Program-made: the position numbers and the translations under genes
Source of the DNA: Pseudochrobactrum kiredjianiae
GTDB taxonomy: Bacteria; Pseudomonadota; Alphaproteobacteria; Rhizobiales; Rhizobiaceae
DNA length: 64,000 nt
Direction: 5' to 3'
NCBI RefSeq assembly: GCF_030362795.1
Contig: NZ_JAUCBM010000012.1
Span: forward strand, 1-64,000
The notes under the pieces: model-generated
The model's input: the letters and a program-made list of their open reading frames with translations, nothing else
Databases searched by the model: none
Told to the model about the DNA's origin: nothing
In this document: piece by piece, positions 1-64,000 of the stretch
Layout of the letters: every line of letters begins with the position of its first letter
Position numbering within the stretch: position 1 is the stretch's first letter

Positions 1-18
1 TGACCTGCCACTGAACTT

Positions 19-948
19 TCATCCAACGGCGATTAGAGCCTCGGCGGTTTTGACTACGCCAATTGGCGTGTTGGTAGCAACCGGCGGAAACGCCAAGCTT
101 TCATCTTGCGCAGCGTTGGAGCCGGTTGCGGCGATGGATCCAGCATAGTCTGCCGGGGTTTGGTATCCCAGCGACGAGTGTGGCCGGAAATTGTTGTAAT
201 CGTCGGCCCATTGGGCGATGGCGCTGCGGGCGTGATCGAGGCCAAAGAACAGGCTTTCGTTGAGCAATTCGTCGCGCATCCGACCGTTGAAGGATTCAAC
301 ATAGCCGTTCTGCATAGGCTTTCCTGGCGCGATATAGTGCCACTCAACCTTGTGATCCTTCGACCAGGCCAGGATGGCATTCGAGGTGAGTTCCGTGCCG
401 TTATCGGAGACAATCATTCCGGGCTTGCCGCGTCGTTCGATCAGCGTCGTCAGTTCTCGGGCGACACGGCGGCCGGAGATTGAGGTGTCCGGGATTGCTG
501 CCAGGCATTCCCGTGTCACATCATCAACGATATTGAGGATCCGGAACCGTCTCCCGCATGCAAACTGGTCGTGCACGAAATCGAGAGACCAACGGGCATT
601 TGCTTTCGCCTCGACCAGGATCGGCGCACGCGTGCCGACGGCCCTTCGTCGAGCCTTCCGCTTGCGAACCGAAAGCCCTTCCTCGCGATACAGCCGATAG
701 ATGCGGTTGACGCCGGATGGCTCTCCGTCCCGCCTGAGCAGGACGAACAGCCGTCGGTAGCCGAAGCGCCGTCGCTCGTTGGCGAGATCGCGCAACTTTG
801 CTCGCAATTCGACCTCCGGCGGTCGGCAGGACCGATAGCGGATCATCTTGCGATCAGCCGAAACAATCTGGCAGGCCCGCCGCTCCGAAAGACCCATTAT
901 GTCCTTCAGATGTGCAACGGCGTCACGCTTGGCGGCAGGCCCTACCAT
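19..948 (-). CDS. IS3-family transposase OrfB (DDE integrase core)
   Basis: The catalytic subunit, read as OrfAB after a -1 frameshift at the A7 run (949-955). The rve-type integrase core shows the DDE triad as D123 (SLDFVHD), D182 (SDNGTE) and E218 (ESFNG), with the typical 35-residue D-E spacing. An HTH_21-like region precedes the core (about residues 45-100), and the C-terminal motif [14 protein letters not shown] is characteristic of IS3 OrfB. Length (309 aa) is normal and there are no internal stops. The frame overlaps the end of orfA by 7 bases. An independent ATG start exists at 946-948, but translation by frameshift is the family norm. Confidence 0.93.
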
Positions 949-1208
949 TTTTTTGCGAGAAGCTCGCGGAGTGCGGCGGCATCGAGCATCTGCTCGGCCA
1001 ACAGCTTCTTAAGCTTGGCGTTCTCTTCTTCGAGTGCCTTCAGGCGCTTCGCCTCGGACACCTCCATACCGCCGTATTTGGCTTTCCAGTTATAAAATGT
1101 TGCGTCCGAAATCCCATACTTGCGGCACAGGTCGGCCACCTTCATGCCTGCCTCCTGCTCCTTCAGCACCGCAATAATCTGCTCTTCCGTAAATCGCTGC
1201 TTCTTCAT
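942..1208 (-). CDS. IS3-family transposase OrfA (helix-turn-helix subunit)
   Basis: This 88-residue protein has the usual OrfA layout. An N-terminal helix-turn-helix (about residues 5-45, with the TEEQI start and [11 protein letters not shown] recognition segment) is followed by a leucine-rich coiled coil (about 50-85) for multimerisation. It binds the IS ends. The last codons run GCA AAA AAA TGG TAG, giving an A7 slippery stretch. A -1 slip there enters the orfB frame and makes the OrfAB transposase. The family assignment is confident and activity is inferred. Confidence 0.92.
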
Positions 1209-1271
1209 TCGTCCGTCCTTTATCGGGCCGGACTCTAATCCATTCTGGAGGAAATTCTCAGTGGCAGGTCA

Positions 1272-1436
1272 ATCGTTGAAAACGGAAAGAACCGCACGGA
1301 AGATATATCGAACGAGAAATAATACAAAAGCGGATCTGTTCAATTATATTGAGCGCTTCTACAATTCTAAGCGCACCACTCGACACTGGGCTATCTCAGT
1401 CCCAATGACTTTGAAGCCAAGGTGGGATTAGCTTAA
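1272..1436 (+). pseudogene. 3' remnant of a second IS3-family orfB, cut by the IS and frameshifted
   Basis: Directly after the IS end, the plus strand encodes the C-terminus of a different IS3-type OrfB: SLKTERTARK, then ADLFNYIERFYNSKR. A one-base deletion at about 1369-1372 then moves the frame, and the following frame reads TLGYLSPNDFEAKVGLA and stops at 1434-1436. Restoring one C gives the conserved YNSKRHHSTLGYLSP motif. The remnant lacks everything upstream of the insertion point. Bases 1437-1470 (CTTGTGCCCGAAAACAGG) may be what is left of the old terminal repeat. It is non-functional. Confidence 0.8.
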
Positions 1437-1494
1437 CCTTGTGCCCGAAAACAGGCAGCAGGTGAGGCATCTGCTAATGTCGGCTCGTAACCCT

Positions 1495-1806
1495 CTATTT
1501 CAATGCTTTTGAGTGAGCGGGATCTTGTGTAGGTGGAGTAATGCGTTGCTCTAATGGCGCGGTGTCATGGCTTGAATGCTGCTCTTTTATGAGTGATTCT
1601 TTAGCAGGGCGTCTGCGCCTGATGGTTAGAGGTTCAAACTCAGCATGGACATGCGGCCAGTTACGCAGAGCCTCACGTCGAGTGTCGCCAAATAGTCTTT
1701 TAAATTCATTTTTAGTGAAGGTGGTCCGAGCTGCCTTAGAAACCCTACGGCGATAATGCCAAGTGCCAGCATTGGTCAGGATTGCGTATTTCAGCGACAA
1801 ATCCAT
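1495..1806 (-). pseudogene. Truncated phage/island-type tyrosine integrase (N-terminal DUF6538-like fragment)
   Basis: About 103 residues from the ATG at 1806 (an in-frame start at 1869 also exists). The N-terminus (SLKYAILTNAGTWHYRRRV...FKRLFGDTRREALRNWPHVHAEFE) resembles the DUF6538 domain that opens many proteobacterial tyrosine recombinases. The core-binding and catalytic domains (R-H-R-H-Y) are missing; the frame degenerates into low-complexity sequence and stops. It lies 75 bp beyond the 3' end of tRNA-Leu, which is the usual position of an integrase next to its attachment site. It is probably the relic of an element that integrated in this tRNA gene. The domain call is by eye and moderately sure. 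Confidence 0.55.
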
Positions 1807-1880
1807 TGTGTACTCAAATGTGTATCTGAGAAGTGCTGAAACTGTTATTTCATTGAAATATAAGGGCAATAAAAGCCAAA

Positions 1881-1965
1881 TGGTGCGGTCGAGAAGACTC
1901 GAACTTCCACGGGTTGCCCCACAGCGACCTCAACGCTGCGCGTCTACCAATTCCGCCACGACCGC
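1881..1965 (-). tRNA. tRNA-Leu(GAG), copy 1
   Basis: The reverse complement folds as an 85-nt class II tRNA. The acceptor stem is GCGGTCG/CGACCGC, the discriminator A is followed by an encoded CCA, the anticodon stem is CAGCG/CGCTG with loop TTGAGGT (anticodon GAG), and there is a long variable arm. A second, identical copy is at 14780-14864. A promoter precedes it on the minus strand. Confidence 0.97.
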
Positions 1966-2001
1966 ACTGTGTGGTAGAAACCGAATTGCTTCGGTGAACG
2001 C

Positions 2002-2030
2002 GATGTAGCAAATCACTATCGCAGTGACAA
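2002..2030 (-). promoter_or_regulatory. Sigma-70-type promoter of tRNA-Leu copy 1
   Basis: On the minus strand TTGTCA (2025-2030) and TACATC (2002-2007) are separated by exactly 17 bp, with initiation expected about 30 bp before the mature tRNA. The same pair with the same spacing precedes copy 2, so the duplication includes a working promoter. Confidence 0.7.
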
Positions 2031-2216
2031 GCCAAATTATTCATCAATAATATCAATATGCTTGTAATTTTTTGATGAACGCGCACAACTGATGCATTTT
2101 CATCCTTTACAAGCAGGTTTTGAGCCAATCTGTACGTTTATTTTAACTGGCATATCATGCCATCACAGCCGTTGAGTTCTATCTAAGCGACTGTAATGGC
2201 ATAAGGATAAATGCAT

Positions 2217-3353
2217 TTAGTTTGGTGAGCCTATCTGCAACACTGTAAAATTACGCTGCAGATAGAGGTTCATCATCTGCGACAGGATTGGATTTGCGGA
2301 GCTTTCTGTTGACGGAGCAGTAATGCTGAAAGTGGCAGCGCAAAGCGCTCCTGATTGCACGGTGTTATAGGAGGTTTTGCCTTCAACCGTTTCAGCCATA
2401 GATTTCTGCCAGGCAGCGGTGATACCTTCGGCAGCCTGTTTGGCTGTTGCACAATCAGCATAAGATAGTGAGATCACCATTGCCGGTGCGTTGTTCATTT
2501 GCACGTCAGCAATCACACCGCCAAAATACGGCGCAATGCCTTGTCTTCCTGCTTCTATATTCGCTTTGAAATTTTGTTTCGCCGTTTCAATATCTGATGG
2601 TGAAGAAGGCAGGATTTTCATTGGATCAATGTCATTGAGCCCCATAACCGGCGATATAATCGCGGCCTGAATAATGTTTCCGTCCTTTGAAGGGATAGCG
2701 TCTTTTAAACCGCTGAGAGCAGCCCTGATGACTTCACTGTCAGCAATTGACGGCTGAGACTGAGAGGATGCTATGGCCGCGCTGTCTGAAGACGCCTGAA
2801 TGACAACGTCATTGACTGGTAAAATGAAACTCGTTGCACCGGTACCACCGCGCCACGGGCTTTGTGGATCTCTTTTTGTAAAGTCGATTTTATTGGCTTC
2901 ACCATTCGCGAGCAGCCCTGAAATTCCACCCTCAACCGGTACAAAATCAGTTTGTTTTAGTGCAGTAGTTAGCGACTGCACTGCTTGCTCATTTGGTAGC
3001 CCCCAATAAGTTACAGTCGCAGGTGACTGGCCAAATCCTGCAAAATAAGAAAGTTCATCAAGCGAGACTTTCGCTTTATCCGACCATTCCGCTACGCCGT
3101 AGCCTATTGATTCAAGCGGGCGGAGTGACTGAGACAGAACAAGCCTGCGCATTGCTTCAACCGATGGGGTTGATTTCTCCAAGCCTTTCCAAGCCTGAAC
3201 ATCCAGAAAAAACACCTGCATCGCTTGCGGGGAAGAGAGTAATGCTTGCGGCATCTGTTTCAAGGCCAGCTCCAGCTTTTGGGTGCTGTCCTGTGCATTG
3301 GCTGAGGTGCAAAATCCTGCCATAAGACACAGTGTTATAGCCTTTAAACGCAT
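2217..3353 (-). CDS. Secreted protein of unknown function
   Basis: I chose the ATG at 3353 because a GGGAG ribosome site lies 8 bases upstream and the protein then opens with a clean signal peptide (MRLKAITLCLMAGFCTSANAQ, cleavage after ANA/AQ). The longer frame to 3509 adds no recognisable sequence. The mature part (about 357 aa) has no membrane segment and is rich in Ala, Ser and Gln. It contains three cysteines, two of them near the C-terminus, which could form a periplasmic disulphide. I do not recognise the family. It stands alone, upstream of and in the same direction as the tRNA-Leu, inside the interval bounded by the tRNA duplication. Confidence 0.75.
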   Translation of the reverse strand: MRLKAITLCLMAGFCTSANAQDSTQKLELALKQMPQALLSSPQAMQVFFLDVQAWKGLEKSTPSVEAMRRLVLSQSLRPLESIGYGVAEWSDKAKVSLDELSYFAGFGQSPATVTYWGLPNEQAVQSLTTALKQTDFVPVEGGISGLLANGEANKIDFTKRDPQSPWRGGTGATSFILPVNDVVIQASSDSAAIASSQSQPSIADSEVIRAALSGLKDAIPSKDGNIIQAAIISPVMGLNDIDPMKILPSSPSDIETAKQNFKANIEAGRQGIAPYFGGVIADVQMNNAPAMVISLSYADCATAKQAAEGITAAWQKSMAETVEGKTSYNTVQSGALCAATFSITAPSTESSANPILSQMMNLYLQRNFTVLQIGSPN

Positions 3354-3570
3354 TGGTTTTCTCCCGTATTTCATTCTTTGCCGGATATCGATACGCCATG
3401 ATTGTGCTTGGTGAATGTCAGCAGATAAAGCACAATGAACGGCAACTGATTGAGTGACGTATGGACAAGTCAAGCATAGCTTTGACCATTGGCAACCGCT
3501 TTTTGTCAACCTTCAAAGGGGCAGCGCCACTTTCAGTGCAGGGCAAAATCCAACGCAAAATGAGCGTAAT

Positions 3571-4446
3571 TTAAGGTTTTGTGGCAAACATATCGGCCAA
3601 AGTTGCGGCAAAGCTTTTAGCGATTGTTGAGCGGTTTTTGTCGGTGCTGACATAAATTCCGACAACGGCATCTCCCAATTGCGGGAGATTGGGATTCGCT
3701 GTAATTGCCCGCAGCGTCGGCGGAATAACGCGATCTGCTAAGGCAGTAATCCCGAAGCCACCCTGCAATGCAGCCGTAATACCGGTCAGGCTGGGGCTGG
3801 TATAAACAATTTCGAAGCTTTTTCCTTCGCGCTGCAAAGCGGTCAGCATATTGCGGCGGTACAGGCAGCCTTCAGGATAACAGACAATACGCAGATCGTT
3901 GCTGGCTTTGTCGTCCATATAAGCGGGGAGATCACTATTGCCGCCCACCCACGAAAGCGTTTCTTTCCATGTCATGAATACGCCTTCTGCGGGGCCATCA
4001 GCAGTCATGGCGACGACAATATCCAGCAACCCTGCGCGTAAACCCCGTAACAGATTGTAGGACAGATCACAGGTGATATCAAAAGTCATATTGGCTGTTG
4101 TGCTGTTTTGGCTGCCCATCAGTTGTGGTAAAAAATGATCGGCATAATCATTTGGTATCCCAAGCCGAAGTCTGCCGATCGTCTCGCGTTTTGAGAGCTT
4201 CAGCATCATTTCATCGTTGAGAGCCAGTATTTGTCGTGCATAGCTGGCAACGGTCTCGCCATATTCAGTGAGCTGGGCACCGCCGTCTTTTGAAAATAGT
4301 GAAGTGCCGAGCAGTTCCTGCAAGCGCTTCATTTGCAGGCTGATTGCTGGCTGCGTTCGCCCCAGTTGTTCACCCGCCCGTCCATAGCCTCTCAAGTCTA
4401 TAATAGTGACAAATGTCCTGAGCAGATCTGTCGGAATATTGCGCAT
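3571..4446 (-). CDS. LysR-family transcriptional regulator
   Basis: The start at 4446 gives 291 aa, the normal LysR length; a longer in-frame extension to 4581 is not LysR-like. The N-terminal winged helix-turn-helix (about residues 1-60: LLRTFVTIIDLRGYGRAGEQLGRTQPAISLQMKRLQELLG) binds DNA. The rest is the two-lobed effector-binding domain. It lies 167 bp downstream of an MHS-type permease and a creatinase, all on the minus strand. It is therefore a likely activator of that pair, with creatine or a related compound as effector; this is inference from context. The substitution of Gly-Tyr in the usual GS(F/I/L)T turn is a minor oddity. Confidence 0.88.
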   Translation of the reverse strand: MRNIPTDLLRTFVTIIDLRGYGRAGEQLGRTQPAISLQMKRLQELLGTSLFSKDGGAQLTEYGETVASYARQILALNDEMMLKLSKRETIGRLRLGIPNDYADHFLPQLMGSQNSTTANMTFDITCDLSYNLLRGLRAGLLDIVVAMTADGPAEGVFMTWKETLSWVGGNSDLPAYMDDKASNDLRIVCYPEGCLYRRNMLTALQREGKSFEIVYTSPSLTGITAALQGGFGITALADRVIPPTLRAITANPNLPQLGDAVVGIYVSTDKNRSTIAKSFAATLADMFATKP

Positions 4447-4613
4447 CTCAGTCCCACCTGAAATTTTGCCAGCAAGAATCCATGCCAGCGCCCCCTCGCA
4501 AAACTCTATAGTATTGAATTTGTGTTTGCTGATAAATCTTGCCCGACCTGAACAGACCGGCACGACATGAGAGTGCCTCATGTCGTGCCATATAGGTCAT
4601 CGTTTGGCCGGCT

Positions 4614-5963
4614 TTAGTCCGCGAGTGGTTTGCCCGCGGTTTCCCGTGCAAAGCACATTGCAAGAAGTGAAACCATGGCGATGGCCACCAGATACCAGGC
4701 AGGCGCTAGTTTGCTGCCGGTAATATTAATCAGGAATGTAGCGATCAGCGGTGCTGTGCCACCGAGAAATGCCTGAGCCGTGTTGAAGCTAAAAGCGAAG
4801 CCGCTATAGCGCACACGTGTCGGGAAAATCTCCGTAAGAAAACACGGCAAAGTACCGTCATTGACTGTCAGTAAAATACCGAAAGCAATCTGAATAAGAA
4901 TGATACCCGTTAATGTTGCGCCATCCAGCATTGCAAATAGCGGAACGGTTAAAGCGATAAACAGGATGGACGCGAGTATCAGAGCGACTTTACGGCCTAT
5001 TTTGTCGGAGATTGCGCCCATAACAAAAATGGACAAGACATAGATCGCCAATGAAATACTGACGGTTAAAAAGGCTTCTGTTTCGCCGACATTCAGCTCG
5101 GTAATCAGATAGGTCGGCATATAGCTCAGGATCAAATAGAAACCGACGGCATTCAGGCTGGTCACACCAATCGAAATGAGCACTTCACGACGATAGGTGG
5201 TGAAAATTTCTTTGGCAGGTGTGGCAGTAACACGATGCTGGTTTTCTAATTCTCTGAATTTCGGTGTGTCTTCAATTTTCAGCCGGATATAGATACCGAT
5301 GGCACCGAGAGGTAAAGCGAGCAGGAATGGTAGCCTCCAGCCGTATGACTGCATTTCTTCAGGTGTCAGGAATGCAAACAAGCCAGCTGCCATCAATGAA
5401 CCTGCAAGCAGGCCTGCTGCGGTGCTGGCAGGCACAAGGCTGGTGTAAAGGCCGCGTTTTGCAGGCGGAGAATATTCGGCAATAAAGGATGTTGCACCGG
5501 CATATTCACCGGAGGCAGAAAAACCCTGCACCATACGCAATAGTAATAATAGTGCAGGCGCCATCATGCCAATTTGGGTATAGGAGGGCAGGAATGCAAT
5601 CAATGTTGTTGCGCCGGACATGATCAGGATGGAAAAGGACAGGGCTGTACGTCGTCCGATCCGGTCACCAATACTGCCCCAGATGATACCGCCGATCGGC
5701 CGGATAATGAAAGAAATTGCGAACACCGCAAATGTTGCCATCAAAGCAGCAGAAGGGGCGATATCCGGAAAAAACACAACGGCGATAATCGTTGCGAGAT
5801 AGCCGTATGATGCGTAGTCAAACCATTCAACAAAATTGCCGAGTGAGCTTGCGATCAAAACCTTTCTCAGTGTTTTCTGCGATACTGCGCTTTCGGTGCC
5901 GCTGAATGTTACTGATTGTTTAATCGCATTGTCACCCCTGTCGGGGCTTAAAGCTGCTGACAT
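4614..5963 (-). CDS. MHS-type major facilitator permease (possible creatine/organic acid:H+ symporter)
   Basis: The start at 5963 follows AAGGAGG by 6 bases, giving 449 aa. It has 12 predicted membrane helices and the metabolite:H+ symporter (ProP/KgtP/ShiA) hallmarks: NFVEWFDYASYGYLA in helix 1, the RPIGGIIWGSIGDRIGRR loop between helices 2 and 3, and SDKIGRK between helices 8 and 9. Members carry small zwitterions or carboxylates with protons across the inner membrane. The creatinase gene is immediately upstream (about 100 bp) in the same direction, so creatine uptake is a reasonable guess that the sequence cannot prove. Other options are betaine, proline or a dicarboxylate. Confidence 0.85.
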   Translation of the reverse strand: MSAALSPDRGDNAIKQSVTFSGTESAVSQKTLRKVLIASSLGNFVEWFDYASYGYLATIIAVVFFPDIAPSAALMATFAVFAISFIIRPIGGIIWGSIGDRIGRRTALSFSILIMSGATTLIAFLPSYTQIGMMAPALLLLLRMVQGFSASGEYAGATSFIAEYSPPAKRGLYTSLVPASTAAGLLAGSLMAAGLFAFLTPEEMQSYGWRLPFLLALPLGAIGIYIRLKIEDTPKFRELENQHRVTATPAKEIFTTYRREVLISIGVTSLNAVGFYLILSYMPTYLITELNVGETEAFLTVSISLAIYVLSIFVMGAISDKIGRKVALILASILFIALTVPLFAMLDGATLTGIILIQIAFGILLTVNDGTLPCFLTEIFPTRVRYSGFAFSFNTAQAFLGGTAPLIATFLINITGSKLAPAWYLVAIAMVSLLAMCFARETAGKPLAD

Positions 5964-6036
5964 AATTCCTCCTTGGGCAGTGCTGCATTGCAGCATCTAC
6001 TCTCTTGTTCCCGATAGTTTTCTTATGTTTTTATGA

Positions 6037-6067
6037 AAAAGCACCGGCCTTGATGACCGGTGCTTTT
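6037..6067 (-). terminator. Rho-independent terminator of creatinase
   Basis: An 11-bp perfect stem AAAAGCACCGG / CCGGTGCTTTT with a 9-nt loop sits directly after the creatinase stop codon. The uridine run is on the minus-strand transcript. It would limit read-through to the permease gene, which has its own GGAGG ribosome site. Confidence 0.75.
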
Positions 6068-6069
6068 CG

Positions 6070-7308
6070 TTACTTTACGCTGATAATATTATGCTCAGGG
6101 CCGAATGGAAATCCGGTGATATTGGTTGAGCTGTTTTCGCCAATCACCATGATATCGTGTTCGCGATAACCGCCTGCACCGGGCAGACCTTGCGGAATGG
6201 AAAGCATCGGCTCCATTGAAACGACCATGCCGGGTTGAAGAACTGTTTTGACATCTTCGCGCAGTTCCACGCCGCCTTCACGACCATAGTAATGGCACAT
6301 CACACCAAAGGAATGACCGTATCCGAAGGATCTGTAACCCAGCAGATTGTGGCTGCGGTAAATTTCATTGAGCTCTTTGGCAATGTCGCCACAGCAGGTA
6401 CCGGGCTGCAATAGCTCTAATCCGCGACGATGGACGGCACAATTAATCTCCCAGATTTTCAGGCTGGCATCATCGGCATGATCTAAGAACATGGTACGTT
6501 CCAGCGCGGTGTAATAACCTGCAATCATAGGAAAGCAGTTCATCGACAGGATATCGCCTTTTTGAACACGGCGGCTGGTCACCGGATTATGCGCACCATC
6601 GGTATTGATGCCCGATTGAAACCACGACCAGCTGTCCATCAGCTCGGCATGAGGTAGCTGCTCGGCGATAAAGCGGATCATCGCCTGTGTTCCGGCCATT
6701 GCAACTTCATATTCCGGCACGTTTTCATGAATGCTATTGAAAATCGCTGCACCACCAGCATCAGCTGTTGCTGTGCCTGTTTTGATTAGTGCGATTTCTT
6801 CTTCAGATTTGACCGTTCTGAACCACATAATGTGCTGGCTGATATCGATAAATTCTACATCCGGAAACGCTTCATCCAGTAGTGCCCGAAAATGCAGATC
6901 AATATGGTCAAACTCAATGCCGACACGCTTGGCCTTAGGCAATGTCTGCTGAAGGGCATAGAAATAATTATCACGGTTCCAGTCGGTATAGGTGATATTA
7001 TCACCATAGGTCCGGCGCCACGGCTGACCGGCATCAACCCCTGCAGATATTGAAACAGCTTTCGTGTCTGTCACAACGAAGGCATAGCGTCTGGCAAAGG
7101 AACAATAAACGAAATCAGCGAAATAGCAGATATTATGATAGGATGTGAGCAGGGCGGCATCGAGGCCGGTTTCCTGCAGTATCTTGCGTAAACCATCATG
7201 GCGGCGGTTCATTTCAGCGGTGGTGAAAGTTGGCGTGACCTTATCGCCGTTGTGCATTTTTTGCAGACGCGCCAATTCATTTAATGTGTTCGTGACATGC
7301 ATATTCAT
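6070..7308 (-). CDS. Creatinase (creatine amidinohydrolase)
   Basis: Hydrolyses creatine to sarcosine and urea in the cytoplasm (EC 3.5.3.3). The 412-aa protein has the pita-bread fold shared with Xaa-Pro peptidases, but it follows the Pseudomonas creatinase pattern closely. Segments include TSYHNICYFADFVYCSF, GQPWRRT, the block WFQSGINTDGAHNPVT whose His (H240 here) corresponds to the catalytic His232, MNCFPMIAGYYTALERT, FGYGHSFG, and PGAGGYREHDI near the end. The metal ligands of true aminopeptidases are absent, as in creatinase. No sarcosine oxidase, creatininase or urease is nearby. A clear AGGGGAA ribosome site precedes the ATG. It is grouped with an MHS permease and a LysR regulator. 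Confidence 0.92.
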   Translation of the reverse strand: MNMHVTNTLNELARLQKMHNGDKVTPTFTTAEMNRRHDGLRKILQETGLDAALLTSYHNICYFADFVYCSFARRYAFVVTDTKAVSISAGVDAGQPWRRTYGDNITYTDWNRDNYFYALQQTLPKAKRVGIEFDHIDLHFRALLDEAFPDVEFIDISQHIMWFRTVKSEEEIALIKTGTATADAGGAAIFNSIHENVPEYEVAMAGTQAMIRFIAEQLPHAELMDSWSWFQSGINTDGAHNPVTSRRVQKGDILSMNCFPMIAGYYTALERTMFLDHADDASLKIWEINCAVHRRGLELLQPGTCCGDIAKELNEIYRSHNLLGYRSFGYGHSFGVMCHYYGREGGVELREDVKTVLQPGMVVSMEPMLSIPQGLPGAGGYREHDIMVIGENSSTNITGFPFGPEHNIISVK

Positions 7309-7549
7309 AATGACTTCCCCTTTATTTCTGATGTTGGGAGAGACGTTATGAATTTAAAAATCAGCTTTCCAATGAGTAATTCATATGGCTCGATTTGCGT
7401 TGCTTATAAGCAGGCAGAAGGCGGGGCTGGTCGTATATTTTTGTGAGTTTTGACGATAATCGTTTGGAATAATCGGCTTTTCAGCGGAATATGCAACTGA
7501 TAAATGTAGAGTAACCTCTGATATTTCTGATCTTCAAATGGAGACCACC
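7309..7549. other. Divergent intergenic region between creatinase and a small exported protein
   Basis: 241 bp without a gene. It must hold the creatinase promoter (minus strand) and that of the next gene (plus strand). I see no convincing operator palindrome or riboswitch. Confidence 0.5.
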
Positions 7550-8011
7550 ATGCGCCGCCGTTTCTTAATTGCATCAGCCTTTTTCCTGTTACCGGTTTCA
7601 GCCATGGCGCTGGATAATGATGAGGAGCTTAGGCTGGATTTGCCGCATGGTGAGGTTATAATTGCGATTAATCAGGTTGAAGGTGAGGGGCTGGTTATCC
7701 ATGCGGGCGGAGATAAAGAGCTGCTGATGGAAAGCGCATATATGCCGGAGGTTATGACAACCTATGAAAATAGTGTTCTGTTGCAACTGGCGATGGGCGG
7801 CAATGCTTGTCCGGCAACTTATGCCTGGCTGACCTATGACGGCAAGGAATTGCACGCCAGCAAGGAATTCGGAACCTGTCAGGAAGGCGGTGAGCTGAAG
7901 AAAACAGACGGTTTTCCGGCCTTTATCATGGATGACGGGGATTCAGATACGCAGCAAATTCGCTATGACTATGATGGCAAAACCATCAAGCAAACCAAGC
8001 TGACACGCTAA
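7550..8011 (+). CDS. Small exported protein of unknown function
   Basis: I prefer the second ATG (7550) because GGAG lies 6 bases before it; the first ATG (7538) has no ribosome site. The 153-aa product starts with MRRRFLIASAFFLLPVSAMA, a classical signal peptide with an Ala-x-Ala cut. The mature part is acidic and contains two cysteines (in GGNACPATY and FGTCQEGG) that could form a periplasmic disulphide. I do not recognise the fold. It is a single gene, closed by the hairpin at 8060-8089. Confidence 0.75.
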   Translation: MRRRFLIASAFFLLPVSAMALDNDEELRLDLPHGEVIIAINQVEGEGLVIHAGGDKELLMESAYMPEVMTTYENSVLLQLAMGGNACPATYAWLTYDGKELHASKEFGTCQEGGELKKTDGFPAFIMDDGDSDTQQIRYDYDGKTIKQTKLTR

Positions 8012-8059
8012 GAAGCGTCAGCTCTAAGCGTAAGATTTGTTCATGTCCGAAGTTTCCCG

Positions 8060-8089
8060 ATGAAGAGCGTCTTTAAGAGCGCTCTTCAT
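8060..8089. terminator. Hairpin between convergent genes
   Basis: A perfect 10-bp stem ATGAAGAGCG / CGCTCTTCAT with a 10-nt loop lies between the convergent genes ending at 8011 and 8117. There is no strong T-run, so termination is plausible but not certain. Confidence 0.5.
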
Positions 8090-8116
8090 GAGATGTTTTA
8101 TGTTTGGCGGGGCAAT

Positions 8117-8857
8117 TTATACCCAGTTGAACAGGACACCATCCTGCAGATCGATCCCTAAAGCCACACATGAAATGAAGCAGAGAAGCATCAAAGCTTT
8201 CTTCTTCATGGTGGAAGACATGAAGTTTATCGCAACCTGCGAATAAATATTTTTGGCAATGCGTTTTTTATTCATCTGATTGAGCGCCGGAAACCACGCG
8301 CGCAATGGAATAAGTGTTTTATCGCCAATGCCGTCGATCAGTATTAGCCTGTTGTTGATTTCATCAAAGACAATATTATCGAGATGAACATCGGTCGCAA
8401 CGATCTTGCTTGCTACAAACCAGCGTAAGAAATTGCGCAGTTCCGAGTGAAGTTTGTCATCAAAATGACCTTCAGCAACAACTTCTTTCAGCGTTAGTGC
8501 CAGATGGCCGTTTTTTCTGCGTGCGGCTTCGACCAAAAGTCCATTGCCTTGCGGTGTCGGAATGAGTCCGACAAAACGCTGTAAATATTGGGACGTTAAC
8601 TGACCTTCAGATTTGATTTTCGTATATTCGCGAATTTCGCGCTGCAACGGCACAGTCTGCTTATAAAAAGTGCGCAGCTTAACAAGGATTTTCCATTTTT
8701 GGAAAAACCGCCGTGCTGAGAAGTCATTTTTCTGAACTTTGATCAGTAAGTTTTTATGTTCAAATGAAGTGTAGACCTTACGCGACTGCCCTTCTGCGAC
8801 AAGTTTCATGGAATTGATTGTTACAGAATCTTTATTTTTGTTCTTAAAATCAAGCAT
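8117..8857 (-). CDS. YrbL-like protein (PhoP regulatory network family, kinase-like fold)
   Basis: The 246-aa protein resembles the YrbL family (PF10707). These are small proteins with a protein-kinase-like fold, known in enterobacteria as targets of the PhoP system but without a proven reaction. Visible kinase-type elements are an N-terminal glycine/lysine segment (EGQSRKVYTSFEH...LLIKVQK) and a catalytic-loop-like DVHLDNIVFD (about residues 155-165) followed by ILIDGIG, the DFG equivalent. The last 25 residues (ALMLLCFISCVALGI) are hydrophobic and may anchor it in the membrane. It is preceded by a very AT-rich 260-bp segment, which suggests horizontal origin. Confidence 0.75.
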   Translation of the reverse strand: MLDFKNKNKDSVTINSMKLVAEGQSRKVYTSFEHKNLLIKVQKNDFSARRFFQKWKILVKLRTFYKQTVPLQREIREYTKIKSEGQLTSQYLQRFVGLIPTPQGNGLLVEAARRKNGHLALTLKEVVAEGHFDDKLHSELRNFLRWFVASKIVATDVHLDNIVFDEINNRLILIDGIGDKTLIPLRAWFPALNQMNKKRIAKNIYSQVAINFMSSTMKKKALMLLCFISCVALGIDLQDGVLFNWV

Positions 8858-9080
8858 GTCACTTCTCTAATATTTAAAACATAACCTTTAATAATATATT
8901 ATATTTAGATAGAAAAATAGTTTGATTTAAATTTATCACCAAATTTTTACCGTCATGTTTATTGATGTTTATAGCTTTTAAGATTTGATATATAAGATTT
9001 TTATTTAAATTAGCGAAAAATTTATGAAATTTTTTACAATTTAGAATGATTGTTTTATTTTATATATTTTAAAATTGAAA
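8858..9080. other. Very AT-rich intergenic segment
   Basis: About 220 bp made almost entirely of A and T, far from the composition of the neighbouring genes. It holds the promoter region of the YrbL-like gene. The string TTTAGAATGATTG near 9050 matches one arm of the Irr-type iron control element seen at 32489, but the second arm is missing. Confidence 0.5.
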
Positions 9081-9103
9081 CGAGGTGGTGATAATACACC
9101 TCG
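9081..9103 (-). terminator. Terminator of the TonB receptor gene
   Basis: CGAGGTG / CACCTCG stem with a 9-nt loop 17 bp after the receptor stop codon. On the minus-strand transcript it is followed by a T-rich tract. Confidence 0.6.
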
Positions 9104-9119
9104 CTTCTTTGTTTTTTAC

Positions 9120-11837
9120 TTAGAACTTTGCCGTCATATTCATACGGAAAGTGCGGCCGGGTGCCGGCATCAGCGAGGCATTCAGAGCATCCATATAATA
9201 TTGATCCGTCAGGTTATCGATTGCAAAATCAAGCCGTGTTGCCTCATTGAATGCATAGCTGCCATAGACATCCACCAGCGTATACGGGCGCCACTTACCC
9301 GGTTGAATTTCCGATGTTGTCTCGGCTTTGCTTTCGGCAAAGCGATGAGAGTAATAGGAAATACGGGTGCCCAAAGTCAGGCGGTCTTCCAGCATTTTAT
9401 AGGCGAATTCCGCTGAGACTGTATCTTTAGGCGGCACATGCTGAAGGGCATAGCTATTGGTAAAACCACCCTCGCTGCAAAGGTCATCCTGTTTCCACAG
9501 TGAGCCCGGATTAGCGCAGAACAGCGATGTGATAGCATGGTTCCAGCCTAGCTTGGCGGTGAGGTTTCCGATCTGATAGTCGGCACTCAGCTCAAAACCG
9601 GTCATCTTGGCATAATCCAGATTGATCATTCCCAGACCCCAAACATTACCGAAAACCGGATTTTTATAAATGATGTTGGAGCGGGTCAGATAATCATCAA
9701 TGTGATTGTTGTAATAAGCTGCGTGCAACCGCAGACGATCATCATTACCGGTGATATCTTCGAAGGTTTTGTTGGCACCGATTTCGAAAGTGCGTGCCTG
9801 TTCCGGTTTGATATCCAATGGCAGATAGGCCGTTGAGAACCCCTTCAGTGTTTCAAAAATACTCGGCATGCGCATCGTATTGGAATAACGACCGTAAAGC
9901 TGCAGATCTGTGATCGGCTCCCAGCTCAATGAAGCATTTTTTGACCAGCCATTACCCGTCACATGGCTCACTTGCCCTGGTATCAGATCATAGGAGAAAT
10001 TCGGCCAGTTGCCCGTCGCGCGAAGGCTGTAATTATCATCCGAGGTGCGGAAATCCGAATAGCGCAGACCCGCTGTTGCGGTCCATTCCGGTGTAATTTC
10101 CCATGTTCCGTTGACGAACAGATTTTTCTCCGTCCGTTTACCGGATCGTGGCGGAAACTCTAAATGATCAATCACCCACTTCTCGTCATCCAGATTCTTG
10201 GGCAGTCCCACAGTTTCACGCTGCCAGCCGCCACCATATTCCAAACGGAACTCACCGGGAATAAAATCAAGCTTGCTTTCATTCGATACGGTAATGCCAT
10301 CACGAATTGTCTGCGCATAATGCACCGATGTCGTGGTTGTACCAAACAGTGTCAGCAGATTTGTGGCACGGTGATCCATATCCGTACGAAATGCATTAAC
10401 TTTCAGGTTGATGAGATCGTTATCCGGCGTCCATTTATAGCGGGCATTGTAGGTTTTAAGATCAAGCGTATCCGGCTCTGACTGAAATCCGCCAATAGCA
10501 CTGGTATGTGTGCCCAGTCGGGTTGGCATAATTTCACCGAACTCACTGCTATAGCTCATATAGCTGAGTTCAAGCGCGTGATCATCGCCAAATCGTATAT
10601 TGCTTTTCAGAAGAACGGACTCATTTTCCATCGACGTATTGAGAACTTCTTCTCCGCCCTTCCAAGGCGAAAGTCCTTCATAGCCGATGTTCGGGAAATC
10701 AGGATCGGTGGTGCGGTCAACAAAATAGGGCTGTCCGTCACCTTTTTTACCCGCAAAATAGTTGCCGTTTTTACGCTTCGCATAAGCACCCACGACATCA
10801 ATATAGTCTGTCGTGAAAGCTGCAGCGATACTGCCGTTGCCGCCTGTCGGATCAAGAAAACCCGGACGATCCATATTACCGCCGTCGCGGGTGGTCGGTT
10901 GTTTTCCGGCCTGATAGGAGCCACCGGCCATGCCGCCTGGTGTCAACACATCCGGTGGTGTAGTGCTGTTTGTATTGAAACCACCGCGTATGCGCACACC
11001 GAATTGGCGATCCGGCAGAAGAATATCGCTGGCATTCAATGTACGCATGCGCACAACACCACCAATCGCACCGGAACCGTCTGCGCCAGCACTCGGACCT
11101 TTTTCTACAGAGACTTCACCGATGAAATCCGGATCAATATAGCTGCCGGAACGTGCACCATTATAACCGCGATAGACTGTCTGCTCTTGTGTGGCGCCGT
11201 CAATAACTACCGGGACGCGGCCTTGCCCCTGCAAACCGCGAATATTGACATCAATAGCACCGGAGTTGCGGGTATCGCCGTTTAGAACGCCTGGTATGCC
11301 TGCAATAAAGTCGCCTGCCGATGTGCCGCGGCGTTGTTCAATTTCCTCCGCCGAAACGTAACTGACTGAGCCCGCTGTGGTATAGGTATCGTCATGGCTG
11401 CCAATAACACCGCCGCTGCTAATGGTGATTGTGTTGAGCACCAGCGAGCCATCTGCGGCAGCTGCACCACTGCTGGCTTCATTAGGCTGAGTGATTGCAA
11501 CAGTGGTCGCATTCGGGAAAGAAAAGGTCAGGCCGGAGCCTTGCAAAATACTGGATAAAGCCTGCTCGCGGCTGACATTTCCGGAAACGCCTTTGGATGT
11601 TTTACCCGCAGCGACCGAAGCCAGATAGGTGATCTGTAAACCGGACTGTCTGCCAAAAACGGTCAGAGCTTGTGTGAGTGAACCGGCAGGGACAGAGAAA
11701 TTGGTTTGTGCCTGTGTTTGTGCAAATGCGTTCGGGCTGATGCCTGCTAAACTGACACCCGCAGTCAGAATGAATGTCGTAGACAGCATCCTGCGTGTGC
11801 AGTCTTTAAAAATATTTTTGTAAGTTCCGAGCCCCAT
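9120..11837 (-). CDS. TonB-dependent outer-membrane receptor with N-terminal signalling domain (FecA/HasR type)
   Basis: The ATG at 11837 follows GGAGAG by 8 bases; an upstream TTG (11855) is less likely. The 905-aa product has a signal peptide ending near NAFAQ, then an STN secretin/TonB short domain (about residues 45-110) that relays ligand occupancy to FecR. The plug (about 150-260: GDFIAGIPGVLNGDTRNSGAIDVNIRGLQGQGRVPVVIDG) and a 22-stranded barrel ending in aromatic Phe follow. The barrel has a weak match to the haem-receptor motif (YSNTMRMPSIFETLKG, then PEQARTFEIGANKTF), so a haem or haemophore ligand is plausible. FecR and FecI genes lie directly upstream on the same strand. The ligand is not provable here. 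Confidence 0.88.
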   Translation of the reverse strand: MGLGTYKNIFKDCTRRMLSTTFILTAGVSLAGISPNAFAQTQAQTNFSVPAGSLTQALTVFGRQSGLQITYLASVAAGKTSKGVSGNVSREQALSSILQGSGLTFSFPNATTVAITQPNEASSGAAAADGSLVLNTITISSGGVIGSHDDTYTTAGSVSYVSAEEIEQRRGTSAGDFIAGIPGVLNGDTRNSGAIDVNIRGLQGQGRVPVVIDGATQEQTVYRGYNGARSGSYIDPDFIGEVSVEKGPSAGADGSGAIGGVVRMRTLNASDILLPDRQFGVRIRGGFNTNSTTPPDVLTPGGMAGGSYQAGKQPTTRDGGNMDRPGFLDPTGGNGSIAAAFTTDYIDVVGAYAKRKNGNYFAGKKGDGQPYFVDRTTDPDFPNIGYEGLSPWKGGEEVLNTSMENESVLLKSNIRFGDDHALELSYMSYSSEFGEIMPTRLGTHTSAIGGFQSEPDTLDLKTYNARYKWTPDNDLINLKVNAFRTDMDHRATNLLTLFGTTTTSVHYAQTIRDGITVSNESKLDFIPGEFRLEYGGGWQRETVGLPKNLDDEKWVIDHLEFPPRSGKRTEKNLFVNGTWEITPEWTATAGLRYSDFRTSDDNYSLRATGNWPNFSYDLIPGQVSHVTGNGWSKNASLSWEPITDLQLYGRYSNTMRMPSIFETLKGFSTAYLPLDIKPEQARTFEIGANKTFEDITGNDDRLRLHAAYYNNHIDDYLTRSNIIYKNPVFGNVWGLGMINLDYAKMTGFELSADYQIGNLTAKLGWNHAITSLFCANPGSLWKQDDLCSEGGFTNSYALQHVPPKDTVSAEFAYKMLEDRLTLGTRISYYSHRFAESKAETTSEIQPGKWRPYTLVDVYGSYAFNEATRLDFAIDNLTDQYYMDALNASLMPAPGRTFRMNMTAKF

Positions 11838-11969
11838 CGGCGCACTCTCCGTCAATGCAAATTTCTTGGCAAATTTCCTGAAGGATCGTGCTTTCTGTCG
11901 ATGAAGAAATGCGACCCTGAATGTAATACAATCGGGGTTGCGATATTTTTACTTTTTTACTCATATTTT

Positions 11970-12932
11970 TTAAAGCGGTGTAATAATAGTGACAAAAGAC
12001 GATAGTTGCCGCACCTGCGCACCAGTCGGATGCACCACGGCCTCCAATGCGCGAAGCGGATCGGTCAGATCATATACGCCGCTGACCCGTTGCGCGCCGG
12101 TATTCGGGCTGGCCATGATAATGCGTCCGGGCATCCAGCGACCGATACGGTCAACCAGCGCCGAAACCGTTTCTCTCTCCGCAATAATCAGCTTGTCCCG
12201 CCATGCCGCGATTTGTTCAACCTCCCGCGCACCCTGATCGAGGGTCTGCGTCGATGGATCAAAACTGATCCACTGGCCTTGCTCAAGGCGTTTGCCTGCC
12301 GCCAGTACAGCATCAGGCGATTGCATTTCAACGACGCCATGATCCACAGATACAGCGATCACACCTGCATCATTCGAGACGTCAAAAGCAGTGCCGAGTG
12401 CCGTTACACGAACAGTGTCGGAGAAGACTGAAAATGGCTTGCTTTTATCAGGGCTGACTTCAAAAAAGCCCATTCCCCGTAATAATTTAATGTCGCGGCG
12501 ATCAGAGCCATAAGCAAGCTGAAGGGCGCTGTCCGGCCCTAATGTTACGAGACTGCCGTCCGGAAGTGTGATCTGGGTTATCTCACCTGTGGCAGTGATA
12601 TAATCAGCCTGTGCGCGTAACAACAGCTCTTTACCAAAGGAATAAGAAAGTCCGCCTGCCGCCAGCAAAGCCGGACCGCCGATCATAAACTGACGGCGTG
12701 ACAGACCGATATTTTTCCGGCGTTCTTCACGACGCTGATGAGACAAAATTGCGCCCGATGCACCATGAGCCTTCTCAATACGGAGCCAGATTTTTTCATG
12801 GATCGGGCTTCTTGCACGCCATGTCCGGATCATGTCGCCGGATACTGTATTATCCGGATCATTCTGGAGCCGGATAACCAGATCAATCGCCTCATCAAGC
12901 AGCTGGTTCTGATCTGTATGCGGTTCGCTCAT
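11970..12932 (-). CDS. FecR-family anti-sigma/sigma regulator
   Basis: Transmembrane regulator that senses the receptor's STN domain in the periplasm and controls the cognate ECF sigma factor in the cytoplasm. The ATG at 12932 gives 320 aa (a TTG at 12968 lacks a ribosome site). An N-terminal cytoplasmic DUF4880-like helical domain (about 8-65, with the conserved WRARSPIHEKIW) is followed by one hydrophobic segment (about 85-105). That segment is preceded by SRRQFM, a twin-arginine-like motif seen in many FecR proteins. The periplasmic FecR domain follows (about 120-220: ITLPDGSLVTLGPDSAL, GTAFDVS). It lies between the sigma factor and receptor genes. Confidence 0.9.
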   Translation of the reverse strand: MSEPHTDQNQLLDEAIDLVIRLQNDPDNTVSGDMIRTWRARSPIHEKIWLRIEKAHGASGAILSHQRREERRKNIGLSRRQFMIGGPALLAAGGLSYSFGKELLLRAQADYITATGEITQITLPDGSLVTLGPDSALQLAYGSDRRDIKLLRGMGFFEVSPDKSKPFSVFSDTVRVTALGTAFDVSNDAGVIAVSVDHGVVEMQSPDAVLAAGKRLEQGQWISFDPSTQTLDQGAREVEQIAAWRDKLIIAERETVSALVDRIGRWMPGRIIMASPNTGAQRVSGVYDLTDPLRALEAVVHPTGAQVRQLSSFVTIITPL

Positions 12933-13005
12933 TCCGGTCCATTTCGTATCAATATTTTTTGAAGGCAACGCACGAGTTTTCAGTGAATCCTGTTTATGCC
13001 GTGTT

Positions 13006-13509
13006 TCAGAACGCGTCTACACGGGACAGGATGTGTTTATAGGCATCACGAATGAGTGCCCATGCTCTTGAGGTGGATATACCAAGCTCTTCGCCGATTT
13101 CAGCAATTGTTCTTTCGCCTAAGCGATGCATCTCAAAGGCCTGACGGGTGCGCTCCGGTAATTCAGCCAGCGCATTATAGGTCTGCTTCAGACATTGCCG
13201 TGAATGCACAATATCTTCCGGAGAAGGGGCTTGGTCGGCGATCTCAGGCACACTGTCATCATCTATCGGGACTGTTTTCAGTAGCGCATCACGCTTTTGA
13301 TAATTCGTACCGAGATTGCGTGAGATTTTATACAGATAGGCTTTTGGGTTGAAATTTCCGGTGGCAGCGGGTGGCGGCGTTGTCAGAACACGTACGAATG
13401 TGTCCTGTGTCAGATCAGCGGCTGTTTCATTATTCAATCCACGTCGGCACAGGGAATTGGCAATACCCCTTGCGTGACTCCGAAACAGGTTTTGAATATC
13501 CCAGCTCAA
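13006..13509 (-). CDS. ECF sigma factor, FecI type
   Basis: The 167-aa protein has region 2 (about 8-70, with TAADLTQDTFVRVLT and AYLYKISRN) and region 4 (about 110-160, with LPERTRQAFEMHRLGERTIAEIGEELGIS), joined by a short linker. It recruits RNA polymerase to the receptor operon when FecR reports ligand. The only reasonable start is TTG at 13509: an in-frame stop lies 9 bases upstream and no ATG occurs before region 2. This suggests low translation. The gene is followed at 37 bp by fecR. No obvious Fur/RirA/Irr box was found, although a 10-bp palindrome lies 98 bp upstream of the start. Confidence 0.9.
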   Translation of the reverse strand: MSWDIQNLFRSHARGIANSLCRRGLNNETAADLTQDTFVRVLTTPPPAATGNFNPKAYLYKISRNLGTNYQKRDALLKTVPIDDDSVPEIADQAPSPEDIVHSRQCLKQTYNALAELPERTRQAFEMHRLGERTIAEIGEELGISTSRAWALIRDAYKHILSRVDAF

Positions 13510-13606
13510 TGCGGCTTAGCTTTCTGTTTTTTATGAATTCAGACTGCACAATCGAAACAGACCCCGCAGACAATGCCAATTTGTGGTGATTTAGCATTAA
13601 ACATAA

Positions 13607-13629
13607 AATATGAGCAAGATGCTCATATT
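13607..13629. promoter_or_regulatory. Perfect 10-bp palindrome upstream of fecI (candidate operator)
   Basis: AATATGAGCA - AGA - TGCTCATATT is a perfect inverted repeat with a 3-nt centre, about 98 bp from the fecI start. It is not followed by a T-run, and no gene ends here, so an operator is more likely than a terminator. The sequence does not match the RirA or Irr consensus. Confidence 0.45.
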
Positions 13630-13677
13630 AAATAATTGATCACCGTTAATGCGAACAGCGAAGTGGCTATGCATTGA

Positions 13678-13688
13678 GGGGGGGGGGG
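13678..13688. repeat. G11 homopolymer tract
   Basis: Eleven consecutive G lie in the divergent intergenic region, 172 bp before the phosphoesterase and 169 bp from fecI. Such tracts change length by slippage during replication. It is also the most error-prone spot in an assembly. Confidence 0.85.
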
Positions 13689-13860
13689 CTGCTTATATCG
13701 CCTTGGTGGTGTTCTTCCCGTCGAAAGCGCGATCTTAACGCCCGGTTATTGGAATATCCGGAATAAAATCTGTTTTAACGCATAGTGCTCATGCTATTCG
13801 GAATATTCAGTAAGATTCATCTTCTACAGAGCCACGAATTCGCGAAGCAGGGTACTATTT

Positions 13861-14670
13861 TTGAATATATGGATTTGGTCAGATCTTCATTTGGAGCAGC
13901 AATATGTTGAGTTTCCGCTTGCTGCACCTGCTCAGGCAGATGTCATTTTATGCGCAGGCGACTGGACAACGGCTGACAAGCTTGAAGATCAGATGCGGAG
14001 CGCTATTCAAAGATACAATTTGCCTATTATTTTTGTGGCCGGAAATCACGAATACCAGTGCGATTTATCTTTTGAGGCATCGCGGCATGTTATGGCTTCT
14101 ATTGTTGAGAAGAGCTTGCATTGGAATCAGCGTGTTCATGTTCTGGATAATGAGTTTTTGCTTTATCAGGACATCGTTTTCGTAGGCAGCACCCTTTGGA
14201 CTGATTTTCTTTATCAGTTAAGCGATCTTGCGGAGCTACCTTGGCGCGTGAAAGAGGCGGAGTCTTTGATCCGTGATTTTACAGCGATCAAAATGAATGA
14301 TGGTGAAAATTTCTCACCGTCACTTATGTTGCAACAACACAGAATAGCCAGCCATTTTATTCATGAAACCTGTCAGCGCTTCATTGACAAGCGTAAGGTC
14401 GTCATTTCGCATCACATTCCGCATGAAGCGGCCTCTGCCGACGTCTATCAGACAAGTGCGTCTAACTATCTATATGCATCCGGTGCATCGGCATTTGAAA
14501 ATTTAATGCATTCATCTGATGCGCCGCATCTATGGATTTGCGGACATACGCATCAGTCAACCGATATTCAAATCGGCAAAACCCGCATTATCAGCAATCC
14601 GTTTGGATACCGGCGTTTTAAAAGTGAGCGCGAAAACAGTTTTCGTTGGGATTATGTTGTAACGCTATAA
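13861..14670 (+). CDS. Metallophosphoesterase (calcineurin-like superfamily)
   Basis: The 269-aa cytoplasmic protein has all five metallophosphoesterase motifs: DLH (SDLHLE, residues 8-13), GDW (about 33), GNHEY (about 61), SHH (about 181) and GHTH (about 227). The active site should bind two metals and hydrolyse phosphomonoesters or diesters; the substrate is unknown. The start is TTG at 13861, with a GCAGGG stretch upstream, and places the metal motif correctly near the N-terminus. It is the last gene before the second tRNA-Leu. Confidence 0.87.
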   Translation: MNIWIWSDLHLEQQYVEFPLAAPAQADVILCAGDWTTADKLEDQMRSAIQRYNLPIIFVAGNHEYQCDLSFEASRHVMASIVEKSLHWNQRVHVLDNEFLLYQDIVFVGSTLWTDFLYQLSDLAELPWRVKEAESLIRDFTAIKMNDGENFSPSLMLQQHRIASHFIHETCQRFIDKRKVVISHHIPHEAASADVYQTSASNYLYASGASAFENLMHSSDAPHLWICGHTHQSTDIQIGKTRIISNPFGYRRFKSERENSFRWDYVVTL

Positions 14671-14779
14671 GTCATCCAAATGCGAACAAGCATGCTGTTT
14701 CAGCATATTTATGATGAACATAACTGTGAGTGAAAGCATTAAATGTATTGGGAATAAGCGCAACTGACTGCGGAGAGAA

Positions 14780-14864
14780 TGGTGCGGTCGAGAAGACTCG
14801 AACTTCCACGGGTTGCCCCACAGCGACCTCAACGCTGCGCGTCTACCAATTCCGCCACGACCGC
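14780..14864 (-). tRNA. tRNA-Leu(GAG), copy 2
   Basis: The same 85-nt class II tRNA as at 1881-1965, with anticodon GAG and encoded CCA. Having two identical copies of this isoacceptor so close is unusual. Confidence 0.97.
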
Positions 14865-14900
14865 ACTGTGTGGTAGAAACCGAATTGCTTCGGTGAAGGC

Positions 14901-14929
14901 GATGTAGCAAATCACTATTGGGGTGACAA
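14901..14929 (-). promoter_or_regulatory. Sigma-70-type promoter of tRNA-Leu copy 2
   Basis: TTGTCA (14924-14929) and TACATC (14901-14906) on the minus strand, 17-bp spacer, identical hexamers to copy 1. The spacer differs at several bases, which shows the duplication is not brand new. Confidence 0.7.
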
Positions 14930-15080
14930 GCCGGTTTATTCGTTTCATTGCATTTTTTTAAAAGTAATTCACAGAAGGCTATTATTTTCGTGAAAATCAG
15001 TGATTTTACAATGTCATCAATGGGATGAAACAGCTGTTTGGGCGCGTTCGCAACGGAGACGCGAAGCAATAAGACTGCAA

Positions 15081-16040
15081 TTAAAAGACAACATGCTGCA
15101 GTCTTTCAATGTTTTCCAGCTGTTTGCGGGTTTCCTGATAGCCGATATCAATGGTTTCTGCCGCTCTGTGAAATTCGGTTAGGCCAATATGGCCGATACT
15201 TGGCATGAGTGCGATATCCGGCGGATCGCCGGCCATACGGGCGCGTGAGATTCTGTCCTGTATAATATTAAAAGCATCCATCATAACGCCGGTAATACCA
15301 AGACGTGATTCATGGCCAATTGTTCCTGCATGTGCGGGGTTGATGGTGTCTTCATGTCCGGCACGGGCAGGGCTGGTATATTTAACCACGGCTGCACGAC
15401 CGAATTGGTCATAGTTCAGGTTCACTGCAAGCACGAGCGGTTGCTCATAGGCGCGGCATACTGAAACCGGAACGGGATTAACCAGAGCGCCGTCAACAAG
15501 CAGACGGTGATCGTAGCGGATCGGCTCGAAAACACCGGGCAATGCATAAGAGGCGCGCATCGCCATTATAAGAGAGCCGGTAGAGAGCCAGATCTCGTGA
15601 CCTGTCCGTAGTTCAGTAGCAACAGCAACATAGGGGCAGGGCAGATCATCGATATTTAAGCCGTCCAGATGCTGGTGGAGCTTTCGATCGAGCTTCATGC
15701 CGCCGAATAACCCGCTCCCGCGAAAGGTTATATCCATAAGGCTGAACATACGTCTGCGTGTTAAAGAGCGTGCAAATTCTTCCAGCTCATCAAGTTTACC
15801 GGCCAGATAGCTGCCACCGACTAAAGCGCCAATAGATGTACCGGCAATCATCGAGATTTTAATATTAGCTTCATTGAGTGCGCGAAGCACACCAATATGC
15901 GCCCAGCCTCGCGCAGATCCGCCGCCAAGGGCAAGTGCGATTGGTTGTGGTGTCTTTAAAATGGCTGGCGAAGCAATCTCAGCAGGAATTGATGCTGCAT
16001 TATTAAGTGGTGTTTTGCGGCGGGTTACCCATGGCAGCAT
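15081..16040 (-). CDS. Patatin-like phospholipase/esterase (RssA type)
   Basis: The 319-aa protein has the patatin fold with a Ser-Asp dyad: oxyanion-hole motif GGGSARG (about residues 39-45), nucleophile elbow GTSIG (about 67-71) and DGA (about 188-190) carrying the catalytic Asp. It likely hydrolyses lipid acyl esters near the inner membrane; it has no signal peptide. The length fits the RssA/YchK group rather than toxins such as ExoU. The start at 16040 is supported by AGGAG 7 bases upstream. It is a single gene and its natural substrate is unknown. Confidence 0.88.
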   Translation of the reverse strand: MLPWVTRRKTPLNNAASIPAEIASPAILKTPQPIALALGGGSARGWAHIGVLRALNEANIKISMIAGTSIGALVGGSYLAGKLDELEEFARSLTRRRMFSLMDITFRGSGLFGGMKLDRKLHQHLDGLNIDDLPCPYVAVATELRTGHEIWLSTGSLIMAMRASYALPGVFEPIRYDHRLLVDGALVNPVPVSVCRAYEQPLVLAVNLNYDQFGRAAVVKYTSPARAGHEDTINPAHAGTIGHESRLGITGVMMDAFNIIQDRISRARMAGDPPDIALMPSIGHIGLTEFHRAAETIDIGYQETRKQLENIERLQHVVF

Positions 16041-16386
16041 GCAATATCTCCTGAATATACTCGTAAAAATGAATAATATGCAGTTTTTTTGATATATTCA
16101 GACTATGGCTTTCATAGGTTTTTTTGCAAGTAAATTTGCCGTAATTATCGATGAATTTTCAAAATATTTCATATAAAACAGTTAATTAGTTAAATTTATG
16201 CGTTTTGCCAAAGTTGAGTGCCACTTTTATAAAGATATCGGCATTTGTATTTCTTGGCTTGCTGTAATTTACATATTAGTAACCATAAATGTTTCCTCCG
16301 TATCGTGTTGCAATATTGTTACAGCATTTTTGACTGGGTGGTGTAAAACAAGGTCAACGAGTTTCTTTCTAAAAGGTCTGATTGAC
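16041..16386. other. 346-bp divergent region, leader of the outer-membrane protein gene
   Basis: AT-rich region between the patatin-like gene and the Omp25-like gene. The porin-like gene probably has a long 5' leader with its promoter here. No clear -35/-10 pair or operator could be fixed by eye. Confidence 0.5.
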
Positions 16387-17064
16387 ATGTTTAACAAAAT
16401 TGCTCTCGCCGCTTCCGCAGCAGTTCTCTTCTCCGGTACAGCAATGGCTGCTGATGCTATCGTTTACAACGAACCAGCACCAGTTGCAGTTGCAAACACA
16501 TTCAGCTGGGAAGGCGCATATGCCGGTGTGAATGCTGGCTACGGCTTCGGTAAAATGAAAGAAGACGGCGTAAGCGTTAAGCCACGCGGCTTCGTTGGTG
16601 GTATCCAGGCTGGTTACAACTGGCAGTTCGACCAGATCGTTGCTGGTATCGAAGCTGACTTCCAGGGTTCTACCATGAAGAAGTCTGTGACTTTCTATGA
16701 TGAACTCGGCGTTTACGAAGGCGATGTAAAAGCTAAAATCCAGTGGTTCGGTACTGTTCGTGGTCGTCTGGGTGCAGACATTGCTGAGCGTACAATGCTT
16801 TATGGTACAGCCGGTCTTGCCTATGGTAAGGTTAAAATTGAAGGCTACGATGCAGATCTCGGCCTGCACGAAAGCGCATCCAAGACCCGCGCTGGCTGGA
16901 CTGCCGGTGCTGGTATTGAGCATGCCTTCACAGACAACGTTACTCTGAAGACAGAATACCTTTACACAGACCTCGGCAAAGTTAAATTCCGTGACGAAGC
17001 TGATGTTTCTAAAGTTAAAACAAACTTCCACACTGTACGCGTTGGTGTGAACTACAAGTTCTAA
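16387..17064 (+). CDS. Outer-membrane beta-barrel protein, Omp25/Omp31 family
   Basis: The ATG at 16387 begins a signal peptide (MFNKIALAASAAVLFSGTAMA) followed by AADAIVYNEP; the frame extends upstream but without coding character. The 225-aa product is an eight-stranded barrel of the Brucella/rhizobial Omp25/31 type: the first strand starts FSWEGAYAGVNAGYGFG, a loop-strand pair carries GGIQAGYNWQFDQIVAGIEADFQG, and the C-terminus ends in VRVGVNYKF with terminal Phe. These abundant proteins stabilise the envelope and bind lipopolysaccharide. Codon choice is strongly biased (GGT, GCT, CTC, AAG), as expected for a highly expressed gene. It is monocistronic. Confidence 0.92.
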   Translation: MFNKIALAASAAVLFSGTAMAADAIVYNEPAPVAVANTFSWEGAYAGVNAGYGFGKMKEDGVSVKPRGFVGGIQAGYNWQFDQIVAGIEADFQGSTMKKSVTFYDELGVYEGDVKAKIQWFGTVRGRLGADIAERTMLYGTAGLAYGKVKIEGYDADLGLHESASKTRAGWTAGAGIEHAFTDNVTLKTEYLYTDLGKVKFRDEADVSKVKTNFHTVRVGVNYKF

Positions 17065-17146
17065 TCATCTGCTGAGAGGTGAAGGACGCCTCTTATGAAA
17101 TAAGCTCTTCCGCCTTCAGTGAAGGCGAAAGAGCGGTTCTCCAGAC

Positions 17147-17184
17147 AAAAAGCCCTGCGTAATTTTATATTACGCAGGGCTTTT
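17147..17184. terminator. Bidirectional terminator between omp and hisI
   Basis: A perfect 16-bp stem (AAAAGCCCTGCGTAAT and its complement) with a 6-nt loop has A-run and T-run ends, so it serves both convergent genes. A second weaker hairpin (GCTCTTCCGCC...GGCGAAAGAGC, 17104-17134) precedes it on the omp side. Confidence 0.9.
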
Positions 17185-17229
17185 CTGGTTTGTGCATTAA
17201 AAATTAAATAAAGTACTTAGTGTATTGTT

Positions 17230-17640
17230 TTATTTATGTAAAACAACATGATTGCCGTCGACATTTACGACGCGGTAAAAGCAGGAATGACGGTCGGTAT
17301 GGCAAGTCGGGCCATTGCCAGCAACTTTGACTTTAAGCCAAAGCGCATCTTGATCGCAGTCTGTGCGCATTTCGACAACAGTTTGCAGATTGCCGGATGT
17401 TTCGCCTTTTTTCCAAAGCGATTTGCGTGAGCGTGACCAGTAGTGGGTGATGCTGGTTTCCAGTGTCAGGCGCAGCGCTTCCGCATTCATATGCGCGACC
17501 ATCAGCAGCTCATTATCATCCGCATTGCAGACAACAGCTGTTATCAGACCGGCATTGTCAAAGCGCGGCGCAAAAACAGCACCTTCTTCGGTGCTGTGCT
17601 TGTCTGTCTGCGCAGGAAATTCTGGCGGGAGATGTGTCAT
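17230..17640 (-). CDS. hisI: Phosphoribosyl-AMP cyclohydrolase
   Basis: Third step of histidine synthesis: opens the adenine ring of phosphoribosyl-AMP in the cytoplasm. The 136-aa monofunctional form (no HisE domain) contains [30 protein letters not shown], the metal-binding [11 protein letters not shown] and the zinc-cysteine motif [13 protein letters not shown]. The gene starts inside the folE stop codon (ATGA, 17637-17640), so the two genes are translationally coupled. That folE-hisI pairing is common in alphaproteobacteria. Confidence 0.95.
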
Positions 17641-18248
17641 GAACCACTCCGTAGCATTGTCATGAACCGTACCTGATTGGCGATATCTGTTTCAAACGCG
17701 CCGGTAAAGGTTGTGGTTAGTGTGGTTGAGCCTTGTTTGCGAATACCACGCATGGCCATGCACATATGTTCCGCTTCAATCAAAACAGCAACACCGAGCG
17801 GCTTGAGAATGTTCTGAATGCTGTGTGCGATCTGTGCCGTCATGCTTTCCTGCGTTTGCAGGCGATGTGCAAACATATCAACGACGCGGGCAATTTTCGA
17901 CAGGCCGACAACCGAGCCATTTGGCAGATAACCGACATGCGCTTTACCAATAATCGGCACCATATGATGCTCACAATGGGAGAAGAAGCTGATATCTTTG
18001 ATCAGCACCATGTCTTTATAGCCGGCAACCTCTTCAAAGACGGTGCCCAGTTCTTCTTCCGGTGATTGTCCATAGCCTGAAAACAGTTCTTTATAGGCTT
18101 TGGCAACGCGTTTTGGCGTTTCAATCAGGCCTTCGCGGGATGTATCTTCACCCAGCCAGAGCAGGAGTGTTTTAACCGCAGCTTCGGCTTCAGCCTGCGT
18201 CGGACGGATCACATCATTGTTTTTTGTGTCGGCAATGTGCTTGTTCAT
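17637..18248 (-). CDS. folE: GTP cyclohydrolase I
   Basis: Converts GTP to dihydroneopterin triphosphate, the first step of folate (and pterin) synthesis. The 203-aa protein shows the tunnel fold and zinc site: [12 protein letters not shown] (Cys and His ligands), [29 protein letters not shown], and the second cysteine in [10 protein letters not shown]. This is the zinc-dependent type IA enzyme. It overlaps the next gene hisI by 4 bases. Confidence 0.96.
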
Positions 18249-18617
18249 ATCGAGCTCCCGTAGTCTCCCTCAGCGGAGAGACGAGTTAAACGGACACTGT
18301 TACGAAGCTTGCTCAGGCAGTAAAATAATCTGTACCGCTGAAGGCTTGGCAGTTATGTCAGGGTAATTATCGGCATTTGCAGATTATAGCCAAAAGCCTG
18401 ATCTGCCTGTCTTTATCAGCTGTTCCGCATATGCCGGAATAGTAAATGCCCGCTCTATATAGAGTAAGCAGAAGATATTAAAAGGGCAAAGAGTGCCGAT
18501 TTATGTCGTATTCAGGTTGTGGTATTGGGTTTAGCAGCTTGAAATGAAATATTTATATCGCCATTTATAGAGCGTATTCAAAATAAGCATTTTGAGTGTC
18601 GAACAAGGAGAATCCAG
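18249..18617. other. 369-bp divergent intergenic region (folE / iscU-like)
   Basis: No gene or clear structured RNA. It must contain the promoters for both divergent genes. A short hairpin CTCCCTCAGCGGAGAG lies just upstream of folE (about 18264-18280). Confidence 0.5.
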
Positions 18618-19058
18618 ATGATTAATGATATGTATAATGCCCGGATTCTGGAATTTGCCGGTAATATTCCGCATATTGGCCGCCTTGAGGTGCCCGACGC
18701 TACTGCAAAAGCGCATTCCAAACTCTGCGGCTCGACAGTCTTAGTTGATTTGAAGTTGAAAGACGGCGTGGTGACGGATTTTGCCCATGAGGTGAAGGCT
18801 TGCGCTTTAGGGCAGGCGACATCTTCGGTGATGGCACGCCATATTATTGGCTCCACAGAAGCGGAATTACGTGCTTTGCAGGCGCAAATGACTGCTATGC
18901 TGAAAGAAAACGGCGCACCTCCGGAAGGGCGCTTTGAGGATTTACGTTTTTTCGAGCCGGTGCGCGATTATAAAGCCCGTCATGCTTCCACTTTGCTGAC
19001 CTTTGATGCGGTTGTTGATTGCCTCGATCAAATTGCAGCCAAAGCTGTAGCCCAATAA
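18618..19058 (+). CDS. IscU/NifU-like iron-sulfur scaffold family protein lacking the third ligand cysteine
   Basis: A 146-aa NifU-N/IscU-fold protein, starting after AAGGAG. Two of the canonical cluster-ligand cysteines are present: C37 in KLCGST and C62 in KACALGQAT. The third, expected near residue 122, is replaced in YKARHASTLLTF (His/Ala). The Asp before the first Cys is also absent. It may build or deliver clusters through other ligands (H122, or C135 nearby), or have another role. It sits two bases upstream of yidD. It is the usual alphaproteobacterial stand-alone homologue rather than part of an isc or suf operon. Confidence 0.82.
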   Translation: MINDMYNARILEFAGNIPHIGRLEVPDATAKAHSKLCGSTVLVDLKLKDGVVTDFAHEVKACALGQATSSVMARHIIGSTEAELRALQAQMTAMLKENGAPPEGRFEDLRFFEPVRDYKARHASTLLTFDAVVDCLDQIAAKAVAQ

Positions 19059-19059
19059 T

Positions 19060-19425
19060 ATGTGCCCGCCGCAGTCCGAGCAGAAAGCGCGTAAGCGCTA
19101 TAGCCGTAATTATCAGGGTGCATGGCGCAAAACGCCGGATCGCCTGCTGGGAATCGGACTTATACGGCTTTATCAGCTGACGCTATCGGGCTTTATCGGT
19201 AATTCCTGCCGGCATATGCCGACCTGTTCTGAATATGCCTATGAGGCTCTCGCCCGTTATGGTTTGTGGACGGGCGGCTGGATGGGGTTGTTTCGTATTA
19301 TGCGTTGCGGGCCGTTTGGCACCTGCGGCATTGATCGCGTGCCGGAAGTGCTGGAGCCACGCTATAAATGGTATTTTCCGTGGCGTTATTGGCACATTTC
19401 GGCTGCAAAACCCAATAATGACTAA
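19060..19425 (+). CDS. yidD: Membrane protein insertion efficiency factor YidD
   Basis: Small amphipathic protein that assists YidC in inserting inner-membrane proteins. The signature is intact: LIRLYQLTLSGFIGNSCRHMPTCSEYAYEALARYG, then GWMGLFRIMRCGPFGTCGIDRVPE. At 121 aa it is a little longer than the enterobacterial form because of a basic N-terminal extension (about 30 residues). It begins two bases after the previous stop, so it is probably co-transcribed with the IscU-like gene. Confidence 0.93.
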   Translation: MCPPQSEQKARKRYSRNYQGAWRKTPDRLLGIGLIRLYQLTLSGFIGNSCRHMPTCSEYAYEALARYGLWTGGWMGLFRIMRCGPFGTCGIDRVPEVLEPRYKWYFPWRYWHISAAKPNND

Positions 19426-19523
19426 GCTTTTCTTCGCGCAAGGTTTATTTCCCTCGCTACATTGATTATAGAGAGATTGCCGGATGCATCTGCACTTCGT
19501 TTTGCAGGAGCCGGAAGCATGAA

Positions 19524-19616
19524 GCGTATCCCGAAAAGTGGGAACCGGTTTTCGGATAAGATACGCGAAAACAAAACAGAGCATTTCCTGTGTTTCAAAT
19601 TGGATTGGAAATGCTC
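19524..19616. repeat. Composite palindromic intergenic repeat (Rhizobiales type)
   Basis: Two adjacent imperfect palindromes. At 19524-19566 GCGTATC...GATACGC encloses CCCGAAAAGTGGGAACCGG / TTTTCGG. At 19579-19616 GAGCATTTCC pairs with GGAAATGCTC. Both modules resemble mosaic palindromic repeats dispersed through Brucella, Ochrobactrum and rhizobial genomes. It lies between yidD and thrS and could fold in RNA as two stem-loops. Confidence 0.75.
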
Positions 19617-19671
19617 GGATTTACTCTAAACACCCACCCGCAATCGTTGGCGGGACTGGATGAGGATGACA

Positions 19672-21639
19672 ATGTCTAATCTTATTACTCTCGAATTTCC
19701 TGACGGCTCACAGCGCGAATATGATCCGGCCATGACTGGTCTGGCGCTTGCCGAATCCATCTCCAAATCACTGGCTAAGAAGTCTGTCGCCTATGCGGTT
19801 GACGGCACCGTGCGTGATTTGTCCGAGCCACTTGGCGCGTCAGGCAAAGTCGAGATTCTCACCCGTGAAGATCCGCGTGCGCTGGAGTTGATCCGCCACG
19901 ACTGCGCCCACGTTCTGGCTGAAGCTGTGCAGGAGCTTTTCCCTGGCACGCAGGTCACAATCGGACCGGTTATTGAAAACGGTTTTTATTATGACTTTGC
20001 CCGCAATGAGCCTTTCACACCCGATGACCTGCCGGTTATCGAAAAGAAAATGCGTGAAATCATTGCTCGCAACAAGTCGTTCACACGCGAAGTCTGGACA
20101 CGCGAAAAAGCCAAACAGGTTTTCTCCGATAAGGGTGAATCCTATAAGGTTGAGCTGATTGACGCGATCCCTGCAGGTCAGGATCTGAAGATCTATTATC
20201 AGGGCGACTGGTTTGATCTTTGCCGCGGTCCGCATATGGCGTCCACAGGTCAGATCGGCAATGCGTTCAAACTGATGAAAGTTGCCGGTGCTTATTGGCG
20301 CGGTGACAGCAACAATCCGATGCTGACACGTATTTACGGTACAGCTTTCGCGAATGATGCTGATCTGCAGCAATATCTGACAATGCTGGAAGAAGCTGAA
20401 AAGCGCGACCATCGCCGTCTCGGCCGTGAAATGGATCTGTTCCATTTTCAGGAAGAAGGTCCGGGGGTTGTGTTCTGGCATGCTAAGGGCTGGCGCATGT
20501 TCCAGAGCCTTGTCAGCTACATGCGTCGTCGTCTCGACGATCATGGCTATCAGGAAGTCAACGCACCGCAGGTGCTGGATAAATCCCTTTGGGAAACATC
20601 CGGTCATTGGGGCTGGTATAAAGACAACATGTTCAAGGTCACCACTGCCGGTGATGACACTGAAGATGACCGCGTTTTCGCGCTGAAGCCGATGAACTGC
20701 CCGGGTCACGTACAGATTTTCAAACATGGTTTGAAATCCTACCGCGATCTGCCGATCAAAATGGCGGAATTCGGTAATGTACATCGTTATGAGCCATCAG
20801 GTGCGCTGCATGGTCTGATGCGCGTTCGCGGCTTTACGCAGGATGATGCGCATATCTTCTGTACAGATGAACAGATGGCCGATGAATGCCTGCGCATTAA
20901 CGACCTGATTCTCTCGACTTATGCCGATTTCGGCTTCGATCAGATCACTGTCAAGCTCTCCACACGTCCTGAAAAGCGCGTGGGTGATGATGCGCTTTGG
21001 GATCGTGCGGAAAGCGTCATGGGCGAAGTGCTCAAGACAATTGAAGCTAATTCCGGCGGCCGTATCAAAACCGGCATTCTGCCAGGTGAGGGTGCGTTCT
21101 ACGGACCTAAGTTCGAATATACGCTGAAAGATGCAATCGGTCGTGAATGGCAGTGCGGTACAACGCAGGTTGACTTCAACCTGCCGGAACGCTTCGGTGC
21201 ATTCTATATCGACAACAACTCCGAGAAGCAGCAGCCGGTAATGATCCACCGCGCGATCTGTGGTTCGATGGAGCGTTTCCTCGGTATTCTGATCGAGAAC
21301 TTTGCCGGTCATATGCCGCTGTGGTTCGCACCAATTCAGGTTGTGGTCGCAACGATCACTTCGGAAGCGGATGATTATGGTCGTGAAGTTGCCAGCCTGC
21401 TCAAAAAAGCTGGCTTGCAGGTTACAACCGACTTCCGCAACGAGAAGATCAACTACAAGGTGCGTGAGCATTCGCTGCAGAAAGTGCCGGCCATTCTGGT
21501 GCTTGGTAAGCGTGAAGCAGAGGAGCGCACAGTGAATATTCGCCGCCTCGGCTCCCGTGACCAGACACCTATGTCGCTGGATGAAGCGCTGAGCTCATTG
21601 CGCGAAGAGGCAACACCGCCGGATCTTCGCCGCGCATAA
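19672..21639 (+). CDS. thrS: Threonyl-tRNA synthetase
   Basis: Class II synthetase that charges tRNA-Thr. I chose the ATG at 19672, preceded by GAGGATGA; two in-frame ATGs lie 6 and 12 bases upstream. The 655-aa protein has an N-terminal TGS domain (about 1-62), an editing domain with the [10 protein letters not shown] zinc motif (about 75-85), the catalytic core (motif 2 [30 protein letters not shown]; motif 3 near the conserved [17 protein letters not shown]) and a C-terminal anticodon-binding domain. It is closed by the terminator at 21651. Confidence 0.97.
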
Positions 21640-21650
21640 CTGAAATAAGA

Positions 21651-21673
21651 AAAGGCCGGAGCAATCCGGCCTT
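21651..21673 (+). terminator. thrS terminator
   Basis: AAAGGCCGGA / TCCGGCCTTT stem, 3-nt loop, followed by TTTTGTTT, 12 bases after the thrS stop. Confidence 0.9.
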
Positions 21674-21700
21674 TTTGTTTACTTCAATATTTAGGTACCA

Positions 21701-22267
21701 ATGCGCAGCACCTCATTCTCACAATTTTGGAATAGTAGATTCTCAGGCTCGCTGCCTTTGATGTATCTTTTACGCGAAGAAAAACGAGACCAATGGGTAA
21801 GGTTTTATTCTCTGCCTGAAGGAAAACGCTATCCTTTCGATGAACGCGAAGAGGAAGAGATTTTAAAACGCTACAACAGCGTTGCGGGATTTGTTTTTGA
21901 TGACAATGAACCTGTGTGGCTGGTTGCTAACACTGGTGTTCATAGATCTGAAACGCGTCATGTTTTAAAATTACTAGCGATGGATTTTAAAAGCACTGGT
22001 GTAAAATCTTATACTGATGCTGACGGAGATAAATGCAAATCCCGTTTTTTCTATAAACAGGATCATTGGAAAAGCGGCGCATTTAATGATTTATTTTCTC
22101 TCACTATCCATGAGAAAATATCAGGCATCCTGTTTGTAAATCAAAAAGCACAGCTCTTTTATGCATATGACGGCGGAATGGATGTCATCTTATCAGGTGC
22201 AAATCAGCTTGATCACATCAAACACCAATTTGAACAATGGCGTTCTCCGCTTTTAAGTGGCTTGTGA
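21701..22267 (+). CDS. DUF3885 domain protein
   Basis: The 188-aa cytoplasmic protein matches the DUF3885 pattern: an opening of the type FWNSRFSGSLPLMYLLREE...RWVRFYSLPEGKRYP and an ending of the type LFYAYDGGMDVILSG. The function of the family is unknown; members often occur near immunity or toxin loci, but no toxin is visible here. The start at 21701 retains the conserved N-terminal segment although its ribosome site is weak. It is convergent with hspQ, with one base between the stop codons. Codon use is more AT-rich than in thrS. Confidence 0.75.
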   Translation: MRSTSFSQFWNSRFSGSLPLMYLLREEKRDQWVRFYSLPEGKRYPFDEREEEEILKRYNSVAGFVFDDNEPVWLVANTGVHRSETRHVLKLLAMDFKSTGVKSYTDADGDKCKSRFFYKQDHWKSGAFNDLFSLTIHEKISGILFVNQKAQLFYAYDGGMDVILSGANQLDHIKHQFEQWRSPLLSGL

Positions 22268-22268
22268 T

Positions 22269-22607
22269 TTAATTCAGAGGTGCGGCTTTAAAGCGATATT
22301 CACCCTGACTGTCGATGTCGAAATAGTCGCCAAGTTGCGGATGACGCAGGGGTTCGTCGCTTTCATCTTCTTCCAGATTTTGCTCTGAGACATAGGCCAC
22401 GTAATCAGTTTCTTCATTCTCTGCCAGCACATGATAGAACGGCTGCTCACGTTTCGGGCGTGAGGCTTCAGGAATGGACATGTACCATTCTTCTGTATTG
22501 GCAAATTCCAGATCTACATCAAAAATGATACCGCGGAACGGCAACAGGCGGTGACGCACCACCTGTCCGATCTGGAAACGTGCATATTTTACTTCAAAGG
22601 CACTCAT
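22269..22607 (-). CDS. hspQ: Heat shock protein HspQ (hemimethylated-DNA-binding family)
   Basis: The 112-aa protein has the YccV/HspQ fold: KFQIGQVVRH-like start (FQIGQVVRHRLLPFRGIIFDVD), then WY..IPEASRPKREQPFYHVLAENEE and YVSEQNL. In enterobacteria it binds hemimethylated DNA and acts as a specificity factor for Lon protease; in alphaproteobacteria the role is inferred by homology. It overlaps the upstream monooxygenase gene by 4 bases (ATGA), so the two are coupled. Confidence 0.9.
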   Translation of the reverse strand: MSAFEVKYARFQIGQVVRHRLLPFRGIIFDVDLEFANTEEWYMSIPEASRPKREQPFYHVLAENEETDYVAYVSEQNLEEDESDEPLRHPQLGDYFDIDSQGEYRFKAAPLN

Positions 22608-23887
22608 TTTGATCCGTCTTGGTGTGGCATTGCAGCCGGAGTTGTTACTTTTTTATTGGCGGCAGAGAAAGATGGCAGCAGAGCTTTGAAGCCACCACCT
22701 GGACGCAGGCCCTCACGCATGAAGAAAGCACGCAGCGGCGGTACAACGCGCAGAATTTCCAGACCTGTGCCACGAATAATCTGCGCAGGGAGGAAATCCG
22801 ACAATAGTGTGCGGTTCAGCACATCGACAGAGCCGGTACGTGCCAGAATATCAGGGCGGCGACCACTGTCATAGGCGCGGATAACGCGATCGGAACCGGC
22901 ATCCTGCTTGTCTTTGCTTAATGCAGAGATCAGTGTTTCCACATCACGGGTGCCGAGATTGAGACCTTGCGCACCAATCGGCGGGAACACATGAGCCGCT
23001 TCACCGATCAGGATTGTGCGCTTGACTGCAAATTTCAGCGGTACAAGACCGGAGAGCGGCCATGCCTGCTGTTTGGTATCAACCGTGATTTCACCCAGCA
23101 TGGACTGCATTTTGGTTTCAATCTCACGGGCGAGCTGTTCTGTATCCAGTGCCATCAGATTTTTGGCACGCAACGGATTGGCAACCCAGACGAGACTGGA
23201 GCGGTTTCCGGGCAGCGGTACCTGCGTAAAAGGACCATCTTCAGTGTGGAATTCAGTCGAAATATTCTGATGTGGGACTTTATGGCTGAAAGAGCACACC
23301 ACAGCGGTCTGCGGATAGTGCCAGCGGCGTGTATTAATACCCGCAGCATCACGCGCAAAGCTGTTGCGGCCATCAGCAGCCACGACCAGCGGTGTGGTCA
23401 CAACCTGTCCGTCGCTGAAAGTCACACTGATACTGTCTGTGCTATGCTGATAGGCTGTCGCATTGCTGAAATTACGGGCAATACGTGGATGCGCTGTAAC
23501 TGCTTCATGCAGTGCGCGGTTCAGCACCAGATTGGGAATATTATAGCCAAAGGCTTCCGTGCCAATTTCCGAGGCGCGGAATGTCACTGCAGGACTGCGG
23601 ATCAGTCTGCGGGTGCCGTCAACAATACGCATTGAGGCGAGTGCTGCCGTATCAGGACGGATGGTCTGCCATATGCCGAGACTATCCAGATATTCAATTG
23701 CAGGCATCATCAGCGCCGTAGTGCGGCGGTCATCCTGATTACTGACAGGGCCTGCCAGCAAAACATCATAGCCTGCCTGCGCCATTGCCAATGCAGCAAT
23801 CATCCCTGCAGGGCCGCTGCCGCTGACAAGAATTCGAGCCGATTGTATGGTTGCGTTGAAATCAGAATGATGATCTGAATCAGACAT
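22604..23887 (-). CDS. FAD-dependent monooxygenase, UbiH/UbiF/COQ6 family
   Basis: The 427-aa flavoprotein has an N-terminal Rossmann FAD site (ILVSGSGPAGMIAALAMAQAGYDVLLAG), the DG motif (VVAADGRNSFAR, about residue 175) and the GD motif (ILIGEAAHVFPPIGAQGLNLGTRDVETL, about 300). UbiH-type enzymes hydroxylate the ubiquinone ring, so a role in ubiquinone synthesis is likely; the exact ring position cannot be told from sequence. The usual GD is GE in this copy. It forms a two-gene operon with hspQ. Confidence 0.88.
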   Translation of the reverse strand: MSDSDHHSDFNATIQSARILVSGSGPAGMIAALAMAQAGYDVLLAGPVSNQDDRRTTALMMPAIEYLDSLGIWQTIRPDTAALASMRIVDGTRRLIRSPAVTFRASEIGTEAFGYNIPNLVLNRALHEAVTAHPRIARNFSNATAYQHSTDSISVTFSDGQVVTTPLVVAADGRNSFARDAAGINTRRWHYPQTAVVCSFSHKVPHQNISTEFHTEDGPFTQVPLPGNRSSLVWVANPLRAKNLMALDTEQLAREIETKMQSMLGEITVDTKQQAWPLSGLVPLKFAVKRTILIGEAAHVFPPIGAQGLNLGTRDVETLISALSKDKQDAGSDRVIRAYDSGRRPDILARTGSVDVLNRTLLSDFLPAQIIRGTGLEILRVVPPLRAFFMREGLRPGGGFKALLPSFSAANKKVTTPAAMPHQDGSK

Positions 23888-24163
23888 GATGCACCTCTTA
23901 TTTTCCGGCTTTTAGTCAGACTTTCAATCCTAAAAAGCCATAATCAAATTAGCCAGCTCAATCTAATAGGCCATAACTAGCCGTTTCAACACCAAAAACA
24001 TATAATTAAACTGGAGATAGTGGCGACAAGCGGGTAACTTCTTTGGATGAGCGACATTTTGTCTGTTTTTCAACTCTCCTTTTCTTGCACTTTTAGTGAT
24101 TTTCGACAAAAGCTGTACGGACTGGTAATTCATTAATTTTTTGTAATAGAATCGGCGAAGACC

Positions 24164-24916
24164 TTGAAAGTGAAACTGACAGAAAAACTGAAAGCAAAAA
24201 AAGTCACCGTACCTCAGGTTCGGGCTTTTTCTGTTCACCTGTTAACGGCTTCCGGTTCGTTTCTGGCGTTCCTGTCACTGGTTGCTGCCAGTGAAGAAAA
24301 CTGGACGGCAATGTTTCTCTGGCTGGGGCTGGCGCTGTTCGTCGATGGTATTGACGGGCCAATCGCCCGCAAGCTTGAAGTGAAATATGTACTGCCAAAC
24401 TGGTCGGGCGAGTTGCTCGATAATATTATTGATTATGTGACTTATGTGCTGATCCCCGCTTTTGCACTCTATCAGAGCGGCTTTATGGGGCATGGCCTGT
24501 CGTTCCTCTCAGGCGCGATCATCGTTATCAGCAGCGCGATCTACTATGCCGATACGGGTATGAAGACCAAAGAGAACTTCTTTAAAGGCTTCCCTGTGGT
24601 CTGGAACATGGTGGTATTCACGCTGTTTATCGTCGGACCCGGCGAGTGGACAGCTTTCGGTATCGTTGTCGTCTCCGCAATCCTGTCTTTCATGCCGCTG
24701 AACTTCTTGCATCCGGTGCGCGTTGCCCGTTTGCGTCCGCTCAACCTCACCATCTTTCTGGCATGGTGTGTGTTCGGTGTGGCCGGTATTTACTACCATA
24801 TGGATGCGCCACTCTGGGTGCGTATCGGCATCACCGTAACCGGTATTTATCTCTACTGCATCGGTATTGTGATGCAGTTCCTGCCTAATCTTGGTCTTAA
24901 AACAGCTGCGAAATAA
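24164..24916 (+). CDS. pcs: Phosphatidylcholine synthase
   Basis: Inner-membrane enzyme that makes phosphatidylcholine directly from choline and CDP-diacylglycerol, a pathway typical of host-associated alphaproteobacteria. It has about eight membrane helices. The CDP-alcohol phosphotransferase motif is complete: DGIDGPIARKLE, then GELLDNIIDYVTY (pattern DGxxxxxAR...GxxxDxxxD, about residues 62-90). The start is TTG at 24164 or GTG at 24170; there is no ATG upstream of the first helix. At 250 aa the length is normal. It is followed at 15 bp by a quinone oxidoreductase gene. Confidence 0.93.
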   Translation: MKVKLTEKLKAKKVTVPQVRAFSVHLLTASGSFLAFLSLVAASEENWTAMFLWLGLALFVDGIDGPIARKLEVKYVLPNWSGELLDNIIDYVTYVLIPAFALYQSGFMGHGLSFLSGAIIVISSAIYYADTGMKTKENFFKGFPVVWNMVVFTLFIVGPGEWTAFGIVVVSAILSFMPLNFLHPVRVARLRPLNLTIFLAWCVFGVAGIYYHMDAPLWVRIGITVTGIYLYCIGIVMQFLPNLGLKTAAK

Positions 24917-24931
24917 CAGGGAATACAGACT

Positions 24932-25906
24932 ATGACGAATGCCATTCTGATCCGCGAAACCGGTGGTGCTGATGTTCTGAAATATGAACAGGTTGAAATT
25001 GGTCAGCCAATAGCCGGTGAAGCCCGCATCCGCCATGAAGCGGTTGGTCTGAACTTCATCGATGTCTATTTCCGTACCGGTCTCTATAAAGCACCGCAAA
25101 TGCCTTTCATTCCGGGGCAGGAAGGTGCGGGAACTGTTGTGGCTGTCGGCGAGGGTGTAACTAATGTCAAAACCGGTGATCGCGTTGCCTATACTGGTGC
25201 TATGGGCGCTTATGCTGATGAGCGTCTGATTGCTGCTGATCGTCTGGTAAAAGTGCCGGATAATATGGATCTGCGCCTTGCCGCATCGATGATGCTCAAA
25301 GGCATGACCGCTTATTATCTGACCAATCTGACATATAAAATCCAGAAGGGCGATACAGTTCTGATCCATGCGGCTGCCGGCGGCGTAGGACAGATTGCTG
25401 GTCAGTGGGCGAAACATCTTGGTGCGACAGTTATCGGCACTGCGGGCTCGCAAGAGAAAATCGATCTTGCGCTGTCACTCGGCTATGATCACGTGATCAA
25501 TTACCGTGAAGATAATTTCGTCGAGAAGGTGAAGGAATTTACCGGCGGAAAAGGTTTGCCGGTGGTTTATGACAGTGTCGGCAAAGATACTTTCCCTGCA
25601 TCGCTGCAGGTTCTGCAACCACGCGGTTTGTTTGTGAGCTATGGCAATGCCTCGGGGCCGGTGCCGCCATTCGAACTGGCACTGCTTAATCAATATGGCT
25701 CGATATACATGACACGTCCGTCGCTTGGCGCTTATATTGCAACGCGGGAAGAACTTGAGCGTGCAGCAGCGGCACTGTTTGATGTGGTTGCCAGCGGTGC
25801 TGTCAAAATCAACCTCAATCAAACCTATGATCTTCGTGATGCCGCACAGGCGCATCGCGATCTCGAAGACCGCAAGACCACCGGAACAACAGTGTTGATT
25901 CCGTAA
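24932..25906 (+). CDS. Quinone oxidoreductase (zinc-free medium-chain dehydrogenase, QOR type)
   Basis: NADPH-dependent quinone reductase of the zeta-crystallin group. The 324-aa protein has the GroES-like N-terminal domain (GLNFIDVYFRTGLY, PGQEGAGTVVAVGEGV) and a Rossmann domain with AAAGGVGQIAGQWAKHLGATVIG (about 145-165). The zinc-binding cysteines of alcohol dehydrogenases are absent, as expected. It is co-directional with pcs at a 15-bp gap, so probably one transcript, ended by the hairpin at 25942. Confidence 0.93.
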   Translation: MTNAILIRETGGADVLKYEQVEIGQPIAGEARIRHEAVGLNFIDVYFRTGLYKAPQMPFIPGQEGAGTVVAVGEGVTNVKTGDRVAYTGAMGAYADERLIAADRLVKVPDNMDLRLAASMMLKGMTAYYLTNLTYKIQKGDTVLIHAAAGGVGQIAGQWAKHLGATVIGTAGSQEKIDLALSLGYDHVINYREDNFVEKVKEFTGGKGLPVVYDSVGKDTFPASLQVLQPRGLFVSYGNASGPVPPFELALLNQYGSIYMTRPSLGAYIATREELERAAAALFDVVASGAVKINLNQTYDLRDAAQAHRDLEDRKTTGTTVLIP

Positions 25907-25941
25907 AACCGGCATTCTCTGCCGTTTAAAACCCTGTTGAA

Positions 25942-25968
25942 CTCCGGTGAAGAGCAGTTTCACCGGAG
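25942..25968 (+). terminator. Terminator after the quinone oxidoreductase gene
   Basis: A perfect stem CTCCGGTGAA / TTCACCGGAG with a 7-nt loop, followed by GCGGTTTTGTTTTTC. Flanking AAAACC and GGTTTT can extend the stem. Confidence 0.85.
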
Positions 25969-26067
25969 GCGGTTTTGTTTTTCTTCTAAAAATTGTTCAT
26001 AGAATTGTTATAAATTACATTTCGTCTTCCCTATTTTTTTTACTGTGGCATAAGGTGGGCGGAAGCA

Positions 26068-27627
26068 ATGTCTCGGGGAAACATGACAGAACCTTCCGCA
26101 TCATCTCTACAATTGCTGGATGTACAGCGCCTGACAAAGCAGTTTGGCGCGCTGAAAGCCTGCGATCAGATTGATCTGACCATTGAGCGCGGTGAAATTC
26201 ACGCGCTGTTGGGAGAGAATGGTGCTGGAAAATCCACGCTTGTCAAAATGCTGTTCGGCTCATTACAGCCGCTTGAAGGCGAGATTTTCTGGAAAGCTCG
26301 CAAGGTTCGTATGACCAGTCCGGCCTTTGCCCGTAAGCTCGGCATTGGCATGGTGTTCCAGCATTTCTCATTATTTGACAGTCTCACGGCTGCGGAGAAT
26401 ATCGCGCTATCGCTGGATGCTGGCCTGTCACTCGCAGAGGTTGCCAAAAAAGCATCAAAAATCGGTGAGACCTATGGTCTTCCGGTTGATACAGATGCCT
26501 TGGTCGGTGATCTGTCGGTTGGTGAGCGTCAGCGGATTGAGATTATCCGATGCCTGTTGCAGGAGCCTGAACTGATTATTCTGGACGAGCCGACAGCCGT
26601 CCTCACGCCTCAGGAAGCAGATAAGCTGTTTGTTACGCTGAACAGGCTTAAAAGCGAAGGCAAATCCATTCTCTATATCAGCCACCGGCTGGAAGAAGTG
26701 AAGCAGATTTGTGACCGCGCCACTGTGCTGCGTCACGGTAAGGTCGTGTCCCATTGCACACCTTCTCAGGAAACAACCGCATCCCTTGCGCGCATGATGG
26801 TAGGCGAGGATGTTGCCCTTGTTGAGCGCCCGAAGCTGGCTGCTCAGCCGCAAGGTCATGATAATCTGCTCGAGATTAACGGGCTTTCTCAGGCACCGCG
26901 CGGGCCTTTCTCAACGGCATTACGCGATATTTCCCTGTCTGTATGCGCCGGTGAGGTTGTCGGCATTGCCGGTGTCGCCGGTAACGGGCAGAGTGAGTTT
27001 TTTGAAGCCGTCTCCGGTGAAGTGCGTCAGGACAAAGCCGCAGCCATCCGTATTCGCGGGCAGGAGGCCGGTCTTTCCGGCATTACCCGCCGCCGTCTGC
27101 TGGGAGCGGGCTTTGTACCGGAAGAACGTCTCGGACATGGCGCAGTACCGGAACTGCCCCTGACTGATAACCTGTTTTTGTCGCGTTATCGCACCGATGC
27201 CAAGGTCTTTCTTAAAGGCGGCTTTCTGAAAATCATCGCACGTTCAGCACTCTCATCGGCAGCCAAGCGCATTAATACGATGATGGATGTGCGCAAAAAT
27301 GCAGAGAACCCTGTGGCGGGTGCATTATCCGGCGGTAATTTGCAGAAATTCATTATCGGACGGGAACTGGATCGCAATCCGTCAGTGCTGGTTGTCAATC
27401 AGCCGACATGGGGCGTGGATGCCGGTGCTGCGATGCGTATTCGTCAGGCTTTGGTGGATTTGTCACGGCAGGGTTCAGCCGTTCTCGTTATCAGTCAGGA
27501 TCTTGATGAATTGTTTGAAATCTGTGACCGCATCGCTGTGATGCATCATGGGCAACTGTCTGAAGCATTGCCGCGCGATATTGTAACCGCCGAGAAAATC
27601 GGCCTGATGATGGGCGGGGCAATCTGA
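26068..27627 (+). CDS. ABC transporter ATPase, BMP/nucleoside type (two ATPase domains)
   Basis: The 519-aa protein has two fused ABC domains, like sugar and nucleoside (NupA-type) importers. Domain 1 has an intact Walker A (GENGAGKST), signature (LSVGERQRIEI) and Walker B (LIILDEPTAVLT). Domain 2 is degenerate: Walker A is GVAGNGQSE and Walker B is VLVVNQPTWGVD, where Gln replaces the catalytic Glu. Only the first site is likely to hydrolyse ATP, as is usual for this group. The ATG at 26083, after CGGGGA, is an alternative start. It heads a four-gene operon, with the next gene overlapping by one base. Confidence 0.92.
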   Translation: MSRGNMTEPSASSLQLLDVQRLTKQFGALKACDQIDLTIERGEIHALLGENGAGKSTLVKMLFGSLQPLEGEIFWKARKVRMTSPAFARKLGIGMVFQHFSLFDSLTAAENIALSLDAGLSLAEVAKKASKIGETYGLPVDTDALVGDLSVGERQRIEIIRCLLQEPELIILDEPTAVLTPQEADKLFVTLNRLKSEGKSILYISHRLEEVKQICDRATVLRHGKVVSHCTPSQETTASLARMMVGEDVALVERPKLAAQPQGHDNLLEINGLSQAPRGPFSTALRDISLSVCAGEVVGIAGVAGNGQSEFFEAVSGEVRQDKAAAIRIRGQEAGLSGITRRRLLGAGFVPEERLGHGAVPELPLTDNLFLSRYRTDAKVFLKGGFLKIIARSALSSAAKRINTMMDVRKNAENPVAGALSGGNLQKFIIGRELDRNPSVLVVNQPTWGVDAGAAMRIRQALVDLSRQGSAVLVISQDLDELFEICDRIAVMHHGQLSEALPRDIVTAEKIGLMMGGAI

Positions 27628-28718
27628 TGCGTATTGAACTGATTAAAAGACCGCAACCCTCCCGTTGGTTTAGTGCTCTTTCACCACTGATCGCCTTGGC
27701 GCTTGCAATGATTTGCGGCGCCATTTTGTTTGCGCTGATGGGTAAAGATCCTTTTGCGGCATTGCATGCATTCTTTATTGAGCCGCTACTGGATATCTGG
27801 TCGATCCACGAATTGCTGGTGAAGGCCGCGCCGCTGATCCTGATCGCAGTCGGTTTGTCGGTTTGTTATTTGTCGAATAACTGGAATATCGGTGCCGAAG
27901 GTCAGCTGACCATGGGCGCGATTGCCGGTTCGATGATGCCGATTGTGTTTCCTGATGTGCAGGGGTGGTATGTTCTGCCGCTTATGCTGCTGATGGGGAT
28001 GGCTGGTGGTGCGCTTTATGCGGCTATTCCGGCACTGCTCAAAGTACGTTTTAACGCCAATACAATTTTGACCAGCCTGATGTTGGTCTATGTGGCGCAG
28101 TTCTTTCTGGACTGGCTGGTGCGCGGCCCGTGGCGCAATCCTGCGGGGATGAATTTCCCTGAAAGCCGACAGTTTCATGATTATGCCATTCTGCCGGAAA
28201 TTTGGTCTGCATCAGGTCGCGCGCATTGGGGCTTTGTATTTGCCATTATTGCGGCTTTTGCTCTGTGGTTCATGTTGCGCAACACACTCCAAGGATTTCA
28301 GATTAAAGTTGTCGGACAAAGCCCGCGTGCTGCCCGTTTTGCCGGTTTCAGTGCCGGTAAGATCACGTTTTTTGCCTTTCTGCTCTCCGGCGCATTGGCA
28401 GGGCTGGCCGGTATCAGCGAAGTTTCCGGCGCCATCGGCCAGCTGCGCACAACCATCACGCCGGGCTACGGCTTTACAGCAATTATTATTGCATTTCTTG
28501 GCCGCCTTAATCCGCTTGGCATTATTGCTGCGGGTCTTGTTCTGGCGCTTTCCTATCTTGGTGGTGAGGCCGCTCAGCTTTCTATCGGTATCTCCGAGAA
28601 AGCAGCGCGGGTGTTTCAGGGTATGATCCTGTTCTTTGTTCTCGCCTGCGACAGTTTCATTCATTATCGCATTCGTTTTGTCAGCCGCAGTCAGCATGAT
28701 CTGCGCGGGGAGGCCTGA
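27627..28718 (+). CDS. ABC transporter permease, BMP/nucleoside type (first permease)
   Basis: The 363-aa inner-membrane protein has about ten hydrophobic segments and matches the branched-chain/ribose-type permease family (BPD_transp_2), NupB-like. The conserved cytoplasmic coupling region is visible as KVVGQSPRAARFAGF (about residue 230), followed by the GALAGLAGISEVSGAIGQL helix. It overlaps the ATPase gene by one base (TGATG) and is four bases from the next permease gene, so expression is tightly coupled. Confidence 0.92.
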   Translation: MRIELIKRPQPSRWFSALSPLIALALAMICGAILFALMGKDPFAALHAFFIEPLLDIWSIHELLVKAAPLILIAVGLSVCYLSNNWNIGAEGQLTMGAIAGSMMPIVFPDVQGWYVLPLMLLMGMAGGALYAAIPALLKVRFNANTILTSLMLVYVAQFFLDWLVRGPWRNPAGMNFPESRQFHDYAILPEIWSASGRAHWGFVFAIIAAFALWFMLRNTLQGFQIKVVGQSPRAARFAGFSAGKITFFAFLLSGALAGLAGISEVSGAIGQLRTTITPGYGFTAIIIAFLGRLNPLGIIAAGLVLALSYLGGEAAQLSIGISEKAARVFQGMILFFVLACDSFIHYRIRFVSRSQHDLRGEA

Positions 28719-28721
28719 GCC

Positions 28722-29642
28722 ATGGATATGACACAGGCTATTCTGCTGACCATTGCCACTGCGGCAACACCTCTGCTGATTGCAGCGCTTGGAGAACTGG
28801 TTGCAGAGCGCTCCGGCGTTCTCAATCTCGGTGTTGAAGGCATGATGGTCATGGGCGCTGTCACCGGCTTTGCCATTGCCTATACAACCGGCAATGCATG
28901 GCTTGGCATGTTCGCTGCAATTCTTGCAGGGGCAGCGCTGGCTTTGCTGTTTGCATTCCTGACGCTGACATTGGTTGCCAATCAGGTGGCGACCGGACTG
29001 GCGCTGACTATTCTTGGTCTTGGCGCATCGGCGGTGATCGGTGAGAGCTTTGTTGGCTTGCCTGGTGTCAAACTGCCGTCGCTGAATATTCCTTATCTCA
29101 GTGATCTGCCGCTGATCGGTAAACTACTGTTCGGACAAGACGTGATTTTCTATATCGCAATGGTGCTGGTTATCAGTGTCAGCTGGTTCCTGTTCCGCAC
29201 AAGGGCAGGGCTTCAACTGCGCTCCATCGGCGATAATCATAGCTCTGCCCATGCGCTTGGCATTAATGTCGTGCGCACGCGTTATCTGGCCGTGGTATTT
29301 GGTGGTGCCTGTGCCGGTCTTGCCGGTGCACAGCTGTCGCTTGTTTACGTGCCGCAATGGGTTGAGAATATGAGTGCAGGGCGCGGCTGGATTGCGCTGG
29401 CTCTGGTGGTGTTCGCCTCGTGGCGGCCATGGCGTGTGTTGATTGGGGCCTATTTGTTTGGCGCGGTCACCATTGGCCAGCTGCATGCACAGGCCTTTGG
29501 TATCGGCCTGCCGTCACAATTTATGTCGGCACTGCCTTATCTGGCGACAATTGTGGTTCTGGTTGTTATTTCCCGCAACCGCCGCCTCACCATGATGAAT
29601 ACGCCGGCTTCACTCGGCAAATCTTTTGTACCGGATCGCTGA
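28722..29642 (+). CDS. ABC transporter permease, BMP/nucleoside type (second permease)
   Basis: The 306-aa inner-membrane partner of the previous permease (NupC-like). It opens with [21 protein letters not shown]-like sequence ([24 protein letters not shown]), typical of this subfamily, and has the coupling loop [18 protein letters not shown] (about 168-185). Together the two permeases form a heterodimeric channel for the substrate delivered by the lipobox-free binding protein encoded next. Confidence 0.92.
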
Positions 29643-29699
29643 CACAAATTTTGCGATCCCCTTATACCGGCATCGGACGTTAACAGGAGAACGGGCACC

Positions 29700-30767
29700 A
29701 TGAAAAAAGCGCTTACGATCCTTGCTACAGCAGCAAGTATCACAATGGCGGGCAGCGCCTTTGCACAAGAGCCGCTCAAAGTCGGATTTATCTATATCGG
29801 ACCTCCGGGCGATTTCGGCTGGACTTACCAGCATGATGAAGCCCGTAAGGCGATGGAAAAAGAGTTTGGCGATAAGATCACCACCACTTATCTTGAAAGC
29901 GTGCCGGAAGGTGCCGATGCCGAGCGTTCGATTGAACGTCTTGCCCGCGCCGGTAATAAGCTGATTTTCACAACGTCTTTCGGCTATATGGATCCGACAA
30001 TCAAAGTGGCGAAGAAATATCCGGACGTGAAATTTGAGCACGCAACCGGCTATAAAACTGCTGAAAATGTTTCCGCCTATAATGCGCGCTTCTATGAAGG
30101 CCGTTATGTGCAGGGACAGATCGCTGCGAAGATTTCCAAAAATGGTACAGCCGGTTTCATCGGTTCTGTTCCGGTGCCGGAAGTTGTTCAGGCAATCAAC
30201 TCATTCATGCTCGGCGCACAGTCGGTTAATCCGGATTTCAAGATCAAAGTGATCTGGGCGAATGCATGGTTTGATCCGGGTCGTGAAGCCGATGCGGCTA
30301 AGGCGCTGATCGATCAAGGCGTTGATGTTCTGGCGCAGCACACCAACTCCACTGCACCTGTACAGGTTGCAGCAGAGCGCGGGATCAAGGCATTTGGTCA
30401 GGCTTCGGATATGATCAAGTTTGGCCCTGAAACTCAGCTGACAGCTACAGTTTATAACTGGTCGCCTTATTATATCGAGCGCACCAAGGCTGTTCTGGAT
30501 GGCACATGGAAAGAGAAAAACTCATTTGACGGTATGAATACCGGTCTGGTGACAATGGCACCAATGACCAACATGCCTGACGATGTGAAAGCCATGGCCG
30601 AAGAAACCATCAAGAAGCTCGCTTCCGGCGAACTGAAGCCGTTTACCGGCCCGCTGAAAAAGCAGGATGGTTCTGAATGGCTCAAGGAAGGTGAAACTGC
30701 GGATGATGCAACCATCATCGGCATGAACTTCTACGTTCAGGGCATTGACGATCAATTGCCGCAATAA
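29700..30767 (+). CDS. BMP-family substrate-binding protein of ABC transporter
   Basis: Periplasmic binding protein of 355 aa with a standard signal peptide (cut after GSAFAQ) and no lipobox. The BMP/PnrA fold is evident: KVGFIYIGPPGDFGWTYQHDEAR at the N-terminus, TTSFGYMDP, ATGYK, GFIGSVPVPEVVQAINSFMLGAQSVNP, WANAWFDPGREADAAKALIDQGVDVLAQHTNS. BMP proteins bind purine nucleosides or related compounds; the ligand here is inferred only by family. It is the last gene of the operon and is followed by a strong terminator. Confidence 0.93.
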   Translation: MKKALTILATAASITMAGSAFAQEPLKVGFIYIGPPGDFGWTYQHDEARKAMEKEFGDKITTTYLESVPEGADAERSIERLARAGNKLIFTTSFGYMDPTIKVAKKYPDVKFEHATGYKTAENVSAYNARFYEGRYVQGQIAAKISKNGTAGFIGSVPVPEVVQAINSFMLGAQSVNPDFKIKVIWANAWFDPGREADAAKALIDQGVDVLAQHTNSTAPVQVAAERGIKAFGQASDMIKFGPETQLTATVYNWSPYYIERTKAVLDGTWKEKNSFDGMNTGLVTMAPMTNMPDDVKAMAEETIKKLASGELKPFTGPLKKQDGSEWLKEGETADDATIIGMNFYVQGIDDQLPQ

Positions 30768-30789
30768 GCAGTTTGTCGAAGTGATAAAG

Positions 30790-30815
30790 AAAAGGCTCCG
30801 CATGCGGAGCCTTTT
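30790..30815. terminator. Bidirectional terminator, palindrome copy A
   Basis: The palindrome GGCTCCGCATGCGGAGCC, flanked by AAAA and TTTT, lies between the convergent BMP gene and the DUF1203 gene. The same 22-bp core recurs at 31398-31419 on the other side of the DUF1203 gene. Confidence 0.9.
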
Positions 30816-30817
30816 CT

Positions 30818-31282
30818 TTATACTCTGTCGATACGGCCGGAGTAACAGCCACGTGCAGCATTATGAGCGTGAATATAGACTGCGCTCTCATTGCTGAAGA
30901 GGCGTTCAATCGCGCCTTCGACTTCTGTGCCCTGCACAACCTCTGCACCGATAATCGTGCCTTTTTCATTGTAGGCACGTAGCGACAGCAATCTGGAGCG
31001 CATAACGGACGGCACTTCATTGATCCGGTCATAGACCTCTGAGGCATGCTCATGCACATAAATTGCATGCGTTGCATAATAAGGAGATTCAACCGGCTGA
31101 CAGACGTGATTGAGCAGCAGCAGGCTGTCACCAATTGCGACCTCACGCATGCCGATACGGTCAGGATAGTTTACATCATCAGCAATCACGCGAATTGCAC
31201 GATGCTTTGCCAGTTCATGATCGGGCTGGCCGAACAGATGACGGAACGGTTCTGGTGAAAGTCCGGTAATGCGAAAATCCAT
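30818..31282 (-). CDS. DUF1203 family protein
   Basis: The ATG at 31282 follows AGGAG by 8 bases and gives a 154-aa protein with the DUF1203 pattern from its first residues (MDFRITGLSPEPFRHLFG, later GDSLLLLNHVCQPVESPYYATHAIYV and a C-terminal YIHAHNAARGCYSGRID). The function is unknown. A longer in-frame start at 31327 lacks a ribosome site. Two identical terminator palindromes flank it, so it is an isolated transcription unit. Confidence 0.85.
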   Translation of the reverse strand: MDFRITGLSPEPFRHLFGQPDHELAKHRAIRVIADDVNYPDRIGMREVAIGDSLLLLNHVCQPVESPYYATHAIYVHEHASEVYDRINEVPSVMRSRLLSLRAYNEKGTIIGAEVVQGTEVEGAIERLFSNESAVYIHAHNAARGCYSGRIDRV

Positions 31283-31397
31283 TGATAGTCTCCTGTAAAT
31301 TACAGGAGCACTAAAACGCACGAGCACATCTGAAACACTGCAATTCTGATTTTCAAACTAATTTCAGATGAATAATCGCGAGCTACTTCAATAAAAA

Positions 31398-31419
31398 AAG
31401 GCTCCGCATGCGGAGCCTT
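31398..31419 (-). terminator. bfr terminator, palindrome copy B
   Basis: Same palindromic core as copy A (30790-30815). The A7 run on the left gives a U-run on the minus-strand bfr transcript. Confidence 0.85.
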
Positions 31420-31440
31420 AAATCATAGATAGAAGTGCTG

Positions 31441-31926
31441 TTATTCCGCAGCGTCGGCAGGTGCGGCATTGAGCATGCCATAACGCTCTTCACCAATCTT
31501 ACCGAGAAGTTCAAGCTGGGTTTCGAGGAAGTCGATGTGACCTTCCTCATCTTTCAGCAATTCATCAAAAAGCTGGCGGCTTACATAGTCACCGGCTTCA
31601 TCGCAAATTTCACGGGATTTCTTATAGGATGCACGGGCATCATATTCACCGGCCAGATCAGCTTCCAGAACTTCCTTTACTGTCTGGCCAATACGCAGCG
31701 GTGCAACAGTCTGCAGGTTCGGGTGACCTTCAAGGAAGATAATGCGGTCAATGATGCGATCTGCATGCTGCATTTCTTCGATGGATTCTTCGCGTTCTTT
31801 TTTCGCCAGACGAGTAAAGCCCCAGTCAGACAGAAGGCGGTAGTGCAGCCAATATTGGTTTACAGCACCGAGTTCGAGGAAAAGTGCCTCATTAAGCCGC
31901 TCGATGACCTTTTTGTCGCCCTTCAT
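31441..31926 (-). CDS. bfr: Bacterioferritin
   Basis: Haem-containing ferritin that stores iron in 24-subunit shells. I chose the ATG at 31926 because it gives the standard [12 protein letters not shown] start and has GGGAG 8 bases upstream. The 161-aa protein retains the ferroxidase ligands (E18, E51, H54 in EEMQHAD; E94; E127 and H130 in DEEGH) and the haem-ligand methionine M52. Its start lies inside the end of bfd (35-bp overlap), so translation is coupled. The terminator at 31398 ends the operon. Confidence 0.96.
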
Positions 31927-32203
31927 TCCATTTACTCCCGAATTGTTCACGTAACGCCCGAACGCGATCAATATAGACAATGAATTCAGAATCATTGTGC
32001 TCGCGCCGAAGATGATATTCTTCGGTGACTCTTATGATCGTTTCAACGACATTTGGGAAGCAGCCGCAGCAACGCCCACGCTTTTTCATGGCATGGTAGA
32101 CCTTGGCAGGAACAATTAATTGCCAGCAATCTTCATCCAGCATCTGAATAATAGTATTTTCGATTTCTTTGGCAGTAATAATATTGCAATGGCAGACTAA
32201 CAT
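31892..32203 (-). CDS. bfd: Bacterioferritin-associated ferredoxin
   Basis: Small [2Fe-2S] protein that reduces the bacterioferritin core so stored iron can leave. The ligand cysteines are C4 and C6 (MLVCHC) and C45/C46/C48 (RCCGC). The product is 103 aa, about 35-40 longer than the enterobacterial form. The charged C-terminal tail overlaps the bfr start, so it may be partly a by-product of the overlap. An Irr-type box lies about 290 bp upstream, ahead of a small in-line reading frame. Confidence 0.92.
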
Positions 32204-32361
32204 TCTGCACCATGCATGTTTGAAACGGCTAAAAATCCGTAATTTACGATAAATTTATTTGAATTAGATGCGATGGAACTGAAAATCATATTATGATTTT
32301 CTGCTAAATCGCCTATTGTGATCGCATTCTTGGACACAATCGAAAAATTATACTGATTCAT
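32197..32361 (-). CDS. Candidate 54-residue small protein at the head of the bfd-bfr operon
   Basis: A strong ribosome site (TTGGAGGAATA) stands immediately before the ATG at 32361. The frame runs 54 codons and ends in a TAG that overlaps the bfd start (ATGTTAG). The predicted peptide (MNQYNFSIVSKNAITIGDLA... ending NMHGAEC) has no recognisable domain or signal. The arrangement suggests translational coupling or a leader peptide that sets bfd-bfr expression. It is supported by the ribosome site and overlap, not by homology. Confidence 0.45.
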   Translation of the reverse strand: MNQYNFSIVSKNAITIGDLAENHNMIFSSIASNSNKFIVNYGFLAVSNMHGAEC

Positions 32362-32488
32362 TATTCCTCCAAATGGATGGGTCAAGGCCAAACATTTAAA
32401 GTTGCACTGTAACTGGTTGATTTTCTAATGCTTCATGCTCAGAAAATTGTCAAACACTGCAGATTAAAACAGTTCTAAAAATCAACTA

Positions 32489-32505
32489 TTTAGAATGATT
32501 TTAAA
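32489..32505. promoter_or_regulatory. Irr-type iron control element upstream of bfd-bfr
   Basis: TTTAGAA-TGA-TTTTAAA matches the alphaproteobacterial Irr element (TTTAGAA-N3-TTCTAAA) at 13 of 14 defined positions. A partial second site (TTCTAAAAATCA) lies at about 32473. Irr is known to repress iron-storage genes such as bfr when iron is scarce; direct binding here is inferred. Confidence 0.7.
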
Positions 32506-32635
32506 CTTGAGTTAAATATCCATATTAATTGAGCTATTCATCGTGAAGGTGCTTCTAAAAGCAATGATAATGGTAAGATAATACCTGTGCGGCATGTTGC
32601 CGCATATCGTTCTATGGAGTGATTTCAACAGGTTT

Positions 32636-32672
32636 TTATAAAAAAGCAGCGCGTCTTGTGGGACGCGCTGCC
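32636..32672 (-). terminator. Terminator of the haem receptor gene
   Basis: GCAGCGCGTC / GACGCGCTGC, a perfect 10-bp stem with a 6-nt loop. The minus-strand transcript continues into TTTTTTATAAAAA. Confidence 0.88.
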
Positions 32673-32694
32673 GGATTTTTGAAGTTATACGAAC

Positions 32695-34722
32695 TTAGAA
32701 CTGGAACTGTGTTGCAACAACAAAGGTCCGTCCTTGACCAGAGCCATAAGTACTCAGGGCAGGAGTGTATTTCTCGTCGAACAGGTTGGTCACTTTGAAG
32801 GACAGATCAACATTTTCATTGAATTTATAGGTCGCGAAAATGTCGACGAGATCATAGGATGGGGATTTGTATGTTCCTGCATAATCTACACCCTGACCTG
32901 ATGAGACGTGCTGGTACAGGATGCCGGTTTCAAGTTTGCGATCCAGAAAACGTGCGCCTGCTGACAGTGAAACAATATCTTCCGGCAGATACTGACCGGA
33001 ACCGAGACCTGCCTGCTGTGCCGGAAGATCTGATTTGCTGTGTGTGTAGCCAATGCCGCCATAGGCAAAACCTGCATCATAGCGAGCGTCAACTTCAAAG
33101 CCACGGACTTCAGATGTACCTTCAACATTCACGAACTGGTTCTGCGTAAATGCTGCGGTGATATAATCCTCAACGCGCATAGTGAAGTAATTCGCCTTAA
33201 TACGGAGTTTATCTTCCGCATTCAGAATGCCATCCTGTGCAATGTTCAGGCCGAATTCCCAGCCTCGCTGCTTTTCAGGCACGAGATTTGGATTGCCCTT
33301 CATACGTCCGCCACCGGCATGAGCAATACCGCCGAGCAGTGTTTCCTGCAGGGTAGGTGCGCGCATGGAGTGGGCGTAGGTAACATAAGGCTGGAGCCAG
33401 TCAGTTACATTATACGCAACAGTCACTTTCGGATTGAGGCGACCGTCACTGTTTTTTACGTTGTCGGCATCATTTTCGAGGTTGTAATAATCATAACGCA
33501 CGCCGGTCAGTACCTGCAGGTTGTTATAAGCCCACTCAACTTCGGTAAAGACAGCACTACGGTCAGATGTTGAGTCAATCGGATTCACACCGACATTCAC
33601 GCCGCCTGTATTATCATGATTATATTCAGCGCCGTATTTCCAGTCGATATATAGATCATTTACAGAGAAACGCGATGTATTGGATACACTGAGGCCAACA
33701 GATTCAGTTTTGATCTCGCGTCCAACAAACGAACCGTTACCATCTGTATAGCTGAGTTTTGTGCTGTTAAAGTAAGTATTTACAGCGAGATCGACCAGAT
33801 CGTTTTCGGTAGGATTATATTTATAATTAGCAGTAAAGGTGCGGTTCTGCATAAGCAGATCATAAACAGTGGCGCCGCCGGAATAACCTGGCTGCCATGT
33901 GCCGTATTTATTGTTATAAATCACGCCGCCAAGTGTCAGCTTATGATCTTCAGCAAAGCCGAATTCAGTCTTGAACAGGCCTGACGTCAGTTCCTGACCG
34001 GTCTTTTCAACGATATCGCCATAGCCATTTTTATAATCATTGGAGTCGCGGCGGCTGAGAGCTGCAACGATACCGATTTCATTGATACGTGCAGCACCGG
34101 CGAGCATTTCAGAGAAGCCGACGCCATTGCTGCCCCATGATACACGGCCGAGAACACCTTTGTCCTTACCGTCCATAATGACGTCATCGACGCCAAGTGT
34201 TTTGAAATTCACGCTACCGGCAAGACCGCTGCCGCCTTCGGTCGTAATCGCACCACGCGTAATATCAACCGAAGACAACAGGTTGGGGTCGATATAGCTG
34301 TAACCCTGTGCATCATGCGCAGTGGTACGGAAGTTTTGCGGCGCACCGTCAATCATCATATTGACGCGGCCGGAACCTTCAAAACCACGAATATTGACAG
34401 CTACGCCTGGATTGGAGCCGTTGATCGAGGTGAATACACCCGGTGTGGAACGCAAAACGGTATCCAGCTTTTCGCGGCCGTTCAGTTTGATTTCCGTTTT
34501 GGAAATGGTGCTGACAGGAGCAGGGCGCGAGGTAATTTCCTGCGGGTTAACCGACTTGATATTGATTGTATTGAGCTGCACTTCACCGGCTGCATTTTCA
34601 GTTGCCGGTTTGGTTGTCTGAGCTTGCTGAGCCTGTGCTGCGCCTGCCATCACGATGAGGCTGATTGCTGTGCTGCCAAGGCCGATTTTGAGAAATCTGG
34701 AAAGATTAGAAGACTGCTGCAT
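32695..34722 (-). CDS. TonB-dependent haem/haemoglobin receptor (BhuA/HutA type)
   Basis: Outer-membrane receptor of 675 aa: signal peptide to about residue 31, plug (about 55-180: GREKLDTVLRSTPGVFTSINGSNPGVAVNIRGFEGSGRVNMMIDG) and 22-stranded barrel ending in Phe (VATQFQF). The haem-receptor motifs are present, FRAP-like YAHSMRAPTLQETL and NPNLVPEKQRGWEFG, with a His-containing segment between them. It lacks the STN domain, unlike the receptor at 9120. It is divergent from hmuS, with the haem ABC importer downstream of hmuS, so it supplies haem to that system. Confidence 0.92.
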   Translation of the reverse strand: MQQSSNLSRFLKIGLGSTAISLIVMAGAAQAQQAQTTKPATENAAGEVQLNTINIKSVNPQEITSRPAPVSTISKTEIKLNGREKLDTVLRSTPGVFTSINGSNPGVAVNIRGFEGSGRVNMMIDGAPQNFRTTAHDAQGYSYIDPNLLSSVDITRGAITTEGGSGLAGSVNFKTLGVDDVIMDGKDKGVLGRVSWGSNGVGFSEMLAGAARINEIGIVAALSRRDSNDYKNGYGDIVEKTGQELTSGLFKTEFGFAEDHKLTLGGVIYNNKYGTWQPGYSGGATVYDLLMQNRTFTANYKYNPTENDLVDLAVNTYFNSTKLSYTDGNGSFVGREIKTESVGLSVSNTSRFSVNDLYIDWKYGAEYNHDNTGGVNVGVNPIDSTSDRSAVFTEVEWAYNNLQVLTGVRYDYYNLENDADNVKNSDGRLNPKVTVAYNVTDWLQPYVTYAHSMRAPTLQETLLGGIAHAGGGRMKGNPNLVPEKQRGWEFGLNIAQDGILNAEDKLRIKANYFTMRVEDYITAAFTQNQFVNVEGTSEVRGFEVDARYDAGFAYGGIGYTHSKSDLPAQQAGLGSGQYLPEDIVSLSAGARFLDRKLETGILYQHVSSGQGVDYAGTYKSPSYDLVDIFATYKFNENVDLSFKVTNLFDEKYTPALSTYGSGQGRTFVVATQFQF

Positions 34723-35154
34723 TTATCATCTCCGCATCGTTGCCGCAGGGCAAGCAAGCATTAAAATTTGCACTCTGAAACCACGCTCAAGTCTCCGGAC
34801 GATAGAACGCAGCAATAATCAACATGATTTCTATGCCGATATGCGCGTTCCAGATCAGGTTTCTGCTGGCTCAACTCTGGTCGATGCGGTCATCAGAGCA
34901 ATTCTGTTTTCCACACAACATTATGGACATTCACGATTTTTTTAATATGACATCGCGTGTCCACTATTGCTTCCAATAATTAATATGATATTTTGTGTCA
35001 AGAAAGCTTCCTGAAAATAAACAGGAGGTTGCTTCGATGCAACACCCGCCGCAAGGCACCGATAAGCTGATTTGACGGCCATGGGGGCTGGTCAGATTTG
35101 ACCATAGCACTAATAGATCGCACCCAAAGGCGCGGTCGGTATAGGCATATAATA
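34723..35154. other. 432-bp divergent region between haem receptor and hmuS
   Basis: No gene found; I searched both strands for a hemP/hmuP-type small activator and saw none. Two candidate operators lie here: TGGTCA-GATT-TGACCA (35089-35104) upstream of hmuS, and GACA-TCGCG-TGTC (34949-34961) on the receptor side. No Irr-type box is visible. Confidence 0.55.
35089..35104. promoter_or_regulatory. Palindrome upstream of hmuS (candidate operator)
   Basis: TGGTCA-GATT-TGACCA, perfect 6-bp arms with a 4-bp centre, 51 bp before the hmuS start. Its position suits an iron-responsive repressor site; the regulator is unknown. Confidence 0.35.
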
Positions 35155-36225
35155 ATGACTGCAACGCACACTGTTTCCTCGTCTTTGACACCGCAAGACA
35201 TTCTGCGCCTGCGCAGTGAAAACCCGAAATCGCGTGAGCGGGATTTTGCTCAGGCCAACGGCATTACTGAAGCAGATTATATTGCTGCGCATGTCGGCAC
35301 GACAGCTATTCGCCTGAATGTGGATATTGCTGCTATTCTGAATGGCGCAGAAACACTCGGCGAAGTAATGGCGCTGACCCGCAATGAAAGCGTTGTGCAT
35401 GAAAAAATCGGACCTTATGAAAAGGTTTCCGTTGGCCCGCATGCTTCTATCGTGCTCGGTAAACAGATTGATCTGCGGATTTTCCCGAAAGCATGGGCTT
35501 ACGGCTTTGCAGTAGAAAAGACCGACAGCGAAGGCAATATTCGCCGTTCTCTGCAGTTCTTTAACCGACAGGGCGATGCCGTTCATAAAATCCACCTGCG
35601 TGATAATTCTGATCTGGCTGCCTATGAAGCGCTTGTCGCTCAGCTGCGTTCGGAAGAGCAGACCCAAACTGTTGAAACCAAGCCTGCCAAGCAGAGCGAG
35701 CCAACAGATATCGCGACTGTTGATGTAGACGGTTTCCGTGACCGTTGGACAAATCTGACTGATGTGCATCAGTTCGTTATGCTCTTGCGTGATTTCGCAG
35801 TCAGCCGCAAACAGGCTGTAGAACTCGCCGGTGAAGAATTTGCCTGGGAGCTGGAAGCCGGTACGGTTGAAAGCATGATGAATACAGCTTCTGAAACCGG
35901 TCAGCCGATCATGGTTTTTGTCGGTAATAATGGCTGCATTCAGATTCACACTGGTCCTGTTAAAGAGATCAAGATGATGGGACCTTGGCTCAATGTGATG
36001 GATCCGACATTCCATATGCATCTGCGCACCGATCACATTCACAGCGTTTGGGCTGTTCGTAAGCCTACCAAAGACGGCCATGTGACATCGCTTGAAGCTT
36101 ACGACGCACAGGGCGAAATGATCGCTCAGTTCTTTGGTGAGCGTCATGAAGGTGAAGTTGAACGCACCGACTGGCGTGAGCTGGTTGAAGCATTACCACG
36201 TCTGGCACGTTCAGCAGCTGCCTGA
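35155..36225 (+). CDS. hmuS: Haem-degrading/trafficking protein HmuS
   Basis: Cytoplasmic protein that receives haem from the HmuTUV importer and releases iron from it. The ATG at 35155 gives 356 aa; the upstream extension to 35098 is not conserved in character. It has the typical internal duplication: halves of about 165 residues beginning SLTPQDILRLRSENPKSRERDFAQANGITEADYIAAH and the later FRDRWTNLTDVHQFVMLLRDFAVSRKQAVELAG. The C-terminal half carries GPVKEIKMMGPWLNVMDPTFHMHLRTDHIHSVW, which includes the conserved haem-binding region. It is the first gene of hmuSTUV. Confidence 0.94.
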   Translation: MTATHTVSSSLTPQDILRLRSENPKSRERDFAQANGITEADYIAAHVGTTAIRLNVDIAAILNGAETLGEVMALTRNESVVHEKIGPYEKVSVGPHASIVLGKQIDLRIFPKAWAYGFAVEKTDSEGNIRRSLQFFNRQGDAVHKIHLRDNSDLAAYEALVAQLRSEEQTQTVETKPAKQSEPTDIATVDVDGFRDRWTNLTDVHQFVMLLRDFAVSRKQAVELAGEEFAWELEAGTVESMMNTASETGQPIMVFVGNNGCIQIHTGPVKEIKMMGPWLNVMDPTFHMHLRTDHIHSVWAVRKPTKDGHVTSLEAYDAQGEMIAQFFGERHEGEVERTDWRELVEALPRLARSAAA

Positions 36226-36389
36226 TTTATATGATTATAATGCAGAGCGGTTTTGCCGCTCTGCATTGCTATTTTAAACGCCGGTTTTCTGGTCGTAAAA
36301 TAAAATGCTTTGCGATTGAGACGGCATTGAACTCATGAATGACGGTCATCAGTGATTTTCGATGGCTGAAACAGCCTCGGATTAATCGA

Positions 36390-37334
36390 ATGTCTTTTGC
36401 CCGTAGCAACCATCTTTCATCACGAATTAAATCTTATCGTCTGGCTGCTGCTTTTGCCGGTGGCCTGTTGGCGGCAACTGCAAGTCTTGCGCCGGTATCT
36501 GGTATTGTTGCTGTAGCGCAGGCCGAAGAGCTGAAAACATTCAAAGACAGCTCGCGTCTGGTTTCTGTTGGTGGTGCGCTAACCGAAATCGTTTACGCTT
36601 TGGGTGAAGACAGTAAGCTCATTGCCCGTGATCGCACCAGTGTTTATCCAAAATCTGTGACCAAACTTCCGGATATCGGCTATATGCGCCAGCTATCCGC
36701 TGAAGGCGTGTTGTCTGTTACGCCGACCGCGATGCTGGTTATTGAAGGCAGCGGGCCGGTTGAAACAATGGATGTGCTGAAACGCGCCTCTGTTCCGATG
36801 ATCGTTGTGCCGGAAGTTTTTACAGCGAAAGGCATTGCCGATAAAATTATAGCTGTTGGTGAAGCGCTTGGCGCACAGGAAAAAGCGACTGCGCTGGCCG
36901 CAAAGGTTGAAGCAGATTTGAAGGCTGTTGAAACCAAAACAAGCACAATCAAAGAGAAAAAGCGGATTCTGTTTATTCTCTCGCTTCAGGGCGGGCGCAT
37001 CATGGCTTCCGGGCAGGGCACTGCCGCAGATGGCATGATCAAGATGGCTGGCGGCGTGAATGCGATCGGCGAATTTCAGGGCTATAAACAACTCACCGAT
37101 GAGGCATTGGATAAAGCTGCACCGGATTTGATCCTGCTGATGGATACCGGCGTTGATAAAGCGCTGGATGATCATTCGGAGCTTTTAAGCAATCCGGCTT
37201 TGGCAGCCACACCTGCAGGCCGCAACAAATCAATTGTAACGATGGATGGTCTTTACCTGCTGGGCTTTGGTCCGCGTTCAGCTGAGGCTGCACGTGAACT
37301 CTCCGAGAGCCTTTACGGTAAAGCACCTCAGTAA
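36390..37334 (+). CDS. hmuT: Haemin ABC transporter periplasmic binding protein
   Basis: Binds haem in the periplasm and hands it to HmuUV. From the ATG at 36390 it is 314 aa with a basic N-region and a hydrophobic signal segment (RLAAAFAGGLLAATASLAPVSGIVAVAQAEE). An ATG at 36339 would add 17 residues before it. The cluster III helical-backbone fold is recognisable: RLVSVGGALTEIVYALGEDSKLIARDRTSVYP and LPDIGYMRQLSAEGVLSVTPTAMLVIEGSGP. The tyrosine in IGYMRQ matches the known HmuT/ShuT haem ligand. Start choice is the main uncertainty. Confidence 0.9.
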   Translation: MSFARSNHLSSRIKSYRLAAAFAGGLLAATASLAPVSGIVAVAQAEELKTFKDSSRLVSVGGALTEIVYALGEDSKLIARDRTSVYPKSVTKLPDIGYMRQLSAEGVLSVTPTAMLVIEGSGPVETMDVLKRASVPMIVVPEVFTAKGIADKIIAVGEALGAQEKATALAAKVEADLKAVETKTSTIKEKKRILFILSLQGGRIMASGQGTAADGMIKMAGGVNAIGEFQGYKQLTDEALDKAAPDLILLMDTGVDKALDDHSELLSNPALAATPAGRNKSIVTMDGLYLLGFGPRSAEAARELSESLYGKAPQ

Positions 37335-37454
37335 ATCTGTATATCGCTGATATGTCATCGGAGCGGCATGTTCCGGTGACTTCTTTTTGAATATTGAAGT
37401 TACGCTTGTAGAAAAAATGTAAGGCGTGACGGCGCGCTACGGAAAGCAAATACA

Positions 37455-38612
37455 TTGACTGATACTGTTGGCGATATGCCTGTGTCTCACTTTGCTAAAC
37501 GCAACGGATCAACAGAGACGCTTGTTGTGACTGATGGCAAAAACGGCTCAACCGTTCTGCAAGGTGACCGTTCCCGACAGGCTCGATTTCTGATTGCCAT
37601 GCTGGCTGTTCTGCTTGTGGTTGTTGCACTGTTCAGTCTGACAGCAGGTGCTTCACAGGCATCGAGTTGGTCGGTTCTGAAATCGCTATTTTCTTCTCAA
37701 GTCGATCCGAACGATCTTGCCGCACAACGCGATCACATCATTATCTTCGATATTCGTCTGCCACGTATTGTACTCGGCATCCTGATCGGGGCATCACTGG
37801 CCGTTTCCGGTGCAGTGATGCAGGGTTTGTTTCGCAATCCGCTGGCTGATCCGGGACTGGTTGGTGTTTCATCCGGCGCGAGCCTCGGTGCGATTATGAT
37901 TATTGTTCTGGGCGGTACCTTTCTCGCGCCGGTACTCAGTGTGCTTGGTATGTATACGCTACCATTAGCAGCATTCATCGGCGGTCTTGCTACCACGCTG
38001 ATCCTCTACCGTGTTGCAACCCGCAGAGGTCGTACATCGATTGCGACCATGTTGTTGGCGGGTATTGCACTTGGTGCCATGTCCGGCGCTTTCAGTGGTG
38101 TGCTGGTTTATATTGCAGATGACCGACAGTTGCGCGATCTGACTTTCTGGGGCATGGGCTCGCTGGCTGGCGCCACATGGATCAAGATTCTCACAGCAGG
38201 TCCTATCATTGCGCTAACATTGGTTGCAGCCCCATTTTTGGCACGCGGGCTCAATGCGCTGGCACTGGGCGAATCTACAGCCAATCATTTGGGGTTGCCT
38301 ATTCAGCGGATTAAAAATACGGCGATTGTGCTTGTTGCTGCGGCAACCGGTGCATCTGTCGCCGTGAGTGGCGGCATCGGCTTTGTCGGCATTGTCGTGC
38401 CGCATTTGTTACGCCTGTCTATCGGGCCCGATCATCGTTATCTGTTGCCGGCTTCGGCACTTTTAGGTGCCAGTATGTTGCTGCTTGCCGATGCTGTGAG
38501 CCGCACAGTGGTTGCACCGGCAGAAATTCCGATCGGTATTGTCACCGCATTTGTCGGCGCACCGTTCTTCCTCTGGATATTGCTGCGCCGCCGTGGCTTG
38601 CTGGATTTGTAA
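37455..38612 (+). CDS. hmuU: Haemin ABC transporter permease
   Basis: FecCD-type inner-membrane permease, 385 aa with about ten helices. Family landmarks are IRLPRIVLGILIGASLAVSGAVMQGLFRNPLADPGLVGVSSGASLGA and, near the end, GGIGFVGIVVPHLLRLSIGPDHRYLLPASALLGA. The start is TTG at 37455, 8 bases after GGAAAG; an in-frame ATG 11 codons later is possible. The N-terminal 45 residues are hydrophilic and longer than usual. hmuV begins two bases after its stop. Confidence 0.94.
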   Translation: MTDTVGDMPVSHFAKRNGSTETLVVTDGKNGSTVLQGDRSRQARFLIAMLAVLLVVVALFSLTAGASQASSWSVLKSLFSSQVDPNDLAAQRDHIIIFDIRLPRIVLGILIGASLAVSGAVMQGLFRNPLADPGLVGVSSGASLGAIMIIVLGGTFLAPVLSVLGMYTLPLAAFIGGLATTLILYRVATRRGRTSIATMLLAGIALGAMSGAFSGVLVYIADDRQLRDLTFWGMGSLAGATWIKILTAGPIIALTLVAAPFLARGLNALALGESTANHLGLPIQRIKNTAIVLVAAATGASVAVSGGIGFVGIVVPHLLRLSIGPDHRYLLPASALLGASMLLLADAVSRTVVAPAEIPIGIVTAFVGAPFFLWILLRRRGLLDL

Positions 38613-38614
38613 TT

Positions 38615-39403
38615 ATGATTGAAACTAAAAATCTGGCCGTTCAGCTTAGCGGTAAAACCATTCTTGAAAACGTCAATATCACCGCCAAACCAGGTGAGGT
38701 GACAGCGATTGTCGGGCCGAACGGCTCCGGTAAAACGACACTGATCCGCGCACTTTCTGGCGATCTGCCTTATACAGGGCAGGCACTGCTCGATGGTGCG
38801 CGTTTTGAAAGCTACAAGCCTTGGCAGATGGCCGAGCGCAGAGCTGTCTTGCCGCAAGCCAGCGCTCTGTCTTTTCCGTTTACTGTCCGTGAGATCGTTA
38901 ATCTCGGACTGACGGGCGGTCGGTCAGGACTAACCGCAGAGCAAGAAAAGCATTTGCCGGATCAGGCGCTTGAGCTTGTTGATCTCACAGGTTTCGGTGG
39001 CCGTTATTATCAGGAGCTGTCAGGCGGCGAACAACAGCGTGCGCAATTAGCCCGTGTGTTGTGTCAGGTCTGGAAGCCGGTGCTGGATGGTAAGCCGCGC
39101 TATCTGTTGCTGGATGAACCTGTTTCCAGTCTGGATATCCGCCATCAGATTATCGTTATGGACATTGCGCGTAATTTTGCTGCAAAAGGTGGCGGCGTGA
39201 TCACCATTCTGCACGATCTCAATCTGACAGCCCTTTACGCTGATCATATTATTATGGTGCATAATGGCGGCATTGATGCCAGCGGCACGATAGCAGAAAC
39301 TTTGACGAATGAACGCCTGCTGCGGGTTTATGAATGTCCGCTTCAGGTGGGCGTTACACCTCCTGCAGGACAGCCATTTATATTGCCGCATTCGGTATTT
39401 TGA
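38615..39403 (+). CDS. hmuV: Haemin ABC transporter ATPase
   Basis: The 262-aa ATPase of the haem importer, with Walker A GPNGSGKTT (about residue 34), Q-loop LPQASAL, signature LSGGEQQRAQLARVL (about 136), Walker B YLLLDEPVSSLD and H-loop LHDLNL. It is the last gene of hmuSTUV and is closed by a bidirectional terminator shared with rirA. Confidence 0.95.
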   Translation: MIETKNLAVQLSGKTILENVNITAKPGEVTAIVGPNGSGKTTLIRALSGDLPYTGQALLDGARFESYKPWQMAERRAVLPQASALSFPFTVREIVNLGLTGGRSGLTAEQEKHLPDQALELVDLTGFGGRYYQELSGGEQQRAQLARVLCQVWKPVLDGKPRYLLLDEPVSSLDIRHQIIVMDIARNFAAKGGGVITILHDLNLTALYADHIIMVHNGGIDASGTIAETLTNERLLRVYECPLQVGVTPPAGQPFILPHSVF

Positions 39404-39412
39404 TTGAAAATG

Positions 39413-39447
39413 AAAAAAGCCCTGAAACAGTTGTTTTAGGGCTTTTT
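39413..39447. terminator. Bidirectional terminator between hmuV and rirA
   Basis: AAAAAAGCCCTGAAACA pairs with TGTTTTAGGGCTTTTTC (one mismatch), with A and T runs at the two ends, between convergent genes. Confidence 0.88.
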
Positions 39448-39462
39448 CAATAGAAGCTTTAA

Positions 39463-39927
39463 TTAATGAGCTGCTGCAACAGCGCGCGGCGCTAATTCAT
39501 CAATACCCAGCAGCATACGTACATTCGGACGCGCATCAATCAGATCCTGAATGCTGTATTTTCCAAGCACAGCGAAGAACGCATTGAGCGCTTCACGCAG
39601 TGCAGAATTCAATGCACAGCTGTCGATCAACGGGCATTCGCTATCGCTATCGAAACATTCTGCCATCGCAAAATTATCTTCTGTGACGCGAACCACGTCA
39701 AAGAGAGAAATTTCTGCTGCGGGACGAGCGAGCTTTACGCCGCCATTGCGTCCGCGTACTGTCGTCACAATATTATTTTCGACAAGCGGCTGCAGAATTT
39801 TAAACAAAAACAATTCTGAGACCGTATAGGCCTTGGCGATTTCAGCAATACGGCTGAGATTGCCTTCATTTGCTGCACAATACATCAGCATACGAATAGC
39901 ATAATTGGTCTGTCTGGTAAGACGCAT
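39463..39927 (-). CDS. rirA: Rrf2-family iron-responsive repressor RirA
   Basis: Represses iron-uptake genes when iron is plentiful by sensing an Fe-S cluster; the main iron regulator of many rhizobia and brucellae. The 154-aa protein opens MRLTRQTNYAIRMLMYCAAN and has the winged helix (ARIAEIAKAYTVSELFLFKILQPL-like), wing VRGRNGGVKLARP, the RirA-specific ISLFDVVRVTEDNFAMAECF, and three cluster cysteines C91, C98 and C104. It is convergent with the haem importer operon and carries an Irr-type box just upstream. Confidence 0.95.
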   Translation of the reverse strand: MRLTRQTNYAIRMLMYCAANEGNLSRIAEIAKAYTVSELFLFKILQPLVENNIVTTVRGRNGGVKLARPAAEISLFDVVRVTEDNFAMAECFDSDSECPLIDSCALNSALREALNAFFAVLGKYSIQDLIDARPNVRMLLGIDELAPRAVAAAH

Positions 39928-39978
39928 TTCAGGTCCTTTCCCGCAGGCGACGAAGCACTGCTAAAAACATGAGTGCAG

Positions 39979-39995
39979 TTTAGAACTATTCTGAA
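39979..39995. promoter_or_regulatory. Irr-type iron control element upstream of rirA
   Basis: TTTAGAA-CTA-TTCTGAA matches the Irr element TTTAGAA-N3-TTCTAAA at 13 of 14 defined positions, 52 bp upstream of the rirA start. It fits the known cross-regulation of rirA by Irr in related genera. Confidence 0.75.
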
Positions 39996-40149
39996 TAAAT
40001 ATGAAGTCCTGATTTGCATAAAAGTAACTAAAATTAATCATGTTTTAGTGATTTTGCCCAGCCCCTTTATTGAGAGAGGGCTAAAAAACAGAATAAGGTG
40101 TTCATCCCGACTATTCTTTGTCGCCTGTAAATCAAGATTAATCAGTGCC

Positions 40150-40608
40150 TTATTGGCAGACATCGACCCAAATTGCATTGGTTAGTTCAGCCAAACGATG
40201 TGGGTTAATGCGTACGGCACTATTCGTAGCGCCGGCCGCTGGCAGCACTTCATCAAAGGCTTGTAATGATATATCGCAATAAATTTTGAGGTCATCAGCA
40301 ACACCAAACGGACAGACACCACCAACAGGGTGGCCTGTTGCCTCTAATACAGAATCAAAATCCAGCATCCTTGGTTTGTTCTGAAATTGGTCTTTGAATT
40401 TGCGATTATCGAGACGCGCGTCACCACGGGCAACAAGCAGGATCACATCATCGCCAAGCTTGAGAGAAAGTGTCTTCGCAATCTGTGCAGGCTCTACATT
40501 ATGTGCTGTAGCTGCCTCTATAACAGTCGCAGTGCTGGTTTCCAGCTCAATAACCTGCACGTCAGGGGCTTTCTCAGCAAAGAATGCTTTTACGGTTTCT
40601 AGACTCAT
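40150..40608 (-). CDS. YbaK/EbsC-family aminoacyl-tRNA deacylase
   Basis: Predicted trans-editing enzyme that removes mischarged amino acids from tRNA. The ATG at 40608 follows AGGAAA and gives 152 aa (an upstream frame to 40686 is not conserved in type). The fold's motifs are clear: AQIAKTLSLKLGDDVILLVARGDARLDNRKFK with the catalytic Lys, then GHPVGGVCPFGV, and AAGATNSAVRINPHRLAELT. Substrate class (Cys/Pro-type or other) cannot be told by eye. Confidence 0.9.
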   Translation of the reverse strand: MSLETVKAFFAEKAPDVQVIELETSTATVIEAATAHNVEPAQIAKTLSLKLGDDVILLVARGDARLDNRKFKDQFQNKPRMLDFDSVLEATGHPVGGVCPFGVADDLKIYCDISLQAFDEVLPAAGATNSAVRINPHRLAELTNAIWVDVCQ

Positions 40609-40755
40609 GGGATTTCCTGTATTTCTGCACCATTTAAGACACGCCATTACAAAGGCCGAGCCTTCAAAACATGGATGAAATGGCATGATGGTACAGAAAG
40701 GTGAGGGCTCTCAACAATTATTTGTAAACAAGCACAATAATTTACGTCAAAGTGA

Positions 40756-40785
40756 TTGACGAAGCGCGGGGAGTGAATGTATGTA
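40756..40785 (+). promoter_or_regulatory. Probable promoter of tRNA-Ser
   Basis: TTGACG (40756-40761) and TATGTA (40780-40785), 18-bp spacer, about 45 bp before the mature tRNA. Confidence 0.5.
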
Positions 40786-40831
40786 GCCTTCATTCGCCAT
40801 CATAGCGCGCTTCGGGCTGATTTGCCTGCAA

Positions 40832-40921
40832 GGAGGGGTGGCCGAGTGGTTTAAGGCACCGGTCTTGAAAACCGGCGTGCGGGAGACCGTACCGTGGGTT
40901 CGAATCCCACCCCCTCCGCCA
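40832..40921 (+). tRNA. tRNA-Ser(TGA), prophage attachment site
   Basis: A 90-nt class II tRNA: acceptor stem GGAGGGG/CCCCTCC, discriminator G, encoded CCA, anticodon stem CCGGT/ACCGG with loop CTTGAAA (anticodon TGA), long variable arm. An integrase gene starts 79 bp after its 3' end, so the 3' part of the tRNA is the likely attL core. Confidence 0.97.
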
Positions 40922-40999
40922 TAAAATCTAAGCTATTGAAATTGTTTATGCATCCAGCTTGATTTTTGCCTGTTTTCCCATACTTTCAACACTGAGGTT

Positions 41000-42172
41000 A
41001 TGGCAAAAGGGCACGGAATGGCACGGAATAAACTATCAGAAACACGAATTCGGTCGCTTGCTAAGGCTGGCATATATTCGGATGGCGATGGTTTGTTTTT
41101 GCGCGTTCGTTCTGGTGGATCAAAACAATGGTTTTTCATATTTAAGCGCAATGGTCAGCGCACGGAAATTGGCCTCGGTGGATACGGGCAGGGTACTGCT
41201 CCGGTGCCACTGTTGCTTGCTAGAGAAAAGGCTGAGGAAATCAGGCAGCGCTTATCGCGTGGTGAAAAGTTACATCGGCGGAAAACATTTGCTGATATCA
41301 TGGATGATGTGCTGGACGTTAAAAAGGCAAGTTTTCGTAACGATAAGCACAAAGACCAGTGGGTCATGACACTGACAAAGTATGCAGCGGCTCTGCATAA
41401 GGTACCTATAGCTGATATTACCCGTGATCATGTTGTCGAAGTATTGAAACCAATCTGGACAAAAATACCAGAGACTGCAGATAGGACGCGTCAACGCATT
41501 GCTGCTGTTATTGATCACGCCAAGGCTAGAGGTCTCTATACAGGCGACAACCCAGCTGATTGGCGTGGTGGATTAAAAGAACTATTGCCTGCGCGTAGTA
41601 AATTGACCAGAGGCCATCACGCTGCTGTTAGTTATAAAGAGCTTCCTGGAGTTTTGGTGAAGTTGCAGCAGTCACTGGCAGTTTCAGCACGCGCTGTTGA
41701 ATTCATCGCATTAACTGCAGCAAGATCTAATGAAGCGCGGTCAATGACATGGATGGAAATAGACTTTACAGAAAAGCTATGGACCATACCTGCTGAACGA
41801 ATGAAGGCTGGCAAGGCTCATGAGGTTCCACTGACGGATCGAGCTATCCAAATTTTAAAGGATCAAGAAGCAGTCAGAACGAGTGATCTGGTCTTTGAAG
41901 GTGAGCGCGTAGGCAGGCCAATTTCGGATACTGCAATGGTAAAAGTATTTCGAGCGGCAGGTGCCGGTGATGCAACTCTCCATGGGCTGCGTTCGTCATT
42001 GCGTGATTGGGCTGGTGATGAAACGGATTATCCACGTGATGTTGCGGAAGCTGCTTTAGCCCATACAGTTAAAGATAAGACTGAGGCAGCATACCGGCGC
42101 GGCACTGCTTTAGCTAAGCGCCGCGCGATGATGGATGAATGGGAAACCTATTTATACCGGTCGCGGGATTAA
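41000..42172 (+). CDS. Phage tyrosine integrase
   Basis: Site-specific recombinase for prophage integration at tRNA-Ser. The 390-aa protein has an N-terminal arm-binding domain (ARNKLSETRIRSLAKAGIYSDGDGLFLRVRSGGSKQWFFIFKRNG, DUF4102 type as in P4 integrases). The catalytic domain holds R242 (AARSNEAR), H328-x-x-R331 (HGLRSSLRDW), H355 (ALAHTV) and nucleophile Y365 (AAYRRG). All catalytic residues are intact, so it should be active. The start is either 41000 (after GAGG) or the ATG at 41018. It is convergent with, and overlaps by 4 bases, the AlpA-like gene. Confidence 0.95.
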   Translation: MAKGHGMARNKLSETRIRSLAKAGIYSDGDGLFLRVRSGGSKQWFFIFKRNGQRTEIGLGGYGQGTAPVPLLLAREKAEEIRQRLSRGEKLHRRKTFADIMDDVLDVKKASFRNDKHKDQWVMTLTKYAAALHKVPIADITRDHVVEVLKPIWTKIPETADRTRQRIAAVIDHAKARGLYTGDNPADWRGGLKELLPARSKLTRGHHAAVSYKELPGVLVKLQQSLAVSARAVEFIALTAARSNEARSMTWMEIDFTEKLWTIPAERMKAGKAHEVPLTDRAIQILKDQEAVRTSDLVFEGERVGRPISDTAMVKVFRAAGAGDATLHGLRSSLRDWAGDETDYPRDVAEAALAHTVKDKTEAAYRRGTALAKRRAMMDEWETYLYRSRD

Positions 42173-42375
42173 TTACTGCGATTGGCAATTCTTTCATTAA
42201 TCCAGTTGTCTACTTCGGCACGCACGTAGGCTATTCTTTTTACACCAATTTTTACCGGAGCGGGGAATTGGCCTTCCTTTGCCATCATCATCAGTAGCAC
42301 TCTGGACATGGTGGTGGCTTCCGAGGCTTCCTTTGGCGACATGAGGCGCGGGCGGTTATCAATATTTCCTTGCAT
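42169..42375 (-). CDS. AlpA-like DNA-binding protein (probable excisionase/regulator)
   Basis: The 68-aa protein has an AlpA/MerR-type winged helix: MSPKEASEATTMSRVLLMMMAKEGQFPAPVKIGVKRIAYVRAEVDNWINERIA. In phages and islands such proteins act as excisionases or activate the integrase gene. It is last in the leftward operon, directly opposed to the integrase, and shares one base with the upstream stop codon region at 42375. Confidence 0.8.
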   Translation of the reverse strand: MQGNIDNRPRLMSPKEASEATTMSRVLLMMMAKEGQFPAPVKIGVKRIAYVRAEVDNWINERIANRSN

Positions 42376-42635
42376 TATTTACCTCCTGTCTGAGATTTCA
42401 ATGCTGTGGTCACCGTGACCAACTCGTGGTTGCGCGTCCGTAGGAACGGAATTATGCGGTCGTCATCTTCGTGCCTTTTTGCCTCACTGGATCTAGCTTC
42501 AATTATTTGAAATTGATCACCAACCTCCAGTTGTGCAACTGCGGTGCTTATTGCGGCCTCTCGTGACGGTTCATCACAAGCCAGATCATAAGCAAATTCA
42601 TCAACCTGTCCGGCATACCAGCTCCAAGGTGTCAT
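42375..42635 (-). CDS. Small phage protein of unknown function
   Basis: An 86-aa acidic, cytoplasmic protein with no domain I recognise (MTPWSWYAGQVDEFAYDLAC...). It overlaps the upstream gene by 4 bases and abuts the AlpA-like gene, so it belongs to the same leftward transcript. Its coding status rests on this packing. Confidence 0.65.
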   Translation of the reverse strand: MTPWSWYAGQVDEFAYDLACDEPSREAAISTAVAQLEVGDQFQIIEARSSEAKRHEDDDRIIPFLRTRNHELVTVTTALKSQTGGK

Positions 42636-42823
42636 AGATCACCTCGTTTAATGGTTTCTTCCATCATGGTTGTGATGATGGAAGCGGCGGCCACGGCTCC
42701 AAACTTAGCCCCTAATAGTGGCATGGCAGCACCAACTAACGCCGAAGCAGCCAATGCCTGATCTGGAAGCTTTACGGCTTGATGTGCAACTTGCCCTGCA
42801 AATTCATTATAGATATTGCTCAT
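42632..42823 (-). CDS. Small phage protein of unknown function
   Basis: The ATG at 42823 overlaps the methyltransferase stop (ATGA) and gives 63 aa, with an Ala-rich hydrophobic middle (ALAASALVGAAMPLLGAKFGAVAAASIITTMM) that could be one membrane helix or two short ones. No family is recognised. It is translationally coupled on both sides. Confidence 0.6.
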   Translation of the reverse strand: MSNIYNEFAGQVAHQAVKLPDQALAASALVGAAMPLLGAKFGAVAAASIITTMMEETIKRGDL

Positions 42824-44613
42824 TCCGCAGCCTCCCTCCAATGTATAAGATGCTGGCAATTGGCGGCGACTAATGCCTCTGCAACTACTGGAGAGACGGA
42901 ATTACCGCAGCAAGATACAAGCGTGGTTTTGGAGATTGGTTTGCCTGAGATATCTAAGTCCAGCCGATAGCTGGGTGGAAAGCCTTGTGCGTTGAATAGT
43001 TCTCTCGGTGTAAGCATGCGCATGCCGATATCAATGATGGTGTAAAGATCTCCACCAATTGAAATGGTCACAATTTCACGCTCATCCCACGCGCCATGTT
43101 CGCGTAAGAAATCTGCGACTTGTTTGGCGCGTTTTATTTGGCCGGCTGATAGTGGCTGCGTGTTTAAATCACACTCAACATCTGCAAACCGATCTTTGGT
43201 CGTGATGGTATGACACGGTTCCTGCATAGTTGTGCCTTCACCGGTGCCGTAAAATTTCATCAGGTACGGTGCAACAAGGTTCTGCTGGGTGCCTTTTGCT
43301 GTGATTGTTGAAAGAGGCTCACTCAATGCTCGACCTGCGTGTGTGGCTCCATTTGGCATTGTGTTGTGCTGAGCCATGAATGCAGTGACTAAAGCTGACT
43401 TGCCTTGTCCCTCAGGCATTACAGTGGCTGCTGGACGTTCAAGTTCATGGCCAGTTGATGTTCCAAACTGGCGAGATATGAATGCTGTAGCTAAGCCGAA
43501 TTTACCGCCGCCAGCTGTAACCGTTCCGATAGGCTTGGACAGATCTAGCACTCGAGGTGCTTGGCTTTCTCTTTCGCCATAACCCATCTGTATCAAAGTT
43601 GGCACAACCACAGAGTTCTGGTCTTTCCGGCTGGCAGTGATGGTATGAACTGGTTCCGCAATACTGCGTAATGAGCCACCGTGTTGCGCAGCTGTCATTA
43701 TTGGACAGATAACGGCCTTCTCGCCTCGGTTTGCGCCGGTAATGGTGTTGAGTGGCTGATCTGCGACCTCTATCCTTCCGCCATGTGTAAGGTTGACTAA
43801 AAATGGACGTTGAGCATCCAGCACGAAACGCTGCATGCCACGGGCAATTCTAGCCAATGTGTTGGTTGCCAGTGGTCTAATGGCGCGGATATTATGCTGT
43901 TGATGAATTTCAACGGATGTTTCGAAAATTGAAGGGCATGGTTGTGACCAGTCAATTATCTCCGCAGCTGTGCGCCATGGAAGTTTTTTGCCACTGAGCA
44001 CGTCTTTCTCTGTTGGTTTGCCGTGCGTAGGCATAGGCCATGTAATCGGCTTGCCATCACGACGTGCAATCAAAAAGAACCGTTTCCGGATTGTCGGTGC
44101 ACCATAATCGCAGGCGCGCAGCTCGCGCCATTGCAGTTTATAGCCGAGTTTACGCAGTGCTTTACACCACTTTTCAAACGTATGACCTTTACTGTTTGGG
44201 CAGGGCATTAAACCACGATCTGTTTCCACAAGAGGACCCCAGTCGCGAAACTCTTCCACGTTTTCCAGAATGATAACATCTGGTTTTGCGCGTACTGCCC
44301 AGAGCACAACTACCCATGCGAGATCACGAATATTGCGCTCAACCGGCTTGCCACCTTTGGCCTTGCTGAAGTGTTTGCAGTCAGGTGAAAACCATGCCAA
44401 CCCGACATGCTTGCCTGCTACATAATCGAGCGGATCCACTTTGTAGATGTTTTCAGACAAGTGCAGAGTTTCAGGATGATTGACCTCGTGAAGCGCAAGC
44501 GCTGCAGCACTATGATTGATCGCAATGTCCGGTGACCGACCGAGAGCCATCTCAATGCCGGTCGAAGCACCGCCACCGCCAGCAAATGAATCAACGATAA
44601 GAGGTGCAATCAT
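42820..44613 (-). CDS. Phage C5-cytosine DNA methyltransferase
   Basis: Methylates cytosine at carbon 5, probably to protect phage DNA from host restriction. The ATG at 44613 overlaps the upstream stop and follows GGAAGCAGG; the product is 597 aa. Motif I is DSFAGGGGASTGIEMAL, motif IV is FSPDCKHFSKAKGGKPV (the nucleophile Cys is in PDC rather than the usual PCQ), motif VI is ILENVEEF and motif VIII is RKRFFLIARRDG. A long target-recognition region carries several repeats of the type P..TITA.....VV. Motifs IX-X are near the C-terminus (NAQGFPPSY, GNSVSP). No restriction partner is adjacent, so it is an orphan enzyme. Confidence 0.92.
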   Translation of the reverse strand: MIAPLIVDSFAGGGGASTGIEMALGRSPDIAINHSAAALALHEVNHPETLHLSENIYKVDPLDYVAGKHVGLAWFSPDCKHFSKAKGGKPVERNIRDLAWVVVLWAVRAKPDVIILENVEEFRDWGPLVETDRGLMPCPNSKGHTFEKWCKALRKLGYKLQWRELRACDYGAPTIRKRFFLIARRDGKPITWPMPTHGKPTEKDVLSGKKLPWRTAAEIIDWSQPCPSIFETSVEIHQQHNIRAIRPLATNTLARIARGMQRFVLDAQRPFLVNLTHGGRIEVADQPLNTITGANRGEKAVICPIMTAAQHGGSLRSIAEPVHTITASRKDQNSVVVPTLIQMGYGERESQAPRVLDLSKPIGTVTAGGGKFGLATAFISRQFGTSTGHELERPAATVMPEGQGKSALVTAFMAQHNTMPNGATHAGRALSEPLSTITAKGTQQNLVAPYLMKFYGTGEGTTMQEPCHTITTKDRFADVECDLNTQPLSAGQIKRAKQVADFLREHGAWDEREIVTISIGGDLYTIIDIGMRMLTPRELFNAQGFPPSYRLDLDISGKPISKTTLVSCCGNSVSPVVAEALVAANCQHLIHWREAAE

Positions 44614-45527
44614 TGGCCTGCTTCCAATGTGGGGGCGCACTCAGGGCATGGCGACAGGAACTCACTGTCTGGGCGCTGAATTTCCTTCGTGCTGTTGCAA
44701 TGTGTGCAGCAAACAGGTGGCTGGTTATTTTGCGCTGGGGCTGCGGCTAAAATTAAGCCGTGTGGTGCAGATACTTCCATAAAGTGGGTTGGCTCCCATT
44801 TGAGACGCATGGCTTTTTTTAATGAACCGGCGTTTTCATTATGGTGGTCAATAAATCGCTGTGCTCTCCGAACCGTCGCGCACCATCTACCTTTACCGTC
44901 AAAAGCACCGATGACGATCAGACGACCAAGCTCACGCTCGCCAAGTAATGAAATGTCATGCCAATGGTCAGACAGAGTAGGTGCACCAAACAAATCTAAA
45001 GCTATCGCAAGATTCATGATGACTTGTGAGTAATGATTATGCTTTTCCCATTCGACGATACTGGTCAGTTCGATTAAAGCGGTGCCAGCTGCGCGTACAG
45101 CGGTTGTAAATGATGTGTCAGCATCTGCTGCGTTTGAAAGCATCTGGCTGTGGAGATTGGCGGCAATCAGCAAAGCCCGTAGATCCACAGTCTGCACTGC
45201 AATGCGTTCCGACAGGTTGTCACCGGCAAGCAGCGTTTCATAAGTCCGCAGCAACTCAGAGAGGTCGAGCGGCGCATGATACGGTGCCTGCTCAACATCT
45301 GACAGATTGAACCAATAATCGCGTCTGGTTGGTCTATCATGGATCGTCTGGGCGTAGTCTTTGGCTTCCTGTGGGCTATGGAACGCCACACAGCATGGGT
45401 TAGTGCCACAGATTAATTGATAGCCTGCGCTGCATGCAGCCGTATCTACCCAATATGTGCCATAGGCGGTGATAGCGCGAAAACGGCTCTTGTATTCTGT
45501 CCATTCAAGTTTGGATTCTTGGGTCAT
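44610..45527 (-). CDS. Phage protein with C-terminal zinc-ribbon-like cysteines
   Basis: From the ATG at 45527 it is 305 aa. I recognise no complete domain. The C-terminus carries two CxxC pairs (VCCTHCNSTK and LSPCPECAP) that probably bind zinc. The middle (about residues 95-200) is alpha-helical in character. It is upstream of, and coupled by ATGA overlap to, the cytosine methyltransferase gene, so it may act in the same early function. Confidence 0.7.
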   Translation of the reverse strand: MTQESKLEWTEYKSRFRAITAYGTYWVDTAACSAGYQLICGTNPCCVAFHSPQEAKDYAQTIHDRPTRRDYWFNLSDVEQAPYHAPLDLSELLRTYETLLAGDNLSERIAVQTVDLRALLIAANLHSQMLSNAADADTSFTTAVRAAGTALIELTSIVEWEKHNHYSQVIMNLAIALDLFGAPTLSDHWHDISLLGERELGRLIVIGAFDGKGRWCATVRRAQRFIDHHNENAGSLKKAMRLKWEPTHFMEVSAPHGLILAAAPAQNNQPPVCCTHCNSTKEIQRPDSEFLSPCPECAPTLEAGQ

Positions 45528-45697
45528 GCTCGCACCGCCTTTACATAGAATGAATTGTCGGCTCTTCTGGCAGTCATGCGTATGATCTGCGGGAATCTTC
45601 GCGGGCAATTCTTAAAGGTAAGGGCGGAGCTATGAAGTTCAGGGGCTTGGCAGCGATCTTTGAAGCTTAGATTTCTCAGTGGTGTATAGGGGGCGGT

Positions 45698-46558
45698 ATG
45701 CCAACATTTGAGTTTCGCATCATAAATCCGAATAGCGGTCGTAAGATCAAACGAATTATAAAGGCGTTTGATGAGGAGCAATTGGTTGAATTGCTCGCTA
45801 AAGATGGCCTTGTTCCACTTGATGTAGAAACAATTCCCGATGAGCCTGCCTCTGAGGCGCAGTTGGGACTTATGCGAGCGAAAATGCTCCATATTCCGGC
45901 GGGCGTAACCAAAGACGAAGCTTCTAGCTTGCTGGATAACTTCTTCGAAAGGCGGAGTGTTGCTGAGCCGAAAGATTTTGAAGTAGCTAGAAAGATGCGT
46001 GTTGATGTCAATCAATACACAAATAAGAAAAGACTTTTTTACAGCATTTTCATTGACTTGACACAGCAAGGTGACATGCAGAGGCTTGGTGCCTGGTATG
46101 CTTACCGTGTCTATAGAAGTGGTTGCGACCGCGATCAAAGTGATGCCGTTAGCGATCCTTTGGATATGCGATTTTCTGCGATTGGTGCGCTTATTGCTGC
46201 GGATGCCAAGCTCGTAGCCTCGTTGAAGAGAGCGATCACCAGTTCCAGCGTGCATTTCCGTTGGTTCGGTATATTTGAGGCTCCCGATGGAACCTCGTTG
46301 CAAGGTGATGGTACTCACTCTGAAATTTATAAGTTTGTTGCTAATCAATTGGGCAGTAACGGTTTGTTCAAGCTGCAAACCAAACCTATTAGTAATAAAC
46401 TGAATAGCGGTCGGAGTGTTGAGCAAAGCACCTATCAACAGAGTGGATGGCAGGCAGATGCATCCACTACCAAGAAGAAATTCGGGTTTTGGAGTGCCGT
46501 TGAGCTTATCGCTATACTGCTGGGCTTGTATTGGGTTGCGAAATGGTTGTTTAGCTAA
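45698..46558 (+). CDS. Tail-anchored protein with GspF-like N-terminus (possible prophage accessory gene)
   Basis: A 286-aa protein read against the direction of its neighbours, with a strong ribosome site (AGGGGGCGGT). The first 50 residues (MPTFEFRIINPNSGRKIKRIIKAFDEEQLVELLAKDGLVPLDVE) look like the opening of type II secretion F proteins. A short helical motif follows (AGVTKDEASSLLDNFFERR), then a segment without recognised family, and a single C-terminal membrane helix (AVELIAILLGLYWVAKWLF). Its isolated, opposed position in the lysogeny region is typical of genes expressed from the prophage, for example superinfection exclusion; that role is inference. Confidence 0.65.
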   Translation: MPTFEFRIINPNSGRKIKRIIKAFDEEQLVELLAKDGLVPLDVETIPDEPASEAQLGLMRAKMLHIPAGVTKDEASSLLDNFFERRSVAEPKDFEVARKMRVDVNQYTNKKRLFYSIFIDLTQQGDMQRLGAWYAYRVYRSGCDRDQSDAVSDPLDMRFSAIGALIAADAKLVASLKRAITSSSVHFRWFGIFEAPDGTSLQGDGTHSEIYKFVANQLGSNGLFKLQTKPISNKLNSGRSVEQSTYQQSGWQADASTTKKKFGFWSAVELIAILLGLYWVAKWLFS

Positions 46559-46560
46559 CA

Positions 46561-46782
46561 TCACAACGCCCCACTTATCGCATTGCGCTGACGGGCAAGG
46601 CGAGCAGCGCTAAGCCCGAAACGACTAATATCATCTTTTGAATACCCGCGTTATTGCAGGTTTTCTTGCGTCGTTCGCACGCCTGCCGCATCCATGCGCT
46701 GCATGGTCGCGGCCATTTCATCTACTGACAGTTTCTGCCAGCTCGGAAACAAACGTCTGTGACTATTTACCAGTTTGAGCAT
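46561..46782 (-). pseudogene. Small leftward phage gene with an in-frame TAA (73 codons in all)
   Basis: The ATG at 46782 follows GGAGATGTAATC and encodes 43 residues (MLKLVNSHRRLFPSWQKLSV...TTQENLQ) before TAA at 46651-46653. In the same frame, 29 further codons (RGYSKDDISRFGLSAARLAR...) continue a coherent protein-like sequence to a TGA at 46561. The whole reads like one small phage protein broken by a nonsense change. It lies directly downstream of the leftward promoter/operator, so it is the first gene of that transcript. The 43-aa product alone may still be made. Confidence 0.5.
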
Positions 46783-46810
46783 GATTACATCTCCATACGA
46801 CATGGAGATA

Positions 46811-46863
46811 AAATGCGCATTACGCACATTTGTGTCAATAGCAAATGTGCGTAATGCGCATTT
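46811..46863. promoter_or_regulatory. Leftward operator/promoter (OL/PL analogue): 22-bp perfect inverted repeat
   Basis: Bases 46811-46832 and 46842-46863 are perfect inverted repeats of 22 bp separated by 9 bp. Each arm contains the operator TGTGCGTAATGCGCA. The spacer holds TTGACA on the minus strand (46833-46838), so two operators flank the -35 box of a leftward promoter, and one of them fills the -35/-10 spacer. A further partial site (TGTGCGTAATATCGA) lies at 46886-46900. Confidence 0.85.
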
Positions 46864-47026
46864 ATTGATTTTCGTGCTTCATTAATGTGCGTAATATCGA
46901 CTGGTACTATCGAATCAAACAGTAACTCAAATGGGGAATGGGCAAGAGATTATTACCTGCCTGCCGATAATCTGCAGTGCGTCCAATAGGGCGTTAGACG
47001 CAAACGTAGTTATTACGGGGAGCGAA

Positions 47027-47179
47027 ATGGATATATCTACTGAGTTAATCGTAGAATGGAATAGATTAACAAAACGGGAAAAGAAAATATTTATCGCTTT
47101 CTGGCAGCAATCAAAGCCTTCAAAAGCGGGAGCATTGCAAGTTTGTCTTCTTCGGTTGCTTCAGCAACAAGCCGATTAA
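47027..47179 (+). CDS. Candidate 50-residue protein antisense to the repressor 3' end
   Basis: GGGGAGCGAA directly precedes the ATG at 47027. The frame (MDISTELIVEWNRLTKREKK...) overlaps the 3' end of the repressor gene on the opposite strand. No domain is recognised, and the overlap makes it doubtful. Confidence 0.25.
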   Translation: MDISTELIVEWNRLTKREKKIFIAFWQQSKPSKAGALQVCLLRLLQQQAD

Positions 47180-47453
47180 ACTCTAAATCTAACTCATTGT
47201 TTTCACTGTCGGTACTGGTGGTTGGCGGGTTTCCTTCGCCTGTCAACAACCAAGCCTCGCTTACTCGATACGCCCTTGCATATTGGGTAGATACGCGCCC
47301 AATCCCACGATTGCCTTGTTCGTGCTGGGCATACGAATTGTAGTTCCAGCCAAAAAACTCACACGCACTTTTAGCTGTTTTAAAGCCACGTGCAATTCGA
47401 GCTTGCTCTAAGCGTTTGGCAAAATCCGGTCTTGTGTCTGTCATGTTTTGCAT
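47091..47453 (-). CDS. Phage repressor (CI analogue), XRE-type, no peptidase domain
   Basis: Lysogeny repressor of about 120 aa. The HTH_3 domain is clear (about residues 8-65: FAKRLEQARIARGFKTAKSACEFFGWNYNSYAQHEQGNRGIG). The C-terminal part is a short acidic helical region (EFNRLVAEATEEDKLAMLPLLKAL) instead of the S24 peptidase domain, so RecA-driven self-cleavage should not be possible. No ribosome site precedes any of the candidate ATGs (47453, 47444). It is divergent from the Cro-like gene across shared operators. Confidence 0.85.
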   Translation of the reverse strand: MQNMTDTRPDFAKRLEQARIARGFKTAKSACEFFGWNYNSYAQHEQGNRGIGRVSTQYARAYRVSEAWLLTGEGNPPTTSTDSENNELDLEFNRLVAEATEEDKLAMLPLLKALIAARKR

Positions 47454-47468
47454 ATTGCACACTTTCAA

Positions 47469-47508
47469 TGTGCGTTTCGTCTTGACAAATAATTGTGCTT
47501 AACGCACA
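47469..47508. promoter_or_regulatory. Rightward operator/promoter (OR/PR analogue)
   Basis: TTGACA (47482-47487) is followed by the operator TGTGCTTAACGCACA (47494-47508), which occupies the -35/-10 spacer exactly as in the leftward promoter. A half-site (TGTGCGTTTCG) lies at 47469-47479 on the repressor side. The shared operator form is TGTGC-N5-GC(A/G)CA. Confidence 0.8.
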
Positions 47509-47516
47509 TATTTAGT

Positions 47517-47798
47517 ATGACCGAAACGATTTTAGATATTCCATCACTACGGAAAGTGCTGCGGCTCACTCAATCTCAGTTGGCTGAGATGGCAGGTGTA
47601 AACTTGTCAACAGTTTGGCGGTGGGAAAATGGTGGGGTTCCCAAGAGGGGGCCAGCACGCGCTTTTCTGATGCGATTAAGTCAAGAATCCATCGATATGG
47701 CAACTACGTCTGCATTGTCCCCGACAGACGTAAACGGAGCGCAATGCTGTGAAAACAATCATTGCGCTCCGACAGCCATTTATCCGGAGGGTATTTGA
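47517..47798 (+). CDS. Cro-like phage regulator
   Basis: A 93-aa protein with an XRE helix-turn-helix (ILDIPSLRKVLRLTQSQLAEMAGVNLSTVWRWENGGVPKRGPARAFLMRL). The ATG at 47517 lies only about nine bases beyond the operator and very near the expected transcription start, with no ribosome site, so the mRNA may be leaderless. It is first in the rightward early transcript. The C-terminal 30 residues contain CENNHC and are of unknown role. Confidence 0.85.
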   Translation: MTETILDIPSLRKVLRLTQSQLAEMAGVNLSTVWRWENGGVPKRGPARAFLMRLSQESIDMATTSALSPTDVNGAQCCENNHCAPTAIYPEGI

Positions 47799-47878
47799 TG
47801 TTTTGGCGAAGCTTTGTGGCATGACCTTTAGTTCCTAGTGCGGCTGTTCTGACAGTCTGAATTTTTCACATTGAAACA

Positions 47879-47923
47879 TTTCCCACAACGGGAAACGCCG
47901 CTGGGTTTTCCCAGCGCGGGAAA
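47879..47923 (+). terminator. Compound hairpin between cro-like gene and next regulator (tR1 analogue)
   Basis: TTTCCC-ACAAC-GGGAAA (47879-47895) is followed by the stem CGCTGGG-TTTT-CCCAGCG (47899-47916), a further CGGGAAA, then TTTTGTCTTTTTTT. The second stem could end early transcription as lambda tR1 does. The three GGGAAA boxes could equally be sites for the protein encoded 30 bases downstream. Confidence 0.6.
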
Positions 47924-47952
47924 CATTTTGTCTTTTTTTATTGGAGTTGATC

Positions 47953-48438
47953 ATGGCTGACATTTCAGATGCATGGTTCTACCGGCTCAAAGCCGCGCAA
48001 CGTGACTTGATCAAGCAATGCGGTGGCATAGAGCGGGCAGGCGATATTACCTCCTTTGGTAAAAGCACTGTAGGGCGCTGGAACAATGCAGCAGATCCTG
48101 AACTGATGCCTATACCGGCAGTTCTGCTGTTGGAGGCTGAATGCGGCACGCCGCTCGTGACCACTGTTATGGCTGAGCTCAATGGCCGTCGGCTGCAAGA
48201 CCCAGATGATATGGGCAAGGCTACCGGCAACATTCTCTCTCGTTATGCAGAAACAGTGCGCCAATCCGGTGAACTCATGTCCGCCGGTGCGCAAGCTTTT
48301 GCCGATGGCAAGATTACTCCGGCGGAAGCAACACAGCTCGACCGTGTAGCAGCGGATGTTGAGCGGTCATTATCTGAATTTCGCAAAATTTTAGCAGGGG
48401 CACGGGCTGATGGCGGCCTGCGACTGGTCAACGAATGA
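47953..48438 (+). CDS. Probable phage regulatory protein (CII position)
   Basis: The ATG at 47953 follows GGAG by 8 bases, giving 161 aa. The N-terminal half has a helix-turn-helix character (RDLIKQCGGIERAGDITSFGKSTVGRWNNAADPELMPIPAVLLLEAECG). The C-terminal half is helical (ITPAEATQLDRVAADVERSLSEFRKILAG), as expected for an oligomerisation region. It occupies the place of cII in lambda, after the cro-like gene and a hairpin. The role is inferred from position and the DNA-binding look. Confidence 0.65.
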   Translation: MADISDAWFYRLKAAQRDLIKQCGGIERAGDITSFGKSTVGRWNNAADPELMPIPAVLLLEAECGTPLVTTVMAELNGRRLQDPDDMGKATGNILSRYAETVRQSGELMSAGAQAFADGKITPAEATQLDRVAADVERSLSEFRKILAGARADGGLRLVNE

Positions 48439-48472
48439 CGGCTGGCCGTCACTTAACCTGAAAGGAACCGAC

Positions 48473-49351
48473 ATGCGTGCAGTGACAATTACAGTGAAAG
48501 ACAAGATTACTCCGCCGCAGGATCTTGGTGCGCCGCCAATGCTGAATTGGCTGCCGATTGGCGATCTGGTGATTGATGATCAGTATCAGCGGGAGCTGAA
48601 CCGCGCTAATTGGAGCGCGATTATTAAAATCGCTCGGGATTTTCATTGGTCGCGGTTTTCGCCGGTATTCGTAGCGCCATCGCTTGGCGGTAAATATGCG
48701 ATTATCGACGGTCAGCACCGCACCCATGCGGCGGCGCTTTGCGGCATTGAGGCTGTGCCGTGTCAGATCGTGCAAATGGATGCCAAGCAACAGGCAGCGA
48801 GTTTCGCTGCTATTAATGGCATGGCGACGAAAGTCACACCTTATCAGATATTCCGCGCCGGATTGGCGGCGGGTGAAGCATGGGCTGTAGATTGTGCGGA
48901 TGCCTGTTCCGATGCTGGCTGCCGGTTGATGACATCTTATGTTTCAGGTGAGGGCAAAAAGCCCGGACAAATCACCACTATTTCTCTGATCCGCTCTCAT
49001 GTTGATAAAGGGCGTCGGGCTTCGGTCACCTTGGCTTTGCGCGGCGTGCGCAACTCAGAGTTTGGCAAAGATGCTGCTGCATATGCCACGGAAGTGCTCA
49101 AACCTTTGTTTGCAGCGGTTGTTGACCGGCCTTGGTTGGTGAAAAACGGCACTGACCTTACCGGTTTTATGGATGATTTTGACATCTATTCCGCGCTCGA
49201 TAACGCCGCTGAATTTGCCAAGCGCAAGCGGCGTGAAAGTGTCGATATCAGCCGCTTTGACATTGCGACCGCTGATATCGGCTCGGCTCTGGATAAGGCT
49301 TTCCCGCAACGCATGGCTTTGCCTGTTTCAGCAGGTGTGCGCCATGGCTGA
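48473..49351 (+). CDS. Phage ParB-like nuclease-domain protein (DUF6551 type)
   Basis: The ATG at 48473 has AAAGGA 6 bases upstream; the product is 292 aa. The N-terminal ParB/sulfiredoxin-like fold shows [31 protein letters not shown], then [32 protein letters not shown], where DGQHR is the family's nucleotide/DNA motif. The remaining two thirds is not assigned. Such proteins are frequent in phage early operons. It overlaps the GapR-family gene by 8 bases. Confidence 0.82.
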
Positions 49352-49607
49352 TGATATTTCAGGGGATAGTGCGCAGACAATCGCCGTAGGGCAGTTACGC
49401 GCATTCATTGAGCGCATTGAGCGTCTGAGTGAAGAAAAACAGACGGTTGCCGATGATATCAAGGTGGTTTTTGCGGAACTCAAAGCCAGTGGTTTCGACA
49501 CTAAGGCCGTCCGCACCATCATCCGTTTACGCAAAAAAGAACCACATGAGCGCCAAGAAGAGCAGGCCATGATCCAGCTCTACATGGACGCGCTCGGCAT
49601 GGAATGA
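49344..49607 (+). CDS. GapR-family DNA-binding protein (DUF2312)
   Basis: The 87-aa protein matches the alphaproteobacterial GapR/DUF2312 family: [53 protein letters not shown], a coiled coil followed by a DNA-contacting helix. In Caulobacter GapR encircles overtwisted DNA and aids replication and transcription. A phage copy placed between ParB-like genes and replication genes suggests a role in phage DNA topology or takeover. Start at 49344 inside the previous gene's end. Confidence 0.88.
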
Positions 49608-49617
49608 GGGGCAGGCC

Positions 49618-50958
49618 ATGACTCATGTTAATGATCCATATTCCGCTGCGCCCGCCAAGGCGAAAAGACCAGTTAAGGGCAAGCTGGCACCGGTAAAAAC
49701 TTCAAAAGCGTTGAAATCTAAGCCTAAAGTAAAGGTGGTTGCTGAGCCGGAGTTTTATCCTGCACATCCGCTGGCTGATATGTTTCCGATGATTGATGAG
49801 CCGGAACGAATCTTGCTTGCGGATGATATTGCCGCGCATGGTCAGCATGAGCCAATATTGCTGTTGGAAGGCATGGTACTCGACGGTCGGAACCGGCAGT
49901 GGGCGTGCCGCCATGCCGGTGTGAAGCCGGTTTATGCTGATTATACCGGCGCGGATCCGCTGAACTTTGTGCTTTCCAAAAATTTGCACCGGCGGCACCT
50001 GACCGAAAGTCAGCGGGCAATGGTTGCCGCTTCCATTGTCGATTGGGAACGTGGTGTAAATCAAAATACTGCAGGGACTGCAAATTTACCGACCCGTGCA
50101 GCGGCGGCAAAGCTGTCTATTTCAGAACGGGCAGTGAGTGCGGCGCGGCGTGTGCGCGACCACGGTGCACCGGAGTTGATTGACGCTATTCGTGCAGGCA
50201 AGGTTTCGATCCATGCCGGTGAGGCGCTGTCTGAGCTGCAGCACGAAGAACAGTGCAAGATTGTTCGTCAAGAGCAGAAACAGATTGTCGCGAAGGCAAA
50301 GGAAATCCGCACGCATAAGCAGCGGGTGCGCCATGCGGCGCGCCTTATCAAGATGGAAGCCGTGGCGCGGCATGGCAGCGAAACCGCGCCGGATAAGGTT
50401 TTGCAGAAGTATCCTGTTATTTACGCGGATCCGCCTTGGAAATTTGGCGTGCGATCAGAGGTGACCGGACGCGAAAAGAGTGCGGAAAATCATTATCCGA
50501 CAATGGATACGGCTGACATTTGCGCGTTGTTTGAGAAAATCGGCGATCCGGTTTCACAAGATGCGGTGCTTTTTCTCTGGGCAACCAATCCAATGTTGCC
50601 ACAGGCTATGCAGGTCATGCAGGCATGGGGGTTCACTTATATTCACCACTGGATCTGGGACAAGCAGGTCGCCGGTACCGGATATTGGGGGCGCGACCGA
50701 CATGAGCTGCTGTTGATTGGCAGGCGTGGCGATGTGGCCGCGCCATTGATGGGAACTCAACCGGAGACTGTTTATTGTGAGAAAAAGGGTAGGCATTCAG
50801 CCAAGCCTGCATATTTCGCGGAACATATTGAAAAATTTTATCCGGATATCCCGAAGTTGGAAATCTTCTGTCGTTCAGCGCGTTCCGGTTGGGATGCCTG
50901 GGGCTATGAGGCGGGGGCTGTAGGTGATTCCCACGGCACGGTGTCTCATGAGTACTGA
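49618..50958 (+). CDS. ParB-domain / MT-A70 adenine methyltransferase fusion
   Basis: A 446-aa two-part protein. Residues about 45-130 form a ParB-N-like domain (HPLADMFPMIDEPERILLADDIAAHGQHEPILLLEGMVLDGRNRQWACRHAG, KNLHRRHLTESQRAMVAA), followed by a helix-turn-helix region (to about 215). Residues about 262-435 are an MT-A70 methyltransferase with the catalytic DPPW at 271-274, LFLWATNPMLPQAMQVMQAWGF and the RHELLLIGRRG segment. It should methylate adenine N6 in DNA, with the ParB half giving targeting. Together with the cytosine enzyme the phage has two DNA methyltransferases. Confidence 0.9.
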   Translation: MTHVNDPYSAAPAKAKRPVKGKLAPVKTSKALKSKPKVKVVAEPEFYPAHPLADMFPMIDEPERILLADDIAAHGQHEPILLLEGMVLDGRNRQWACRHAGVKPVYADYTGADPLNFVLSKNLHRRHLTESQRAMVAASIVDWERGVNQNTAGTANLPTRAAAAKLSISERAVSAARRVRDHGAPELIDAIRAGKVSIHAGEALSELQHEEQCKIVRQEQKQIVAKAKEIRTHKQRVRHAARLIKMEAVARHGSETAPDKVLQKYPVIYADPPWKFGVRSEVTGREKSAENHYPTMDTADICALFEKIGDPVSQDAVLFLWATNPMLPQAMQVMQAWGFTYIHHWIWDKQVAGTGYWGRDRHELLLIGRRGDVAAPLMGTQPETVYCEKKGRHSAKPAYFAEHIEKFYPDIPKLEIFCRSARSGWDAWGYEAGAVGDSHGTVSHEY

Positions 50959-51466
50959 AGCCATAGAACTACGGAAAACCAGAGACCGTCTGGCAGCGCT
51001 CAACGGGGCTGAATGGCTGTTATCGTCTGATGGTGTTGTTACCTCCGTCGAGGCGCGTACATCTGAGGGGCGAGCAGAAATTGCTCGTTTCCATGACGCT
51101 ACGACACCGGATGAAATCGACTTTTTTGCCAATGCTCCGCACATGGTGGCGTTTCTCTTGCGGCTTGTTGATCGGGCGATAGCGGCGGCGCGACAGGGCA
51201 GGCTACAGACACCGGCACAGGCGCGGGGCAAGGCCGTCAATTATGCGGCAGAGGCTGCCATGAAATGCGGTGAGGCTGCGTTTCTGGTGTTTTTAGAGCA
51301 ACGGCACGGCTTGGAGCGGCCATTAACAGATGACCGGGCGGCGCAGAAGTTACGCTCGCTACTGCGCGTCACATCCAGAAAAGAATTGAACAATGACAGT
51401 GCGGCAGCTGAGCGGTGGCGCACGTTGCGGGCTGACTATGAGGCATGGCGAAAGGCGGGGCAATGA
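50948..51466 (+). CDS. Phage early protein of unknown function
   Basis: From the ATG at 50948 (11-base overlap with the methyltransferase gene) the product is 172 aa, helical and basic at the C-terminus. The segment TPDEIDFFANAPHMVAFLLRLVDRAI resembles phage proteins often found beside DUF3310 genes, but I cannot name a function. It ends in ATGA overlap with the next gene. Confidence 0.7.
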   Translation: MSTEAIELRKTRDRLAALNGAEWLLSSDGVVTSVEARTSEGRAEIARFHDATTPDEIDFFANAPHMVAFLLRLVDRAIAAARQGRLQTPAQARGKAVNYAAEAAMKCGEAAFLVFLEQRHGLERPLTDDRAAQKLRSLLRVTSRKELNNDSAAAERWRTLRADYEAWRKAGQ

Positions 51467-51678
51467 GTGATCCGGTAAACAATCCAAAGCATTACAATAG
51501 CCATCCGTCTGGTGTGGAGTGCATCACCATTACTGAGCATATGGGTTTTAACCTTGGGAATGCCATGAAATACATCTGGCGAGCAGATGAGAAGAATGAC
51601 GCGATTGAAGATTTGCAAAAGGCACGTTGGTATATTGAGCGTGAGCTGTCTCTACGTGCAAGGAGGGCAGCGAAATGA
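51463..51678 (+). CDS. DUF3310 family phage protein (SaV-like)
   Basis: The 71-aa product from the ATG at 51463 carries the complete short DUF3310 motif: NNPKHYNSHPSGVECITITEHMGFNLGNAMKYIWRADEKNDAIEDLQKARWYIERE. The domain is common in phage early genes and resembles a nucleotide kinase accessory; its function is unknown. It is coupled by 4-base overlaps on both sides. Confidence 0.88.
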   Translation: MSDPVNNPKHYNSHPSGVECITITEHMGFNLGNAMKYIWRADEKNDAIEDLQKARWYIERELSLRARRAAK

Positions 51679-52889
51679 GCGGTGGCTCTCGTGCATGGTC
51701 ATGGCGCCATGCTTTCTCAACAGCCAGCCTGCCAGCAACGACAAAGCATGTCTTACATACACTCGGCATGTTCATGAATGAGGTGGGTGAGGGCTGTTAT
51801 CCGTCCGTTGCGGATATTTGCCGCTATAGCGGTTTGGATAAGAAAACAGTCCTGAAGCATCTGGGTGTTGCCCGTGATGCTGGATGGATTGCTGTCTCAC
51901 AGCACGGCTATCGTGGCCAGAAATGGAAGCGGCAGGAATATGCTGCCTGCTGGCCGGAGCGTGACCTGATTGCTGCCTGTGCACCAGCAGAACAGATTGA
52001 AGGCGGTGGAGCAATTCCACCACCTTGCATGGATAAGGTGGTGGAATTGGTTCCCGAAGGTGGTGGAATTGAGGGATCAAAGGTGGTGGAGCAGCTCCAC
52101 CAAGATAAGACCAGTCCAATAACCACTCCAATAACCAGTCCAATCGAGAGAGGCGTGCGCGAAGAAAATTCGAATTCAGAAAAGCAGGAAGATCGAAAAT
52201 CCCTTGAGCGTTCGTTTTGGAAAATCGTCAAGGATTGGCCTCAAATCGAGGGCATGCCGAAAGACAAATGGTTGGCAGCTTGGATGCGGCTCACACCGGA
52301 GGAACGTGTAGAAGCTGCTGAAAAGCGGGATGCTTGGCTTGCCCTGCTCAAAACGAACAAACGGGATAATGTTCCTGTTCCTGAGACTTATTTCCGTGAA
52401 AAGCTTTGGAAAGACGTACCTGAGAGCCTGCTCAAATCATCTCAGGGTGATGGTTTAGACGGTCGGGTGAAAGCTCCAGCGTTTGGAAATATGTGGGCTG
52501 CGAATGTCTATCGGGAGCTCTGGGCTGGAGCCACAGCACCACAATCATTGGATAATTACGATCAAAAACTTGTCGATGACGGGCGGTATTCAGCTGAACA
52601 TATCTTGCTCGGCAAAGAAGCAAGATACGGCTTTCCGAATGTGAATATGCTGTTTGATCGTGCAACAGCCTTTCGAGGTTTGCTTGTTACGGCTGATTTG
52701 AAGCCTGTTTCTAACGCTATGGTTCCTGTGTTGGTAGGTGGTGACGTCTGGCATGAATTGCAGGATGAGCATGCCAAACGGGGCTGGCCTTGGTTTCCGA
52801 AGCCCGGAAAGCAAACGCATGTCTGGTTACCGAACGGTGTTGCCGGTCTGAATGAGATACAGAAACTTTGGCAAGGATTGGACAAATGA
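51675..52889 (+). CDS. Phage replication initiator (O-like), with the origin inside the gene
   Basis: A 404-aa protein with an N-terminal winged helix (about residues 15-85: SLPATTKHVLHTLGMFMNEVGEGCYPSVADICRYSGLDKKTVLKHLGVARDAGWI), of the type found in lambda O and phage helix_turn_helix_36 proteins. A flexible Gly/Pro-rich linker (about 108-160) follows. The C-terminal half (about 175-404) has no named domain and may contact the host helicase. The linker-coding DNA carries a regular iteron array (52000-52101) followed by AT-rich direct repeats, as in the lambda origin. The gene overlaps both neighbours. Confidence 0.78.
   Translation: MSGGSRAWSWRHAFSTASLPATTKHVLHTLGMFMNEVGEGCYPSVADICRYSGLDKKTVLKHLGVARDAGWIAVSQHGYRGQKWKRQEYAACWPERDLIAACAPAEQIEGGGAIPPPCMDKVVELVPEGGGIEGSKVVEQLHQDKTSPITTPITSPIERGVREENSNSEKQEDRKSLERSFWKIVKDWPQIEGMPKDKWLAAWMRLTPEERVEAAEKRDAWLALLKTNKRDNVPVPETYFREKLWKDVPESLLKSSQGDGLDGRVKAPAFGNMWAANVYRELWAGATAPQSLDNYDQKLVDDGRYSAEHILLGKEARYGFPNVNMLFDRATAFRGLLVTADLKPVSNAMVPVLVGGDVWHELQDEHAKRGWPWFPKPGKQTHVWLPNGVAGLNEIQKLWQGLDK
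52000..52147. other. Candidate phage replication origin (iterons plus AT-rich repeats)
   Basis: Exact copies of AAGGTGGTGGAATT occur at 52013-52026 (inverted), 52035-52048 and 52057-52070. Degenerate copies lie at 52000-52010 and 52080-52090, giving a regular step of 22-23 bp (two helical turns). A direct repeat CCA(G/C)TCCAATAA follows (52111-52145, three units), which could be the unwinding region. The layout inside an initiator gene is that of lambdoid origins. Confidence 0.7.
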
Positions 52890-53545
52890 TGATGCTGGAT
52901 AAGAGACTTATTGAGCAGGCAGAGCACATTGATCTTTCCCGCTGCTATAAAAAAAGCGACCGGATTATTTCACAGCGCCGGATACGTGACAGTGGAATCG
53001 CCAAGCTTTCAGTACGTGCTGAGAGTGATGCCCCATGGCTTGTGTTGAAAGTGATGACCGGTCGTGAGTTGGAAGTTGGAGAAATGCTGCAAAAAGCGGA
53101 TGTCGAATCTCTTGTGCCGATGAAAATGGGCAAGGAAATTCGCCGCCGCCGCTTTGTTACTCCCGCTCGTAAGGAGCCTGTTTTTATCGGTTACCTCTTT
53201 GCACGTTGTATTATTTCTAACGATACAATGGCGGCTTTATTGGGCTTTAATCATGTGACCGGCATACTTGGTGGATATGAGAAACCATATCTTGTGGCGG
53301 CAAGAAATGTCTTATCTTTCAATGAGAAAGCCAATGAAGGTCATTTTGATTATGAAGTTCCTCATGCAGTGTATCGCAGAGGTATGAAGGTGGTTGTCAA
53401 AGATGGAATCTTTGCAGGATCTCGGGGAGAGATCATCTCAGGCGGAAGTGATGGAAAAGGCACTGCGGTTGTGGGAGTGCATTTTTTAGGCGGTCTGACA
53501 CCTGTAATCATGCCCCTTGCTATTCTTGAGCCTTTGTGTGCGTAA
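52886..53545 (+). CDS. Phage NusG paralogue (NGN + KOW), probable late antiterminator
   Basis: The ATG at 52886 overlaps the previous stop; 219 aa. A NusG N-terminal domain is visible (about residues 48-150: APWLVLKVMTGRELEVGEMLQKADVESLVPMKMGKEIRRRRFVTPARKEPVFIGYLFARC), then a KOW-type domain (about 165-215: RRGMKVVVKDGIFAGSRGEIISG). NusG paralogues such as RfaH travel with RNA polymerase and suppress termination at specific operons. Its position as last early gene, just before a structured leader and terminator ahead of the head genes, is that of a lambda Q-type switch. The function is inferred. Confidence 0.82.
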   Translation: MMMLDKRLIEQAEHIDLSRCYKKSDRIISQRRIRDSGIAKLSVRAESDAPWLVLKVMTGRELEVGEMLQKADVESLVPMKMGKEIRRRRFVTPARKEPVFIGYLFARCIISNDTMAALLGFNHVTGILGGYEKPYLVAARNVLSFNEKANEGHFDYEVPHAVYRRGMKVVVKDGIFAGSRGEIISGGSDGKGTAVVGVHFLGGLTPVIMPLAILEPLCA

Positions 53546-53757
53546 TGCCCTCACGGATGATCCGATGATCCTGTAGTGAGCCTCTGAGAACGCCTAGACA
53601 GCGGGAACGTAAGTTCTGAGGTTGGTACGCCGGTCGGACCCTTACTCTGAAAGTCTCAACATGAGACACCGATTCAGAGCCAGTGCGTAAGCTATGTCTT
53701 GAAGTTACCAATCTCATTGAGCGCCGATTTGGCGCTCTTTCTATTTGTATAGGGTAG
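53546..53757 (+). promoter_or_regulatory. Structured untranslated segment before the late genes
   Basis: 212 bp without a gene. A two-step hairpin at 53645-53679 has the outer stem CTCTGAA/TTCAGAG and inner stem GTCTCA/TGAGAC. An imperfect stem CCTCTGAGAAC...GTTCTGAGG lies at about 53580-53622, and the terminator follows. It could be a recognition element for the NusG paralogue or a phage RNA acting in cis. Confidence 0.55.
53719..53737 (+). terminator. Terminator upstream of the late (virion) genes
   Basis: GAGCGCC-GATTT-GGCGCTC followed by TTTCTATTT. It stands between the NusG-like gene and the first virion gene, so late expression would need read-through or a promoter beyond it. Confidence 0.8.
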
Positions 53758-53763
53758 ATGCTC

Positions 53764-54333
53764 ATGTCGATCATTTCTGTGAAGTGGGCTGATAATCATC
53801 TGACTAAGTTCGGAACCAAGATTGATCAGTTGAAGACGACCTTTCCGAAGGTCTTACCACGCATCGTCAATCAGGTTGGCAACAGGGCAAAAACGCAAGT
53901 TGTTCGCAATCTGACGAAACAGACCGGTTTGCCGCGTAAGACTATTGTTGAGGCAATTGGCAATCCATCTGCGGCACGTTTTGGCAAGCTATCCTATGAA
54001 ATGGTGACACGGGGCGGCAATGTTCGTCTGAAGTATCTGGACCCCAAGGAAACGCGCAAAGGTGTTTCTGCTAAGCCTTTTGGCAAGCGGACACTGTTTA
54101 GCGGCACGTTTATGATGGGTGGCAAGTTTCCTAACCGTAAGGATGTCGGTAAGTTTGAAGGGCATGTAATGTTCCGCAACAGATCAAGCGGACGGCAATA
54201 TAGTGTTGTTCGCTCCGGTGTCGTTATCCCTCAGGAAATGACTTCTGGTGCAACCTCCGCAGCGTTCGAGAGAACAGCAGCCCCTTTGCTTCAGCAGCGT
54301 GTAGAAGCGGCGCTTCGCAAGCTGGTACCATGA
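53764..54333 (+). CDS. Phage minor tail protein, GpZ-like
   Basis: A 189-aa basic protein resembling prophage minor tail protein Z: KFGTKIDQLKTTFPKVLPRIVNQVGNRAKTQVVRNLTKQTGLPRKTIVEAI, then aromatic beta-rich sequence and a C-terminal helix. In lambda, Z helps complete tail attachment. Its place ahead of the terminase genes, rather than in the tail module, is atypical. The ATG at 53764 is favoured by AGGG 8 bases upstream; the ATG at 53758 is also possible. Confidence 0.72.
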   Translation: MSIISVKWADNHLTKFGTKIDQLKTTFPKVLPRIVNQVGNRAKTQVVRNLTKQTGLPRKTIVEAIGNPSAARFGKLSYEMVTRGGNVRLKYLDPKETRKGVSAKPFGKRTLFSGTFMMGGKFPNRKDVGKFEGHVMFRNRSSGRQYSVVRSGVVIPQEMTSGATSAAFERTAAPLLQQRVEAALRKLVP

Positions 54334-54489
54334 GACCGAAGCCATTTTGAAAGGGCGGGCAGTATGCCCCCCTCGGTTGGGTCCTTCTTCAGACCCTTGC
54401 CCTTAGCGGGTAGGCGCGACTGCGGGATTTCGCTCTGTGTGAAATTTTACAAGGGGATTCCACCGCCCTTTGAATGGAATCGGAATCAC
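54334..54489. other. Intergenic segment before the terminase genes (possible cos/pac region)
   Basis: 156 bp with several inverted repeats: AAAGGGCGG (54350-54358) against CCGCCCTTT (54463-54471), and GGGTC/GACCC around 54379-54396. In lambda-like genomes the packaging site lies immediately before the small terminase gene, so this is the natural candidate. The cut site cannot be located by eye. Confidence 0.35.
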
Positions 54490-55221
54490 ATGGCTAAAAG
54501 CTATTCTGATGAGCTGCGCCTTCAGGTTGTTGCCTTCATCAATGAGGGGCATACTGTTCGGCAAGCTGCCGAAAAGTTTGGTGTGAGTCCGAGCTTCGCG
54601 GCGAAAACGCACAAAAAGCATTCAGAGCAGGCGGCTATACCACTGTTAGCTGAGGTGGAACCGGCAGTAGAACCTGAACCATCCTTTACGGATGCAGAAA
54701 TTACAGCCTCTGACCTCGCTGAAATGTTCGGTGTCTCAAAGCGGTCGATCTCCGATTTTGCTGAGCGTGGAATCATCGTGAAGACAGGTCGGAATCGCTT
54801 TTCCTTACAAAAGTCTGTTCATCTCTATTGTGACCACCTGCGCGGGATCGCAGCAGGGCGCGGCGGCGACAATGCTGATGCTCTAACCGTGGAGCGTGCG
54901 CGATTAGCTGCAGAGCAGGCCGATAATGTGGCGATGAAAAATGCTGTTCTGCGCCGTGAGATGGTGGCTATCTCAGATGTTCGAAATGAATGGGTGACGA
55001 TAGGCAGGCGACTGCGCAATGAGATGATGTCCGTTCCATCCCGTTGTCGCCAGATGCTGCCGCATCTCACTACGTTTGATGTTGATTTAATCGACAAGGA
55101 AATCAGAGCCGCACTGACCGGGCTGGGTGTAAAAGACAATGACAGCGCTGACGACATTGCGGAAGGCTCTGTGGGAATGCCTGACACCGCCGCCGAAACT
55201 GAAGCTCTCGGATTGGATTGA
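54490..55221 (+). CDS. Phage terminase small subunit (Nu1-like) with extra N-terminal HTH
   Basis: The 243-aa protein from the ATG at 54490 (GGAATC upstream) recognises phage DNA for packaging. It has two DNA-binding segments: a transposase-type HTH at residues 5-45 (YSDELRLQVVAFINEGHTVRQAAEKFGVSPSFAAKTHKKH) and a Nu1-type winged helix at about 75-110 (ASDLAEMFGVSKRSISDFAERGIIVKTGRNRF). A helical region for large-subunit contact follows (VERARLAAEQADNVAMKNAVLRREMV). The first HTH looks borrowed from an IS OrfA. The gene overlaps the large subunit by 83 bases. Confidence 0.85.
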   Translation: MAKSYSDELRLQVVAFINEGHTVRQAAEKFGVSPSFAAKTHKKHSEQAAIPLLAEVEPAVEPEPSFTDAEITASDLAEMFGVSKRSISDFAERGIIVKTGRNRFSLQKSVHLYCDHLRGIAAGRGGDNADALTVERARLAAEQADNVAMKNAVLRREMVAISDVRNEWVTIGRRLRNEMMSVPSRCRQMLPHLTTFDVDLIDKEIRAALTGLGVKDNDSADDIAEGSVGMPDTAAETEALGLD

Positions 55222-56938
55222 GCAGACAGTTTATTTGCCGGAAGGCGTTTCATCTCTGACAGGTAAGGTACGCCTCTGGCCACCACAGCGGGAAATAGCG
55301 GATGCTATCGGCGATGCAGCATTGGAGCGAGTAACACTCGTCAAGCCTGTGCGTGTCGGCTTTACCACTTTGCTGACCAGTGCCATGGCCAGTTACTGTT
55401 CGAATGATCCGTCACCGATTTTGTCTTTGTTACCGACTGAGGCTGACTGCCGCGACTATATGGTTTCGGATGTTGAACCGATCTTTGATGCGTCACCGGA
55501 TCTGCATGGTTTGTTGACGGGGGACACGGATGAGGGCGGTAGAAATACACTTCTCTCCCGTCGCTTTCCCGGTGGTTTTCTAAAGGTGATTGCTGCGAAA
55601 GCACCGCGTAACCTTCGCCGTCACAATGTTCGCATCCTGTTTATTGATGAAGCGGACGGCATGACGGCAACAAAAGAAGGGTCACCAATCCTTCTGGCAG
55701 AACGCCGAACCTTGTCTTTTGCAGATCGCAAGATCGTCATGGGGTCTACACCGGTCTATGAAGAAACCAGCCATGTGCTGCAGGCTTATGAGCAATCAGA
55801 TAAACGTATCTATGAGGTACCCTGTCCTGAGTGCGGTCATTTTCATGAGATCCAATGGGCAGATATTCAATGGCCTGAAGGTGAGCCAGAAAAAGCGCAT
55901 TATATCTGCCGTGATTGTGGCTCCGTTATTGATGAGCGTCATAAGCCGGAAATGGTGGCGAATGGCCGATGGCGTGCCTTGCGACCGGAAATTAAGGATC
56001 ATGCGGGCTTCAGGATGAATGCCCTGATATCGCTTTTACCAAATGCTTCATGGGGACGTTTGGCTAAGGAGTTTGTCGGCGCGAAGAATGATCCTTCGAA
56101 ACTACAGACCTTTATCAATACAATCCTTGCCCAAGGCTGGAAGGAAAGCACGGATGAGCTGGATGATCTCGAGCTTGCAAGTCGGGCTGAGGATTTCAGT
56201 CTTTGTATTGATGGTGATCTAGGTACGACTGGTATCCCGATTCAGGTTCTCATAATTACGGCAGGCGTTGACGTTCAGGATGATCGTTTAGAAGTCACCT
56301 TCATCGGTTGGGATAAAGAGGGTATTCCCTATGCTCTAGGACAATCAGTGATCTGGGGACGTTACGATGATCATACAACGTGGTCAGAGCTTCACGTCAC
56401 GCTCAATACCGAGTGGGATCATCCGCTTGGCGGCAAGATTAAAGTTGAAGCCACCTGCATCGACAGTTCGGACGGTGAAACGATGGAAACGGTCTATCGT
56501 TTCGCTTTCCCACGCTTCCGCAGACGCATTTATGCAATCAAAGGTGTTGGCGGTAACCGGCCATGGATTGAGAAATCCAAATCAACAGTGAAGGGCGGCA
56601 AGCTTTTCATCGTCGGTGTTGACGGGATCAAAAGTCATATTTTCGGACGTCTTGCACGGGCGAACTCAATGCGGTTTTCGAAGGCCTTGCCTGATGTCTG
56701 GTTTGAGCAGCTGGTTGGGGAACAATTGGTCGTTAAGTATTCACGTGGGCAACCAGTCCGGCAATTTGTTCCGGTACCTGGACGACGACATGAGGCGCTT
56801 GATTGTACGGTTTACGCCTTTGCTGCCCGCCAGATGGTGAATGCGAATTGGGCACATCGTGAAGGTGAGTTGTCGACACCACCTGAAACCAAACCGGTTT
56901 CGAAACTGCCAGAAATAGCACAATCGGAGTGGCTGTAG
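55139..56938 (+). CDS. Phage terminase large subunit, GpA family
   Basis: Packaging motor and endonuclease, 599 aa, GpA family (PF05876) as in lambda. The N-terminal ATPase has LVKPVRVGFTTLLTSAMASY in place of a classical Walker A, and VRILFIDEADGM as Walker B. The zinc-ribbon CPECGHFHEIQWADIQWPE...YICRDCGSVI (about 225-265) is typical of the family. The nuclease part includes VLIITAGVDVQDDRLEVTFIGW and ends with AFAARQMVNANWAHREG. The start at 55139 lies inside the small subunit gene; no strong ribosome site is seen. Confidence 0.94.
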   Translation: MTALTTLRKALWECLTPPPKLKLSDWIEQTVYLPEGVSSLTGKVRLWPPQREIADAIGDAALERVTLVKPVRVGFTTLLTSAMASYCSNDPSPILSLLPTEADCRDYMVSDVEPIFDASPDLHGLLTGDTDEGGRNTLLSRRFPGGFLKVIAAKAPRNLRRHNVRILFIDEADGMTATKEGSPILLAERRTLSFADRKIVMGSTPVYEETSHVLQAYEQSDKRIYEVPCPECGHFHEIQWADIQWPEGEPEKAHYICRDCGSVIDERHKPEMVANGRWRALRPEIKDHAGFRMNALISLLPNASWGRLAKEFVGAKNDPSKLQTFINTILAQGWKESTDELDDLELASRAEDFSLCIDGDLGTTGIPIQVLIITAGVDVQDDRLEVTFIGWDKEGIPYALGQSVIWGRYDDHTTWSELHVTLNTEWDHPLGGKIKVEATCIDSSDGETMETVYRFAFPRFRRRIYAIKGVGGNRPWIEKSKSTVKGGKLFIVGVDGIKSHIFGRLARANSMRFSKALPDVWFEQLVGEQLVVKYSRGQPVRQFVPVPGRRHEALDCTVYAFAARQMVNANWAHREGELSTPPETKPVSKLPEIAQSEWL

Positions 56939-56940
56939 AT

Positions 56941-57135
56941 ATGGCGTCTATTGATGATCAGATAGCTGCACTCGAAGATGCAATTCTTACGGGTGCTAAG
57001 AAAGTCGTTTTCCATTCAGGCGGCACCCGCCGTGAGGTGGAATATCATTCTCTTAAAGATATGCGAGAGGCGCTGGCTGATCTGAGATCACGCAAGCAAG
57101 GCCGTTCGCGTATCATATTGGCGGCGTTAGACTAA
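56941..57135 (+). CDS. Head-tail joining protein, gpW family
   Basis: The 64-aa product has the gpW pattern (DDQIAALEDAILTGAKKVVFHSGGTRREVEYHSLKDMREALADLRSR), two helices around a beta-hairpin. It plugs the portal after DNA packaging and prepares tail attachment. The ATG at 56941 is preferred over a GTG at 56929. It shares one base with the portal gene start (TAATG). Confidence 0.9.
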   Translation: MASIDDQIAALEDAILTGAKKVVFHSGGTRREVEYHSLKDMREALADLRSRKQGRSRIILAALD

Positions 57136-58661
57136 TGGGCATCAGCAACATTCTGGATAAGGCCATTGGCTATGTTTCACCGCAGGCGGGATTGCGTCGA
57201 ATACAACAACGCGCAGCGATGGACATTGCGCAGCGCAGTTATACTGGAGCTGAAACCAGCCGGCTAAAATCTGGCAGACGTGTAAAATCCACATCAGCTG
57301 ATGCAGAGGTTGCACGGGCTGGTCGGATATTGCGCGACCGGATGCGGGATCTTGTTCGCAATAACCCGTATGCGGCCAAAGCAGTTTCGGAATTGGTCAG
57401 CCATGCAATCGGCGATGGTATTATTCCCCGCTCTAAAGATAAGGAGCTGAATAAGCTGTTCCTCGAATGGAGCAAACATTGTGATGCTGATGGCGATCTC
57501 GACTTTAACGGTATTGTAGCTTTGGCGGTACGTGAAATGTTCGAAAGCGGTGATGGCATCGTGCGCCGTCGCCGTCGCAGACTGGAAGACGGTTTGCCAG
57601 TTCCTTTACAGTTGCAGGTGCTGGAATCTGACCTGATTGATACAACCAAGGAAGGTGTATTATCGGGCGGCGGAAAAACTATTCAGGGCATTGAGTTTGA
57701 TGCCCTTGGGCGTAAACGTGCATATTGGATGTTTGGATCGCATCCCGGTAATAGCTTTTTTGATCCGCAGTCGACTATCGTATCCAAGCCTGTCCCGGCT
57801 TCGGACATCGCACATGTTTTTGAAAAGCAACGTACGCAGGTTCGTGGGGTGCCGTGGGGCACACCTGCAATGGCCGACACATTTGATCTTGCCGAATATG
57901 AAAAAGCTGAGCTTGTACGTAAACGGCTGGAAGCCTGTCTCGTCGGTATCATGACCGGTGGTGATGCTGATGATAATCTCGGTATGCCGGTAGCTGGTGA
58001 TGATGGTACTGCGCAGAAACCAGGCATCTACAATACACGCGGACAGCGGGTTGAGAAATTTGAACCGGGTATGTTTTATAACGCGGTTGGCGGTCGGGAT
58101 ATGAAGTTCAGTCAGCCTGCTGTCACTGACAGCTATGATCCTTACAAAACATCAATGTTACACACAGTTGCTGCTGGTTGGCGGGTTCCCTTCGCATTGA
58201 TGACCGGCAGGCTCGATAAGGTGAACTATTCATCCAGCAAGATTGGGTTAGAAGGTTTTCGCCGGATGGTGTCCATGCTGCAATGGCAAGTGATCATTCC
58301 GATGTTGTTGCAGCCGATGTGGGACTGGTTCTGTGAGGCTGCTTATCTGGCAGGAAAAATTAGCAGCCCTAATGTCGCCGTGGAATGGTCACCACCTCGC
58401 TTCTATTCGGCAGATCCGTTGAAAGACGTGAATGCGCGTATCAGGGAAGTTCGTGCAGGTTTCCGTTCACTCTCTTCGGCAATCGCTGAAACAGGTGAAA
58501 ACCCTGATGATGTCCTAGATGAAATCGCTTCTGACAATGCCAAGTTGGATAAGCGGAAGATTATTCTGGACAGTGATCCGCGTCGCATTTCTCAAGCCGG
58601 TCAGATGCAGAACTCATCCGATAACGAACCTCCTGAAGAGGACAAAGAAAATGAAACATAG
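57135..58661 (+). CDS. Phage portal protein, lambda gpB family
   Basis: A 508-aa protein of the lambda-type portal family (PF05136), forming the dodecameric DNA channel at the capsid vertex. Typical segments are the N-terminal RDLVRNNPYAAKAVSELVSHAIGDGI, ADGDLDFNGIVALAVREMFESGDGIVRR, the central LQVLESDLIDTT and HVFEKQRTQVRGVPWGTPAM, and later KVNYSSSKIGLEGFRRMVSMLQWQVIIPMLLQPMWDWF. The C-terminal acidic tail (EEDKENET) overlaps the protease gene by 11 bases. Confidence 0.93.
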   Translation: MGISNILDKAIGYVSPQAGLRRIQQRAAMDIAQRSYTGAETSRLKSGRRVKSTSADAEVARAGRILRDRMRDLVRNNPYAAKAVSELVSHAIGDGIIPRSKDKELNKLFLEWSKHCDADGDLDFNGIVALAVREMFESGDGIVRRRRRRLEDGLPVPLQLQVLESDLIDTTKEGVLSGGGKTIQGIEFDALGRKRAYWMFGSHPGNSFFDPQSTIVSKPVPASDIAHVFEKQRTQVRGVPWGTPAMADTFDLAEYEKAELVRKRLEACLVGIMTGGDADDNLGMPVAGDDGTAQKPGIYNTRGQRVEKFEPGMFYNAVGGRDMKFSQPAVTDSYDPYKTSMLHTVAAGWRVPFALMTGRLDKVNYSSSKIGLEGFRRMVSMLQWQVIIPMLLQPMWDWFCEAAYLAGKISSPNVAVEWSPPRFYSADPLKDVNARIREVRAGFRSLSSAIAETGENPDDVLDEIASDNAKLDKRKIILDSDPRRISQAGQMQNSSDNEPPEEDKENET

Positions 58662-59304
58662 TCATTTACGGAAGGTTCCGGACAGTCTGCCGATGCAGAT
58701 ACAGGAAGTGCGGCTGTTGGCAGGTGATGTTGATAGCGAGACACGGACGATTGATCTTGTATGGACAACTGGTGCCACCGTGCGCCGCCGCCGGTACGTC
58801 GGATGGGATACAGTGGTGCCATTTGATGAGGTGCTTATCGTTAGCGACAAAGCCATTGATCTCACGCGGATGAATGCAGGTGCACCGGTACTTGATAGCC
58901 ATTCAACGTGGTCAACATTTTCTCAGGTTGCTGTTGTTGAGCGGGCTTGGATTGAGGGCGGTGAAGGAAAGGCAACAATCCGTTTCCCAAAAGCTGGCAT
59001 CGACAAACAATCAGATCGTATGTTTGGCCTTGTCTCAGACCGGATCATCAAGAATGTGTCGGTCGGATATTCCATAGACAAGATCCGTATCGAAGAAGCC
59101 CAGAAAAAAGGCGATGTTGAAAAGGTTATTGTTGAGCGCTGGACGCCAAATGAAATTTCATTTGTTACAGTCCCTGCAGATCCAAAAGCGCAGGTTCGCT
59201 CAAATGCGAATACATTCCCTCTGGTGTTCGACGGCAAGCCTGACGCTCATTTTGCAGCTGCAGCACGTATGAGAATGGCGGAAGCCGTTCGCCGCCTCGG
59301 CTGA
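58651..59304 (+). CDS. Prohead (caudovirus) serine protease
   Basis: HK97-type maturation protease, 217 aa, that trims scaffold and capsid during head assembly. The probable catalytic His lies in APVLDSHSTWS (about residue 88) and the Ser in IKNVSVGYSI (about 135), followed by the conserved PNEISFVTVPADPKAQVR. The ATG at 58651 lies within the end of the portal gene, with GAGG upstream. Confidence 0.9.
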   Translation: MKHSHLRKVPDSLPMQIQEVRLLAGDVDSETRTIDLVWTTGATVRRRRYVGWDTVVPFDEVLIVSDKAIDLTRMNAGAPVLDSHSTWSTFSQVAVVERAWIEGGEGKATIRFPKAGIDKQSDRMFGLVSDRIIKNVSVGYSIDKIRIEEAQKKGDVEKVIVERWTPNEISFVTVPADPKAQVRSNANTFPLVFDGKPDAHFAAAARMRMAEAVRRLG

Positions 59305-59401
59305 TCACTCAGAACAATTTATCAGTTTGCCGCCTGCAGCTCCGGGGTTGCAGGGCGACGGCGCTTGGTTTTTGCCCGGTATAAAGAAGGAAGTGCACAC
59401 C

Positions 59402-61036
59402 ATGAAAAAGGGTGCTCATATTTACGCGACCGTCGCCGCAATTTTCTGCGTCGGTCTGGCTTTCGCGGTCTTTGCAGCAGATCCATCGCATGCAGCATCT
59501 TTTGATAATGGCATGCTCACTCAGTCAAGTGGCATGGGTTTGATCGGTGCAAATGTTGCTTTGTTGGGGTTGCGCTCTAAGCTGACTAAATTCACCGACC
59601 GTGCTGAAGTGATCCGCGCTCGTATCACTGACGATATGGATGCTGATGCCGTGCGGGTTCTTGAAGAAGAGCATGCGGGCATTCTGGCAGAAGCCGATCG
59701 AGTTCGTGCTCAGATCTCCGACTTGGAACAGGAACAACGTAACACGCCCCCCGTCAACTCCAACGTACAGACAGTGGCAGATGAGGCCGTTCGCGCGGAA
59801 CGTGAACGCTCCAATACGATTGAAGATCTTGCCACGCGTTCCGGTTTTCCTGCTCTTGGCCGTGAACATGTACGTTCTGGTACTACGGTTGAAAACTTCC
59901 GCAGTCTGTTGCTTGATCATATGGTCACCAATGAACGGCAGGCACCGACCGATAGCCGTGTGAGTGTGACACGTGATGAAGGTGATACCCGTCGTTCTGC
60001 ACAGGTTGAGGCTTTGGCCTATGGTCTGGGTGCGCCGGTACCGCAGGCTGGTCCATCTGCAGCTGCCCGTCAATTTATGGGCATGGGGCTTGTTGATCTG
60101 GCAGCGGAAAGCGTCAATTACCGTGGCCGCCGTATGATGAATGCCCGTGATATTGATGATGTATTCACTCGTGCCTCGCATTCAACGTCGGATTTCCCTG
60201 CGATTTTTGAAGGTGCAGTGAACCGTACTCTTGAACAGCGTTATGCTCTGGCACAACCGACATTCAAGCGCTTTGCCCGTAAGCGCAATTTCCGTGATTT
60301 CCGTCCGGATACCACCGTCAAAGTTGGTGATTTCCCGCTTCTGAAAAAAGTGCTGGAAAATGGCGAGATCAAATATGGTTCATTCGGTGAAGGTAAAGAG
60401 CAGGTACAGGCATTCAGTTATGCGATTGCTCTGAACATCAGCCGCCAGATGCTCATCAATGATGACCTTGGTGCGATTTCCGAACTGCTGACCAGCTATG
60501 GTGCATCCGTGGCACTGTTTGAGGAAGTTACTTTCTATGCAGGTGCGTTCAACGGCAAGCTTGCTGATGGTAAACCTGTATTTGATGCTGATCACAAAAA
60601 CCTTGCAGCCGCTGCTGCGGCTATCACGGTTGATAGTGTGGGGCTTGGTCGTACTACAATGGGCAAACAGGAAAGCAAGGATGGCAATCCGCTGCTTTCG
60701 AATTCGCCCCGCATCATGCTTGTCGGTCCAAACAAGCTGACAGAAGCTGAAAAGCTGCTTGCTTCAATCACGCCTGCGACAGTCTCCTCCGTCAACATTT
60801 TCTCTGGCCGGTTTGAGCTGATCGAAACCACCCAGATCAAAGACAATGCCTGGCATTTGTTCTCCGACCCAACGGCGGGATCCAATTATCGCTGGGGTTA
60901 TCTGGAAGGCTATGAAGCTCCACGTGTTCGCATGGATGAGCCTTTTGGGCGTCAGGGCTTCAGCATGTCTGTCGAACATGACTTCGGTTGTGGAGCTACC
61001 GATTATCGCTTCGGCTACAAAAACTCCGGTGCCTAA
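59402..61036 (+). CDS. Major capsid protein with unusual signal-peptide-like N-terminus
   Basis: A 544-aa HK97-fold capsid precursor. A coiled-coil scaffold/delta region (about residues 55-115: LRSKLTKFTDRAEVIRARITDDMDADAVRVLEEEHAGIL) precedes the shell domain, which has FPAIFEGAVNRTLEQRYA, FKRFARKRNFRDFRPDTTVKVGDFPLLKKVLENGEIKYG and ALNISRQMLINDDLGAISELL, Mu-like head subunit features. The start at 59402 has GGAAG 7 bases upstream. The first 30 residues (KKGAHIYATVAAIFCVGLAFAVFAADPSHAA) look like a Sec signal peptide, which is unexpected for a cytoplasmic capsid protein. The protease encoded upstream would remove it with the scaffold. Confidence 0.9.
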   Translation: MKKGAHIYATVAAIFCVGLAFAVFAADPSHAASFDNGMLTQSSGMGLIGANVALLGLRSKLTKFTDRAEVIRARITDDMDADAVRVLEEEHAGILAEADRVRAQISDLEQEQRNTPPVNSNVQTVADEAVRAERERSNTIEDLATRSGFPALGREHVRSGTTVENFRSLLLDHMVTNERQAPTDSRVSVTRDEGDTRRSAQVEALAYGLGAPVPQAGPSAAARQFMGMGLVDLAAESVNYRGRRMMNARDIDDVFTRASHSTSDFPAIFEGAVNRTLEQRYALAQPTFKRFARKRNFRDFRPDTTVKVGDFPLLKKVLENGEIKYGSFGEGKEQVQAFSYAIALNISRQMLINDDLGAISELLTSYGASVALFEEVTFYAGAFNGKLADGKPVFDADHKNLAAAAAAITVDSVGLGRTTMGKQESKDGNPLLSNSPRIMLVGPNKLTEAEKLLASITPATVSSVNIFSGRFELIETTQIKDNAWHLFSDPTAGSNYRWGYLEGYEAPRVRMDEPFGRQGFSMSVEHDFGCGATDYRFGYKNSGA

Positions 61037-61103
61037 TCGAACTATCGGCGGGTCTTGGTGATCCGCCATTTCCTCAGTTATGATAGTTAGAAGGGTTTCT
61101 CCC

Positions 61104-61427
61104 ATGAAAAATTATATTCAGCCTGGCGATACAGTTACGGTACCAGCACCTGCCAAGGTTACTTCTGGTGGCATTGTTGTGGTTGGTAGCCTTATTGGCA
61201 TTGCTCAGTTTGCAGCAGTCTCCGGTGATCCTGTTGAGATCGCTACGACGGGTGTGTTTGAGCTGCCTAAAGTTAAGGCTCAGGCATGGACAATTGGAGC
61301 GAAGGTATATTCTGCACCGGCAGGTGGTTTGCTGACGACTGTTGATACCGACAATATATTTGTCGGCCATGTTTTAGAGGCAGCTGCTAATCCATCCGAT
61401 TTCGGTATCGTGCGTCTTTCGGTTTAA
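61104..61427 (+). CDS. Capsid decoration protein, DUF2190 family
   Basis: A 107-aa beta-rich protein with the DUF2190 layout: MKNYIQPGDTVTVPAPAKVTSGGIVVVGSLIGIAQ, ATTGVFELPKVKAQAWTIGAKVYSAP, and a C-terminal VGHVLEAAANPSDFGIVRLSV. Family members are small capsid-stabilising or decoration proteins. It is placed between the capsid and head-completion genes. Confidence 0.88.
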   Translation: MKNYIQPGDTVTVPAPAKVTSGGIVVVGSLIGIAQFAAVSGDPVEIATTGVFELPKVKAQAWTIGAKVYSAPAGGLLTTVDTDNIFVGHVLEAAANPSDFGIVRLSV

Positions 61428-61432
61428 AACTC

Positions 61433-61801
61433 ATGGTGAATTGGCGAAAACTGGAAGCAATGGTTGATCAAAAGATCGGTCGGAGTTTTGGCGAGTCAAT
61501 TCGCCTTTCATTTATGAAAAACCAACAGCCGGATCCTGACCGTCCGATAACTGAAATTATGGCGGTTTTGCACGTAGGCGGGGATGATTCAGTCTCCGCC
61601 GGTCCTACCGGGACTTATCGCTCTCGACTATCCTTAGGCGAAGCTGAATTATTTTTGGATCGTTCGGTTTATTCAGGGCCGATACCAGTGACCGGTGACA
61701 GAGTGAGAGCCAATGACCGGTATGGTACCCCTTGGTTTGAGGTCGCCGCAGTTTCCGATCGGTATAGCAATCTGATTGTTCTCAAGCTTGGAGTGGTGTG
61801 A
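61433..61801 (+). CDS. Head-tail completion protein (gpFII-like)
   Basis: A 122-aa protein whose second half (GEAELFLDRSVYSGPIPVTGDRVRANDRYGTPWFEVAAVSDRYSNLIVLKLGVV) resembles small neck proteins that join head and tail. The N-terminal half starts WRKLEAMVDQKIGRSFGESIRLSFM. Identification rests on size, composition and order in the module. It overlaps the next gene by one base. Confidence 0.7.
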   Translation: MVNWRKLEAMVDQKIGRSFGESIRLSFMKNQQPDPDRPITEIMAVLHVGGDDSVSAGPTGTYRSRLSLGEAELFLDRSVYSGPIPVTGDRVRANDRYGTPWFEVAAVSDRYSNLIVLKLGVV

Positions 61802-62580
61802 TGACAATTGGTCGAATTGCGCTGCGCATTATCACTATTGAAGCTTTGCGTGGCAGAACATCCGTATCCGATAATGTTCTCGATAGTCAGATTGCGTCGT
61901 TGGATTTTGGTGCAAATGGTCAGTTGAAAACGGATCAGGAAAAACCGTTTATCTCTGTCTATACAGAAACCTCAAAGGCTGATGATCTTAGTGCTGGCAG
62001 ACAGCTTTGGCGCAACGGTTTGACTGAACTGCTACTGGAAACCGGTATTGCAATCTCTATGACAGAACCGGATACAGAAACTGGTGCGAGTACAATCGGC
62101 GGTATTCCGCCAACAGATGCAGCCTTTGAATTATTTCTGGATACAGTTGATCGGGAAATATCGGTTGCACTAACGGATCCGCAAAATGTGTGGGCAGAAC
62201 TTTGGCGAACATTGGTGCGGGATGTTGCCCGTATTGAACGCAAACGCGTTGCTGACGCTGAGACCGGCACACGCATGGCAGCGCATCAACAATGTCTGAT
62301 CTGCGACTTGTTACCGGATCCTGTCTATGGTGATGAAATCGCAGCAACATCACTATGGCAAAAGCTGATCAATCAGATGCGAACTGACGGGCATCCTTAT
62401 CTCAGTAAGCTTGAAGGATTGATGGGACTAAACATCCCGCAGCTTGATAATGAAAAGCTGCGTCGTCGTTTCGGTATCACACTGGATGAGGCAAGGGCGC
62501 TTTGTGATATCGTACCGCCTGCATTGGAAACAACAGAACCGGATATTACAAAAACACTGATTGAGCAGTCCCATGTCTGA
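61801..62580 (+). CDS. Phage neck/tail completion protein of unknown exact role
   Basis: A 259-aa protein from the ATG at 61801 (TGATG overlap). It opens IGRIALRIITIEALRGRTSVSDNVLDSQIASLDFGANGQ and includes EKPFISVYTETSKADDL, similar in style to tail-completion proteins upstream of baseplate genes in Mu-like and P2-like prophages. No catalytic motif was seen. It overlaps the baseplate V gene by 8 bases. Confidence 0.7.
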   Translation: MTIGRIALRIITIEALRGRTSVSDNVLDSQIASLDFGANGQLKTDQEKPFISVYTETSKADDLSAGRQLWRNGLTELLLETGIAISMTEPDTETGASTIGGIPPTDAAFELFLDTVDREISVALTDPQNVWAELWRTLVRDVARIERKRVADAETGTRMAAHQQCLICDLLPDPVYGDEIAATSLWQKLINQMRTDGHPYLSKLEGLMGLNIPQLDNEKLRRRFGITLDEARALCDIVPPALETTEPDITKTLIEQSHV

Positions 62581-63010
62581 CTCTTTGGCGAATGTGATTG
62601 CGGATCTGCAACGCCGTCTCTTTGAATTGGAGCGGCGTGCTGCAAACCGGAAGCGAACCGGTGTTGTTGATGAAATCGACCCTGCACGCGGTCTGGCACG
62701 GGTGCGGCTGGAAGATGGTGAGCAAGCATATCGTACCGGCTGGTTACCATGGAAAGAAATTGCTGCGGGTGGGATATCAACCCACATTCCTCCGACCGTC
62801 GGGCAACAGGTTGATGTCACTTCTGAAAGTGGTGATCTGACTGACGGTGTGATTGATTTTTCTACGCATTCCAATGCGAACCCGCGTCCTCACAATGGAA
62901 CGGAAGCCGTTATCACCAAGGGAAATGTGCGGTTGTTTTTCAGCGACGATACTCTGACCATTGATGCGCAGGATATTATTTTTACTGCTGCAAGCGGGAG
63001 CCTTGCCTAA
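62573..63010 (+). CDS. Baseplate assembly protein V (central spike, gpV-like)
   Basis: A 145-aa P2 gpV-type spike protein: an N-terminal helix (LANVIADLQRRLFELERRAAN), then an OB-fold (RTGVVDEIDPARGLARVRLEDGEQAYRTGWLPWKEIAAGGISTHIPPTVGQQVDVTSESGDL), then a beta-helical tip (VITKGNVRLFFSDDTLTIDAQDIIFTAA). It is the membrane-piercing spike of a contractile tail. It is followed with a one-base overlap by a PAAR protein that caps the spike. Together these identify a myovirus-type baseplate. Confidence 0.9.
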   Translation: MSDSLANVIADLQRRLFELERRAANRKRTGVVDEIDPARGLARVRLEDGEQAYRTGWLPWKEIAAGGISTHIPPTVGQQVDVTSESGDLTDGVIDFSTHSNANPRPHNGTEAVITKGNVRLFFSDDTLTIDAQDIIFTAASGSLA

Positions 63011-63273
63011 TGCCGTTAATCGTCAGGCTTGGGGATACATCCAGTCACGGCGGCACCGTTATCTCATCAGCATCAAAGTGGATGTGTGAGGGAAAACTGA
63101 TCGCCCGCAAAGGTGATCTGCATTCCTGCCCTATACCCGGACACGGGGTAACACCGATCACCGCAGGCTCGACAAAATTTAAATGTGAAGGTGATCCGGT
63201 CGCCCGTCATGGGGATAGCGCCGGTTGCGGTGCCATGCTGATTTCCGGTGCATCGAAATGGTCATGTGAATAA
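63010..63273 (+). CDS. PAAR-domain spike tip protein
   Basis: An 87-aa PAAR protein that sharpens the tail spike: LGDTSSHGGTVISSASKWMCEGKLIARKGDLHSCPIPGHGVTPITAGSTKFKCEGDPVARHGDSAGCGAMLISGAS. It contains His and Cys residues (H13, H37, C39, H44, H66, C72) suited to bind the metal at the apex. Start overlaps the gpV stop (TAATG). Confidence 0.92.
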   Translation: MPLIVRLGDTSSHGGTVISSASKWMCEGKLIARKGDLHSCPIPGHGVTPITAGSTKFKCEGDPVARHGDSAGCGAMLISGASKWSCE

Positions 63274-63289
63274 TTTTAAGGAGAGACCA

Positions 63290-63460
63290 ATGAAGGTCAT
63301 TGTTAAAGAAAACGGGTTCTACGGCGGTACTTATTATACTGCAGACGATAAACCAGTTGAGATGCCGGATGCGGTGGCGAAGCAATTTATGCAGCCTTAC
63401 GGGCATCAGCTTGAAAAGCCTGAAGACCGGTCAAAAGCACTAAAGGCGGTGAAGGAGTAA
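63290..63460 (+). CDS. Small baseplate-region protein of unknown function
   Basis: A 56-aa product from the ATG at 63290, preceded by AAGGAGAGACC. It begins MKVIVKENGFYGGTYY and ends in a basic helix. Small proteins of this type occur between PAAR and W genes in P2-like modules; no role is known. Confidence 0.7.
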   Translation: MKVIVKENGFYGGTYYTADDKPVEMPDAVAKQFMQPYGHQLEKPEDRSKALKAVKE

Positions 63461-63464
63461 CCTT

Positions 63465-63848
63465 ATGTCATCGCTCGGCTTTTCGAACATTAATGGTTCG
63501 CTTTTGACGGGCTTTGATCATGTCCGCCAATCTATTTCAGTAATCCTCAATACGCCTGTCGGTACACGGGTCATGCGGCGGGAGTTCGGATCAGAGCTTT
63601 TGAGCCTGATCGATAAGCCAATGAATGACCGCATCATACTTGGCATTTATTCGGCCTGCGCAATGGCAATAGCCCGCTGGGAGCCCCGCTTTGCACTCAC
63701 ATCTATCAATGTCGCTGATGCCACTATGCAGGGCGTGATTAATCTGGATATCCGTGGGGTTTATTATCCGAACGGGCATAAGGGGGATTTCACAACGTCT
63801 GAGGGTGAGATCAGAACGAATATCAGTATCGGAGGTTCGGTCGCATGA
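63465..63848 (+). CDS. Baseplate assembly protein W (gp25-like)
   Basis: A 127-aa GPW/gp25 family wedge protein: FSNINGSLLTGFDHVRQSISVILNTPVGTRVMRREFGSELLSLIDKPMNDRI, with the conserved motif TPVGTRVMRREFGS shared with T4 gp25 and type VI TssE. It forms the baseplate wedge with J. It overlaps the J gene by 4 bases (ATGA). Confidence 0.93.
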   Translation: MSSLGFSNINGSLLTGFDHVRQSISVILNTPVGTRVMRREFGSELLSLIDKPMNDRIILGIYSACAMAIARWEPRFALTSINVADATMQGVINLDIRGVYYPNGHKGDFTTSEGEIRTNISIGGSVA

Positions 63849-64000
63849 GCCGATTTGTTGCGCCTAATCTTGCAGATCTTGGCGACGTTCCAATTGTCGT
63901 GCCGGTTGATTTTGAGGAGATCAAAGCATCTCGGGATGATTATTTGATCGCCGCTTTATCGCGATACGGCATTGATTATGATGTCAGCAAACTTGAAACA
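63845..64000 (+). CDS. Baseplate assembly protein J, partial (runs off the window)
   Basis: The first 52 codons of the gene after W: MSRFVAPNLADLGDVPIVVPVDFEEIKASRDDYL, an N-terminus typical of P2 gpJ-type wedge proteins. The 3' end is outside the window. Confidence 0.8.
   Translation, partial: MSRFVAPNLADLGDVPIVVPVDFEEIKASRDDYLIAALSRYGIDYDVSKLET

What the first reader, a model, noticed from the sequence alone, without database searches (positions are those of the whole stretch)
52886..53757. NusG paralogue followed by a structured leader and terminator: a new late-gene antitermination switch
The last early gene encodes NGN and KOW domains. Directly after it come a two-step hairpin (53645-53679), another imperfect stem, and a clean terminator (53719-53737) before the head genes. 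Lambda uses the unrelated Q protein at this point. A phage using a RfaH/NusG-type factor acting on its own leader would be a distinct solution.
Basis: inference. Interest (0 to 1): 0.7.

Follow-up and report, generated by a model that had tools for sequence, protein, structure and literature searches.

The report
Phage NusG switch with structured RNA
In many viruses of rhizobia-like bacteria, a viral copy of the transcription factor NusG sits directly before a conserved folded RNA and, usually, a transcription stop signal at the entrance to the virion genes, which looks like a so far undescribed switch for turning those late genes on.

Summary
52886-53545 encodes a NusG paralogue, followed by the two-step hairpin (53645-53679), a small stem and the only strong rightward intrinsic terminator my scan found in the phage's ~29 kb rightward region, 20-26 nt before the first late gene.

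The main new result: 53555-53696 is a conserved structured RNA of about 140 nt with compensatory changes (0 of 500 shuffles), without an Rfam 15 match. Two RNA-only patterns hit 180 stretches of public viral and species genomes (partly duplicates). In 170 a NusG frame ends just upstream, nine lie too near an edge to tell, one is a chance match inside a gene. In 30 chromosomal-type nusG loci the best match has E=0.21. A terminator follows 48 of 59 non-redundant leaders, against 3% of shuffles.

Best explanation: phage NusG is loaded on RNA polymerase at this leader and carries it through the terminator into the late genes. The RNA ends in a conserved GC-loop-GC-TATG motif that recalls E. coli ops, read by RfaH; LoaP (RNA hairpin plus terminator) is the closest known mechanism.

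The parts
51675..52889 (+). Replication initiator-like gene (HTH_36), last gene before nusG; its stop overlaps the nusG start
   Evidence: Pfam HTH_36 E=1.8e-10, PHROG 270 replication initiation E=1.5e-23; an HTH-domain gene is annotated in the same place in phages Rivra, phi3LM21 and PPF1
52886..53545 (+). Phage NusG paralogue (NGN plus KOW-type C-terminal domain)
   Evidence: Pfam PF02357, PHROG 6386, profile match to NusG and RfaH chains; outside the group of 30 chromosomal-type NusG proteins, which has 100/100 support
53555..53641 (+). Junction domain of the leader RNA: P1a 53555-53556/53640-53641, P1b 53561-53566/53633-53638, P2 53569-53572/53575-53579, P3 53580-53584/53618-53622, P3a 53591-53593/53601-53603, P3b 53604-53606/53615-53617, P4 53623-53625/53630-53632
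   Evidence: RNAalifold on 34 leaders, pair counts, coordinates; long-range P1b tested across the family, 20 of 50 perfect versus at most 13 in 1000 swaps
53645..53679 (+).
   Evidence: Covariation in A2 and A5; coordinates
53681..53696 (+). P6 / ops-like motif CAGTGC-GTAA-GCTATG (mini-hairpin followed by TATG)
   Evidence: The GC-loop-GC motif occurs in 33 of 42 leaders examined around protein-found or annotated nusG genes, followed by TATG in 29 of these
53719..53745 (+). Intrinsic terminator (stem-loop 53719-53737 plus T-rich tail) before the late genes
   Evidence: terminator in 48 of 59 non-redundant relatives, 35 of 1180 shuffles
53758..54333 (+). First late gene, tail completion/Neck1 protein (start 53758 or 53764)
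   Evidence: PHROG 27 E=2.9e-18
54364..55221 (+). Terminase small subunit
   Evidence: PHROG 57 E=2.6e-30
55139..56938 (+). Terminase large subunit (GpA)
   Evidence: Pfam GpA_nuclease and GpA_ATPase, PHROG 15

Best explanation
The early operon of the prophage ends with nusG. Its transcript continues into a folded leader RNA and stops at the terminator 53719-53737, keeping the late operon silent. Once the phage NusG has been made, it is loaded on RNA polymerase while the polymerase makes (and probably pauses at) the leader. Recognition is by the leader RNA (P1-P5), by the conserved GC-loop-GC-TATG motif as RNA hairpin or as an ops-like mini-hairpin of the non-template DNA, or by both. The modified polymerase then reads through the terminator into the head, tail and lysis genes: a feed-forward timer with no separate late promoter. 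Shown by comparison: the protein family, the RNA fold, the linkage, the terminator and its place. Inferred: pausing, binding, read-through, processivity.
For: Compensatory changes: in A5 14 pairs and 73 cells changed on both sides, 0 of 500 shuffles as high; in A2 0 of 500 for covariation score and cells, 14 of 500 for the number of such pairs; P1b across divergent classes. Linkage: 128 of 134 and 42 of 46 RNA-pattern hits have a NusG frame ending 86-182 nt upstream, in 97 and 39 distinct leader sequences. In the own genome two matches at E<0.01, each just 3' of a phage-type nusG paralogue. Best match E=0.21 in 30 chromosomal-type nusG loci. Terminator in 48 of 59; 15-18 nt before the next start codon in 21 of 46 and at most 28 nt in 43 of 46. 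The distance from RNA to terminator varies, with a tRNA-Met gene between them in one genome, and leader-terminator pairing is no better than swapped in 46 leaders, as expected for a modified polymerase and not for an attenuator. LoaP, a NusG paralogue, works on a leader made of an RNA hairpin plus intrinsic terminator (PMC12691694, passages). The end motif shares with ops (GGCGGTAGCGTG) the order GC-loop-GC, then TG (PMC5995543, passages).
Against: No experiment. 8 of 29 genome loci found by protein lack the R1 core, four of these with another leader by eye. 11 of 59 leaders show no terminator by the rule used. P6 outer pairs hardly vary, and where they do they mostly break without compensation, so RNA pairing there is not shown; the mini-hairpin is weak by energy, no fold at all for the UACA form as DNA. 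ops itself, with up to 2 mismatches, is not in the leader and is at chance level in the window. No structure of the protein could be predicted. Neighbouring elements are inherited together, so linkage alone does not prove that the protein binds the RNA.
Confidence: 0.74

Rival explanations
1. The RNA alone acts on RNA polymerase as a processive antiterminator (like HK022 put or the Bacillus EAR element); the NusG paralogue is only a general helper. (Rivals overlap in part with the main reading, so the odds need not add to one.)
For: Large conserved fold ahead of a terminator; put RNA is a known case (PMC9378689, search listing only); epsC/EAR is noted as an antiterminating RNA (PMC2864571, passages).
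Against: Near-perfect linkage to a NusG gene; an RNA acting alone would open the late genes at once and give no delay. No Rfam match, EAR included, in this leader or in those of 12 relatives.
Confidence: 0.1
2. The element is a 3' UTR or small RNA: it protects or autoregulates the nusG mRNA, or is released as an sRNA by the terminator; late genes are started from another promoter.
For: It starts about 10 nt after the nusG stop and ends before a terminator; regulation from a 3' UTR is known but called highly unusual (PMC2864571, passages).
Against: Terminator at most 28 nt before the next start codon in 43 of 46 relatives measured, leaving no room for a promoter after it; no sigma70-like + strand site in the leader (a scan that covers other promoter types poorly); the first downstream gene varies (HNH 39, window-type neck 7, other or unclassified 15 of 61) while NusG is constant.
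Confidence: 0.09
3. An attenuator or riboswitch: the leader folds in two ways, one of which breaks the terminator, in response to NusG or a small molecule.
For: In the window 53617-53627 can pair over 11 bp with 53708-53718, just before the terminator.
Against: Not general: leader-linker and leader-terminator pairing lie within the range of swapped sequences in 46 leaders (those with linkers of 8-35 nt); a tRNA gene lies between RNA and terminator in one genome.
Confidence: 0.05
4. The phage NusG raises late expression by blocking Rho or coupling ribosomes, RfaH-like, and the intrinsic terminator is a minor part.
For: NusG family; ops-like motif; 11 of 59 leaders lack a terminator by the rule used.
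Against: Terminator present in 48 of 59 leaders, close to the late start codon.
Confidence: 0.15

Closest known systems
LoaP with the dfn/mln leaders (Bacillus velezensis)
   Same: NusG paralogue acting on a leader made of an RNA hairpin and an intrinsic terminator, gene near its target operons (PMC12691694, passages)
   Different: The LoaP hairpin is small with a UNCG-type loop; here the RNA is about 140 nt, the window's loop is GUAA, none of 46 UACN pattern hits is UACG (other UNCG loops were not sought), and the target is a phage late operon
RfaH with ops / JUMPstart (enterobacteria)
   Same: NusG paralogue with a short leader element; GC-loop-GC followed by TG as in ops12 GGCGGTAGCGTG (PMC5995543, passages; there only one C:G pair of the hairpin is held to be real); JUMPstart also has a conserved stem-loop (PMC2864571, passage)
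   Different: Not the ops sequence, no Rfam JUMPstart match, large upstream RNA fold, terminator, phage context
Lambda Q and Q21
   Same: Place and role: last early gene, late-gene antitermination (recalled)
   Different: Unrelated protein (recalled); Q's element lies at the promoter (PMC11150451, passage), here no late promoter is evident
Caulobacter GafZ on the gene transfer agent cluster
   Same: Alphaproteobacterial antitermination over virion genes (PMC11150451, abstract and passages)
   Different: GafZ works with host NusA, NusG and NusE, resembles neither Q nor AlpA by its authors' account, and its putative element lies in the promoter
Annotated phage NusG genes (phi3LM21, PPF1, Rivra, Nsp-JY10; PHROG 6386; phiLM21-like prophages)
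   Same: Same gene in the same place, named transcription antitermination protein or NusG in the records
   Different: No RNA element is annotated in the fetched stretches; in PPF1 a hypothetical CDS overlaps it. The passages read on phiLM21-like prophages speak only of the antiterminator gene (PMC12429752)

Membership tests
NusG family | NGN domain (PF02357) above cut-off | tested here: met
   51.3 bits versus cut-off 22.2
NusG family | KOW-type C-terminal domain | tested here: met
   Profile A4 positions 164-219 match the NusG C-terminal domain chain 1nz9 at 9.5e-14; the KOW Pfam model itself did not report
Specialised NusG paralogue | Present beside a separate housekeeping NusG and outside its clade | tested here: met
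   Three NusG genes in the genome; 30 chromosomal-type proteins form one group at 100/100 that leaves the phage-type proteins out
RfaH/ops | ops sequence GGCGGTAGCGTG in the leader | tested here: not met
   No match with up to 2 mismatches in the leader; 5 elsewhere in the window, 4.3 expected. Only the order GC-loop-GC...TG is shared
RfaH/ops | JUMPstart RNA (RF01707) | tested here: not met
   No Rfam match in the leader or in those of 12 relatives
RfaH/ops | Fold-switching C-terminal domain | not tested
   Structure prediction was busy at every attempt (last)
LoaP | UNCG-type RNA hairpin in the leader | tested here: not met
   Window loop is GUAA. Among 46 UACN pattern hits UACA 26, UACU 16, UACC 4, UACG 0; other UNCG loops were not sought in relatives
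LoaP | Leader with intrinsic terminator before the operon | tested here: met
   Window 53719-53737; 48 of 59 relatives
LoaP | Protein-dependent read-through by opposing NusA | not testable with these tools
   Needs in vitro transcription
Known Rfam RNA family | Match to any of 4227 models | tested here: not met
   No match inside 53546-53757 up to E=5; none in the leaders of 12 relatives up to E=1

The most novel reading that the evidence does not exclude
The leader is a two-part loading platform: an RNA of about 140 nt that stays bound to RNA polymerase together with the phage NusG, and an ops-like mini-hairpin in the non-template DNA that positions it. Together they make a processive antitermination ribonucleoprotein, combining in one phage late switch what LoaP (RNA), RfaH (DNA) and put/EAR (RNA) do separately.
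Probability: 0.33. Interest if true: 0.88.

Novelty: new variant of a known kind. Interest (0 to 1): 0.73.

Why it matters
It would be a late-gene switch built from a NusG paralogue, not from a Q-type protein, recurring in temperate phages of rhizobia-like bacteria, with an RNA family that Rfam 15 does not hold. It supplies 136 distinct natural leader sequences, each found behind a NusG frame, with which one can ask how NusG paralogues choose their targets (RNA or non-template DNA), and it suggests how many prophages of symbionts and soil bacteria time their late genes. That it is not in print was checked only by the searches in an open-access library, and by Rfam.

Tried and rejected
Considered and set aside: lambda-like Q (the protein is of the NusG family); a late promoter after the terminator (20-26 nt only; no sigma70-like + strand site in the leader, though that scan does not cover other promoter types); attenuation by alternative pairing; a known RNA family.

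Led nowhere or spoke against: a best-helix scan for P1 without fixed register hardly told own from swapped pairs (21 of 61 own, 385 of 1187 swapped at score 14 or more; means 13.8 and 13.0) and was replaced by tests at a fixed place (mean 3.93 versus swapped maximum 3.65, one-base slack: 5.24 versus maximum 4.80). An order-wide model search gave 7 of 397 genomes, five of them weak; it used stricter filters and scored 14 candidates a genome, so it says little about absence. The five weak loci, and two weak ones of the own genome, have no NusG in about 3 kb. A class-wide profile search was too broad: its 29 loci outside the own genome were all of the chromosomal type and became the negative control. 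A pattern for the second leader type gave one hit. Viral contigs could not be searched with alignment A4.

Rows chosen or dropped: the 42 leaders leave out seven near-duplicate viral contigs; the 33 cores used were picked by the GC-loop-GC motif, nine of 42 lacking it, so its constancy in A2 (32 rows, L004 left out as a near-duplicate) is partly by selection, and R1, built from A2, matches these rows by construction. Pattern hits hold duplicates: 97 distinct leaders of 128, 39 of 42, and 18 of 43 genome leaders are identical to a viral one. The terminator count used 59 of 61 non-redundant leaders (two with under 100 nt downstream). The class A alignment took 34 leaders chosen by a 5' signature and length. 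The P1 test used 150 of 161 leaders with a GGAY(N)A start, collapsed to 46 or 50 combinations. A4 holds 76 proteins, 70 of them an 80%-identity selection from 118; the tree used 50 of those 70. One search used 46 leaders with linkers of 8-35 nt.

Full report
What is there. The window lies in an 88-kb contig of a 4.46-Mb genome. The prophage appears to start beside a tRNA (40832-40918) with an integrase at 41000-42172. From 47493 to 76458 nearly all long frames point right: regulators, a CII-like gene, ParB-like and methyltransferase genes, a replication initiator, nusG, then neck, terminase, portal, capsid, tail tape measure and endolysin. In this stretch the scan (stems of at least 7 pairs, 5 of them G-C, T-rich tail) found one rightward intrinsic terminator, 53719-53737, at the border between nusG and the late genes.

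The protein. 52886-53545 is a NusG-domain protein (PHROG 6386 'transcription antiterminator'). The genome has three such genes: the housekeeping one (L001, beside frames that read as elongation factor Tu and ribosomal protein L11, identified by eye), a second phage-type paralogue behind another replication-initiator-like frame on contig C5 (L002, by eye), and this one. In a tree of 95 proteins the 30 chromosomal-type proteins form one group with 100/100 support; the phage-type proteins lie outside it in several deep clades. Rooting is by midpoint and the deepest forks are weak.

The RNA. The stretch between the nusG stop and the terminator is conserved in all 14 viral contigs found by protein (in eight the R1 core is identical), in 21 of 29 genome loci found by protein (protein identity 26-45% there), and in the 4 annotated phages found by protein (5 records, one a duplicate). 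On 34 leaders of the window's class a ten-helix fold was derived and counted: 96.8% of cells pair, 14 pairs have changes on both sides, 73 such cells against 22.5 in shuffles, 0 of 500 shuffles as high; the number of further pair types was not unusual (169 of 500), and sliding the partner by one column drops pairing to 43-45%. The structure came from the same alignment, so cell pairing leans towards it. The 3' core in 32 divergent leaders gave a covariation score that no shuffle reached (mean 0.106, observed 0.177); the number of pairs changed on both sides was reached by 14 of 500 and further pair types by 29 of 500. The long-range helix P1b, joining sequence just after nusG to sequence just before P5, was tested over 50 distinct strand pairs: 20 perfect six-pair helices against a mean of 5.2 and a maximum of 13 in 1000 swaps. 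This is pairing at RNA level across the whole junction domain.

Linkage without protein bias. A 23-base RNA-only pattern hit 89 viral and 45 genome stretches. In 128 of 134 a NusG frame ends 86-182 nt upstream; five of the six others lie within 190 nt of the edge of the stretch, and the sixth (L191, a Doudnabacteria contig) lies inside a 166-codon frame with no NusG found in its 8 kb, a chance match. A second pattern with a UACN loop hit 46 viral contigs, 42 with NusG 91-149 nt upstream and four within about 190 nt of the edge. There are 97 and 39 distinct leaders among those with NusG. The named hosts, apart from L191, carry names of Hyphomicrobiales (order recalled, not looked up): Rhizobium, Agrobacterium, Sinorhizobium/Ensifer, Neorhizobium, Shinella, Mesorhizobium, Martelella, Hoeflea, Brucella/Ochrobactrum and others; one annotated phage has a Nostoc host in its record. 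In the window's genome the covariance model gave two matches at E<0.01, each just behind a phage-type nusG, and two weaker ones without NusG. Among 30 chromosomal-type nusG loci the best match has E=0.21.

The terminator. 48 of 59 non-redundant leaders have an intrinsic terminator within 150 nt, against 35 of 1180 shuffled sequences. Its distance to the next open start codon is 15-18 nt in 21 of 46 and at most 28 nt in 43 of 46, while its distance to the RNA ranges from 7 to 95 nt, and in one genome a tRNA-Met gene lies between (L025 and L157, the same locus). Frames starting within 500 nt downstream include an HNH gene in 39, a window-type neck gene in 7 and neither in 15 of 61 leaders. Leader-to-linker and leader-to-terminator pairing is no better than for swapped sequences in 46 leaders, although the window itself can form 11 pairs there. 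This favours an effect carried by the polymerase over an attenuator.

The end motif. GC-loop-GC closes the leader in 33 of 42 leaders examined, followed by TATG in 29, CATG in 2, TTTG and TGTG in one each. In the pattern hits loops are GTAA 50, GCAA 44, GAAA 33, GGAA 1 of 128 and TACA 26, TACT 16, TACC 4 of 46, within what the patterns allow; L019, L022 and L024 have GTGA, and L002 has a three-base GAA loop. E. coli ops12 is GGCGGTAGCGTG; its non-template strand forms a small hairpin, with loop GGTA closed by one C:G pair, that RfaH reads at a paused polymerase (PMC5995543, passages). The order GC-loop-GC, one or two bases, TG is thus shared. This is a resemblance, not a proof of descent: ops with up to two mismatches is not in the leader, and the mini-hairpin is weak by energy models.

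How it most likely works. Early transcription passes nusG and the RNA and stops at the terminator. When NusG has accumulated, it joins the polymerase at the leader and the polymerase runs on into the late operon. LoaP is the nearest tested case: a NusG paralogue that needs a leader hairpin and reads through an intrinsic terminator (PMC12691694, passages). Shown here by comparison: protein family, RNA fold, linkage, terminator. Inferred: pausing, binding, read-through.

What is known. Phage NusG genes are annotated as antitermination proteins, and a study of phiLM21-like prophages reports an antiterminator gene in all of them (PMC12429752, passages); the paper that describes phi3LM21 does not hold the words antiterminat-, terminator or noncoding in its main text (PMC5537653, word counts and passages). 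I found no description of the RNA in Rfam 15 or in the listings. The passages seen of three papers on NusG paralogues do not speak of phage-encoded ones as a late switch (PMC7819879; PMC7593976; PMC6391919), though PMC7593976 mentions rfaH-like genes on prophages.

Limits. No experiment; no structure prediction; linkage of neighbours can be inherited; the terminator rule is my own and both misses and over-calls occur (L130 has an evident hairpin with too few T for the rule; the one called in L163 is doubtful).

Noticed in passing
window 53617-53627 with 53708-53718: An 11-bp pairing between the P3/P4 strand and the bases just before the terminator; by eye also, shorter, in L004 and L006/L007, not general in the family. 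Perhaps a lineage-specific alternative fold.
   Followed up: partly
L002 1357-2161 (contig C5 of the same genome, about 266237-267038): A second phage-type NusG paralogue behind a replication-initiator-like frame, with a weak copy of the RNA (25 bits) ending in GC-GAA-GC-TATG; the next long frames point the other way.
   Followed up: partly
L025 1258-1334 (-), L157 4494-4570 (-): A tRNA-Met(CAT) gene lies between the leader RNA and the terminator; both are the same locus.
   Followed up: no
L039, L041, L042, L043, L200 behind nusG: A second leader type: P1-like pairing and a hairpin seem kept by eye, but the 3' end differs (GCGATGGGNACCTAT in L039, L043, L200).
   Followed up: partly
L055 3589-3741 (Rhizobium phage PPF1, PPF1_92): A hypothetical CDS is annotated over the leader RNA (R1 match 3644-3698), possibly an annotation artefact.
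   Followed up: no
window 46813-46861: A long near-perfect palindrome with T-rich tail beside the divergent regulators; it also draws spurious miRNA matches.
   Followed up: no
window 63108-63175 (+): Sub-threshold match to the Pseudomonas sRNA P10 model (30.4 bits, cut-off 37) inside an open frame.
   Followed up: no
window 49618-50958: One frame matches a ParB-like family in its N-terminal half and an MT-A70 methyltransferase in its C-terminal part.
   Followed up: no
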